From a virus: a stretch of 29,615 nucleotides of DNA. The stretch lies in IMG/VR virus record IMGVR_UViG_3300023096_000015, positions 1 to 29,615 of that record; one strand, 5' to 3'. The position numbers and the translations under genes were made by a program. The notes beneath the pieces were generated by a model that was not told where the DNA came from, made no database searches, and worked only from the letters and a program-made list of their open reading frames with translations. Below are positions 1 to 29,615 of this stretch, piece by piece; the first letter of the stretch is position 1, and every line of letters begins with the position of its first letter.

Positions 1-857
1 TGGGATGGAATGGTGTGGGTGTGCTCGCCTGTGCCACCCGTGTTGGCTGGGGCAAAGCCGCCGCCATTAATGGGGGTCGAGGCTGCGTCGACCACGGTCG
101 AACCGGGCTTGTCGTATGTGTGAACGTGTCCGCCGCCGCTGATCGTGCCGCCGTGGTTATGAGCCGGCATCTGAGCGATAGAGAGCGTGATGGTGGAGAC
201 GCCGCCAGTCTGGCCCGTGGTAGTGAAGTCAGGCAGGCGCCCGGATGCCGAGCTGCCCATAGTGTCGAGACCGAAGAAGCCACGCCCACGCATATCGGGG
301 AGATAAAGCTGCTTGTTCGCGGCCCAATCGCCCGCAGCGCTTGGCCCCTTGCCGCCGACCACATCAAGCGTCGGGATGTTCCAGTATTTCAGGAACAGCG
401 CCTGGCACTCAGGCCCCGCCATTTCCGACGCGCCGCTCGCCGCGCTGCCGATAGTGCGCCCATTGGCCCGCGCCGCCGTTGCACGAGGCGATGGGTCAGG
501 ATCGGCATACATCGCCCCGGTGGGGAAGGAATTGCTGGATGGCGTGGAGGTCTCCGGCCACCATGCCGGGCCAAGCGCCGGCACCTTGAGCGCGTCCTGC
601 CAGATCGCATTCTCAGGAGCCGGAGAGACCAGCCGATAGCGATAATACAGCAAGGCGTCGTTGATGAAGATGAGGGGCCAGCGGCCGGCGCCATTTGTGA
701 CAACCGGATTGGTGGCGAGGGCCGTGAGTTCGGGGTCGGAATAAACCGGGATCGGCGTCAGGGTATTGGCCTGATAGAAGAAAGCGCGAGCCCCTACGAT
801 GGGCAGGCCGTCCGCTCCGATTTCTTGCTGGCCTGAAAGGCCCCAGAGTGCGCCCAT
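1..857 (-). CDS. Phage tail-collar fibre protein (3' end outside window)
   Basis: The frame is open from the ATG at 855-857 to the left edge, at least 285 codons, so the C-terminus is missing. The N-terminus (MGALWGLSGQQEIGADG) is followed by a region typical of fibre attachment domains. The middle holds a tail-collar-like segment with LPDMRGRGFFGLD, then IAQMPAHNHGGTISGGGHVHTY, a His/Gly-rich stretch found in collar-domain fibre tips. I infer a receptor-binding or tail-fibre protein at the position of the P22 tailspike, last of the visible late genes. A GGAG ribosome site lies 5-6 bases before the ATG. The large plus-strand frame over the same bases is antisense. Confidence 0.85.
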   Translation of the reverse strand, partial: MGALWGLSGQQEIGADGLPIVGARAFFYQANTLTPIPVYSDPELTALATNPVVTNGAGRWPLIFINDALLYYRYRLVSPAPENAIWQDALKVPALGPAWWPETSTPSSNSFPTGAMYADPDPSPRATAARANGRTIGSAASGASEMAGPECQALFLKYWNIPTLDVVGGKGPSAAGDWAANKQLYLPDMRGRGFFGLDTMGSSASGRLPDFTTTGQTGGVSTITLSIAQMPAHNHGGTISGGGHVHTYDKPGSTVVDAASTPINGGGFAPANTGGTGEHTHTIPS

Positions 858-871
858 AGGTGCTCCAATAG

Positions 872-897
872 AAAAAGCCCCGCTTGCGCAGGGCTTT
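872..897 (-). terminator. Rho-independent terminator or attenuator before the tail fibre gene
   Basis: Read on the minus strand, AAAGCCC, a 10-base loop and GGGCTTT are followed by a T-run (TTTTTC). It lies about 15 bases before the fibre ATG, so it could separate fibre transcription from the ejection-protein operon, or end antisense transcription. On the plus strand the tail is GGTTTC, which is weaker. Confidence 0.55.
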
Positions 898-913
898 GGT
901 TTCAGGCTTAGAT
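884..913 (+). promoter_or_regulatory. Possible promoter for the Rap1a-like gene pair
   Basis: TTGCGC at 884-889 and TTAGAT at 908-913 are 18 bases apart, 27 bases ahead of the ATG at 940. The -10 is a moderate match only. It is proposed mainly because a plus-strand pair inside a minus-strand late region needs its own promoter. Confidence 0.3.
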
Positions 914-939
914 TGCTATTCACCCAAGGGGCGGGGCGG

Positions 940-1260
940 ATGATCCGGGCAGTAATGGTTTGCGCTACGTTGGCTCTGGCGCATTCGCACGCGCAAGCCG
1001 AGTTCAAAACCGGGAACGACCTTTTTAGGGACTGCGAAAGTCTTTATGCCATCGGGTACGTCATTGGCACGCAGGACGCAGCAGAGATATTGCTACCTCT
1101 GATTCCCAACTCCAAACAATATTGCACCCCAGATAAGGTCACGGCTGGCCAGATAACTTCTGTTGTGTGCAAACATCTTCGAGACAACCCGAAATCGAGG
1201 CACTGGAGCGCCGCTGTATTGGTGATAGGTGCTTTACGAGAGGCATGGCCCTGCAAATGA
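940..1260 (+). CDS. Rap1a/Tai-like immunity family protein, exported
   Basis: This is a 106-aa protein with an N-terminal signal-like segment (MIRAVMVCATLALAHSHAQA), then a mature part beginning EFKTGNDLFRDCES. The spaced cysteines, YCTPDKVTAGQ and the C-terminal RHWSAAVLVIGALREAWPCK match the Rap1a/Tai immunity-protein pattern (periplasmic inhibitors of amidase effectors in type VI secretion). Its role in a phage is not established; it may be a lysogenic-conversion gene or inhibit a wall-degrading enzyme. The start at 940 is chosen because it puts the signal peptide at the N-terminus; an upstream in-frame ATG at 799 overlaps the fibre gene. The stop overlaps the next start (ATGA). Confidence 0.7.
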   Translation: MIRAVMVCATLALAHSHAQAEFKTGNDLFRDCESLYAIGYVIGTQDAAEILLPLIPNSKQYCTPDKVTAGQITSVVCKHLRDNPKSRHWSAAVLVIGALREAWPCK

Positions 1261-1610
1261 AGCAGCGAAGAGACTGGCACACAATCTTGAGCTGTTGGGC
1301 GTGCGGGCTTTTTGGCCTCGTCTATTTATTGTTCATGCCAAACGTCGATTGGCACACTTGGCTTGCTGGCGGAATATCGGGCGCAGCGGCCATGTATGGC
1401 CTACGCCGATGGGAATTCGGAACTGAGAACGACATGCGCCGCATCAGCGAGCTACGGCGCTCTCTTGAGCGAGAGGCGCGGTTCCAGAACGCAGAAGCAA
1501 ATTGGCTTGATTCCGAACGTGACGAGCAATTACGCCGGACCGATCCCGGCGCATTGCCTCCGCTACAAGACGTTTTACCACCGCCTGCCGGTCGATACCG
1601 CGAGCGGTGA
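1257..1610 (+). CDS. Small membrane protein, partner of the Rap1a-like gene
   Basis: A 117-aa protein starts in an ATGA overlap with the preceding stop, which suggests coupled translation. Two hydrophobic segments (about residues 9-26 and 31-48: ILSCWACGLFGLVYLLF and WLAGGISGAAAMYGL) precede a charged, probably helical C-terminal half (ISELRRSLEREARFQ). Two segments plus a charged tail would also suit a holin, but no endolysin is adjacent. The last 167 bases overlap the 3' end of the minus-strand ejection gene, an unusually long convergent overlap. Function unknown. Confidence 0.5.
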   Translation: MKQRRDWHTILSCWACGLFGLVYLLFMPNVDWHTWLAGGISGAAAMYGLRRWEFGTENDMRRISELRRSLEREARFQNAEANWLDSERDEQLRRTDPGALPPLQDVLPPPAGRYRER

Positions 1611-3420
1611 GCATTTCAGCCATGGCGCTGTCTATTTCCGCCTGACGGCCTTTCTGGACGGCTCCAAGCGCCTTATCGACCAGTTTTAGACCCGCAGCAC
1701 GAACAGCGCCCATGGCCCCGCCAGCCTTGAAGGCATCAGTTACGCCCATGCCACCGGTTCCAGCCGCCTCGTCGCGCGCAGCCACGCGAGCGGCAGTTTC
1801 CGAGTTACCCGACACACGCTGCGAAGTGCGGGCGAACGTCTCCTCGATCCCGACGCGCTTTAGCAACTGCTGCGCCGCGTCCGGCCCAAGAATGACCTCG
1901 AGCTTTTCCGCGTTCCATCCCTGCTGGAACAGAGAGCGCGCCTTCGCTGCATCGTTGCGGGCCGTGCCCATGACCTGAGCGAGAGCCGAACGCGCGCCCG
2001 TGATCAGTGCCTCATGTTCGGCGGCCGACATGCCATCAATGGCGCGGGCCAGATCATCCGGCGAGGTAGCGCTCTTGAAGATAGACTGCCCAGTTTCAAG
2101 GGCGTCCTTGACCTGGCTTGCGCTGGAAAACACCTGCCGAGCGGTGGCATATTCCGGCACTTGCTGATCAACCGCCGACACGAGCTTGTCGCGAAGCTGG
2201 GCCAGCACGCGGGTTTCGTTGTTCTTGCCCTGCCGCTTACCAACCTCAATGGCATCGTCGAGGGTGCGCTTCACGAGGTCTAGGCCGCGCACATCAGGGG
2301 CAAATTGGATGCCCTCGTTTTGGCTAAGCCGGGAAGCCCGAGCGACTGCAAACTTACCGGCCGGCGTGTCGAGCACTGACTGTATTTCCGGCGTGACCTG
2401 CAACGGTTTGGCGCGCGCCGCTTCATACAGTGGTGTTGCGTCCCGCGAGCGCCGTGCCACGATGTCATCCGCCAGTTCCGAAACGTTCTTCCGAACACCC
2501 AAAACCGCGTCCAGATCGCGCGTGACACGCTCCCCAGCTTCCTTGCCGCGCTCCTCAAAGGCACGGCGCACAACCTGCTGGCCCGGCCCCGGCTCGGCAG
2601 CAATGCGAGCGGCCTGCTGCGTCAGGTTGGGTCCTAGATCGGCTAGCGTTGCGTCACGGCCCATCTGCCCAACTTGCTGGCCAACCTGATCGACTGGGAT
2701 CGCATCGCGCTCTGCGGCTGACGTAATGCGCTGCGCGGCTACGTTGGCCGGTGCCCGATTGGCAATGGCGCCGCGAACACCGCTGACGGCGCTGCCGACT
2801 CCCGCAGCGGCAACCGGCACGGCGCCACCGATGGCCGCCCCTGTCACGCCGCCCTGCACGGCCGACTGGGCTCTATTCTCTAGACCACCCTCTCCTGCCC
2901 CGAAACCGCCTGCCGTTCCGATGCCGCCGCCAGACACCGCCCCACGCCAAAGGTTAGCGCCCAATCCCAATTCCGGCGCCATCCCGAGCAGCTTGGCACC
3001 TACGCCAGTCAGGCCCAGAGGCAGGGTGGACACGACACCGCCAGCAAGCTTGAGCCCGGTCGAGAGCGCTGGGTTTTTTTCGTCGAAGGCTTCGTTCTCT
3101 TGGCGGCGCTCGCCTAGCTGCTTGTCATAGCGGGAGGACCAATCTCCGCCCTCCCCGAACGTGGCGCGCACAGCCGCCTCGCCTTCGTCCAGATATTCGC
3201 CCAAGACCGGAATGCCACGCGCCAGGGCCAAGCCAACGTTGCCCGCACTAACGTCGCCGCGCGTGTCGACCGGCTCGTCGTCCATACCCCAATTCTCATC
3301 AGGGGCGGGCGTGGCGGACTGAGGACGGACAGTAAGGCGCAAAGGCGCGCCGCCACCCCCGGGCGAAGCTGCCCGCTGAAGGATCTGGTCTCCTACGCCC
3401 CAGTCATCAAATTCAGCCAT
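1444..3420 (-). CDS. Large internal virion / DNA ejection protein
   Basis: This 658-aa protein is in the position of P22 gp16/gp20. Its central part (about residues 120-225) is rich in Gly and Ala with hydrophobic stretches such as LKLAGGVVSTLPLGLTGVG and GGVTGAAIGGAVPVAAAG, as expected of a protein that inserts in membranes during ejection. The rest is Ala/Arg/Gln-rich and helical. The start overlaps the upstream stop (TGATG). Assignment rests on composition, length and gene order, not on a recognised catalytic motif. The last 167 bases are also read on the other strand by a membrane-protein gene. Confidence 0.65.
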   Translation of the reverse strand: MAEFDDWGVGDQILQRAASPGGGGAPLRLTVRPQSATPAPDENWGMDDEPVDTRGDVSAGNVGLALARGIPVLGEYLDEGEAAVRATFGEGGDWSSRYDKQLGERRQENEAFDEKNPALSTGLKLAGGVVSTLPLGLTGVGAKLLGMAPELGLGANLWRGAVSGGGIGTAGGFGAGEGGLENRAQSAVQGGVTGAAIGGAVPVAAAGVGSAVSGVRGAIANRAPANVAAQRITSAAERDAIPVDQVGQQVGQMGRDATLADLGPNLTQQAARIAAEPGPGQQVVRRAFEERGKEAGERVTRDLDAVLGVRKNVSELADDIVARRSRDATPLYEAARAKPLQVTPEIQSVLDTPAGKFAVARASRLSQNEGIQFAPDVRGLDLVKRTLDDAIEVGKRQGKNNETRVLAQLRDKLVSAVDQQVPEYATARQVFSSASQVKDALETGQSIFKSATSPDDLARAIDGMSAAEHEALITGARSALAQVMGTARNDAAKARSLFQQGWNAEKLEVILGPDAAQQLLKRVGIEETFARTSQRVSGNSETAARVAARDEAAGTGGMGVTDAFKAGGAMGAVRAAGLKLVDKALGAVQKGRQAEIDSAMAEMLTARGIDRQAVVKRLVAEAMRRDRSGVIARHVRNQANLLLRSGTAPLAQESAVAR

Positions 3421-4568
3421 CAGCGCTTCCGCTTCACGGTGTTGTCGCGGGTGTCGAGGTAAACGGCGCCGGAGGGCAGCGCTTCATACTGCGCACGGGT
3501 GCCTACTGACGGGTTTTCGTTGCTCTGCGGAGCTTGCTCGGGGCCTGCCTCGGGCTGGGGTGCCCCCGCGCCTGCCTGCGGCTGTCCGCCTCCCGGCTGA
3601 TAATAGGTGTTGCCACGAAGCGCGCCCGACTTCTGATTGGCAAATTCCAGTCGCCGCTGAACGGCTTGCCGCGCGCGTTCGTAAATCGCCTTTCGTACCG
3701 GCTCAGGCTGATTGGCGGCGCCAGAGATTTCCATCAGGATGCCGCGCTCGCCCTCGGTCGGGGCTCCGCCGAAAATTGATTTGAGCTGCGATAGAGCCTG
3801 CTCGGTCGTGACCGCATTCAGGTTGGCAGTCGCTTCGGAGGCCTTGGGGCTTGCGATAAAGTCCGGCACCAGCCAATCCGGCAGATTGTTGCCTATCGCC
3901 GCCCGCGCGCCAGCCGTGGCGCCTGAATAGGCCTTCGGGCTTATCTCTTGAGCCTGCTTTATGAGAGCCAGCCCCCCGGAAGCTGCCGCTACGCCTTCGT
4001 CGGCTTCTAGGATGGCCTTCTTGTCCGTCGCAGTGAGTGGCTGCGCATCTTCACGCGGCATCTTTCCGGTCGCGATATAGGACTGGTAGCCGGGGTTGTC
4101 AGGTTTCAGCCCGATGCGCTCTGCGGCGGCAATCCGACCGTCAATCTGGGCCTGGATTTCCTCTTGCGGGGACAACCGGGTTTCGCGCGTAGCAAGTGTT
4201 CGTTCAAACTGCTGATCGCGAATGCCATCCCGGCTGCGCTGGTAATTCTGGTTGTCCGTGGCGACCTGTTGCCCCTGCTGATATTGCATCTGGCGAAAAG
4301 CCCGGTCTTCCTGCGCCAGCCCGAGGTCGGCAAGCGCCTGGGCGCCCTTGATATCGCCCGCTGCAAGCAAGCGCTGAGAGGCCGCGTTCAGGTCTAGCTT
4401 GCCGTCCGGACCAACGCCTAGGTCCGACAGAGAGCGCCGGGCGCCGCGCACCTGTTGCTCGTCATTGGCCTGCAAGCCGTTCTGGAAATCGCCAAACAAG
4501 CCGGCCACGCGGTTGCCCGCGAGCTGCCCCGTGGCAGCAATATTGAGCCCCGGAACTTCCCAAGCCAT
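3420..4568 (-). CDS. Internal virion / ejection protein, Gln-rich
   Basis: A 382-aa protein, second of three probable ejection proteins in a row. The N-terminal half is helical and rich in Gln and Arg (FARQMQYQQGQQVATDN-type composition). A Pro/Gly/Gln-rich linker (about residues 328-352) leads to a C-terminal tail resembling short modules seen at the ends of phage virion proteins (RAQYEALPSGAVYLDTRDN). Both junctions are TGATG overlaps, so stoichiometry is probably set by coupled translation. No enzymatic motif was seen. The ejection role comes from position after the gp10-like gene. Confidence 0.55.
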   Translation of the reverse strand: MAWEVPGLNIAATGQLAGNRVAGLFGDFQNGLQANDEQQVRGARRSLSDLGVGPDGKLDLNAASQRLLAAGDIKGAQALADLGLAQEDRAFRQMQYQQGQQVATDNQNYQRSRDGIRDQQFERTLATRETRLSPQEEIQAQIDGRIAAAERIGLKPDNPGYQSYIATGKMPREDAQPLTATDKKAILEADEGVAAASGGLALIKQAQEISPKAYSGATAGARAAIGNNLPDWLVPDFIASPKASEATANLNAVTTEQALSQLKSIFGGAPTEGERGILMEISGAANQPEPVRKAIYERARQAVQRRLEFANQKSGALRGNTYYQPGGGQPQAGAGAPQPEAGPEQAPQSNENPSVGTRAQYEALPSGAVYLDTRDNTVKRKR

Positions 4569-5302
4569 CAGTAGAGCCCGCCGATTTGGTTGCCGTTATA
4601 GGCCATGCCGCCACCGCCGCCTCCAAAGAGGCCGCCGATACCCTTGGCTATGCCGCCGATACCGCCCAGATTGCCGAGCAACGAAGTCCCGAGCGAAATC
4701 CCGCCCAACAGCCCCGCACCCTCAGCCTGCTCTTTCTGGGCCATAGCGTTGCCAATGCCGGTCTCAGTGTTCCAAGCGATCTGGCCCAACTGCCCCCGAT
4801 AGTTCTGGCCCGCCTGCCCGACACCTGTCTGAATGCCGGCCTGCTGGCCTGCCATTCCAATGCCCTGCGCGCCGAGGCCGCCTAGGCGATCAAGCCACGA
4901 ACCATATTCCTGCCCAGCAAGGCCGCTGGCTCGGTCGGTGATGGCCGCCGTCGTATTCCCGGAGCCAAGCATGCCCTGCGCCGAACCGGCCCTGAGCGCC
5001 GCCTGTGTGGCTTGGTCGACGCTCCATTGATAGCCGGGGCCAGCCTGAAACGCCGCCGTGGCATTCGAGTTTCCCTGCGCCCCGTTAATGCCCAGCGCAT
5101 CGCCATAAAGCCCGTAAGCTTTCTGGGCTTGCGGCTCATAGGCGTCATACTCACCAAGAGCGCGGCCCGCGTAATCTTTGTAGGTGTCAAAGCCAAGCCC
5201 AAGCTGCTCCGACGCGCCCTTACTGCCTCGAACGAGGCCATTTATCTGCTTTTCAGCAGCCTTCGCGGCATTGCCGGAGAGAATGTCAGTGAGAGAACCC
5301 AT
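4568..5302 (-). CDS. DNA transfer / ejection protein, Gly-rich
   Basis: A 244-aa protein in the place of P22 gp7. It has the pattern found in many podophage DNA-transfer proteins: an N-terminal helical part, then AFQAGPGYQWSVDQATQAAL, then a Gln/Gly-rich middle (AGQQAGIQTGVGQAGQNYRG) and a hydrophobic Gly-rich C-terminus (LLGGISLGTSLLGNLGGIGG and a run of five Gly) that could cross a membrane. The start lies in a TAATG overlap with a 47-aa gene and the stop in a TGATG overlap with the next. Confidence 0.65.
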   Translation of the reverse strand: MGSLTDILSGNAAKAAEKQINGLVRGSKGASEQLGLGFDTYKDYAGRALGEYDAYEPQAQKAYGLYGDALGINGAQGNSNATAAFQAGPGYQWSVDQATQAALRAGSAQGMLGSGNTTAAITDRASGLAGQEYGSWLDRLGGLGAQGIGMAGQQAGIQTGVGQAGQNYRGQLGQIAWNTETGIGNAMAQKEQAEGAGLLGGISLGTSLLGNLGGIGGIAKGIGGLFGGGGGGMAYNGNQIGGLY

Positions 5303-5445
5303 TATGAAAGCTCCTCCAAGATAGCCCGCACAACGCGCTCAAGGGACTTCTGGTAATCGAAATAGGCCTGTGTCGGGCGCCCATCGGATTCGAACCAAGG
5401 CTGGTCGGGTTCGGGCAGCGGCCGGAGCTTCACGGTGACAGGCAT
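5302..5445 (-). CDS. Small conserved-position protein, 47 aa
   Basis: This short frame runs MPVTVKLRPLPEPDQPWFES and ends in EELS. It fills the gap between the gp10-like and DNA-transfer genes exactly: its ATG overlaps the gp10-like stop (TGATG) and its TAA overlaps the next ATG (TAATG). The perfect coupling on both sides is the main evidence that it is translated. It is where P22 carries tail-needle genes, but it is far too short for a needle and no needle gene was found. Function unknown. Confidence 0.65.
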   Translation of the reverse strand: MPVTVKLRPLPEPDQPWFESDGRPTQAYFDYQKSLERVVRAILEELS

Positions 5446-6854
5446 CAATCCACCTTCGCCAAGGTCATGTCGCCGGCAACGAGCGCGAGATAGACGGGCT
5501 CAGAGCTAGCAATGCGCCATCTGCGGCCACGCGCCCCGGTCAGCCCGAGACGGCTGCGGAACACACGCTGTCCCCAGCGCGCCATCTGCCCAAGCTGGCA
5601 TAGCAAGGGCGTCGACCACGTATAGCCGCCGTCGTCCGTCCAGCTTATTTCGAGCTTCGGGTCCGTCTGGTTCGGGTCAATCCCGTTCACCAGGCCGACA
5701 CCCGTCGCTAGATCGAAGTCGGCACGAAGGACACGGATGCGAGCCGGGAAGTCGCCGGCCTGTGCCGTTTCAACTTCGAACCTCAGAGGCTCGCCCACTT
5801 CATCGTGGACCGCCTCGGTAAGCTCCAGCAGCCATTCTGATTTGCTATCGCCCACAAGCCAGCGGCCGGAGGCAAAAACGCTACGCTGCGCCCGCCACGT
5901 CGAGGACAGGTGCGATCGGCGCTCGTGCCACTTGCCCGTCGTCAGGTCATAGGTCCACGACCAGTTAGTGCCTTGAACAACGAGGCAGGGATGCCCGCTG
6001 ATCGAATGACACCAGCAGCGAATATCGCTCCGGTTCGGGTCCGTCTGAATGAGCCAGTCGAGATAGGGGCGGGAAATCTTGGTGAGTTGGTAGCCGCTTA
6101 GGGCGTAGACCTGACAATCCTCGCCAACCAGCAGCAGGCCCTTGGAGAACCCATCCTCGAAGCCAGTAATGGCCTGAGCGCCGATAATGCCGCGCTGGAT
6201 GATGGTGGAAAATGAAAACGGGAAGCCGGTCGGGTTGCCCTCATTGCTCCACACCTCAATTGAGGCTGAGCCGCAGGCATAGATTTTCCCCGAATATCCG
6301 ACAACTCGGATCAGGCCATCCGGGTTGGATTCTGCCGTCGCCATATCGAGCGGGTCGAATGTCGTGGCATTGAGCCCCGAGGCAAACATGCGCCCATCGG
6401 AAATGCCCATGACGAAGTAGCCGCCCACCGATGCTACGGAGTTTGGCTGCGGCAGATCCGGGTCGGTAAGAGCGATGACGAAGTTGTCTTTGACCTCATA
6501 GGCGCCGGTATTCGATACCGCCACGACATCGGGCAGCGGGCGTTTGTTGTTCCGGGCGAAGATTACCGGGCCAGTTCCGGCGAAGGCGTCCACGACGATT
6601 ACCGCACCGGTCAGGTCGACCTTGACGATGGCGCCATTGAAGGCCGCGTAGGTGTAAGGGGCGACCGTGAGGCCACCTCGAAAGTTCTCAAAGCCCACAT
6701 TGGCGAAGCGGCGAAGTCCCGGCACACGACGCAGGACCGCAGGAGCAGATGCACCGCTCCCCAGCGGCTCAGCGTAGGCGTTGAAAAGCCGCCCGCCGTC
6801 CTCAGCGTGTGTGCGACCAGGCGAGGTCTCTGTGGGCAGCGGGATCGCTACCAT
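5445..6854 (-). CDS. P22 gp10-like packaged-DNA stabilisation protein
   Basis: A 469-aa protein, close to P22 gp10 in length (472 aa). It starts MVAIPLPTETSPGRTHAEDG and contains the beta-rich, propeller-like pattern of that family, for example YFVMGISDGRMFASGLN, KIYACGSASIEVWSNEG, FSTIIQRGIIGAQAI and a late SWTDDGGYTWS. In P22, gp10 binds below gp4 in the tail machine and closes the head after packaging. The gene follows the gp4-like gene with a one-base overlap (TAATG), as in P22 gene order. Confidence 0.85.
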   Translation of the reverse strand: MVAIPLPTETSPGRTHAEDGGRLFNAYAEPLGSGASAPAVLRRVPGLRRFANVGFENFRGGLTVAPYTYAAFNGAIVKVDLTGAVIVVDAFAGTGPVIFARNNKRPLPDVVAVSNTGAYEVKDNFVIALTDPDLPQPNSVASVGGYFVMGISDGRMFASGLNATTFDPLDMATAESNPDGLIRVVGYSGKIYACGSASIEVWSNEGNPTGFPFSFSTIIQRGIIGAQAITGFEDGFSKGLLLVGEDCQVYALSGYQLTKISRPYLDWLIQTDPNRSDIRCWCHSISGHPCLVVQGTNWSWTYDLTTGKWHERRSHLSSTWRAQRSVFASGRWLVGDSKSEWLLELTEAVHDEVGEPLRFEVETAQAGDFPARIRVLRADFDLATGVGLVNGIDPNQTDPKLEISWTDDGGYTWSTPLLCQLGQMARWGQRVFRSRLGLTGARGRRWRIASSEPVYLALVAGDMTLAKVD

Positions 6855-7522
6855 TAGAAGAACATGCCCCGCGCGGTTTCATAGGTCGGACGACCCGCCT
6901 CCATCACGCGGATAGATTGGATCGCGCTGGGCACTGTGCGCTCCTCGGCCACACGGCCAAACATCGGTGCCACCTTCACTGAAAGCATGACAGCGAGCGG
7001 CTCTAGTAGCCGGGCCTCGAACAGATTGTCATTCGGGACACCGACAAGACCTTCGGCTTCCAGCCCATCCAGCCAAGGCCGAATGATCCGGCGCACACCG
7101 CGTGTCGTGCAGGCGTGGGGTTCACGGTCCGGCCCGAGGATGAGCGCAATTTGCAACGCGCGGCGGATCAGATCGGCGCGGGTCTTGGTGCCGCCTACAT
7201 CATTGATGGTAGGAGCCGGACCCGAGCCCATGAACTGCAACCGGGCCTCGGTCGCAGCAACCGCCTCAACGTCAGGAGTGACGCCGAACATATCACCCGA
7301 TGCCATGGCAAGTAGGAAGGCGATGTCCGCCGCCCATTCATCCTTGGTGCCATTGTCGGGGTCGTAGAAGTCAAGCACGCCCTTGGCGTCGAGCGTCCGC
7401 AGCATGGGGGCGAACAGGTCGCCGATGTCCTTCGCATCCTCTGCCGAGGCTTCCTGGCCCGAGCCCATGGGGCCGAGGCTGCGAAGCGCACGGTTGATGA
7501 TCTGCGTCTTGGTTTCAGCCAT
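6854..7522 (-). CDS. P22 gp4-like head-tail adaptor, apparently two tandem domains
   Basis: A 222-aa protein lying between head genes and the gp10-like gene. Its end (MEAGRPTYETARGMFF) and helical make-up suit the gp4 tail accessory factor, which attaches to the portal after packaging. It is longer than P22 gp4 (166 aa). Residues about 5-105 and 115-215 align to each other by eye: TQIINRALRSLG with ADLIRRALQIALILG, MLRTLDAKGVLD with WLDGLEAEGLVG, LAMASGDMFGV with VMLSVKVAPMFGRV, and RLQFMGSGPAPT with SIRVMEAGRPTY. I infer an internal duplication. An AAGGGG ribosome site precedes the ATG. Confidence 0.75.
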   Translation of the reverse strand: MAETKTQIINRALRSLGPMGSGQEASAEDAKDIGDLFAPMLRTLDAKGVLDFYDPDNGTKDEWAADIAFLLAMASGDMFGVTPDVEAVAATEARLQFMGSGPAPTINDVGGTKTRADLIRRALQIALILGPDREPHACTTRGVRRIIRPWLDGLEAEGLVGVPNDNLFEARLLEPLAVMLSVKVAPMFGRVAEERTVPSAIQSIRVMEAGRPTYETARGMFF

Positions 7523-7536
7523 GCCGCGCCCCTTAT

Positions 7537-7561
7537 GGAAAAGGCGGCCCGAAAGCCGCCT
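7537..7561 (-). terminator. Hairpin with short T-run between head genes and the gp4-like gene
   Basis: On the minus strand AGGCGGC, a 6-base loop and GCCGCCT lead into TTTTCC. The 7-bp G+C-rich stem and T-run look like a terminator, perhaps a partial one that lowers expression of tail genes relative to head genes. It fills most of the 45-base gap. Confidence 0.55.
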
Positions 7562-7567
7562 CCTCTA

Positions 7568-7912
7568 TCAGTCGTCGTTGGTGGGGTCGGGCTTCTCGAC
7601 CGCCGGTTCCGGCGTCAGGTCGTAGCCTGCGAGCCATTCATCAGCGTCCGCCCCGCCACGGTATGCCGGCGGCACGTTGCGCGCCTTGCCCGCTGCCTTG
7701 GCATTGGCGCCACGGTCACGAACAGACGGCTTTTCGTCCTTCGGGCGCTCGTCCTGTTCCTTCACGCCAGCGACGTGGAAGAGCCGATTGAGCGTGGCCT
7801 TGGCGATAAGCTCGGCATTGTCGGTATCGACCGCCTTGCCCTTCTCCATGGCCACCCCGAACCATTCCACCGAAGCGGAATCGCCCAGGTACGTGATTTT
7901 AGTCTTGGCCAT
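7568..7912 (-). CDS. Small hypothetical head-region protein
   Basis: A 114-aa protein starting MAKTKITYLGDSASVEWFGV. The N-terminal half looks like a compact beta domain, common in small genes between capsid and adaptor genes of podophages. The C-terminal half is charged and probably disordered (KEQDERPKDEKPSVRDRG). The ATG at 7912 is chosen because GAGG lies 8 bases upstream; a GTG at 7924 would overlap the preceding stop as GTGA and add four residues. Function unknown; perhaps a head-completion or decoration protein. Confidence 0.6.
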   Translation of the reverse strand: MAKTKITYLGDSASVEWFGVAMEKGKAVDTDNAELIAKATLNRLFHVAGVKEQDERPKDEKPSVRDRGANAKAAGKARNVPPAYRGGADADEWLAGYDLTPEPAVEKPDPTNDD

Positions 7913-7920
7913 GGTGGGCC

Positions 7921-8325
7921 TCACTCGATCACGTAGAGGACGGTCAGCTTGACGGTGCCGCCATCGGTCGGCGTGGCACCGAACAGGATGTCGATGGTGT
8001 CAGCGGCCGGGTAGCGATAGCCCATGCCCAGCGAGCGGTTGGTACGCGCCACAGCACCGGCAGCCAGGGCTGCGGACGTGATGTAGCGGTCGGGATCGTC
8101 ACCGTCGCCAACGGCGAGCGTGGCGCCCTGCGTCTCGCAGGCAAGGATCAGCTCGACGACGCGGGCTCGGGCCGGCAGCGGCACCATCTGGAGTACGTTG
8201 GTGTCCACCACGGCATTATCGAGCACGCGGACGGCGGTCGCCTCATAAACCACACCGGCCGAGATCGGCTGCGGGTTCGGAGGATCGGGGAACGGCAGAG
8301 CCGGGTTGATGTAGAAGAAAGCCAT
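7921..8325 (-). CDS. Hypothetical virion protein downstream of major capsid
   Basis: A 134-aa protein, MAFFYINPALPFPDPPNP, then a beta-rich domain (LPARARVVELILACETQGATL, AVGDGDDPDRYITSAALAAG, ending VKLTVLYVIE). Composition and position directly after the capsid gene suggest a head decoration or capsid-associated protein, but no named family was recognised. AAGGA lies 9 bases before the ATG. It is separated from the capsid gene by a long hairpin. Confidence 0.6.
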   Translation of the reverse strand: MAFFYINPALPFPDPPNPQPISAGVVYEATAVRVLDNAVVDTNVLQMVPLPARARVVELILACETQGATLAVGDGDDPDRYITSAALAAGAVARTNRSLGMGYRYPAADTIDILFGATPTDGGTVKLTVLYVIE

Positions 8326-8354
8326 GGGAGCATTCCTTTCGGGGGAAATGAGAC

Positions 8355-8382
8355 GGGCCGGAGCGCATCATGCGTCCGGCCC
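8355..8382. repeat. Long near-perfect hairpin between capsid and next gene
   Basis: GGGCCGGA and TCCGGCCC (8355-8362 and 8375-8382) enclose CGCAT-C-ATGCG, giving a stem of about 13 bp with one unpaired base on the left arm and a one-base loop. No T-run follows on the minus strand, so it is more likely an mRNA-stabilising 3' hairpin or RNase-processing barrier for the abundant capsid message than a classical terminator. Confidence 0.6.
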
Positions 8383-8390
8383 TATGAGGC

Positions 8391-9545
8391 TCACGCGTCG
8401 CCAACAGCCGCGACGTAGGCGGTGTAGACGCCCCAATCGATGGGAACGGTCTCAGCGGGCAGGTTGCGGTTGAGGAACTGCGTCTTGCCGATGCCATAGC
8501 AAGTCTCGATGCCACGACCCATGACGAAGCCGTAGTCGTCTTCCTTGCGCTCGGTGGGCTTGGGCAACTGGCCAACGGCATAGCCGAGGGCCTGACGACC
8601 AACGAGGAACACCGGGGCCACGTCGATGGCGCCAGCGCCGGCACCAGCGATCAGGGCGAGCTCGTCCATTTCAGGAATCTCGCGCACGATCACGCCGTTG
8701 AGGATGAGGTCGCCATCCTGGAACAGCGGGTTGCTGTCCACGCCACGGGTGCGGGCATCTCGGTTGAGCTGCTTCACATCCGGGTCGTTGGAGAAGTCGC
8801 GGAAGGCCCGCGAGCCGGCGAACACGATGAAGTACTCACGGCCGCCCTCGATGCGGATGGGGTGAATCTTCGGCACGGTGTTCTTGGCACGGCGCTTCAT
8901 CATCAGCAGCGTGCCGTAGGACAGCTTGTCGGCGGTGTTGTCGATGTTCAGCAGCGAAGCCGCATGATCATTGACAACGTAGTTGCTGTTCACCGCGCCG
9001 TACTGGATGCGCAGACGATTGGCGGTGTGCCAGGTGTTCTTCTGGCCCGTGGTGGCGTTGGGGTAGTAGACGCCGTTCACGTTGGCATTGAAGTTGTCGC
9101 CCGGCGTGGCGCCGAGGTTCAGGCCCGTGCCGCCGACGTTGTGCAGAGCACGAATGATATCGTCGCGCAGGCGGTTAGCCGCGATCTGGGTGAGAGAGGG
9201 GCGAACCTCTTCCATCTGATCGATGACTGAACGGCGCATCTGCTTCTTGTTCAGAATGATGGCGTCGCGCCACCAATCGATGCGAAGCGGCCAGCCGTAG
9301 GACTTGAGGTCGTGCTCGTTGCCGACCAGGGTCTGATCGCCAGTGACACCGCCGGCCTTCGGCAGAGCCATGAGCGGGATGACGACTTCTTCGCCTTCGT
9401 CCTTGAGCTCGTTGACGCGGTGAATAACAGCCGCATCAGAGTTGCCCATATATTCGGCGAAGAGATTGTCGCGCTGATAGTCGTGCCAGACGCGCTTGCG
9501 CCATTTCTTGACGACTAGTTCATCAGGAGGGGTCATAACAGCCAT
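8391..9545 (-). CDS. Major capsid protein, N4-gp56 family
   Basis: A 384-aa protein resembling the N4 gp56 major-capsid family (HK97 fold): N-terminal VKKWRKRVWHDYQRDNLFAEYMG, then IHRVNELKDEGEEVVIPLMA, LRIDWWRDAIILNKKQM, a central GREYFIVFAGSRAFRDFSND and the C-terminal EDDYGFVMGRGIETCYGIGK. It lies directly after the scaffold gene with a 3-base gap, as expected. P22 itself has an unrelated-looking coat protein sequence, so head genes here are a mosaic of N4-type capsid and P22-type portal and terminase. An in-frame ATG three codons in is an alternative start. Confidence 0.9.
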   Translation of the reverse strand: MAVMTPPDELVVKKWRKRVWHDYQRDNLFAEYMGNSDAAVIHRVNELKDEGEEVVIPLMALPKAGGVTGDQTLVGNEHDLKSYGWPLRIDWWRDAIILNKKQMRRSVIDQMEEVRPSLTQIAANRLRDDIIRALHNVGGTGLNLGATPGDNFNANVNGVYYPNATTGQKNTWHTANRLRIQYGAVNSNYVVNDHAASLLNIDNTADKLSYGTLLMMKRRAKNTVPKIHPIRIEGGREYFIVFAGSRAFRDFSNDPDVKQLNRDARTRGVDSNPLFQDGDLILNGVIVREIPEMDELALIAGAGAGAIDVAPVFLVGRQALGYAVGQLPKPTERKEDDYGFVMGRGIETCYGIGKTQFLNRNLPAETVPIDWGVYTAYVAAVGDA

Positions 9546-9548
9546 GAC

Positions 9549-10433
9549 TTAGGCCCTTTTCTTTCCAAAGGCCGGGGCGGAATTGAAAATGTCCTCCTCC
9601 GTAATCGAGCCGCCATGGGCGATCCCGGCGTTGCCGGCGGCTCGAAGTAGTGACGGAGGGGCTTGAATGGTTGGTGCGGCGCCTGTGGCGGGAGCGGCCT
9701 GCTGTGCCGGGGCTGTGCCCTGCATCTCAGCGAGGATTTTCGCTCGAACCTTGGCCTCGTAAGCCGCTGGATCGTTGCCGACTTCGGATATGACGGTGTT
9801 CTGCTGGTGCCATTTCACGATGTCGCCCCAAGGATCGGGGGACGCGCGAAGCTGGGCCTCAACGGTCTTTTCGTTGAGCGTTCCGGCCGCTACCGCCTGT
9901 TCCAAGGCAGTCTTGGCCGCAGATACCGTCTCTTTGCCGTGGTCAATCGAGGCCAGCCGCTCCGAGAAGTGCATGCGCGTTTTGAATTCGCGCTCTTCAA
10001 TCGGGGAAACACGGCTGGCGAACTGCTTCTCAGCCCATGCGACAGGATCGGCCACCATTGACGACAAAGGATCTTCGTCGACTTCGGGCTGTGCTGGCAT
10101 GTTCGGCTGAGGAGGGGCGGTGCGCTCGGTGATCGCACGCATCATCTGCGCGCGTTCTTCTGCCCACTGCTTCTCACGACGTTCTGCGTCCTGCTGGAGC
10201 TGCTTGCGCCACTCCCGCTCTTCCTTCAGCGCGCCGTATGAAACCCTCTTGGGTTCACGATCCTGAGTGCCGGCCTCAGCGAGGCTACCCGGTTCGCCGG
10301 GCTCGGTGGCGTCAGTCTCGTTCTCTTCCTCCACTTCCTCGATAACCGGGGCCGTAATGGTCTCGGTGACGGTCTCAGCGGGGGTATCGGTCGAGGCAAA
10401 GATTTCCTGTTCGTCGGAAAGGTCCGGCGTCAT
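9549..10433 (-). CDS. Capsid scaffolding protein
   Basis: A 294-aa acidic, helical protein between portal and capsid genes, the position of P22 gp8. The N-terminal part is very acidic (VIEEVEEENETDATEPGE), followed by a coiled-coil-like segment (LQQDAERREKQWAEERAQM), a Pro/Gln-rich linker, and a basic C-terminus (APAFGKKRA), as in scaffolds that bind coat through a charged C-terminal tail. The ATG at 10433 is preferred because AGGTGGA lies just upstream. A GTG at 10511 would add 26 residues and has no clear ribosome site. Confidence 0.75.
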   Translation of the reverse strand: MTPDLSDEQEIFASTDTPAETVTETITAPVIEEVEEENETDATEPGEPGSLAEAGTQDREPKRVSYGALKEEREWRKQLQQDAERREKQWAEERAQMMRAITERTAPPQPNMPAQPEVDEDPLSSMVADPVAWAEKQFASRVSPIEEREFKTRMHFSERLASIDHGKETVSAAKTALEQAVAAGTLNEKTVEAQLRASPDPWGDIVKWHQQNTVISEVGNDPAAYEAKVRAKILAEMQGTAPAQQAAPATGAAPTIQAPPSLLRAAGNAGIAHGGSITEEDIFNSAPAFGKKRA

Positions 10434-10526
10434 GTTCCACCTGTACGTTGGTTGGTTACGAGCGCCCGATTGACGGCCGGACGGCGCCGAGGTGCCGGTG
10501 ATGACGCTCACCAGCGGAAGCGAAAC

Positions 10527-12596
10527 TCAGAAAGACGGACGCGCCGCCTGCTGTTGGTTGCGCTGGGCCGCCTGTTGGGGCGCAAGCGCAGTGTCGACGC
10601 GGGTCTTATCGGCCTGCGTGAGCTTGAGAATGGCGCTAGCCCTCGTCTCATCGACGCGAGCCAGGGTTTCCATAATTTCGGGAGCCGTCATGCCCTGGTC
10701 GGGCGCGGCCTGCATATCGGGCTGTTGCGCCTGGCCGGCCTGAGCCAGCTTGTAGATGGTGTTGGCCTTCGTCTCCTCGACATCTGCCACACCCTGAGCC
10801 AGTTCGATTTGCATCGCCTCCATAGCGCCCGGAGGCGGCTGCTGGGGCTGCGAGGCCTGATCGAACGCGGCAAGGATTTCCTTCTGGGCGGCAGGCGGCA
10901 GATTGGCGGTCTGAATGAGCGCCTTGCCAATCGCCGCGACAACGTTCGGCGGCAGCGCCGCGCCTGCGGTCGTGAGCGCTTGACCAAGCGCCTGCTGGGC
11001 ATCCTCACGCAGCGTGACCGTATCCGGGCCTTCATCCAGCACAAAGTCGACCATAACCTTGCCGATGGGATTCTCGACGCCGATCACCTGACCCCACTCG
11101 TTCATGCGGGGCTGGTTGACGCCGATAAAGCCCGCAAGGCCCTGATCATCGGTAATGCGGACGAAGCGGGCACCGGTCCAATTGGTGCGGATGGCTTCCC
11201 ATGTCAGGGTGTAGGCCCGCAGCTTCATAGCGCGAACGCGGACGATGAACAGCCCGAGCTCGGAAATGGCGGCCTGTTGGAGCAGCGCTATTGCACGACC
11301 TGACTTGTTGGTGTCGCCCACGCCCATCGCAGTCGCGGTGTTGGGGCCGAAGTTCTCAATCTCTTCCTTGGCTTCTTGGAGTAGCTGCACATTGGCCAGA
11401 GCGACGTCTGTGTTGCTGTTGATGCGCAGCTTGCCAGACATGCCCTGCGGCATGGAAATGACGCCATCGACGCGCTGTGCCTCGCCACGCAGGCGCTCAA
11501 CGTCGTTGACGATGCCCTCTTCGACAATCACCTGTTTGGTGTTGAAGGCGTGCAGGCTCTTGGAACGGCGATGGTTGATTTCGTCCGCCGGCCCCTTGAG
11601 GTTGCGCACGAAGCCGTAGCGGTTGCCCTTCTCATCGATGTTGCATGTCTGCATCGAAAACGGGTCGGTCGACTTGCCACGCCCGTCGACGAACGGGCTG
11701 TCACCCTCGTAGAGAATATCGGTGCCGGTATAGACGGCGCGCTTCCACATAGTGCCTTCGCGGAACCACACGTCGATGACACGGGCCTTCTTGAGCTCGC
11801 CATCCCACCAGAGCGGTTCGCGATCCGGGTCCATGGCGTCCGCGTAGCTGCTGTCCTGCGAGAGAGATGTCAGAGACCCTTCGATCTCTGCCTCTTTGTC
11901 GGGAAGCCAGGCCACGAGCTCGTCCTTGGCCATCCATTTTGCCGTGCCTTTGTAACGGGCATCGGCAAAGTCAGGCTTGAACGAACGCGGGTCGTAGAAG
12001 AACGTCTCAGCCGGCACACGAACCTGAACAGGGTCGTTGGATTCGTCGTCGGTAGGCTCGAGTTCCAGCAGAAACCCGCCGATGCCGGCAACACACAAGT
12101 CGAGCATCACTTCGGAGAGCTCGCTTTCCCAGTAGCTGCCGTCCAATGCATAGCGCAGGCATTGCGTCGCCACATCGGCGCCATCGATATGAGCCGGCGT
12201 GCGCGGATAGGCCTTCGGATCCTGCCTCAAGCGCTCTAGGAGCCCGATAACGCCGTTGATCTTGCGCGCGACGCGGTTGTAGGTGATCGCCGGTTGCCCG
12301 CGCTCGGCAAGGGTCGAAAGCTCCTTCTCGGTCCACTGCTTGCAGTGGAAATAGCGATTGGATTCCCGGCGCTCGTCGATCTCGTCCGACTTCATGTCCA
12401 CGTAATCGCGCAGATATTTGCGGTACGTGGTCATGCGGTCGGCAGGCGATACCGTGGTTGCTGTGCCATCAGCCTCGCTGGCAGGAATGTAGCCCGGCCG
12501 CGCATCGGTAGACGGCACCATGCCCTTACGGCGGTCGTCAGGCGACACAACTCCCGGCGCCAGAACGACCGGCTGTTCGGCAAGCACTACCGCCAT
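10527..12596 (-). CDS. P22-like portal protein
   Basis: A 689-aa protein, close to P22 gp1 (725 aa). It contains the typical opening of the portal core (YRKYLRDYVDMKSDEIDERR, HCKQWTEKELSTLAERGQPA), ITYNRVARKINGVIGLLERL, and a helical Gln/Ala-rich C-terminal barrel-like part (about residues 580-689). The portal forms the dodecameric vertex ring for packaging and ejection. The start overlaps the terminase stop by 10 bases. An internal ATG at codon 26 is an alternative. Confidence 0.85.
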   Translation of the reverse strand: MAVVLAEQPVVLAPGVVSPDDRRKGMVPSTDARPGYIPASEADGTATTVSPADRMTTYRKYLRDYVDMKSDEIDERRESNRYFHCKQWTEKELSTLAERGQPAITYNRVARKINGVIGLLERLRQDPKAYPRTPAHIDGADVATQCLRYALDGSYWESELSEVMLDLCVAGIGGFLLELEPTDDESNDPVQVRVPAETFFYDPRSFKPDFADARYKGTAKWMAKDELVAWLPDKEAEIEGSLTSLSQDSSYADAMDPDREPLWWDGELKKARVIDVWFREGTMWKRAVYTGTDILYEGDSPFVDGRGKSTDPFSMQTCNIDEKGNRYGFVRNLKGPADEINHRRSKSLHAFNTKQVIVEEGIVNDVERLRGEAQRVDGVISMPQGMSGKLRINSNTDVALANVQLLQEAKEEIENFGPNTATAMGVGDTNKSGRAIALLQQAAISELGLFIVRVRAMKLRAYTLTWEAIRTNWTGARFVRITDDQGLAGFIGVNQPRMNEWGQVIGVENPIGKVMVDFVLDEGPDTVTLREDAQQALGQALTTAGAALPPNVVAAIGKALIQTANLPPAAQKEILAAFDQASQPQQPPPGAMEAMQIELAQGVADVEETKANTIYKLAQAGQAQQPDMQAAPDQGMTAPEIMETLARVDETRASAILKLTQADKTRVDTALAPQQAAQRNQQQAARPSF

Positions 12597-14062
12597 GAGG
12601 GCGAGCCCGCCGAGGTCTTGCCGATGGGCCGATAGCCGCTCGGCGCTTTCTCGGTCTTCTTGGTCTCAGACGGCAGCCACGGCCGCGACATACAGGCATA
12701 GCGCGCCTCGTCAGCGATATGGTCCTCGCTTGCCGTGTCGAGGTCTTCCGCGCGCACGGGATCGTGCTGGAGCACGGGAACGGTGCGGATGAACTCCTTG
12801 CAGGTATCAAACACGTACAGCATGGGCACTCCGTCCTGACCGCCTATGCGTTGGCGCATCTCGTCCCAGCCGCCCATGGCCCCGTTGCGGGCGATGCGCT
12901 TGTTGTCGGCGGGGCGGAAATAAACTTCGTGCTGAGCGAATATTTCGCTGCGGGCCGGGCCGCCGTCCTGCGTGAAGATCGACGGGTCAGCGACGGAGTA
13001 GGCAATCTTGTCTTTAGCGTCGCGGGCCGTGATGCCGGTCGCGACTTCCTCGGTCGTAAGCTTCAGGCCCGTGTTGGGCTTGCCTGGCTGGCAGCCGTAC
13101 CATTCGCGATAGCGGATCAGGGCGCCGCGCGGGATGCCGTGGTGCTCATCCCCTGCGACACACCACCATCCAACCGAGAAGGGCTTCGCGCTGCCCCAAT
13201 CGAATGAGCGGAACCGCATCCAATCGTCCGGCACCTCGAAGGCGTTGACGACGTTTCGCCCGCTCCACTTGTCGAAGAACGCGCCCTCGATCGCGCTCCA
13301 GTCGCCCTCAAGCCACGCCTTGACGAGCGCAGCAGAGCCGACCAGATGCAGCCGATTGATGTAGCCAGGGTCGCCATGCAGCAGCACCCGGTTGTCCGTG
13401 ATCCGCGACGGGATCACTGCCATCTTGTGCGTCTCGCCATTACTAAGCGGGCGAGTAATAACCTTCGGGCCATGCGGGAACGGCACCAGCCCATAACGCG
13501 CCGCTATCCAGTGCTGACCTGCGCCGCCGGGGTTGGCGGTGAGTATGAGCTGCACCGGAACGCCGCCAGCCGAACGCAGCACGCCGAACAAACGATCGAT
13601 GGGCGCGGGGTCAGGATATTGCCCGGCCTCCTCCACCCATGCGTCGGTGACGTTGCGCCCTTGGTATTCCTCAGCGTCCTTGATGCTGTCGAGATAGGCG
13701 AAGGCGACGCGCCCACCATTGGGCATGCGCCAGATTAGCTTGCTCTCGTTGAACTTGCCGCCGAGAGGCTTGAATATGTCCTTGCTGCGCTCAATCGCGT
13801 CTTCGCTCGACACCGTAGTGCGGCGGAACATGATCGCATTGAACTTCGGGCCGTAACGCTGTTCCTTAAGCGCCCACTTGCCAAGCACGCCGTCTGTCTT
13901 GCCGCCGCCGCGCGCGCCACCGAAGAACACCTCGGATAGCGGGCATTGCACCAGAGCCAGTTGGGGCTTGCTCTGCGGTCGCCAGACGATCCGCGTCTCA
14001 ATGCTCGGTGACGTGCTCGTTTTCCCACTCGGCTTCGGTGGGGAGGTCGCCGCTGATTGCAT
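12587..14062 (-). CDS. Terminase large subunit (packaging ATPase and nuclease)
   Basis: A 491-aa protein with the expected motor and nuclease motifs: Walker A GGARGGGKT at residues 48-56, Walker B VTDAWVEEA at 138-146 with the catalytic Glu pair, coupling motif LTANPGG near 174-180, and an RNase-H-like nuclease domain with Asp in SFDWG (about 288) and in YSVADPS (about 359). The length and neighbours fit the P22-type headful packaging system. The start overlaps the small terminase gene by 65 bases. No other ATG occurs before Walker A, so either 14062 or a non-ATG start is used. Confidence 0.9.
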   Translation of the reverse strand: MQSAATSPPKPSGKTSTSPSIETRIVWRPQSKPQLALVQCPLSEVFFGGARGGGKTDGVLGKWALKEQRYGPKFNAIMFRRTTVSSEDAIERSKDIFKPLGGKFNESKLIWRMPNGGRVAFAYLDSIKDAEEYQGRNVTDAWVEEAGQYPDPAPIDRLFGVLRSAGGVPVQLILTANPGGAGQHWIAARYGLVPFPHGPKVITRPLSNGETHKMAVIPSRITDNRVLLHGDPGYINRLHLVGSAALVKAWLEGDWSAIEGAFFDKWSGRNVVNAFEVPDDWMRFRSFDWGSAKPFSVGWWCVAGDEHHGIPRGALIRYREWYGCQPGKPNTGLKLTTEEVATGITARDAKDKIAYSVADPSIFTQDGGPARSEIFAQHEVYFRPADNKRIARNGAMGGWDEMRQRIGGQDGVPMLYVFDTCKEFIRTVPVLQHDPVRAEDLDTASEDHIADEARYACMSRPWLPSETKKTEKAPSGYRPIGKTSAGSPSWR

Positions 14063-14411
14063 GATTGATGTTCACGTTCTCAGAGCGCTCGACAATCAAG
14101 CCGTTGATCTTGGCAGCGTCCATCATCGCGGCGCGGGCGACGGCGAGGCCCGATGCTTCAGAGAGCGCTTCGGCTTTGTCCGCGATCAGCAGCAGGCGAT
14201 TGGTCACTGTCTCGATGGTCAATGCAGTGCGTTCGGCGCCCTTGGTCTGCAATTCCGCGACACGGGCCTGCACCTTGTCATTCCTTGTCATGCGGCTAGC
14301 GTTCGGTTCGCTGGGCGAATATCCCGCAGCCTCATATGCCTCGGCTTGGCTCTTGCCCTTCGCTAGCTCCTGAGCGAACCGCTCATGGCGGGCGTTAGCG
14401 AGGATCGGCAT
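13998..14411 (-). CDS. Terminase small subunit
   Basis: A 137-aa protein starting MPILANARHERFAQELAKGK, followed by SQAEAYEAAGYSPSEPNASR. This is the characteristic helix-turn-helix opening of small terminases, which bind the pac site and recruit the large subunit. A helical middle (ETVTNRLLLIADKAEALSEA) should form the oligomerisation core. The ATG at 14411 is chosen because the motif starts right after it; a longer frame upstream adds an Arg-rich stretch that is antisense-like. It overlaps the upstream 58-aa gene by 17 bases and the large terminase gene by 65. Confidence 0.85.
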   Translation of the reverse strand: MPILANARHERFAQELAKGKSQAEAYEAAGYSPSEPNASRMTRNDKVQARVAELQTKGAERTALTIETVTNRLLLIADKAEALSEASGLAVARAAMMDAAKINGLIVERSENVNINHAISGDLPTEAEWENEHVTEH

Positions 14412-14571
14412 TGCGCTTCGAGGCCTTCTTTGTGGCCTTCTTCGCAGGCGTGTTAGCCGCCACACGGGCAGCCATGCTGCGAGCATCGTCTTCGGCCTTG
14501 GCCTCTCCACGCATTACGGCATCAGCCGCGATTTCCATGGCGGTAGCGACATCTTCAGCATCGTTGCTCAT
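14395..14571 (-). CDS. Small protein with acidic N-terminus and basic tail, 58 aa
   Basis: The frame starts MSNDAEDVATAMEIAADAVM and ends in a Lys/Arg-rich tail (PAKKATKKASKRNADPR). AGAGGG lies about 8 bases ahead of the ATG, and the stop lies 17 bases inside the small terminase gene, so it looks like the first gene of the terminase operon. The basic tail suggests nucleic-acid binding. No family was recognised. Confidence 0.6.
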   Translation of the reverse strand: MSNDAEDVATAMEIAADAVMRGEAKAEDDARSMAARVAANTPAKKATKKASKRNADPR

Positions 14572-14591
14572 GTCATCACCCTCTACCCCAC

Positions 14592-14623
14592 AAAGAAAAC
14601 CCGCCGCGCGGTGAGCGGGCGGG
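14592..14623 (-). terminator. Rho-independent terminator ahead of the terminase operon
   Basis: On the minus strand CCCGCC, a 12-base loop and GGCGGG are followed by TTTTCTTT. This is a good intrinsic terminator. It lies after the structured RNA block and 21 bases before the first gene of the late operon, so late transcription must read through it or start beyond it. Confidence 0.75.
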
Positions 14624-14631
14624 CCGTAAAC

Positions 14632-14826
14632 TCAGGTAAACTCGATAAACCGGCACGAGCGAACCGTGCCCACTCCACCGGCAGGAGTGGAGCCCTTGAA
14701 GCCATTACAGCGCCGGGTTGCATTCGGCGGCGCTGGGCTCTGACGCTGACGGGATAGAAACCAGCCGGGGTGCGCATCGTGGAGAGGCGTGGCCGGTGTT
14801 GTTGTCGTGGACCGGGCGCCGGTCAT
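14632..14826 (-). CDS. Doubtful 64-aa frame across the structured RNA block
   Basis: The frame starts MTGARSTTTTPATPLHDAHP after GAAGAG and ends TVRSCRFIEFT. It reads through all three hairpins of the structured block, and its second half (SPAPPNATRRCNGF) is unlike an ordinary protein. It may be a small protein of a kind often annotated in prophages, or only the translation of a conserved RNA. A second, out-of-frame option (14705-14917, 70 aa) covers part of the same region. I favour RNA. Confidence 0.25.
   Translation of the reverse strand: MTGARSTTTTPATPLHDAHPGWFLSRQRQSPAPPNATRRCNGFKGSTPAGGVGTVRSCRFIEFT
14640..14745 (-). ncRNA. Structured RNA element of three hairpins in the late leader
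   Basis: Three inverted repeats lie side by side: GGCACG/CGTGCC (14652-14657, 14665-14670), CACTCC/GGAGTG (14671-14676, 14684-14689) and a long stem of GAGCCC/GGGCTC (14690-14695, 14735-14740) stacked on AGCGCCG/CGGCGCT (14709-14715, 14728-14734), with a 13-base asymmetric bulge and a 12-base loop. Minus-strand transcription from the promoter at 14994-15021 would pass through it and then reach the terminator at 14592-14623. It could be a small RNA similar in plan to phage C4 antisense RNA, or a put-like antitermination element. Family not confirmed. Confidence 0.5.
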
Positions 14827-14943
14827 CTCTTCGCCCTTGCGGGCGATAGCTTCCGGCGCCTGCGGTAGCCTCCGGATGATCAATCCCGGTGTAGCCGCAC
14901 ATGTTGCCGCCAGTCATATGGGCCGGCGCCGAAACTCTGAATC

Positions 14944-14986
14944 AAAAAGCTCCCGCGCTGCGGAGGGTACCGCGCAAATCAGGAGC
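14944..14986 (-). terminator. Promoter-proximal hairpin with T-run (tR'-like attenuator)
   Basis: On the minus strand GCTCC and GGAGC (82-86 and 49-53 of the 149xx block) enclose CGCG/CGCG and end in CTTTTTG. The hairpin begins about where the promoter at 14994-15021 should start transcription, so the product would be only about 43 bases. Such an immediate terminator is typical of late promoters controlled by an antiterminator. Confidence 0.5.
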
Positions 14987-14993
14987 CTGCCGA

Positions 14994-15021
14994 ATCATAC
15001 CCTTTTGGCCCCCGGTGTCAA
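14994..15021 (-). promoter_or_regulatory. Strong sigma70-type promoter, candidate late promoter
   Basis: On the minus strand a perfect TTGACA (15021-15016) and TATGAT (14999-14994) are separated by 16 bases. It lies in the gap directly after the DUF6456-like gene and points into the hairpin block and the terminase operon. It is the best promoter match in the window. The gap from 14572 to 15025 contains this promoter, two terminators and the structured block. Confidence 0.75.
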
Positions 15022-15025
15022 ATTC

Positions 15026-15640
15026 TTACGCCGGCTCTTTCTGCTTCCTCAACAGGCCCTTATCCGCAAGCCCGAAGGCCACAGCCAGTTCGTCGAGACA
15101 CCCCCGGAACCGCCATCCGAGGCGGTCACGATCCGTCTTGGAAATCATGCCCCGCGAGGTCGCCACTTGGTCGAGCGTCAGCCCCGTGCCGAGCACTTCG
15201 CGAATGAGAAACACACCGTTGAGCCCTACGGCTGCGTCCGCTCTTGCGAGCCCCCTCACCGCTTCCTTGACCCGATCCGTAATGCCCTCGGTCACCATGC
15301 CGCCGCCGTCTACCGGTTCCTTGGTGGTGTCCATGGCCTTGATACCGCCGATTCCTGCCGCCTCGAACAGCGTCTGCCACTTCCGACCCGCCTCGAACTG
15401 GCAGCGGTCGATCTGCCGCCGGTCGAGCATGTACGCCAGCGTGTCGCCCCGCAGATTGCGAGTAACCGTGAGCGTAGACCCATCACCAGATGGGCAGGGG
15501 ACGCGCGTGGCGGCAGGAATGACCCCCTTGGCGAACTCCGTAGCCCTGCGGTCGTGGATCGACTCCACGGGCGTCCTGACGCGCTTCTCGCGCTTATTCG
15601 CGGTGTGCTGGACGAATGCCTCTAGCTGCTTGCGTGCCAT
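15026..15640 (-). CDS. DUF6456-like protein, candidate late regulator
   Basis: A 204-aa basic protein starting MARKQLEAFVQHTANKREKR. The central LDRRQIDRCQFEAGRKWQTL and the C-terminal part with LGTGLTLDQVATSRGMISK and a following helix (CLDELAVAFGLAD) suit the DUF6456 family, which looks like a DNA-binding fold found in alphaproteobacteria and their phages. As last gene of the early operon, immediately before a strong promoter with a proximal terminator, it sits where lambda carries the antiterminator Q. The regulator role is inference. The start is in a TGATG overlap; a TTG one codon upstream is possible. Confidence 0.6.
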   Translation of the reverse strand: MARKQLEAFVQHTANKREKRVRTPVESIHDRRATEFAKGVIPAATRVPCPSGDGSTLTVTRNLRGDTLAYMLDRRQIDRCQFEAGRKWQTLFEAAGIGGIKAMDTTKEPVDGGGMVTEGITDRVKEAVRGLARADAAVGLNGVFLIREVLGTGLTLDQVATSRGMISKTDRDRLGWRFRGCLDELAVAFGLADKGLLRKQKEPA

Positions 15641-15855
15641 CAAGATTTGCCCCGCGCTTTATCGACGGCTTCCAGAAGAATGAACGTCGCGAACTCACGG
15701 CTCACATGGGACGAGGTGAGCCTCACATGGCCATCTTGGTCGACGCCGACCACAATCACGTCCTGATAGTCATCAGCGTTGCGCGCAGCGAGGCTGAGGC
15801 ATTCGGCCGGCGTCATGTTCTCGTGCGGATTGAGTTGGAAGACTTGGGCCACCAT
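15640..15855 (-). CDS. Small hypothetical phage protein, 71 aa
   Basis: MVAQVFQLNPHENMTPAECL leads into DVIVVGVDQDGHVRLTSSHV and a C-terminal helix (FATFILLEAVDKARG). The layout, a short strand pair with Asp-Gly turn followed by SSH and a helix, is common among small early proteins of phages, with no known function. Both ends are TGATG overlaps. A GTG one codon upstream is an alternative start. Confidence 0.6.
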   Translation of the reverse strand: MVAQVFQLNPHENMTPAECLSLAARNADDYQDVIVVGVDQDGHVRLTSSHVSREFATFILLEAVDKARGKS

Positions 15856-16058
15856 CACTTTGGCACTCCGATGTAATCGGCATAGGCCTCGGCACCAGCA
15901 CCCCTAAGAACCCAGCGGCGCGGGCTTGAGACGACTTTGACAAGGCCCAGCTTCCGCAGCTTCTGGCGCACCCTGTATTCCTCCCGATCAGCCAGACGAA
16001 GGCGATCGCCCGTCACAACGCGATGAAGGAAATCGAACTCTCGCTCTGTTAGCGCCAT
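15855..16058 (-). CDS. Small protein, possible winged-helix fold, 67 aa
   Basis: The frame starts MALTEREFDFLHRVVTGDRL and continues with EEYRVRQKLRKLGLVKVVSS and PRRWVLRGAGAEAYADY. The helix, helix, 'KLGLVKVV' strand and 'RWVL' strand order suggests a small winged-helix DNA-binding protein, but this is by eye only. The ATG at 16058 is chosen for its TGATG overlap with the preceding stop. The longer frame to 16139 adds an Arg-rich stretch that lies inside the neighbour. Confidence 0.55.
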   Translation of the reverse strand: MALTEREFDFLHRVVTGDRLRLADREEYRVRQKLRKLGLVKVVSSPRRWVLRGAGAEAYADYIGVPK

Positions 16059-16363
16059 CACCGCTGCTCCTCTGCGAGAGCGGCGTCGATCATGGCGCGC
16101 CATGCTTCGTCTGCCGCGTAGTCGATAGAGTAATTCCATTCACCGGCAGGGAATTCGACGCGACCGCCTGCGTCTGACATCGCCGCGGTTGGCTCACGCA
16201 TGGCCTCTATCGCGGCGCGGGAACCTGCTAACAAGATATCCCGGCTAATACCTTCCTTTGTCTCCCAAGACGGGAGGCCGTGGTCAGTCTTACCAGCAAG
16301 CGCCGAGCACATGCCCTCATGGATCGCCCTCGCGACGGCCTCGATCATGGTTGGGTTGCTCAC
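16058..16363 (-). CDS. Hypothetical phage protein with repeated 'AM..A' helices
   Basis: A 101-aa protein: IEAVARAIHEGMCSAL, then IEAMREPTAAMSDAGG and AWRAMIDAALAEEQR. These short modules recur in many tailed-phage early proteins of unknown function. GTG at 16363 is preferred because AGGGAGG lies 5 bases upstream; the ATG at 16348 has no close ribosome site. The GTG forms a GTGA overlap with the stop of a possible 17-aa frame. Confidence 0.6.
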   Translation of the reverse strand: MSNPTMIEAVARAIHEGMCSALAGKTDHGLPSWETKEGISRDILLAGSRAAIEAMREPTAAMSDAGGRVEFPAGEWNYSIDYAADEAWRAMIDAALAEEQR

Positions 16364-16413
16364 TGCGCCTCCCTGCGTGCGTTGTCGGAGATGGAACGGG
16401 CGAGGTCGGTCAT
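16360..16413 (-). CDS. Possible 17-aa coupling peptide
   Basis: ATG ACC GAC ... CAG TGA encodes MTDLARSISDNARREAQ. Its ATG overlaps the primase stop (ATGA) and its stop overlaps the next GTG (GTGA), exactly the coupling seen at the other junctions of this operon. It may serve only to carry ribosomes to the next start. Evidence is limited to this geometry. Confidence 0.35.
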   Translation of the reverse strand: MTDLARSISDNARREAQ

Positions 16414-17345
16414 GCTGTCACCCGTTCGGCTTGAAGCACGTCGTTCCAATCGAGCCCGGCATCGGTCGGCATCTCGACCCGGACCTTAAGGCCGCGCGCC
16501 GACAGCTTGTGCGCCAGCCCGAACGCTGCGGACTGCCCTGCGAAGCCAGGGTCGTTGTCGCCGAAGATGATGATCTCCTTCGTCTCTGCGGGCGGCTCCC
16601 AGGCCATGAGCATGCCGGCGCTGACAGCAGCCCAGCACGGCACGCTCCAGATGATCGAAGCGGACAGCGCCGTCTCAATGCCTTCCGCGATGCCCATTAT
16701 CGGGCCGGCCTCAGCGAGGCGGATCGCGCAACCCTTGTCGATCTTTCCGGGCATCAGCCGGCGCGGTGACGCCACATCGGCTTTGCGGCCGAGCTCGTCG
16801 AGGTACGTTCGATGCAGCGTGACGGGCTTCCCGTCCAAGCCCTGCACCTTTGCGATCATGGCAGGGTGCCACGTTGGCTCACCATCGCCCTGATAGCGGC
16901 ACTGGTCGAGGCGACGAAGCGAGACAGGCCATTGATCCAGAAGAATGCCCCTGCCCGTCAGGTAGCGATCGACAATATCGCCCGACTGCACCCGGATAGA
17001 TGTGGTCCACAGCCGGTTCATCGCGTCTTTCAGCGCCTGCTCGCTCCTCTCCTTCGCCGGGGCGGCCTGCGGGATTTTCCCCACGACGCCCTCTACGCGC
17101 TCAGCGACTTCCTTGAAGTCCCAACCGTTGATTTTCATCGCGAGTGCGAAGCCGTCGCCAGCGCCGCACGTCGAGCAGATCCACGATCCACGACCAGCCT
17201 TGTCGTCGAACCGGAACCGGTCTTTGCCCTGCTGACAGACCGGGCATGGGCCGTGCTTGCCGTTGAGATAGCGGCCATCCACCCCGAGCATCGTCAAAAG
17301 CTCGGGCCAGCGGCCGACGCAGCGATCTGTGAGAGACCCGCTCAT
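16410..17345 (-). CDS. DNA primase with zinc finger and TOPRIM domain
   Basis: A 311-aa protein. Residues 31-70 hold a primase-type zinc finger (HGPCPVC at 31-37 and WICSTCGAGDG at 55-64, so Cys34, Cys37, Cys57, Cys60). A middle segment (RYLTGRGI) precedes a TOPRIM-like domain with GIAEGIETALSAS (Glu221, Glu224) and IIIFGDNDPGFAG (Asp263, Asp265). It should lay RNA primers for phage replication. No helicase domain is fused; a separate helicase gene lies just upstream with an ATGA overlap. Confidence 0.85.
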   Translation of the reverse strand: MSGSLTDRCVGRWPELLTMLGVDGRYLNGKHGPCPVCQQGKDRFRFDDKAGRGSWICSTCGAGDGFALAMKINGWDFKEVAERVEGVVGKIPQAAPAKERSEQALKDAMNRLWTTSIRVQSGDIVDRYLTGRGILLDQWPVSLRRLDQCRYQGDGEPTWHPAMIAKVQGLDGKPVTLHRTYLDELGRKADVASPRRLMPGKIDKGCAIRLAEAGPIMGIAEGIETALSASIIWSVPCWAAVSAGMLMAWEPPAETKEIIIFGDNDPGFAGQSAAFGLAHKLSARGLKVRVEMPTDAGLDWNDVLQAERVTA

Positions 17346-18796
17346 GCTGCCTTCCTTTTCGCGTACCGGATCATGGAGGCGCGGACATAGCTGGCGACTT
17401 CGCCATCCGCTTCAATCGCCAAGCGCGCCAGGCCCTGAGGCCAAACGCCGAACTTCTGGCGGTATTGGTTGGCGGCCCAGCCATCCTTGTAGCCACGGGT
17501 CTGGGCTATCCCGAGGAACATCGAGTACCAGCGCTGCTTGGTCACCATGTCCGCTCTCGGCGACTTCTTGCCGTTCAGTTCGACCAGCTCGCCTTCGGCT
17601 GTTTCGATCTCAGCCTGCTTTTCCGGCTTGAACCCGCATGAAGGGCACACGTGCACTTTTGCCGGCTTAAGGAAGGTGCATTTCGGGCATTCCTTCGGCA
17701 GCGGAGCGGGCTTCTTTTCCGGCTCCGAGCTGCTTGAGGTGCGGGGCTTTCCGTCATCCAGGGTGTCGTGATGAATGTCTGTCACAAACCCGAGCCGCAG
17801 ATGAGTGTCGCTGTGGTCGAGGATCAGACAATCCTCTTTGCCCGACGCCGTTCGCAGGCCGCGCCCAACGATTTGGGTGAACAGCATCTCGCTCTTGGTC
17901 GGCCGCGCCAGCACGATGCAGCGCACATCCCAGTCCACACCAGTGGTGAGACACCCGACGTTGCAAACGACCTGCACATCGCCGGCATGGAAGCGTTTCC
18001 GAATGGCCTCGCGCTCCTCCATGTCGGTGAAGGCGTCGATGTATTCGGTTGAGACGCCGGCCTCGATGAACCGCTTTTGCAGCCCTTTGGCATGCGCCCG
18101 GTCGACCCCGAAACACAGCGTCGGACGGCCATCTGCCTGCCGGCGCCACGTCTCCACAATGTCCGCCACGAGCGGTGACATCGCCTCGGAAAGCTCGCCC
18201 TCGTGGTAGTCGCCGGCAATAGTTCTGACGCCTGTTAGGTCAGGGTGAGACGGCGCAAAAACCCGGAACGGCGAGAGATATCCGCCGTCGATCAGATCGG
18301 TCGTCGTCGCTGCAATGAGCAGGTCATCGAAGTGCTTGCCCAACCCTTTGGTCCACGGCGTGGCAGAAAGGCCGATGAACGGGACACTGCGCCAACCGTC
18401 CTGCGCCATCCACTTGCCGTAGAAATCGAACCAGCGATGCGCTTCGTCGATCATCACCACATCGGCTTCGGGCAGTGGCCGGCGCTGCAATGTCTGGACG
18501 CTCGCCACCTGAACCGGGCGGTTCCAGTTCGTCATTTCGTGGGCGCCCTGGATCACGCCGACATCGCGGATGCCTTCGGCCCAAAACGCCGCAACCGTTT
18601 GATCCACAAGGGACAGCGCCGGCACCGCGAAGATGACCCGCTTGCCCTTTCGCAGTGCGCCTTCAACGATTGCGGCACCCAGCAGCGTCTTGCCGAACCC
18701 GGTCGGCGCTTGCAGCATCGGGCGTTTCTTTCCCTTGCCAAGGGATTGTCGGAGCATGTCGATGGCGAGGGTCTGGTGGGGATGAAGCTCACGCAT
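17342..18796 (-). CDS. Superfamily 2 DEAH-box helicase
   Basis: A 484-aa protein with motif I APTGFGKT (30-37), motif II DEAH (117-120), motif III SAT (144-146) and motif VI QIVGRGLR (308-315). After the helicase core comes a zinc-ribbon-like segment, CPKC (370-373) and CPSC (384-387), then a C-terminal helical part. It resembles phage helicases that unwind branched or origin DNA and may load the replisome with the neighbouring initiator and primase. The start overlaps the initiator gene by 8 bases, and the stop overlaps the primase ATG. Confidence 0.85.
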   Translation of the reverse strand: MRELHPHQTLAIDMLRQSLGKGKKRPMLQAPTGFGKTLLGAAIVEGALRKGKRVIFAVPALSLVDQTVAAFWAEGIRDVGVIQGAHEMTNWNRPVQVASVQTLQRRPLPEADVVMIDEAHRWFDFYGKWMAQDGWRSVPFIGLSATPWTKGLGKHFDDLLIAATTTDLIDGGYLSPFRVFAPSHPDLTGVRTIAGDYHEGELSEAMSPLVADIVETWRRQADGRPTLCFGVDRAHAKGLQKRFIEAGVSTEYIDAFTDMEEREAIRKRFHAGDVQVVCNVGCLTTGVDWDVRCIVLARPTKSEMLFTQIVGRGLRTASGKEDCLILDHSDTHLRLGFVTDIHHDTLDDGKPRTSSSSEPEKKPAPLPKECPKCTFLKPAKVHVCPSCGFKPEKQAEIETAEGELVELNGKKSPRADMVTKQRWYSMFLGIAQTRGYKDGWAANQYRQKFGVWPQGLARLAIEADGEVASYVRASMIRYAKRKAA

Positions 18797-19304
18797 CTCG
18801 GCGCCCCCTACCCAAACTTACAACCTTGCTCCCTTCATCAAGCTCGCCTTCCTGGCTAGGTTCTTCTCTAGCTTCTAGCTTCTGGGCTTTATCCCCCCTG
18901 TTATCCGAACGGTTATGGGGAGGGTTATCCGGGGGGTTAACCCCTGCCTTAAGCCGGGGGTTGCCGCCACGGGTGCCGTTGGCCTTATCCCGAGATGCGC
19001 GGTCTTCGTCGCGCATGATGCGGCGGGAATAGATGGCGCCGTCAGCGGCGCGGCTGAACACGCCGGCGCCCTCCAGCTCATCGGTCAGGCGAACAATGTC
19101 CCGAGCTGGGATGCCGCTCAGGACTGAAAGCTGCGCATCCGTCACGGGGCGGCCGTTGATCGCCAAAACTCCGCGCGGGCTGGCGTCATGCATGATGCAC
19201 AACATCTCAATCCACATGCCTCTGGCGGCGGGGGAACAGGTGCGAAGCGCTGCATCGGCGCGCCAATCGGCGGGATAGAACTTCATCCATGGCTGCTTGG
19301 TCAT
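18789..19304 (-). CDS. Replication-initiator-like protein carrying iterons
   Basis: A 171-aa protein. The N-terminal 105 residues (MTKQPWMKFYPADWRADAAL, RGMWIEMLCIMHDASPRG, a winged-helix-like TDAQLSVLSGIPARDIVR) form a DNA-binding domain often found in phage replication proteins. The C-terminal tail is charged and low-complexity. It contains a four-residue repeat beginning with Asn (NPPD NPPH NRSD NRGD), encoded by 12-bp DNA repeats, so the gene itself probably holds the origin, as lambda O does. Start chosen at the ATGA overlap with the preceding stop. Confidence 0.7.
   Translation of the reverse strand: MTKQPWMKFYPADWRADAALRTCSPAARGMWIEMLCIMHDASPRGVLAINGRPVTDAQLSVLSGIPARDIVRLTDELEGAGVFSRAADGAIYSRRIMRDEDRASRDKANGTRGGNPRLKAGVNPPDNPPHNRSDNRGDKAQKLEAREEPSQEGELDEGSKVVSLGRGRRDA
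18888..18959. repeat. 12-bp iterons within the initiator gene, candidate origin
   Basis: A TTA core preceded by G (or T/C in the outer units) recurs exactly every 12 bases at 18888, 18900, 18912, 18924, 18936 and 18948. Inner units read GTTATCCGAACG, GTTATGGGGAGG, GTTATCCGGGGG and GTTAACCCCTGC. Next to them (18866-18885) is a less G+C-rich stretch with TCTAGCT repeated in tandem, a possible unwinding element. Iterons plus such a stretch in the initiator gene match the plan of lambda ori. Confidence 0.6.
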
Positions 19305-19663
19305 TCGAACGTCTCCACGCTCCATCCCCCGCCCTGCTTGCGCGAGCGGGCCTGGACGGCGATGAATCGGAATGGGTACTGCTCAGCGGCGACCTTGATC
19401 TTCACGCGAGCGTCGTCCTGCCAGTGGCCCTTCACCTCGTGGATTTCGAGGAGGCCATCAGCGCGCATTGCCGCGAAGTCGCCGGTGTAGAAGGTGTTGT
19501 CGGCCAGCCGGAGCTTCAGCCCCTCAAACCGCCACCACAGATATTCTCCGGCGGCGCGAAGCACTTCGAGGTGCTCGGCATATGCCTGCTCCGTCTTATT
19601 CATCTGGCCCGCCTTGAGACGGCCCAGCGCCATTAGCCCGGCGGCGGAATGAGAGCGCATCAT
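19301..19663 (-). CDS. DUF1064-like PD-(D/E)XK nuclease
   Basis: A 120-aa protein: NKTEQAYAEHLEVLRAAGEY (Glu near the start), then FYTGDFAAM and LEIHEVKGHW, which gives an E...D...ExK nuclease pattern, followed by KIKVAAEQYPFRFIAV. This matches the DUF1064 phage nuclease family, often found near recombination and replication genes and thought to act like a Holliday-junction or flap nuclease. Two adjacent ATGs (19663 and 19660) both couple to the preceding stop. Confidence 0.7.
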   Translation of the reverse strand: MMRSHSAAGLMALGRLKAGQMNKTEQAYAEHLEVLRAAGEYLWWRFEGLKLRLADNTFYTGDFAAMRADGLLEIHEVKGHWQDDARVKIKVAAEQYPFRFIAVQARSRKQGGGWSVETFE

Positions 19664-19992
19664 CGCAACTCCACCGTGCCGTTGAGCTTCTTGCGATGCT
19701 TGGATTCGCGCGAACACGCCCACGTAGAGCGCTTCTTCACCCCTAGGTGTTTCGCCTCAATGCGCTTCGCCTTGGCGATGGCCGGCACGTCGGTCTTCGT
19801 GGTCTTCACCGCGTGACATGACCGACACAGTACGTCGCAGTTCGCGAGCACGGGCTCGCCGCCCATCGCGTCAGGGATGCGGTGATCGTAATGGATATCG
19901 CCGGTCGCCAGAGGCCGGGTGCACTTCTCGCATTGCCCGCCCGAGCGCGCCCATGCCGCGAGAAGGACGGGCTTGGGGAATTCCCGCCTCAT
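19660..19992 (-). CDS. HNH endonuclease
   Basis: A 110-aa protein with CEKC at 21-24, the HNH core YDHRIPDAMGGE at 35-46 (Asp36-His37), Asn51 and CRSCH at 56-60. The two Cys pairs should bind structural zinc. The C-terminal part is very basic (KAKRIEAKHLGVKKRS). It lies between NinB and the DUF1064-like nuclease in a tightly coupled operon, so it is more likely a recombination or processing nuclease of the phage than a homing enzyme. The start was chosen at the ATGA overlap; the longer frame adds Arg-rich antisense-like residues. Confidence 0.85.
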   Translation of the reverse strand: MRREFPKPVLLAAWARSGGQCEKCTRPLATGDIHYDHRIPDAMGGEPVLANCDVLCRSCHAVKTTKTDVPAIAKAKRIEAKHLGVKKRSTWACSRESKHRKKLNGTVELR

Positions 19993-20390
19993 GCCGCCCT
20001 CCTCTCGGAAGGCTCGCCGTACACGACGCCGTTCTCGGCGCCCCATGCGAACATGAATTCGATGAGGTCAGACATCTCCTGCTTGGAGAGATCCGATGAA
20101 GACTGGCCCCAGGGAAGGAAGGTCTTGCCGTCCAAGCCGGGCAGGAACTGGATTTCCCGCCCGCAGGCATGAAGGAACAAGACCTTCCACTGGTCCGGAG
20201 TGTATCGATTGCCGCAGTGCTGAACCTGCTCGGCAACGTCAGTGAGCATTGCCCACATGCGATCATTCTGCGGCAGCGAGCGCTTTGACGCCTTGAACTC
20301 GACGCGCGTGCCCATTGGCGCCTTGGATATCCAATGAGCCGCCTTGGACCGTTCAGCCGGCCCGTTGAGGACGATGAGCGCGCGCCCCAT
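19989..20390 (-). CDS. ninB: NinB-like recombination protein
   Basis: A 133-aa protein with the typical pattern of the NinB family: RVEFKASKRSLPQNDRMWAM, then DQWKVLFLHACGREIQFLPG, LDGKTFLPWGQSSSDLSKQE, and SDLIEFMFAWGAENGV near the C-terminus. NinB (lambda Orf) binds single-stranded DNA and SSB and takes part in phage recombination in the RecF-type step. It follows the RecT-like gene after a 3-base gap, a sensible partnership. Confidence 0.85.
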   Translation of the reverse strand: MGRALIVLNGPAERSKAAHWISKAPMGTRVEFKASKRSLPQNDRMWAMLTDVAEQVQHCGNRYTPDQWKVLFLHACGREIQFLPGLDGKTFLPWGQSSSDLSKQEMSDLIEFMFAWGAENGVVYGEPSERRAA

Positions 20391-20393
20391 GGC

Positions 20394-21311
20394 TCAGCCC
20401 TCCCCGATGCGCGTCATATGCGCTTCGTAGAGGCTCTCAGCCTGTTGCCGCAGATGGAGCGGCAGCGCCGCCACATCGTCCGAAACCAGATCCCACGACT
20501 GCGCCAGAACATCGGAATCGCCAGCAGCTGACAGATTCTCATCGATGTCGGTGAGGATATCCTCCGGGGTGACGATCTCCGGTTCAGGCGCGGCCGCCGG
20601 TGGTGAAGGAGCGCGAACCGGAGCTTGGGGGCTATTCGCCACCATCTGTTTCACGACCGGATCGCGGGGCTCGATGGGTGCGGGCCGGCTTTCGATTGCA
20701 GGCGGCGCCGGGGGCCTCGGGATAGAGGGCGTGAAGTCGCGCGCAACACCCGCCCGCTCGTCTTCGATCTCTTCCTTGAGATAAAGGCCGCCCAGAACGT
20801 CCGCGAACCCGTCGCGCAGCGCGAACGCACGAGCGCGCATCTGGAGCATTCGATCGGGGAATTGCTGCCAAGGGCCGCTCTTTCCCCACAGGCCAGCGCG
20901 CTTCGCATCCACGACGCTGAACGAACGAATGATGGGCTCAATCTCGTGCCGGCGCTTCGCTTCGCATACGGCTACACGATCGTCGCCCTGCCCTTCTATC
21001 CGTTCCCGGACAAACTCGCAGATGCCGGAGGCGCGCACGAGGCTCATGGCGCCGTCACCCCAGATCGTGGGGCGACCGTTCACGACGGCGATGCGCTGGA
21101 GCGCGGTCATCGGCGGGAGGCCAATTTCCATGCCGTGCATGATCGCCACCATGCATTTCTCAGGGGTATCGAGCCCCTTTGGCGCCATGCCGGCCACGCA
21201 GATGGCCTTGGCCAGACGGTAGGCGTCTTCCATCGACTGCGGGACGATGGCGCGCACGGCTCCGCCGGAAAGCATCACGGGATTACGGGAGGCGGGTTCA
21301 ATCGCGTTCAT
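20394..21311 (-). CDS. RecT-like single-strand annealing protein
   Basis: A 305-aa protein. The conserved N-terminal part has CMVAIMHGMEIGLPPMTALQ, RIAVVNGRPTIWGDGAMSLV, VVDAKRAGLWGKSGPWQQFP and RMLQMRARAFALRDGFADVL, a pattern seen in phage RecT/annealase proteins. The C-terminal third is Pro/Ala-rich and probably disordered, ending in an acidic helix, as in proteins that recruit SSB. No adjacent exonuclease was recognised. GGAAGGTGG lies about 9 bases before the ATG at 21311; a TTG two codons upstream is possible. Confidence 0.7.
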   Translation of the reverse strand: MNAIEPASRNPVMLSGGAVRAIVPQSMEDAYRLAKAICVAGMAPKGLDTPEKCMVAIMHGMEIGLPPMTALQRIAVVNGRPTIWGDGAMSLVRASGICEFVRERIEGQGDDRVAVCEAKRRHEIEPIIRSFSVVDAKRAGLWGKSGPWQQFPDRMLQMRARAFALRDGFADVLGGLYLKEEIEDERAGVARDFTPSIPRPPAPPAIESRPAPIEPRDPVVKQMVANSPQAPVRAPSPPAAAPEPEIVTPEDILTDIDENLSAAGDSDVLAQSWDLVSDDVAALPLHLRQQAESLYEAHMTRIGEG

Positions 21312-21313
21312 GA

Positions 21314-22249
21314 TCAAGCCACCTTCCGCTGGTCTTCGATGGTCACGCCGGGCGGAGTAGCGCCGGCATCCACGACCTTCTGAGCGAGCTTCTGGAGCAG
21401 CGCCTTCACATCCGGGTTGTCGCGGAGCGCGATATAGAGCGCGTCCTGATCGGTCACGGTCGCGACCTTGATGGTGCGGACCGATGCGGCCTTGCCGTAG
21501 GCGCCCTTGATCGGCGCAGCGGGGGCGGTCTCGACCGGCGGAGGGACAGGAACCGGGCGGCCGGCCTCTTGGGCCTGACGCGCGGCGGCTTGAGCGGTCA
21601 TCTGCCGTTCTCGCTCCGCACGCAGCTTATCGTTCTCAAAGGCGTCCATCGCAGTGCGGATGGTCTTGGCGCCGGCTTCGGCCTCGCGAGCGACCGGAAG
21701 CCACTTGGCGTCAACCTCGCGGCCCGCCTTGAGATGCGGCTCCTTCGCGATCTTGTGGCCTTTTTCGACGAGAGCCTTCAGCTCCAGCAGGCGAGCCCGC
21801 AGCGACTGCGCGCGAGCGGCCATCTCATCGTCTCGGATCTTGGCGTATTCGGCGGCGCCTGCCTTGGCGGATTCGATCTGCTCGCGCAGCGCCTCGGCTT
21901 CGTCGAGCGGGCTGTTGTTGTGACCGATCTGTGCGGCCACAGCCTCGTCGAGATCGGGCCACTTCTCGCCCCGCTCTGCCACGGCGACATACGTCTCGTA
22001 GCTGATCGGGGACGTGCAGACCCAGGTCCAAATCTCGCTGGCGTCGACCGGGTTGTTCGACTTGAGCGCGACGATGGCGCCTTCGTGCTCGAAGATGGCG
22101 ACCGGCTCGGGCATGCGACCCTTGCCGCCCTTGGTCCGATAATAGCCGATCTGCGGCTGGCCCTCGTGGATCGGCATTTCCTTGCCGGACAGGACGGCCT
22201 GCCAGTATGCCCAAGGGCTTTCTGAGATTGCGGCGGCTGTGCTATTCAT
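21314..22249 (-). CDS. Hypothetical early protein with coiled coil
   Basis: A 311-aa protein. The first ~110 residues look globular (SPWAYWQAVLSGKEMPIHEG, VALKSNNPVDASEIWTWVCT). Residues about 113-225 are a long helical, probably coiled-coil region (LDEAEALREQIESAKAG, KLRAERERQMTAQAAARQ), then a Pro-rich linker and a small C-terminal domain (DQDALYIALRDNPDVKALLQ). It precedes the RecT-like gene with its stop 2 bases from that ATG. I infer a recombination accessory protein; no nuclease motif seen. Confidence 0.65.
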   Translation of the reverse strand: MNSTAAAISESPWAYWQAVLSGKEMPIHEGQPQIGYYRTKGGKGRMPEPVAIFEHEGAIVALKSNNPVDASEIWTWVCTSPISYETYVAVAERGEKWPDLDEAVAAQIGHNNSPLDEAEALREQIESAKAGAAEYAKIRDDEMAARAQSLRARLLELKALVEKGHKIAKEPHLKAGREVDAKWLPVAREAEAGAKTIRTAMDAFENDKLRAERERQMTAQAAARQAQEAGRPVPVPPPVETAPAAPIKGAYGKAASVRTIKVATVTDQDALYIALRDNPDVKALLQKLAQKVVDAGATPPGVTIEDQRKVA

Positions 22250-22266
22250 TGTCTCGTTCCAGTGAA

Positions 22267-22306
22267 GCCGCCCGGTGAACCGTAGGGATGCGCGAAGCCG
22301 GGCGGC
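22267..22306. repeat. 9-bp inverted repeat in an intergenic gap
   Basis: GCCGCCCGG (22267-22275) and CCGGGCGGC (22298-22306) are perfect complements with a 22-base loop. They fill the 77-base gap between two early minus-strand genes, one of the few non-overlapping junctions of the operon. There is no T-run, so it may be an mRNA-processing or attenuation hairpin. Confidence 0.45.
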
Positions 22307-22326
22307 CGATCTTCGCTACGTTGGTG

Positions 22327-22527
22327 TCAGCGGCCGCCCATGAGCTTGTGCAGTGGCGGCCGGGCAGGCATCGGAAGCGGCTTCACCGTCGAAATGCCGT
22401 AGGACCGCATGAAGCGGCGGACGCGCATCACGGGAATGCTCATCAGCTCGGCAATCTCTGTCGGGGTGTGGCCAGATTCAGCGAAGTCAGCAATCTGGCG
22501 AATGAGGTGCGGGTTGACGCCGGTCAT
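22327..22527 (-). CDS. Small helix-turn-helix protein, 66 aa
   Basis: MTGVNPHLIRQIADFAESGH, then TPTEIAELMSIPVMRVRRFM: a homeodomain/resolvase-type helix-turn-helix occupying most of the protein. The C-terminal tail is Pro-rich and basic. Second of three consecutive small DNA-binding proteins early in the operon. ATG at 22527 is preferred; a GTG sits one codon upstream directly after the previous stop. Confidence 0.6.
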   Translation of the reverse strand: MTGVNPHLIRQIADFAESGHTPTEIAELMSIPVMRVRRFMRSYGISTVKPLPMPARPPLHKLMGGR

Positions 22528-22530
22528 CAC

Positions 22531-22836
22531 TCAATCATCCAAAATCGCTGAGAGGAGGTTGTCGCGCTCGATGGTCTCCATGACCTTCAGCTTGAGCTGC
22601 GCGACGGTGATGCCGCGCTTCCGTGCGGCCGCTCGCCAGAACACGACGCCGGAATCGCGCTGTACCGGACGGCCATTGGCTCGCGCCGTCGCGCGTTCGT
22701 CGCCCTTGGCGCGAGCTCGGGCCACGATGCCGACGATGCTGTAGTAGCCAATACGCAGCCGCGAGCAGATTTCGCTTGTGCTGCGGCCCTCGGCCCAAAG
22801 GTTGAGGACAGCGTCGTGATTATGAATTTGCTGCAT
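22531..22836 (-). CDS. GcrA-like helix-turn-helix protein
   Basis: A 101-aa protein. Residues 9-45 (AVLNLWAEGRSTSEICSRLR, IGYYSIVGIVARARAKGD) resemble the N-terminal DNA-binding part of GcrA, the alphaproteobacterial cell-cycle regulator (W.EG.S...I...L, then .VIG...R). The C-terminal half is helical and basic. It could be a phage regulator that competes with, or mimics, the host factor; the target is unknown. Confidence 0.55.
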   Translation of the reverse strand: MQQIHNHDAVLNLWAEGRSTSEICSRLRIGYYSIVGIVARARAKGDERATARANGRPVQRDSGVVFWRAAARKRGITVAQLKLKVMETIERDNLLSAILDD

Positions 22837-22838
22837 TG

Positions 22839-23258
22839 TCAGAGCCCTCCTCGATCCACGGAGCGATCCGAAGCGCTGTTGCGTTCGACCCCCGACTGAC
22901 GAGAAGCAGCCCCCTCGCCGTCACGGTGCGCAGCAAGCGCACTAAGCCGCTGTTCCAAAATCGCGATTTGCTCGCGGATGTGTCTTGATTCATCACGGGC
23001 CTTGGCCTCCTGGGCCGCGTTGGCGTTATCGATGGCGGCGCGAACGCGCTCGACCGCCCGACTGCGCGGGTTCGTGGTCTCGCCGTAGAAGAAAGACTTG
23101 GCTTGCCGGAAGCTGATGCCGGCCCGGCGAGCAGCACGAGCGATCATGCTCTCTCGGGTGTCCTCGGGGCCTTCTGCGCCAAGGAGGACAATCGACTGCT
23201 TCATTTCGAGGGCGACGTGCATCTCACTTTCCGCTTTTCTGGAAGAACTTTCCAACAT
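22839..23258 (-). CDS. Helix-turn-helix protein with C-terminal coiled coil
   Basis: A 139-aa protein. ESMIARAARRAGISFRQAKS and FFYGETTNPRSRAVERVRAA form a helix-turn-helix region seen in phage proteins, followed by a coiled-coil-like helix (HIREQIAILEQRLSALAAH). The start is uncertain. ATG at 23258 has AGAGGA 7 bases upstream. ATG at 23222 gives a shorter product with a weaker ribosome site. The frame stays open to 23447, but that part (Pro/Ser/Phe-rich) is antisense to a 51-aa gene and was left out. Confidence 0.6.
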   Translation of the reverse strand: MLESSSRKAESEMHVALEMKQSIVLLGAEGPEDTRESMIARAARRAGISFRQAKSFFYGETTNPRSRAVERVRAAIDNANAAQEAKARDESRHIREQIAILEQRLSALAAHRDGEGAASRQSGVERNSASDRSVDRGGL

Positions 23259-23290
23259 TCCGGAATCCTCTCGTGCTGTTCTGGGAACAG
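23231..23290. promoter_or_regulatory. Palindrome cluster between divergent genes
   Basis: Several short inverted repeats lie between or over the starts at 23258 (minus) and 23326 (plus): GGAAGAACTTTCC around 23241-23253, the perfect palindrome ATTCCGGAAT (23257-23266) and CTGTTC-TGG-GAACAG (23276-23290). They look like operator sites for one or more of the nearby helix-turn-helix proteins. No convincing -10/-35 pair was seen. Confidence 0.4.
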
Positions 23291-23325
23291 GCAGAGAGTG
23301 ACTTTGCAGAGGAGTTGGAACGGGA

Positions 23326-23481
23326 ATGAAAAAGCGGCCGACCGTCAGCGATAGGAGCGAGATCGGCCGCCAGAGTACCGGCAGGGGAGGAACCCGCCGG
23401 GATACGAAGAATGGATGGGTGACGGTTGGCGCCTTGGTGGGCGGCATCGTCAGGAAGACGCTGGCTAAGCGAGACGAATGA
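23326..23481 (+). CDS. Small basic protein on the opposite strand, 51 aa
   Basis: The frame starts MKKRPTVSDRSEIGRQSTGR and ends VGALVGGIVRKTLAKRDE. It is Arg/Lys-rich with one short hydrophobic stretch (VTVGALVGGIV). It fits exactly between the minus-strand genes: its stop ends 5 bases before the stop of the gene at 23487, and it is divergent from the gene starting at 23258. AGAGGAG lies 11 bases before the ATG, longer than ideal. Function unknown; its transcript would oppose the early leftward operon. Confidence 0.5.
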   Translation: MKKRPTVSDRSEIGRQSTGRGGTRRDTKNGWVTVGALVGGIVRKTLAKRDE

Positions 23482-23486
23482 GCAGG

Positions 23487-23786
23487 TCACGGCAATGACC
23501 TCGCTCGGAATGAGACGGTAGAAATCCCCCGACCTGAGCCAGGAAGGGTGGTCGATTGGCTATAGTGCTGCTTGCTGTTCGCGTGCAGCGATATACCCAG
23601 CCGCTTACAGCGGGCGCGAAAGCCGCCCAAACTGATATGCAGCGAAAGATCAGCGATTATTTCAGGGGCGCCCTTATGCTGCGCCGCCATAGGGCGGATC
23701 GCGGCTATCTGCGTTGGGCTCCAATCCGAAGGACGGGCCTCTAATGCACGGACCTGCTGAAGGCCCTTGTCGCGCCAGTAGCTCAT
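23487..23786 (-). CDS. GcrA-like helix-turn-helix protein
   Basis: A 99-aa protein. MSYWRDKGLQQVRALEARPS is followed by DWSPTQIAAIRPMAAQHKGA and ISLGGFRARCKRLGISLHAN, a pattern recalling GcrA-type DNA-binding domains (W...Q...L..., then ..R..RLG...). The last 30 residues look disordered. Its ATG overlaps the stop of the Cro-like gene (ATGA), so it is probably the second gene of the leftward early operon. Confidence 0.55.
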   Translation of the reverse strand: MSYWRDKGLQQVRALEARPSDWSPTQIAAIRPMAAQHKGAPEIIADLSLHISLGGFRARCKRLGISLHANSKQHYSQSTTLPGSGRGISTVSFRARSLP

Positions 23787-23995
23787 GCCGCACCCGCTGT
23801 CTCGCGCGGGTACAGGTCGGGGCGGAGATCATGACGAGAGACGCCGGTAAGGCGCTCGACCTGCAAAACACGTTCAGCAGGGACGCGGCGCCACTGGCCG
23901 ATAGCCTGCGAGGTGATGCCCATCAGACGGCTAAGCGCGCTAGCGCCGCCGACTTCTTTAAGCGCCGAATCAAGGGGTGTCTCTTGCTTCATCAT
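23783..23995 (-). CDS. Cro/YdaS-like DNA-binding protein
   Basis: A 70-aa protein: MMKQETPLDSALKEVGGASA, LSRLMGITSQAIGQWRRVPA, ERVLQVERLTGVSRHDLRPD. This is the YdaS/Cro-type helix-turn-helix, with the second helix SQAIGQWRR and the C-terminal DLRPDLYP seen in that family. It is divergent from cI and should be the lytic-side repressor. Two ATGs in tandem (23995, 23992) are possible starts. The predicted start of transcription falls on or next to the first ATG, so the mRNA may lack a leader. Confidence 0.8.
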   Translation of the reverse strand: MMKQETPLDSALKEVGGASALSRLMGITSQAIGQWRRVPAERVLQVERLTGVSRHDLRPDLYPRETAGAA

Positions 23996-24002
23996 GAAAG
24001 CA

Positions 24003-24044
24003 ATAAAAGCACGGCTTGCATCTGCGTACAAGCGATACTTTCAT
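24003..24044 (-). promoter_or_regulatory. Leftward early promoter with mirrored 16-bp operator
   Basis: On the minus strand the 16-mer ATGAAAGTATCGCTTG (24044-24029) leads into a -35 TTGTAC (24031-24026), a 17-base spacer and a -10 TTTTAT (24008-24003). The 16-mer, the 18-base interval to GCTTTTAT and the -10 all recur in mirror orientation downstream of cI. It should drive cro and the replication operon and be repressed by CI. Confidence 0.7.
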
Positions 24045-24078
24045 GGACGGGCGAGATTTCACGCACGAAGAATGGCCC

Positions 24079-24882
24079 ATGGCGACTCTCGGCGTGATCC
24101 TAAAACAAGCTCGTATAGCGAAGGGCCTTGATAGGCCTTACGTCTCCAATAGCCTTGGCGTCTCTGTCTCAGCCGTAGGGCAGTGGGAGCGGGGCGATAA
24201 CGAGCCCTCGACAGAGAACTTGCAGCGGCTTTGCAATCTCTATGGGATCGATGCGGGCGCTGCCATGCGTGGCCTTTTCGCGCTTTCTCGTATTATCTAT
24301 GACGGCCCGATGCCCGATCCGGACGAATTGTCGTCGGAAGATGTCGCGGCTGACAGATCGCGCTTAGACCCCGATCCCCAAGCCACGGTCGGCAGCGAGA
24401 CCGGAAGGCGCGGCATCCCGAAGGACACGCTTGCGCAGATCGACGTGACCGGCGGCATGGGCGGCGGCGGGCTTACGATCATTTCGGACGGGGTGCCAGG
24501 CAAGCGCGGCATGACGTTTGCGGCCGAGAACGTGCGCGACTATTGGCGCCTCCCCACCGAGCTTCTGGCAGGCATGGGCCTCCACCCTCACGACATCATC
24601 GTCATCCCCGTGCAGGGCGACTCCATGGCCGGTACGCTCAACGAGGGGGATTATGTTCTCGTCGACACGCGGCACCGCCTGCCCTCCCCTGACGGGCTCT
24701 ATGCACTTACCGACGAGTTCGGCGGCATAGTCGTGAAGCGGCTGGAGGTTTTGCGGCGCACCGAAGAAGACGTTCTTATCCACGTCATCTCCGACAATGA
24801 ACGGCACCCGTCCAAAGACCGGCTGCTTTCGGAGTTCCAAATCATCGGCCGGGTGGTCCGCCGGTTCGGCGTGATCGGTTAA
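24079..24882 (+). CDS. cI: CI-like phage repressor with S24 peptidase domain
   Basis: A 267-aa repressor. The N-terminal helix-turn-helix (VSNSLGVSVSAVGQWERGDN, residues 22-41) is followed by a linker and an S24/LexA-type C-terminal domain with catalytic Ser182 in VQGDSMAGTL and Lys220 in GIVVKRLE, 38 residues apart as usual. The position of the self-cleavage site shows DVTGGMGGGG, so the usual Ala-Gly may be Gly-Gly. The ATG at 24079 starts right at the DNA-binding domain; 24043 and 24016 lie in the operator. It maintains lysogeny by binding the mirrored operators on both sides. Confidence 0.9.
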   Translation: MATLGVILKQARIAKGLDRPYVSNSLGVSVSAVGQWERGDNEPSTENLQRLCNLYGIDAGAAMRGLFALSRIIYDGPMPDPDELSSEDVAADRSRLDPDPQATVGSETGRRGIPKDTLAQIDVTGGMGGGGLTIISDGVPGKRGMTFAAENVRDYWRLPTELLAGMGLHPHDIIVIPVQGDSMAGTLNEGDYVLVDTRHRLPSPDGLYALTDEFGGIVVKRLEVLRRTEEDVLIHVISDNERHPSKDRLLSEFQIIGRVVRRFGVIG

Positions 24883-24925
24883 ATTCTGGCACTGCTTTTA
24901 CGCTGGATGCTTTTTATGCGTCGTG

Positions 24926-24967
24926 ATGAAAGTATCGCTTGCATGTAAATGAAAGTTGGGCTTTTAT
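24926..24967 (+). promoter_or_regulatory. Rightward early promoter with mirrored 16-bp operator
   Basis: ATGAAAGTATCGCTTG (24926-24941) leads into a -35 TTGCAT (24939-24944), a 17-base spacer and a -10 TTTTAT (24962-24967). ATGAAAG is repeated in the spacer (24949-24955), a possible second half-site. It is the mirror image of the leftward promoter and should drive the right-arm operon under CI control. Confidence 0.7.
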
Positions 24968-24972
24968 ATCCT

Positions 24973-25028
24973 CATCAACCGATGGGGACCACGCCGCAAT
25001 GGCGCCTCCATCAACCACTCGATGGGGA
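24973..25028 (+). repeat. Two direct repeats in the rightward leader
   Basis: CATCAACC-GATGGGGA (24973-24988) and CATCAACC-ACTC-GATGGGGA (25009-25028) differ only by a four-base insert. They lie just after the predicted start of the rightward transcript. The second copy supplies the GGGGA ribosome site of the first gene. Both can form ATC...GAT micro-hairpins. They may be an RNA-level control or antitermination site; the 24883-25034 gap holds only this and the promoter. Confidence 0.45.
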
Positions 25029-25034
25029 ACGTAG

Positions 25035-25202
25035 ATGGCACTGGCTGCGACGGGCACTTCCGAACCAGAGATTGGTAAGTCGATCGTCTTCTACGACGGC
25101 GACGAGTGGGTCGCTTATGTAGGCTTTGTCTGCGTCGGGCGCTTCATGACCGAATGCGGAGCGCGCGCTCGGGTCGCCTCTTGGGGCGGGGCGCTGTCAT
25201 GA
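25035..25202 (+). CDS. First gene of right-arm operon, 55 aa, unknown
   Basis: MALAATGTSEPEIGKSIVFY continues DGDEWVAYVGFVCVGRFMTE. GGGGA lies 6 bases before the ATG, and the stop overlaps the next ATG (ATGA). Short hydrophobic and aromatic stretches and two Cys are present, but no family is recognised. It may be a small early protein or a leader peptide for the methyltransferase-like gene. Confidence 0.55.
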   Translation: MALAATGTSEPEIGKSIVFYDGDEWVAYVGFVCVGRFMTECGARARVASWGGALS

Positions 25203-25876
25203 TCGACGCCGCAATTTTCCTCTGCGACCTCACTGGCAACATGGCGCGCCCTTGGGCCGAAGCCGGGGTTGAGTGCTGGTGCGTTGATATCGAGCACAGC
25301 ATTCGCCGAGACCGGCAGGAACTGGTTGGCCGGGGCGTCATCAACTTTGTCTGGGGCGATGTGCGCTCATGGAGGCCGCCAGAAGGCCGCCGGATTGTGT
25401 TTGGCGCGGCGTTCACTCCTTGCACTCATCAAGCAGTGTGTGGCGCTAGAGATTTCATAAAGAAGGGCGGCTACATGCTGAGGGATGGCTTGGAGATGTT
25501 CGAGGCTGGGCGGCAAGTATTGGCATGGTCGGGCGCCCCTTATTGCTGCGAAAACCCTGTCGGCGTCCTGTCGAGTGTTCCCCACATAGGAAAGCCTGAT
25601 CATTATTTTGATCCGTGTGATTACACGGGATGGTGTGAAGCGGACAACTACACGAAGAAAACATGCCTCTGGGTTGGCAACGGCTTCGTGATGCCCCCTA
25701 AGCGCAAGGCGCTCAATCTCGCAGCCCCTGACGACAGAATACATAAGGCGCCGCCTAGCGATGACAGAGCAGATATCCGATCCGAGACCCCGATGGGGTT
25801 TTCGGTTGCAACCTTCCACGCCAATGCGCCGGCTATCTGGAATGTGCCGGAGTCACTACGCAGGGGGGCTGCCTGA
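25199..25876 (+). CDS. C5-cytosine DNA methyltransferase-like protein, short
   Basis: A 225-aa protein. The start MIDAAIFLCDLTGNMARPWA looks like a variant motif I, FGAAFTPCTHQAV carries the Pro-Cys of motif IV (Cys75), and CCENPVG (Glu118-Asn119) the motif VI Glu. Later YTKKTCLWVGNGF recalls motif VIII-like sequence of phage-type enzymes. C5 methyltransferases are usually over 300 aa; here little room is left for a target-recognition domain. It could methylate phage DNA against host restriction, or modify a nucleotide. It starts in an ATGA overlap. Confidence 0.65.
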   Translation: MIDAAIFLCDLTGNMARPWAEAGVECWCVDIEHSIRRDRQELVGRGVINFVWGDVRSWRPPEGRRIVFGAAFTPCTHQAVCGARDFIKKGGYMLRDGLEMFEAGRQVLAWSGAPYCCENPVGVLSSVPHIGKPDHYFDPCDYTGWCEADNYTKKTCLWVGNGFVMPPKRKALNLAAPDDRIHKAPPSDDRADIRSETPMGFSVATFHANAPAIWNVPESLRRGAA

Positions 25877-26187
25877 TGCCCTCACAATCATCATCGCCCT
25901 CACCCGAGAAGGGGGTGGCGCTCAATCCTGACCGGCTGAAGCTCGCCCTCGACGCCTTCTATGGCGACGATGCGTACAGCACGACGCTCGATGGGATACG
26001 CGCCGCGATCATCGCATGGGAAGCAAGTAAGCCTGCGGTCGAGAAGGCCGCGCCTGATCTGCTGAACGCGCTTCAATACTACGCCGATCCAGAGACCTAC
26101 GCACCGCATCCTCATGGGATTGGCTTCGACCGTCGCGACAAGAGTTATGTCGCTATCGCCGCCATCGCTCGTGCGGAGGGCAAGTGA
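25876..26187 (+). CDS. Hypothetical right-arm protein, 103 aa
   Basis: A Ser/Pro-rich N-terminus precedes two helical modules: LDGIRAAIIAWEASKPA and APDLLNALQYYADPETY, ending YVAIAAIARAEGK. The 'LLNALQYYAD ... AIAAIARAEG' layout is frequent in small phage and prophage early proteins without known function. Its ATG overlaps the methyltransferase-like stop (TGATG). Confidence 0.6.
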   Translation: MPSQSSSPSPEKGVALNPDRLKLALDAFYGDDAYSTTLDGIRAAIIAWEASKPAVEKAAPDLLNALQYYADPETYAPHPHGIGFDRRDKSYVAIAAIARAEGK

Positions 26188-26390
26188 TGTCCAAAGGTGA
26201 GCCCGAACACGACTACGATGACGACTTCGACATGGACGGCTGCTGGAACTGCGGCGGCTCAGGCTTCGTATCGTCCTGCTTTGAAGAATTTGCCTGCGTC
26301 GACCCCGAGGAAGGCTGCGACCTCTGCACCCACCGTTGTGACGTATGCCGCCCCCGCGCCGCCATCGCTCGTGCGACGGAGGGCGTGTGA
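26187..26390 (+). CDS. Small cysteine-rich, probable zinc-binding protein
   Basis: A 67-aa protein: an acidic start (MSKGEPEHDYDDDFDMDG) and then CWNCGGSGF, CFEEFACVDPEEGC, CTHRCDVCRP. Nine Cys in about 45 residues and the CxxCGGSG module recall DnaJ-type zinc fingers. It may bind host proteins or nucleic acid. Start in a TGATG overlap. Confidence 0.6.
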   Translation: MSKGEPEHDYDDDFDMDGCWNCGGSGFVSSCFEEFACVDPEEGCDLCTHRCDVCRPRAAIARATEGV

Positions 26391-26596
26391 TGGCTCGCTC
26401 GCTTTCTGAAATCTTCTTCGTCGACCCCCGCGTGGAAGCCCTGCTTGGAAAATCCAGCACCGAGCTCGCGGATATGGGACTGCGCGAATTCTTCGAACTC
26501 GCTTGGTCTAAGGGCGTCGAGTTTCAGGTCCGGCAGGACGGATTAGCTCCGGGCCTGACGATTTCTATGTCCAATGAAGCTGTGAAGGAGGCCTGA
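26390..26596 (+). CDS. Hypothetical right-arm protein, 68 aa
   Basis: MARSLSEIFFVDPRVEALLG, then a helix (LADMGLREFFELAWSKGVEF) and a short beta end (LAPGLTISMSNEAV). The ATG at 26390 is used because of the TGATG overlap with the preceding stop; the longer frame upstream lies in the Cys-rich gene. Not recognised. Confidence 0.6.
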   Translation: MARSLSEIFFVDPRVEALLGKSSTELADMGLREFFELAWSKGVEFQVRQDGLAPGLTISMSNEAVKEA

Positions 26597-26597
26597 C

Positions 26598-26936
26598 ATG
26601 CTCGGTCATTCAGGCAGCGCAGACCTCATGACCCGCGACTTCTCGGATCGCCCGAACGGCAAGGAACACAAGACCCAAGCCGTACTGCGCCAGATGCGCG
26701 ACCGCATCAATGAACTTCGCCAGTCGTTGCAGAACGATATCACAGAACTGCAAGCAATCCTCCCCGATCTATCGGACTTCGACCCGATGGGGGACATGCA
26801 CGCCTACTGCGACGACGCTCTGGCGAACCAGATCTATTTCGCAGAGCAGTCGCTGGACCGGCACTTCGGTGAACTGGTCTGCGACGGCCACCCCAATGAC
26901 CCTAGCTCGCGCGTCTATCGCGTTGCGGCGGAGTAG
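26598..26936 (+). CDS. Hypothetical right-arm protein with coiled coil, 112 aa
   Basis: Residues 25-57 (HKTQAVLRQMRDRINELRQS, LQNDITELQAILPDL) form a likely coiled coil; then an acidic segment (DFDPMGDMHAYCDDALANQI). The ATG is one base after the preceding stop. Unknown function. Confidence 0.6.
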   Translation: MLGHSGSADLMTRDFSDRPNGKEHKTQAVLRQMRDRINELRQSLQNDITELQAILPDLSDFDPMGDMHAYCDDALANQIYFAEQSLDRHFGELVCDGHPNDPSSRVYRVAAE

Positions 26937-26942
26937 ATCCAA

Positions 26943-27158
26943 ATGAGGTCCAATCTCCTTTTATCCGGCATGGGAATGGCAGCGCTCAGTCTGGCGCTCT
27001 CCTCCAGCCAAGGCCCGTACGAGCGCTATCCCGCGCCGGCGCCTTCGTCCTCCAAGCGTCCGAAAAACTGGCATCGCATGGGGCCTCCCGCGCGCGGCGG
27101 CTCCACCGTGAACCGCTCGGCTCGTCACAAGTTGCTGTTGAAGGGTGTGCGCCCATGA
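26943..27158 (+). CDS. Small basic protein with hydrophobic N-terminus, 71 aa
   Basis: MRSNLLLSGMGMAALSLALS looks like a signal or anchor segment; the remainder is Pro/Arg-rich and basic (KRPKNWHRMGPPARGGSTVN), ending HKLLLKGVRP. Its stop overlaps the next ATG (ATGA). It may be an envelope-associated small protein. Unknown function. Confidence 0.5.
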   Translation: MRSNLLLSGMGMAALSLALSSSQGPYERYPAPAPSSSKRPKNWHRMGPPARGGSTVNRSARHKLLLKGVRP

Positions 27159-27469
27159 ACCCGTCCTCCCCCACCCCCATTCACCTGGATACGCTGGCCG
27201 ATGGTGGCCCGGCTTTCCCGAGCGTCCTTTATAAGCATTACCCGGTCGAGAATTCGGCTTCCGATGGCATGAGCCTACGCGACTGGTTCGCAGGGAAGGC
27301 GCTAGCCGGGCTTCTGGCTAACCCGTGCGGCCCTATTCAGGCAAACAGCATGTCTGGATGGCAGTTCGTAAACTGTGACGCGTCGAGTGTCTCAGCCTTC
27401 TGTTATGCGCAGGCCGACGCGATGTTGAAGGCCCGCACCCTCTCCGAGGTCGGAGGGCGCCATGGGTGA
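27155..27469 (+). CDS. Hypothetical protein with 'MSLRDWFAG..A' module
   Basis: A 104-aa protein with GGPAFPSVLY near the start, GMSLRDWFAGKALAGLLANP in the middle and FCYAQADAMLKARTL near the end. These three blocks are the signature of a widespread phage protein of unknown function found in accessory early regions. Coupled by ATGA to the gene before and overlapping the next by 8 bases. Confidence 0.7.
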   Translation: MNPSSPTPIHLDTLADGGPAFPSVLYKHYPVENSASDGMSLRDWFAGKALAGLLANPCGPIQANSMSGWQFVNCDASSVSAFCYAQADAMLKARTLSEVGGRHG

Positions 27470-27740
27470 GCACAAACATGCCTCGACTCCTTGGGCCGAA
27501 GCTGGCGGAACGGATTTCCGCGACGCGACCGGCGAACTAGTCGGAATGACCAACCCTACCCGCAAGGATGCCAAGCACCTGCGGGCTCACATCGTCAAGG
27601 CAGTGAACTGCCACGACGATCTGGTGAACGCCCTCAAAGCCGCTCGTCCTTTTCTGGCGATATCCGATGACGACAGGGCACACGAGCGCCTGAAGCTGGT
27701 GGAAGCCGCCATCGCCAAAGCAGAGGGATCATCCAAATGA
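27462..27740 (+). CDS. Hypothetical right-arm protein, 92 aa
   Basis: MGEHKHASTPWAEAGGTDFR has the beta-strand-like opening of small phage proteins that show 'W....G..I.D..G..V', followed by a helix-rich part (HIVKAVNCHDDLVNALKAAR, LKLVEAAIAKAEG). This two-part pattern is common in prophage early proteins of unknown role. The stop overlaps the next ATG. Confidence 0.65.
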   Translation: MGEHKHASTPWAEAGGTDFRDATGELVGMTNPTRKDAKHLRAHIVKAVNCHDDLVNALKAARPFLAISDDDRAHERLKLVEAAIAKAEGSSK

Positions 27741-27844
27741 CCCTCTCTCAATTCATCTGGCATGCCCTTCTTCCTGCAACCGGCATGGCGTTCACCGCTG
27801 CTGTTGCCGCCGGCTGGGCTATCGGTCTGGGAGTGCCGCTGTGA
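27737..27844 (+). CDS. Tiny membrane peptide, 35 aa
   Basis: MTLSQFIWHALLPATGMAFT then AAVAAGWAIGLGVPL: a single hydrophobic segment takes up most of the product. ATGA overlap with the preceding gene and GTGA overlap with the next support translation. It may act together with the next membrane protein. Unknown function. Confidence 0.55.
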   Translation: MTLSQFIWHALLPATGMAFTAAVAAGWAIGLGVPL

Positions 27845-28026
27845 CCGACCCCAACATCATCTTCTACATCTTCGCGACCATGCTCGCCGGGGCTCTCCCT
27901 TTCATCGTGTTCATCGTCCTGATGGCGAAGAGCAAGCATCGAGACGCCGGGTTCCATGTGAGCCGCCGTTCTGACGACGGCATTCACGGTGACGTGGCGA
28001 TCGTTCCTGAGCGGAGGGCTTCATGA
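27841..28026 (+). CDS. Small membrane protein, 61 aa
   Basis: GTG start in a GTGA overlap. MTDPNIIFYIFATMLAGALP and FIVFIVLMAKSKH make one long or two short membrane segments; the rest is polar (VSRRSDDGIHGDVAIVPERR). Paired with the 35-aa peptide, it could be an exclusion or membrane-modifying protein, but this is speculation. Confidence 0.55.
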   Translation: MTDPNIIFYIFATMLAGALPFIVFIVLMAKSKHRDAGFHVSRRSDDGIHGDVAIVPERRAS

Positions 28027-28481
28027 CGCCCCCAGCACAGACAGCGGCGGTGGTCCGGCATTTCGTCGTCTTTTGCTCGCCCGGCACCTTCGTCAGCGAG
28101 ACCTCTGAGCGCCCGATATCCGGCTGGCATGTCGACGAGGCCATCGGGATGGTCGATTCCATCAAGGAGCGCCACGGAGCCACGCCCTACGGCTTCCGCT
28201 TTATCACCCGGTCGCGCGGTCCTGACGAACTCGACAGCTCGGTAAGCGCATCCAGCCCGTTCTATTGGCTGGGCGGCACTGTCCGCACCTATGAAGAGGT
28301 CGTAGCGGAGAACCTACGTCACGAGGACACGCTCCGCTTCAACATGAGGGTCAACAAGATCGCCCGATGCGTCACCAACTGCAACTCGTGGAAGTTCACG
28401 AGCGCGCTTGGCGAAACCGACGTTGTGCTTCCGTGGCCCGCCGGCCGTCTCCTCCTTTCGCAGTCGGAAGGGGAACGGTGA
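28023..28481 (+). CDS. Conserved-type phage hypothetical protein, 152 aa
   Basis: Recognisable blocks are HFVVFCSPGTFVSETSERPI, SGWHVDEAIGMVDSIKERHG, ATPYGFRFITRSRGPDELDS and YWLGGTVRTYEEV, ending in an NM..N and NSW segment. I know this layout from phage and prophage proteins annotated as hypothetical. It is probably a compact alpha/beta protein. Function unknown. Coupled by ATGA. Confidence 0.65.
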   Translation: MTPPAQTAAVVRHFVVFCSPGTFVSETSERPISGWHVDEAIGMVDSIKERHGATPYGFRFITRSRGPDELDSSVSASSPFYWLGGTVRTYEEVVAENLRHEDTLRFNMRVNKIARCVTNCNSWKFTSALGETDVVLPWPAGRLLLSQSEGER

Positions 28482-28756
28482 TGGCCTACGGCGACTACAA
28501 AGGTCCGGACAAGCCCGACAAGGGCCACGAGGGCGGTAGCTGCAACCGGGGCCTCTGCCAGTGCGCGCCGGCCCGCTGGTGGAACCACGGCTCGTACTCC
28601 TGGTACTGCGACGACTGCCGCGAGGACATCGAGACCGACGTCGTGAACCGCATCGACTGGGCTCGGAATTTCTTCCCCCGCCTCCAGCACCCAATGTTCG
28701 AGACGCGCGCCATGATGGACGCTCGCTCCCTCCCCTCAGCGGAGCCCACACCATGA
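28481..28756 (+). CDS. Cysteine-containing hypothetical protein, 91 aa
   Basis: MAYGDYKGPDKPDKGHEGGS is followed by CNRGLCQCAPARWWNHGSYS and WYCDDCREDI. The Cys pattern (C-C-C then CxxC) and aromatic residues between suggest a zinc-ribbon-like fold. The ATG at 28481 lies in a TGATG overlap; the longer upstream frame is inside the neighbour. Confidence 0.6.
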   Translation: MAYGDYKGPDKPDKGHEGGSCNRGLCQCAPARWWNHGSYSWYCDDCREDIETDVVNRIDWARNFFPRLQHPMFETRAMMDARSLPSAEPTP

Positions 28757-29615
28757 CCGCCCTGACAGACGAAGAAGTGGTGCAGATCGCGCGTGAGGCG
28801 GTTGCGAAGTCCGACTGGCTCATAGCCGATGCCGGTTACGACGAGGAAACGATGGCCGCAATTTGTGCCGGTTCCTATGATGAACTGGATGCAATACAGA
28901 CCGCCATCCTCGGCGCCCGCGCCGTTGCGGCCAAGCAGAGCGGCGGGGCGGGCGAGCCGGTGGCGTGGCTGCGGGAGGACCTGATACTTCGGGGTGACCG
29001 AAACGTCATATTCGACCGCGAGCATGCGGAACGTTCGGCTCTGCGCACCGACGAGTGGCGCGTCACGCCCCTCTACGCCCATCCTCCGGCAGAGCCCGCT
29101 GTGGTGCCGGCCAGATGGAAGCTGGTTCCGATCGATCCGACAGAGGCGATGATAGACGCGGCTCTTAAGGTGGACTGGTCGAACGAAGACGAGCGCGCTG
29201 TAGCCGTCAATGTCTTCCATGCCGCCATTGCCGCCACCCCACCCTCATCCACAGGGGATATGGAGCGAGAGGGCGAACCTACCTACACTTCGACGCAGGC
29301 AACGAATTGCGCCGTCTGTGGTCAGCACAAGCACACCCCGCTCCGCGTCGACCGCATGGGCGGATATGTGTGCCTGACGTGCATTGATCGCGAGATTTGC
29401 AAAGAGCCCCCCGCGCCGGGTGATGATCTGGTGGAGCGGCTGCGGCGCTATGAAAGCAATGTTTCGCATGGGCCGGAAGGCTGGAACCTGTGTACCGAAG
29501 CAGCCGCCCGCATCACTGCCGACGCTGCGGTGATCGCGGCCATGAAGGCTGGCGAAGACCCGACCATGTGGGACTTCTGGAACAAGAAGGCGCGTGAGCT
29601 TGCAGAGAAGAACAC
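28753..29615 (+). CDS. Large modular early protein (3' end outside window)
   Basis: The frame is open from the ATG at 28753 (ATGA overlap) to the right edge, at least 287 codons. The N-terminal helix (TDEEVVQIAREAVAKS) is followed by GEPVAWLREDLI, LRTDEWRVTPLYAHPP, WKLVPIDPTEAMIDAALK, a zinc-ribbon-like CAVCGQHKH and VCLTC, and DDLVERLRRY. These short modules are shuffled among Ea22-like and related phage early proteins with no known biochemical role. The end of the gene and its neighbours are not visible. Confidence 0.7.
   Translation, partial: MTALTDEEVVQIAREAVAKSDWLIADAGYDEETMAAICAGSYDELDAIQTAILGARAVAAKQSGGAGEPVAWLREDLILRGDRNVIFDREHAERSALRTDEWRVTPLYAHPPAEPAVVPARWKLVPIDPTEAMIDAALKVDWSNEDERAVAVNVFHAAIAATPPSSTGDMEREGEPTYTSTQATNCAVCGQHKHTPLRVDRMGGYVCLTCIDREICKEPPAPGDDLVERLRRYESNVSHGPEGWNLCTEAAARITADAAVIAAMKAGEDPTMWDFWNKKARELAEKN

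Follow-up and report, generated by a model that had tools for sequence, protein, structure and literature searches.

GafZ, a protein of alphaproteobacterial gene transfer agents, has been shown to be an antiterminator, and it requires an element that lies between the -35 and -10 hexamers (PMC11150451). The related GafA is annotated as DUF6456 (PMC9638019, PMC9765227), and GafZ corresponds to the C-terminal part of GafA. The authors who characterized GafZ reported no similarity between its AlphaFold model and either Q or AlpA (PMC11150451). A separate body of work concerns the abiF RNA, an antitoxin that silences the Cas13-related HEPN ribonuclease AbiF by binding to it (PMC12373285, PMC12737573), and pseudo-ToxI of phage PhiTE provides a precedent for antitoxin mimicry by a phage RNA (PMC3475682). 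Within the open literature (subscription journals lay outside our scope), we found no paper proposing that phage abiF RNAs act as decoys.

Here, we analyze a region in which these two subjects meet. The window, by which we mean the whole 29,615-nt stretch of virus record IMGVR_UViG_3300023096_000015, is only part of a phage genome, and an original prediction made from its sequence had placed a Q/PR'/tR'-like late-control region, with an added structured leader, upstream of the terminase genes. We propose, with a probability of roughly 0.6, a single explanation that joins a late-control switch, RNA cargo carried in its leader, and an anti-AbiF decoy within that cargo. What is new here is the orphan antitoxin RNA.

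Results

The late-control features of the window are all encoded on the minus strand. A gene for a 204-aa DUF6456-like protein (15026..15640; phrog_21451, a family annotated with unknown function), for which an alternative TTG start one codon earlier at 15643 is possible, is directly followed by the promoter TTGACA-N16-TATGAT and a conserved TCGG (14994..15021). This promoter matches the consensus at 11/12 bases and is the sole site with at least 10/12 across the whole 29.6-kb window, in keeping with the prediction that the strongest promoter of the stretch would directly follow this gene. With transcription predicted from the sequence to start near 14988, the first 40 nt of the transcript fold at -22 kcal/mol into a tR'-like hairpin (14987-14949) followed by TTTTT (14948-14944), and this terminator 1 (14944..14987), whose TTTTT lies about 43 nt after +1, has a d'Aubenton-Carafa score of about +20 against a threshold of 0. 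The hairpin with five T's expected near +1 is thus present, and a conserved TGATTTGC sits in its 5' strand.

Terminator 2 (GCCCGCCCGCTCACCGCGCGGCGGGTTTTCTTT; 14592..14624) lies immediately 5' of the late operon and scores +24 to +41 by the same measure, varying with the stem that is chosen. The operon opens with a 58-aa ORF (14395..14571) and continues, by profile matches, with the small (13998..14411; Terminase_2, phrog_51) and large (12587..14062) terminase subunits, so that the foreseen order of a second T-run terminator and then the terminase genes is what the window contains. Since the first late ATG, at 14571, stands only about 25 nt past terminator 2, there is no space between them for another sigma-70 promoter. 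The prediction had also counted three hairpins between the terminators; hairpins are indeed there, including AGCGCCG...CGGCGCT (14708..14736) and two adjacent ones (14652..14693) found by folding, but there are more than three, and one of them is an abiF RNA. A 70-aa ORF that overlaps the leader (14705-14917) was taken as chance.

The arrangement is conserved in relatives. Four relatives of the 204-aa gene (L123-L126) retain the promoter as TTGAC-N15-GGTATGATTCGG and bases resembling TGATTTGC in the early transcript, while their spacers have diverged except at GG-N-C-R-A-A-N-R-GGG; L401 likewise keeps the promoter with a diverged spacer. These partly conserved bases, which form no clear palindrome, make the spacer of the window (15000..15015) a candidate antiterminator-loading element, positioned like the QBE, ABE, and ZBE elements (compare PMC11150451). 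The promoter pattern occurred in only 7 viral stretches, 5/7 of which belong to the family of the window gene; the matches L395 and L397 stand in other contexts and may be chance. Across 24 loci, a promoter followed by a terminator was found four times within the 1.4 kb upstream of TerL (33 kb in total) and never in 395 kb elsewhere in the same loci, both strands included.

Those four sites are the window, L401, L146, and L173. A DUF6456-like gene accompanies the site in the window and in L401, and no such gene was detected in the vicinity of the L146 and L173 sites. L401 repeats the order of the window, with a DUF6456-like gene, promoter, T-run hairpin, second terminator, and terminase, and no tRNA or abiF RNA was seen in its leader. 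Terminator 2 directly precedes the late ribosome-binding site or ATG in the window, L123, and L401, and in L173 about 20 nt separate the end of the single terminator from the terS ATG. With terminators in this position, RNA polymerase would have to cross one to reach the late genes. In L146 (1686-1755) and L173 (3703-3781), we also observed that a promoter and immediate terminator stand before terminase, and another regulator may serve the same layout there.

We examined whether the DUF6456-like label applies to the 204-aa protein. The window protein alone has no Pfam match, and PF20057 (DUF6456) matches 4/12 family members with a best E-value of 1.1e-5. An hhalign comparison of the protein family with DUF6456, the latter represented by 16 chromosomal sequences of which one (L427) was translated on the wrong strand, gave a probability of 96% and an E-value of 4e-9 over 127 columns, which is the whole domain. 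The label is therefore right at the family level.

We also compared two AlphaFold models with the PDB, one for the window protein and one for a relative 39% identical to it (pLDDT 69 for each). Q21 was the best or near-best fold match, with Z 7.9 over 92 aa at 2.9 Å for 6p1b and Z 7.3 over 98 aa at 3.4 Å for 6p1c, both below the safe cut-off of 8. Sigma region 4 domains reached similar Z values with both models; the Q21 alignments span 92-98 residues and most sigma-4 chains 57-77. An AlpA chain (7xya_G) appeared in one of the two fold lists with Z 5.5. None of the Foldseek E-values for these models was significant, a sequence profile found no antiterminator in the PDB, and no sequence similarity of the protein to Q was found. 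The window protein may have a fold like that of Q21, AlpA, and sigma region 4, and our two models contradict the statement of the GafZ authors only partly. The suggestion that this protein is an antiterminator is likely right given its membership in the GafZ/GafA family, of which GafZ antiterminates. The accompanying claim that this would be a new role for DUF6456 does not hold, because GafZ already has that role (PMC11150451).

The leader between the terminators contains an abiF RNA (RF03085; 14760..14796), an AbiF antitoxin-type hairpin that the Rfam covariance model scores at 44.5 bits (E 3e-5) against a gathering score of 37, and which is the only Rfam RNA in the window. It has a 6-bp outer and a 3-bp inner stem closed by the loop CUCUCNACGAU, and 9/9 pairs form, one of them G-U. 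Its 5' leader, AACAACA before CC (14797..14803), lies outside the Rfam model and also stands in front of AbiF-linked RNAs of Rubrivivax, Ahrensia, and others; a AACAACACC leader is common to the window RNA and AbiF-linked RNAs. No AbiF gene (PF07751, Abi_2) occurs in the 29.6-kb record, and with no such gene beside the RNA, we do not class the window as an AbiF type III toxin-antitoxin system. Upstream of the hairpin lies a conserved noncoding RNA element, CGCCC-loop-GGGC-GAA-GAGATGACCGG (14819..14845), which recurs in 8 viral stretches, related RNA arrays among them. The "added structured leader" of the prediction is therefore real, although the orphan abiF RNA and the conserved noncoding modules within it had been overlooked.

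A blastn search of the whole leader against phages gave no match. Sister phages have no abiF RNA at the leader position, and some hold a tRNA there; because the abiF RNA is missing from these phages, we regard it as movable cargo and not as part of the switch. Related arrays share the CGCCC-loop-GGGC-GAGATGACCGG element together with the same terminator as the window, and terminator 2 is near-identical in L123, L389, and L392. A Mesorhizobium sequence (L379) carries a 91%-identical abiF RNA with flanks that resemble these arrays.

Several relatives carry long, structured, and apparently noncoding RNA arrays (L389, 6558-7858; L391, 1049-2349; L392, 5929-7229; L123, 3047-3840). These arrays, some of which come directly after tRNAs, have recurring blocks (e.g., CCCTGTGGAGGGGATCGCAGCG... 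and GCGCGGGTGCAAGTCCCAGGCGAGGTCGGCACGGTCCCGGCGC), and the L123 array matches no Rfam family; it is possible that they represent new noncoding RNA families. In another relative (L160, 2623-2742), a skipping-rope RNA (RF02924) lies upstream of terminase, near the same place.

We then asked how widely abiF RNAs occur apart from their toxin. Two scans of the viral collection with conserved-base patterns each returned at least 120 matches, a non-random sample of loci that includes near-identical contigs. Since chance can produce matches to a pattern as short as the first one (GCCTCTCNACGATGC), outer-stem pairing was required of every copy in the tRNA count described below. Among the matches listed, an AbiF HEPN motif lay within 2.5 kb of the RNA at 27/99 loci from bacterial genomes versus 0/216 viral loci. 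Pfam Abi_2 was found in 26/48 downstream ORFs of the bacterial set, in none of the 50 viral records searched in full, and in none of nine isolate phages, eight of which had been brought in by the RNA search. The same Abi_2 search picked up phiC2, which carries both AbiF and the RNA.

Isolates with an abiF RNA above the RF03085 threshold comprise Aeromonas T7-Ah, PZL-Ah152, PZL-Ah8, PT2, Salicola CGphi29, mycobacteriophage LittleE, Synechococcus S-SRM01, and ctMEh928; Rhizobium phage Pasto scores below it. Among the matches listed, a tRNA lay within 300 nt of 75/190 viral copies with a paired outer stem, compared with 21 at random, and the nearest tRNA was on the same strand in 78/79 cases, mostly starting 24-31 nt after the loop. 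In the T7-like Aeromonas phages, the RNA begins just past CTATAGGGAT, a T7-type promoter sequence, and in CGphi29 it sits within the 0.8-kb gap that precedes the terminase genes, a position like that in the window. Phage abiF RNAs thus occur within tRNA arrays on the same strand, downstream of T7-type promoters, or ahead of terminase.

The stem of these RNAs covaries. Across 55 distinct sequences (54 viral, among the matches listed, plus the window), 87% of stem cells pair, and there are 93 double-sided stem changes versus 32 in shuffles; PZL-Ah8 carries a compensatory change in the stem. Conservation of the loop is not evidence, because the search pattern itself prescribed it.

Strong AbiF homologues were present in 8/297 Hyphomicrobiales genomes, and the seven that we inspected all have other apical loops. 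Upstream of these AbiF genes (L415-L421), we observed hairpins that have the abiF outer stem, with apical loops that differ and can be longer. The RF03085 model seems too restrictive, and specificity may lie in the loop. A scan with RF03085 over the same 297 genomes, which scored 21 candidates per genome, was insensitive and is left out of these results. In an Ignavibacteriales sequence (L310, 7564-7722), two tandem abiF RNAs precede an AbiF gene, as reported for C. difficile, and LittleE (L411, 2534-2615) has a match to the DUF3800-IV RNA (42.9 bits, below threshold) beside a tRNA and 1 kb from its abiF RNA. The Brevundimonas jumbo phage Bajun (L382, 1501-1533) holds an abiF-like hairpin with a AACAACACC leader within a 13-tRNA cluster, below the Rfam threshold, and we retain it as no more than a lead. 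Searches of plasmids gave only short matches.

Some candidate carriers were rejected. A DNA region of lactococcal phage sk1 is said, in work attributed to Rince in 2000, to protect phage 712 from AbiF; sk1 has no RF03085 match, and its anti-AbiF region is thus not explained by this RNA family. The cluster F mycobacteriophages Ardmore and Flathead, with 85% identity by BLAST, have no hairpin and no Rfam match, and Caulobacter phage RW has no RF03085 match.

Discussion

We interpret this region as the late-transcription control of a tailed phage whose hosts are alphaproteobacteria, probably Hyphomicrobiales. Beside the gene of its own regulator, a strong sigma-70 promoter would produce a transcript that ends after about 45 nt at terminator 1, and polymerase that leaks past this point would, judging from sequence and conservation, be stopped again at terminator 2 before the late operon. 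The phage-encoded DUF6456-like protein, itself related to GafZ, probably loads onto RNA polymerase by way of the -35/-10 spacer element, and polymerase loaded in this way would be carried through both terminators into the terminase and structural genes. The Q/PR'/tR'-like reading with regulated read-through is well supported by the conserved layout, the place of terminator 2 just before the late start, and the published antitermination by GafZ, while the part of the prediction that assigned a new role to the family falls away. The leader between the terminators would serve as a cargo bay for small RNAs, with tRNAs in relatives and the abiF RNA here.

Other readings of the transcriptional layout have to be weighed. 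Promoter and terminators could bracket a self-contained small-RNA array, with the late genes reached by early read-through or from an unrecognised promoter, and relatives do hold tRNAs and structured RNAs between the same promoter and the conserved terminator. However, L401 and L173 retain the promoter with its terminator(s) and carry little RNA cargo or none, and a sigma-70 promoter has no space between terminator 2 and the first late ATG, so we consider such a unit unlikely. It also seems improbable that the DUF6456-like protein is a sigma-4-like activator of initiation (compare the mode first proposed for GafA, and RinA), with late genes transcribed by leaky termination. The equal scores of sigma region 4 structures and Q21 and the position of the promoter at the late boundary would fit an activator, yet a near-consensus promoter should need none, and this one has two terminators downstream; GafZ, from the same family, is an antiterminator, and Q21 aligns over a longer stretch than most sigma-4 chains. 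A mechanism in which termination is suppressed by the leader RNA, in the manner of HK022 put or an EAR element, strikes us as very improbable: the structured element at 14845-14819 is conserved and also present in tRNA arrays, but no such element was seen in the leader of L401 (by eye) or L173, and an Rfam search of the window found no put or EAR.

Under the late-control reading that we prefer, the abiF hairpin would be released from the leader or used within it. Given that no toxin accompanies it, its most likely role is that of a decoy acting in trans to neutralise AbiF from the host cell or a resident prophage. The RNA might instead tame an AbiF encoded elsewhere on the same phage, or work as a hairpin for spacing or processing. 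Two points speak for such a role, which we nevertheless doubt: the window covers a fragment of a phage genome, and some prophages carry complete AbiF systems (phiC2; PMC12373285). On the other side, no Abi_2 was found in any of the 8 isolate phage records that contain the RNA, among them lytic T7-like phages, and the bound loop and stem are kept across differing contexts, with the proviso that the loop was fixed by the search pattern. Weak points of the decoy reading are that terminator 1 should keep the abiF RNA low until antitermination, that so few of the Hyphomicrobiales genomes (8/297) yielded a strong AbiF homologue, and that the seven examined differ from it in their apical loops. On the sequence evidence, an anti-AbiF decoy carried as cargo in a late leader is the most likely identity of this RNA.

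A broader proposal, for which we see about even odds, is that phages of many unrelated lineages hold abiF RNAs without the toxin as standing decoys against AbiF, the HEPN ribonuclease that gave rise to Cas13, and make them from any strong source of RNA at their disposal, be it tRNA arrays, T7-type promoters, or, in the window, an antitermination-controlled late leader. If this is true, RNA antitoxin mimicry would be a common phage counter-defence, and not a laboratory-selected rarity, aimed at the ancestor of Cas13. The decoy idea is open to immediate test in the cultured phages Aeromonas T7-Ah, PZL-Ah152, Salicola CGphi29, and Synechococcus S-SRM01. Our reading, if true, would also add phages to gene transfer agents as users of GafZ-type antitermination and would point to phage late leaders as slots in which small-RNA cargo is carried.

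The layout resembles the Q-PR'-tR' region of phage 21 and lambda, where a regulator gene, a strong promoter, and an immediate terminator likewise precede the late genes, and it differs in having two terminators with RNA cargo between them. GafZ and GafA share the domain of the window protein by profile comparison and have a sigma-like helix-turn-helix (PMC11150451, PMC9638019); they act at the promoter of a head and tail gene cluster through an element between -35 and -10 (PMC11150451). In contrast, the window belongs to a phage and has a strong promoter with promoter-proximal intrinsic terminators, and whereas the ZBE of GafZ is palindromic, this is not clearly so for the conserved spacer of the window. 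AlpA of Pseudomonas aeruginosa also uses an element within the promoter with a terminator downstream (PMC9371919, PMC7969949), although it belongs to a different family and governs a host cell-death pathway, not phage late genes.

The RNA itself shares the RF03085 motif, stem, loop, and 5' leader with the AbiF type III system (RCd22, PMC12373285; PbAbiF, reviewed in PMC12737573), but it stands in the window without an AbiF toxin gene and is embedded in a late leader. An abiF sRNA has been annotated in cyanophage S-CREM1, in a paper that proposes no AbiF-decoy role (PMC9964418). The closest parallel is pseudo-ToxI of PhiTE, likewise a copy of an RNA antitoxin that a phage carries without the matching toxin (PMC3475682), from which the abiF RNA differs in being a single hairpin of another family, paired with another toxin, and a standing cargo in many phages as a putative decoy.
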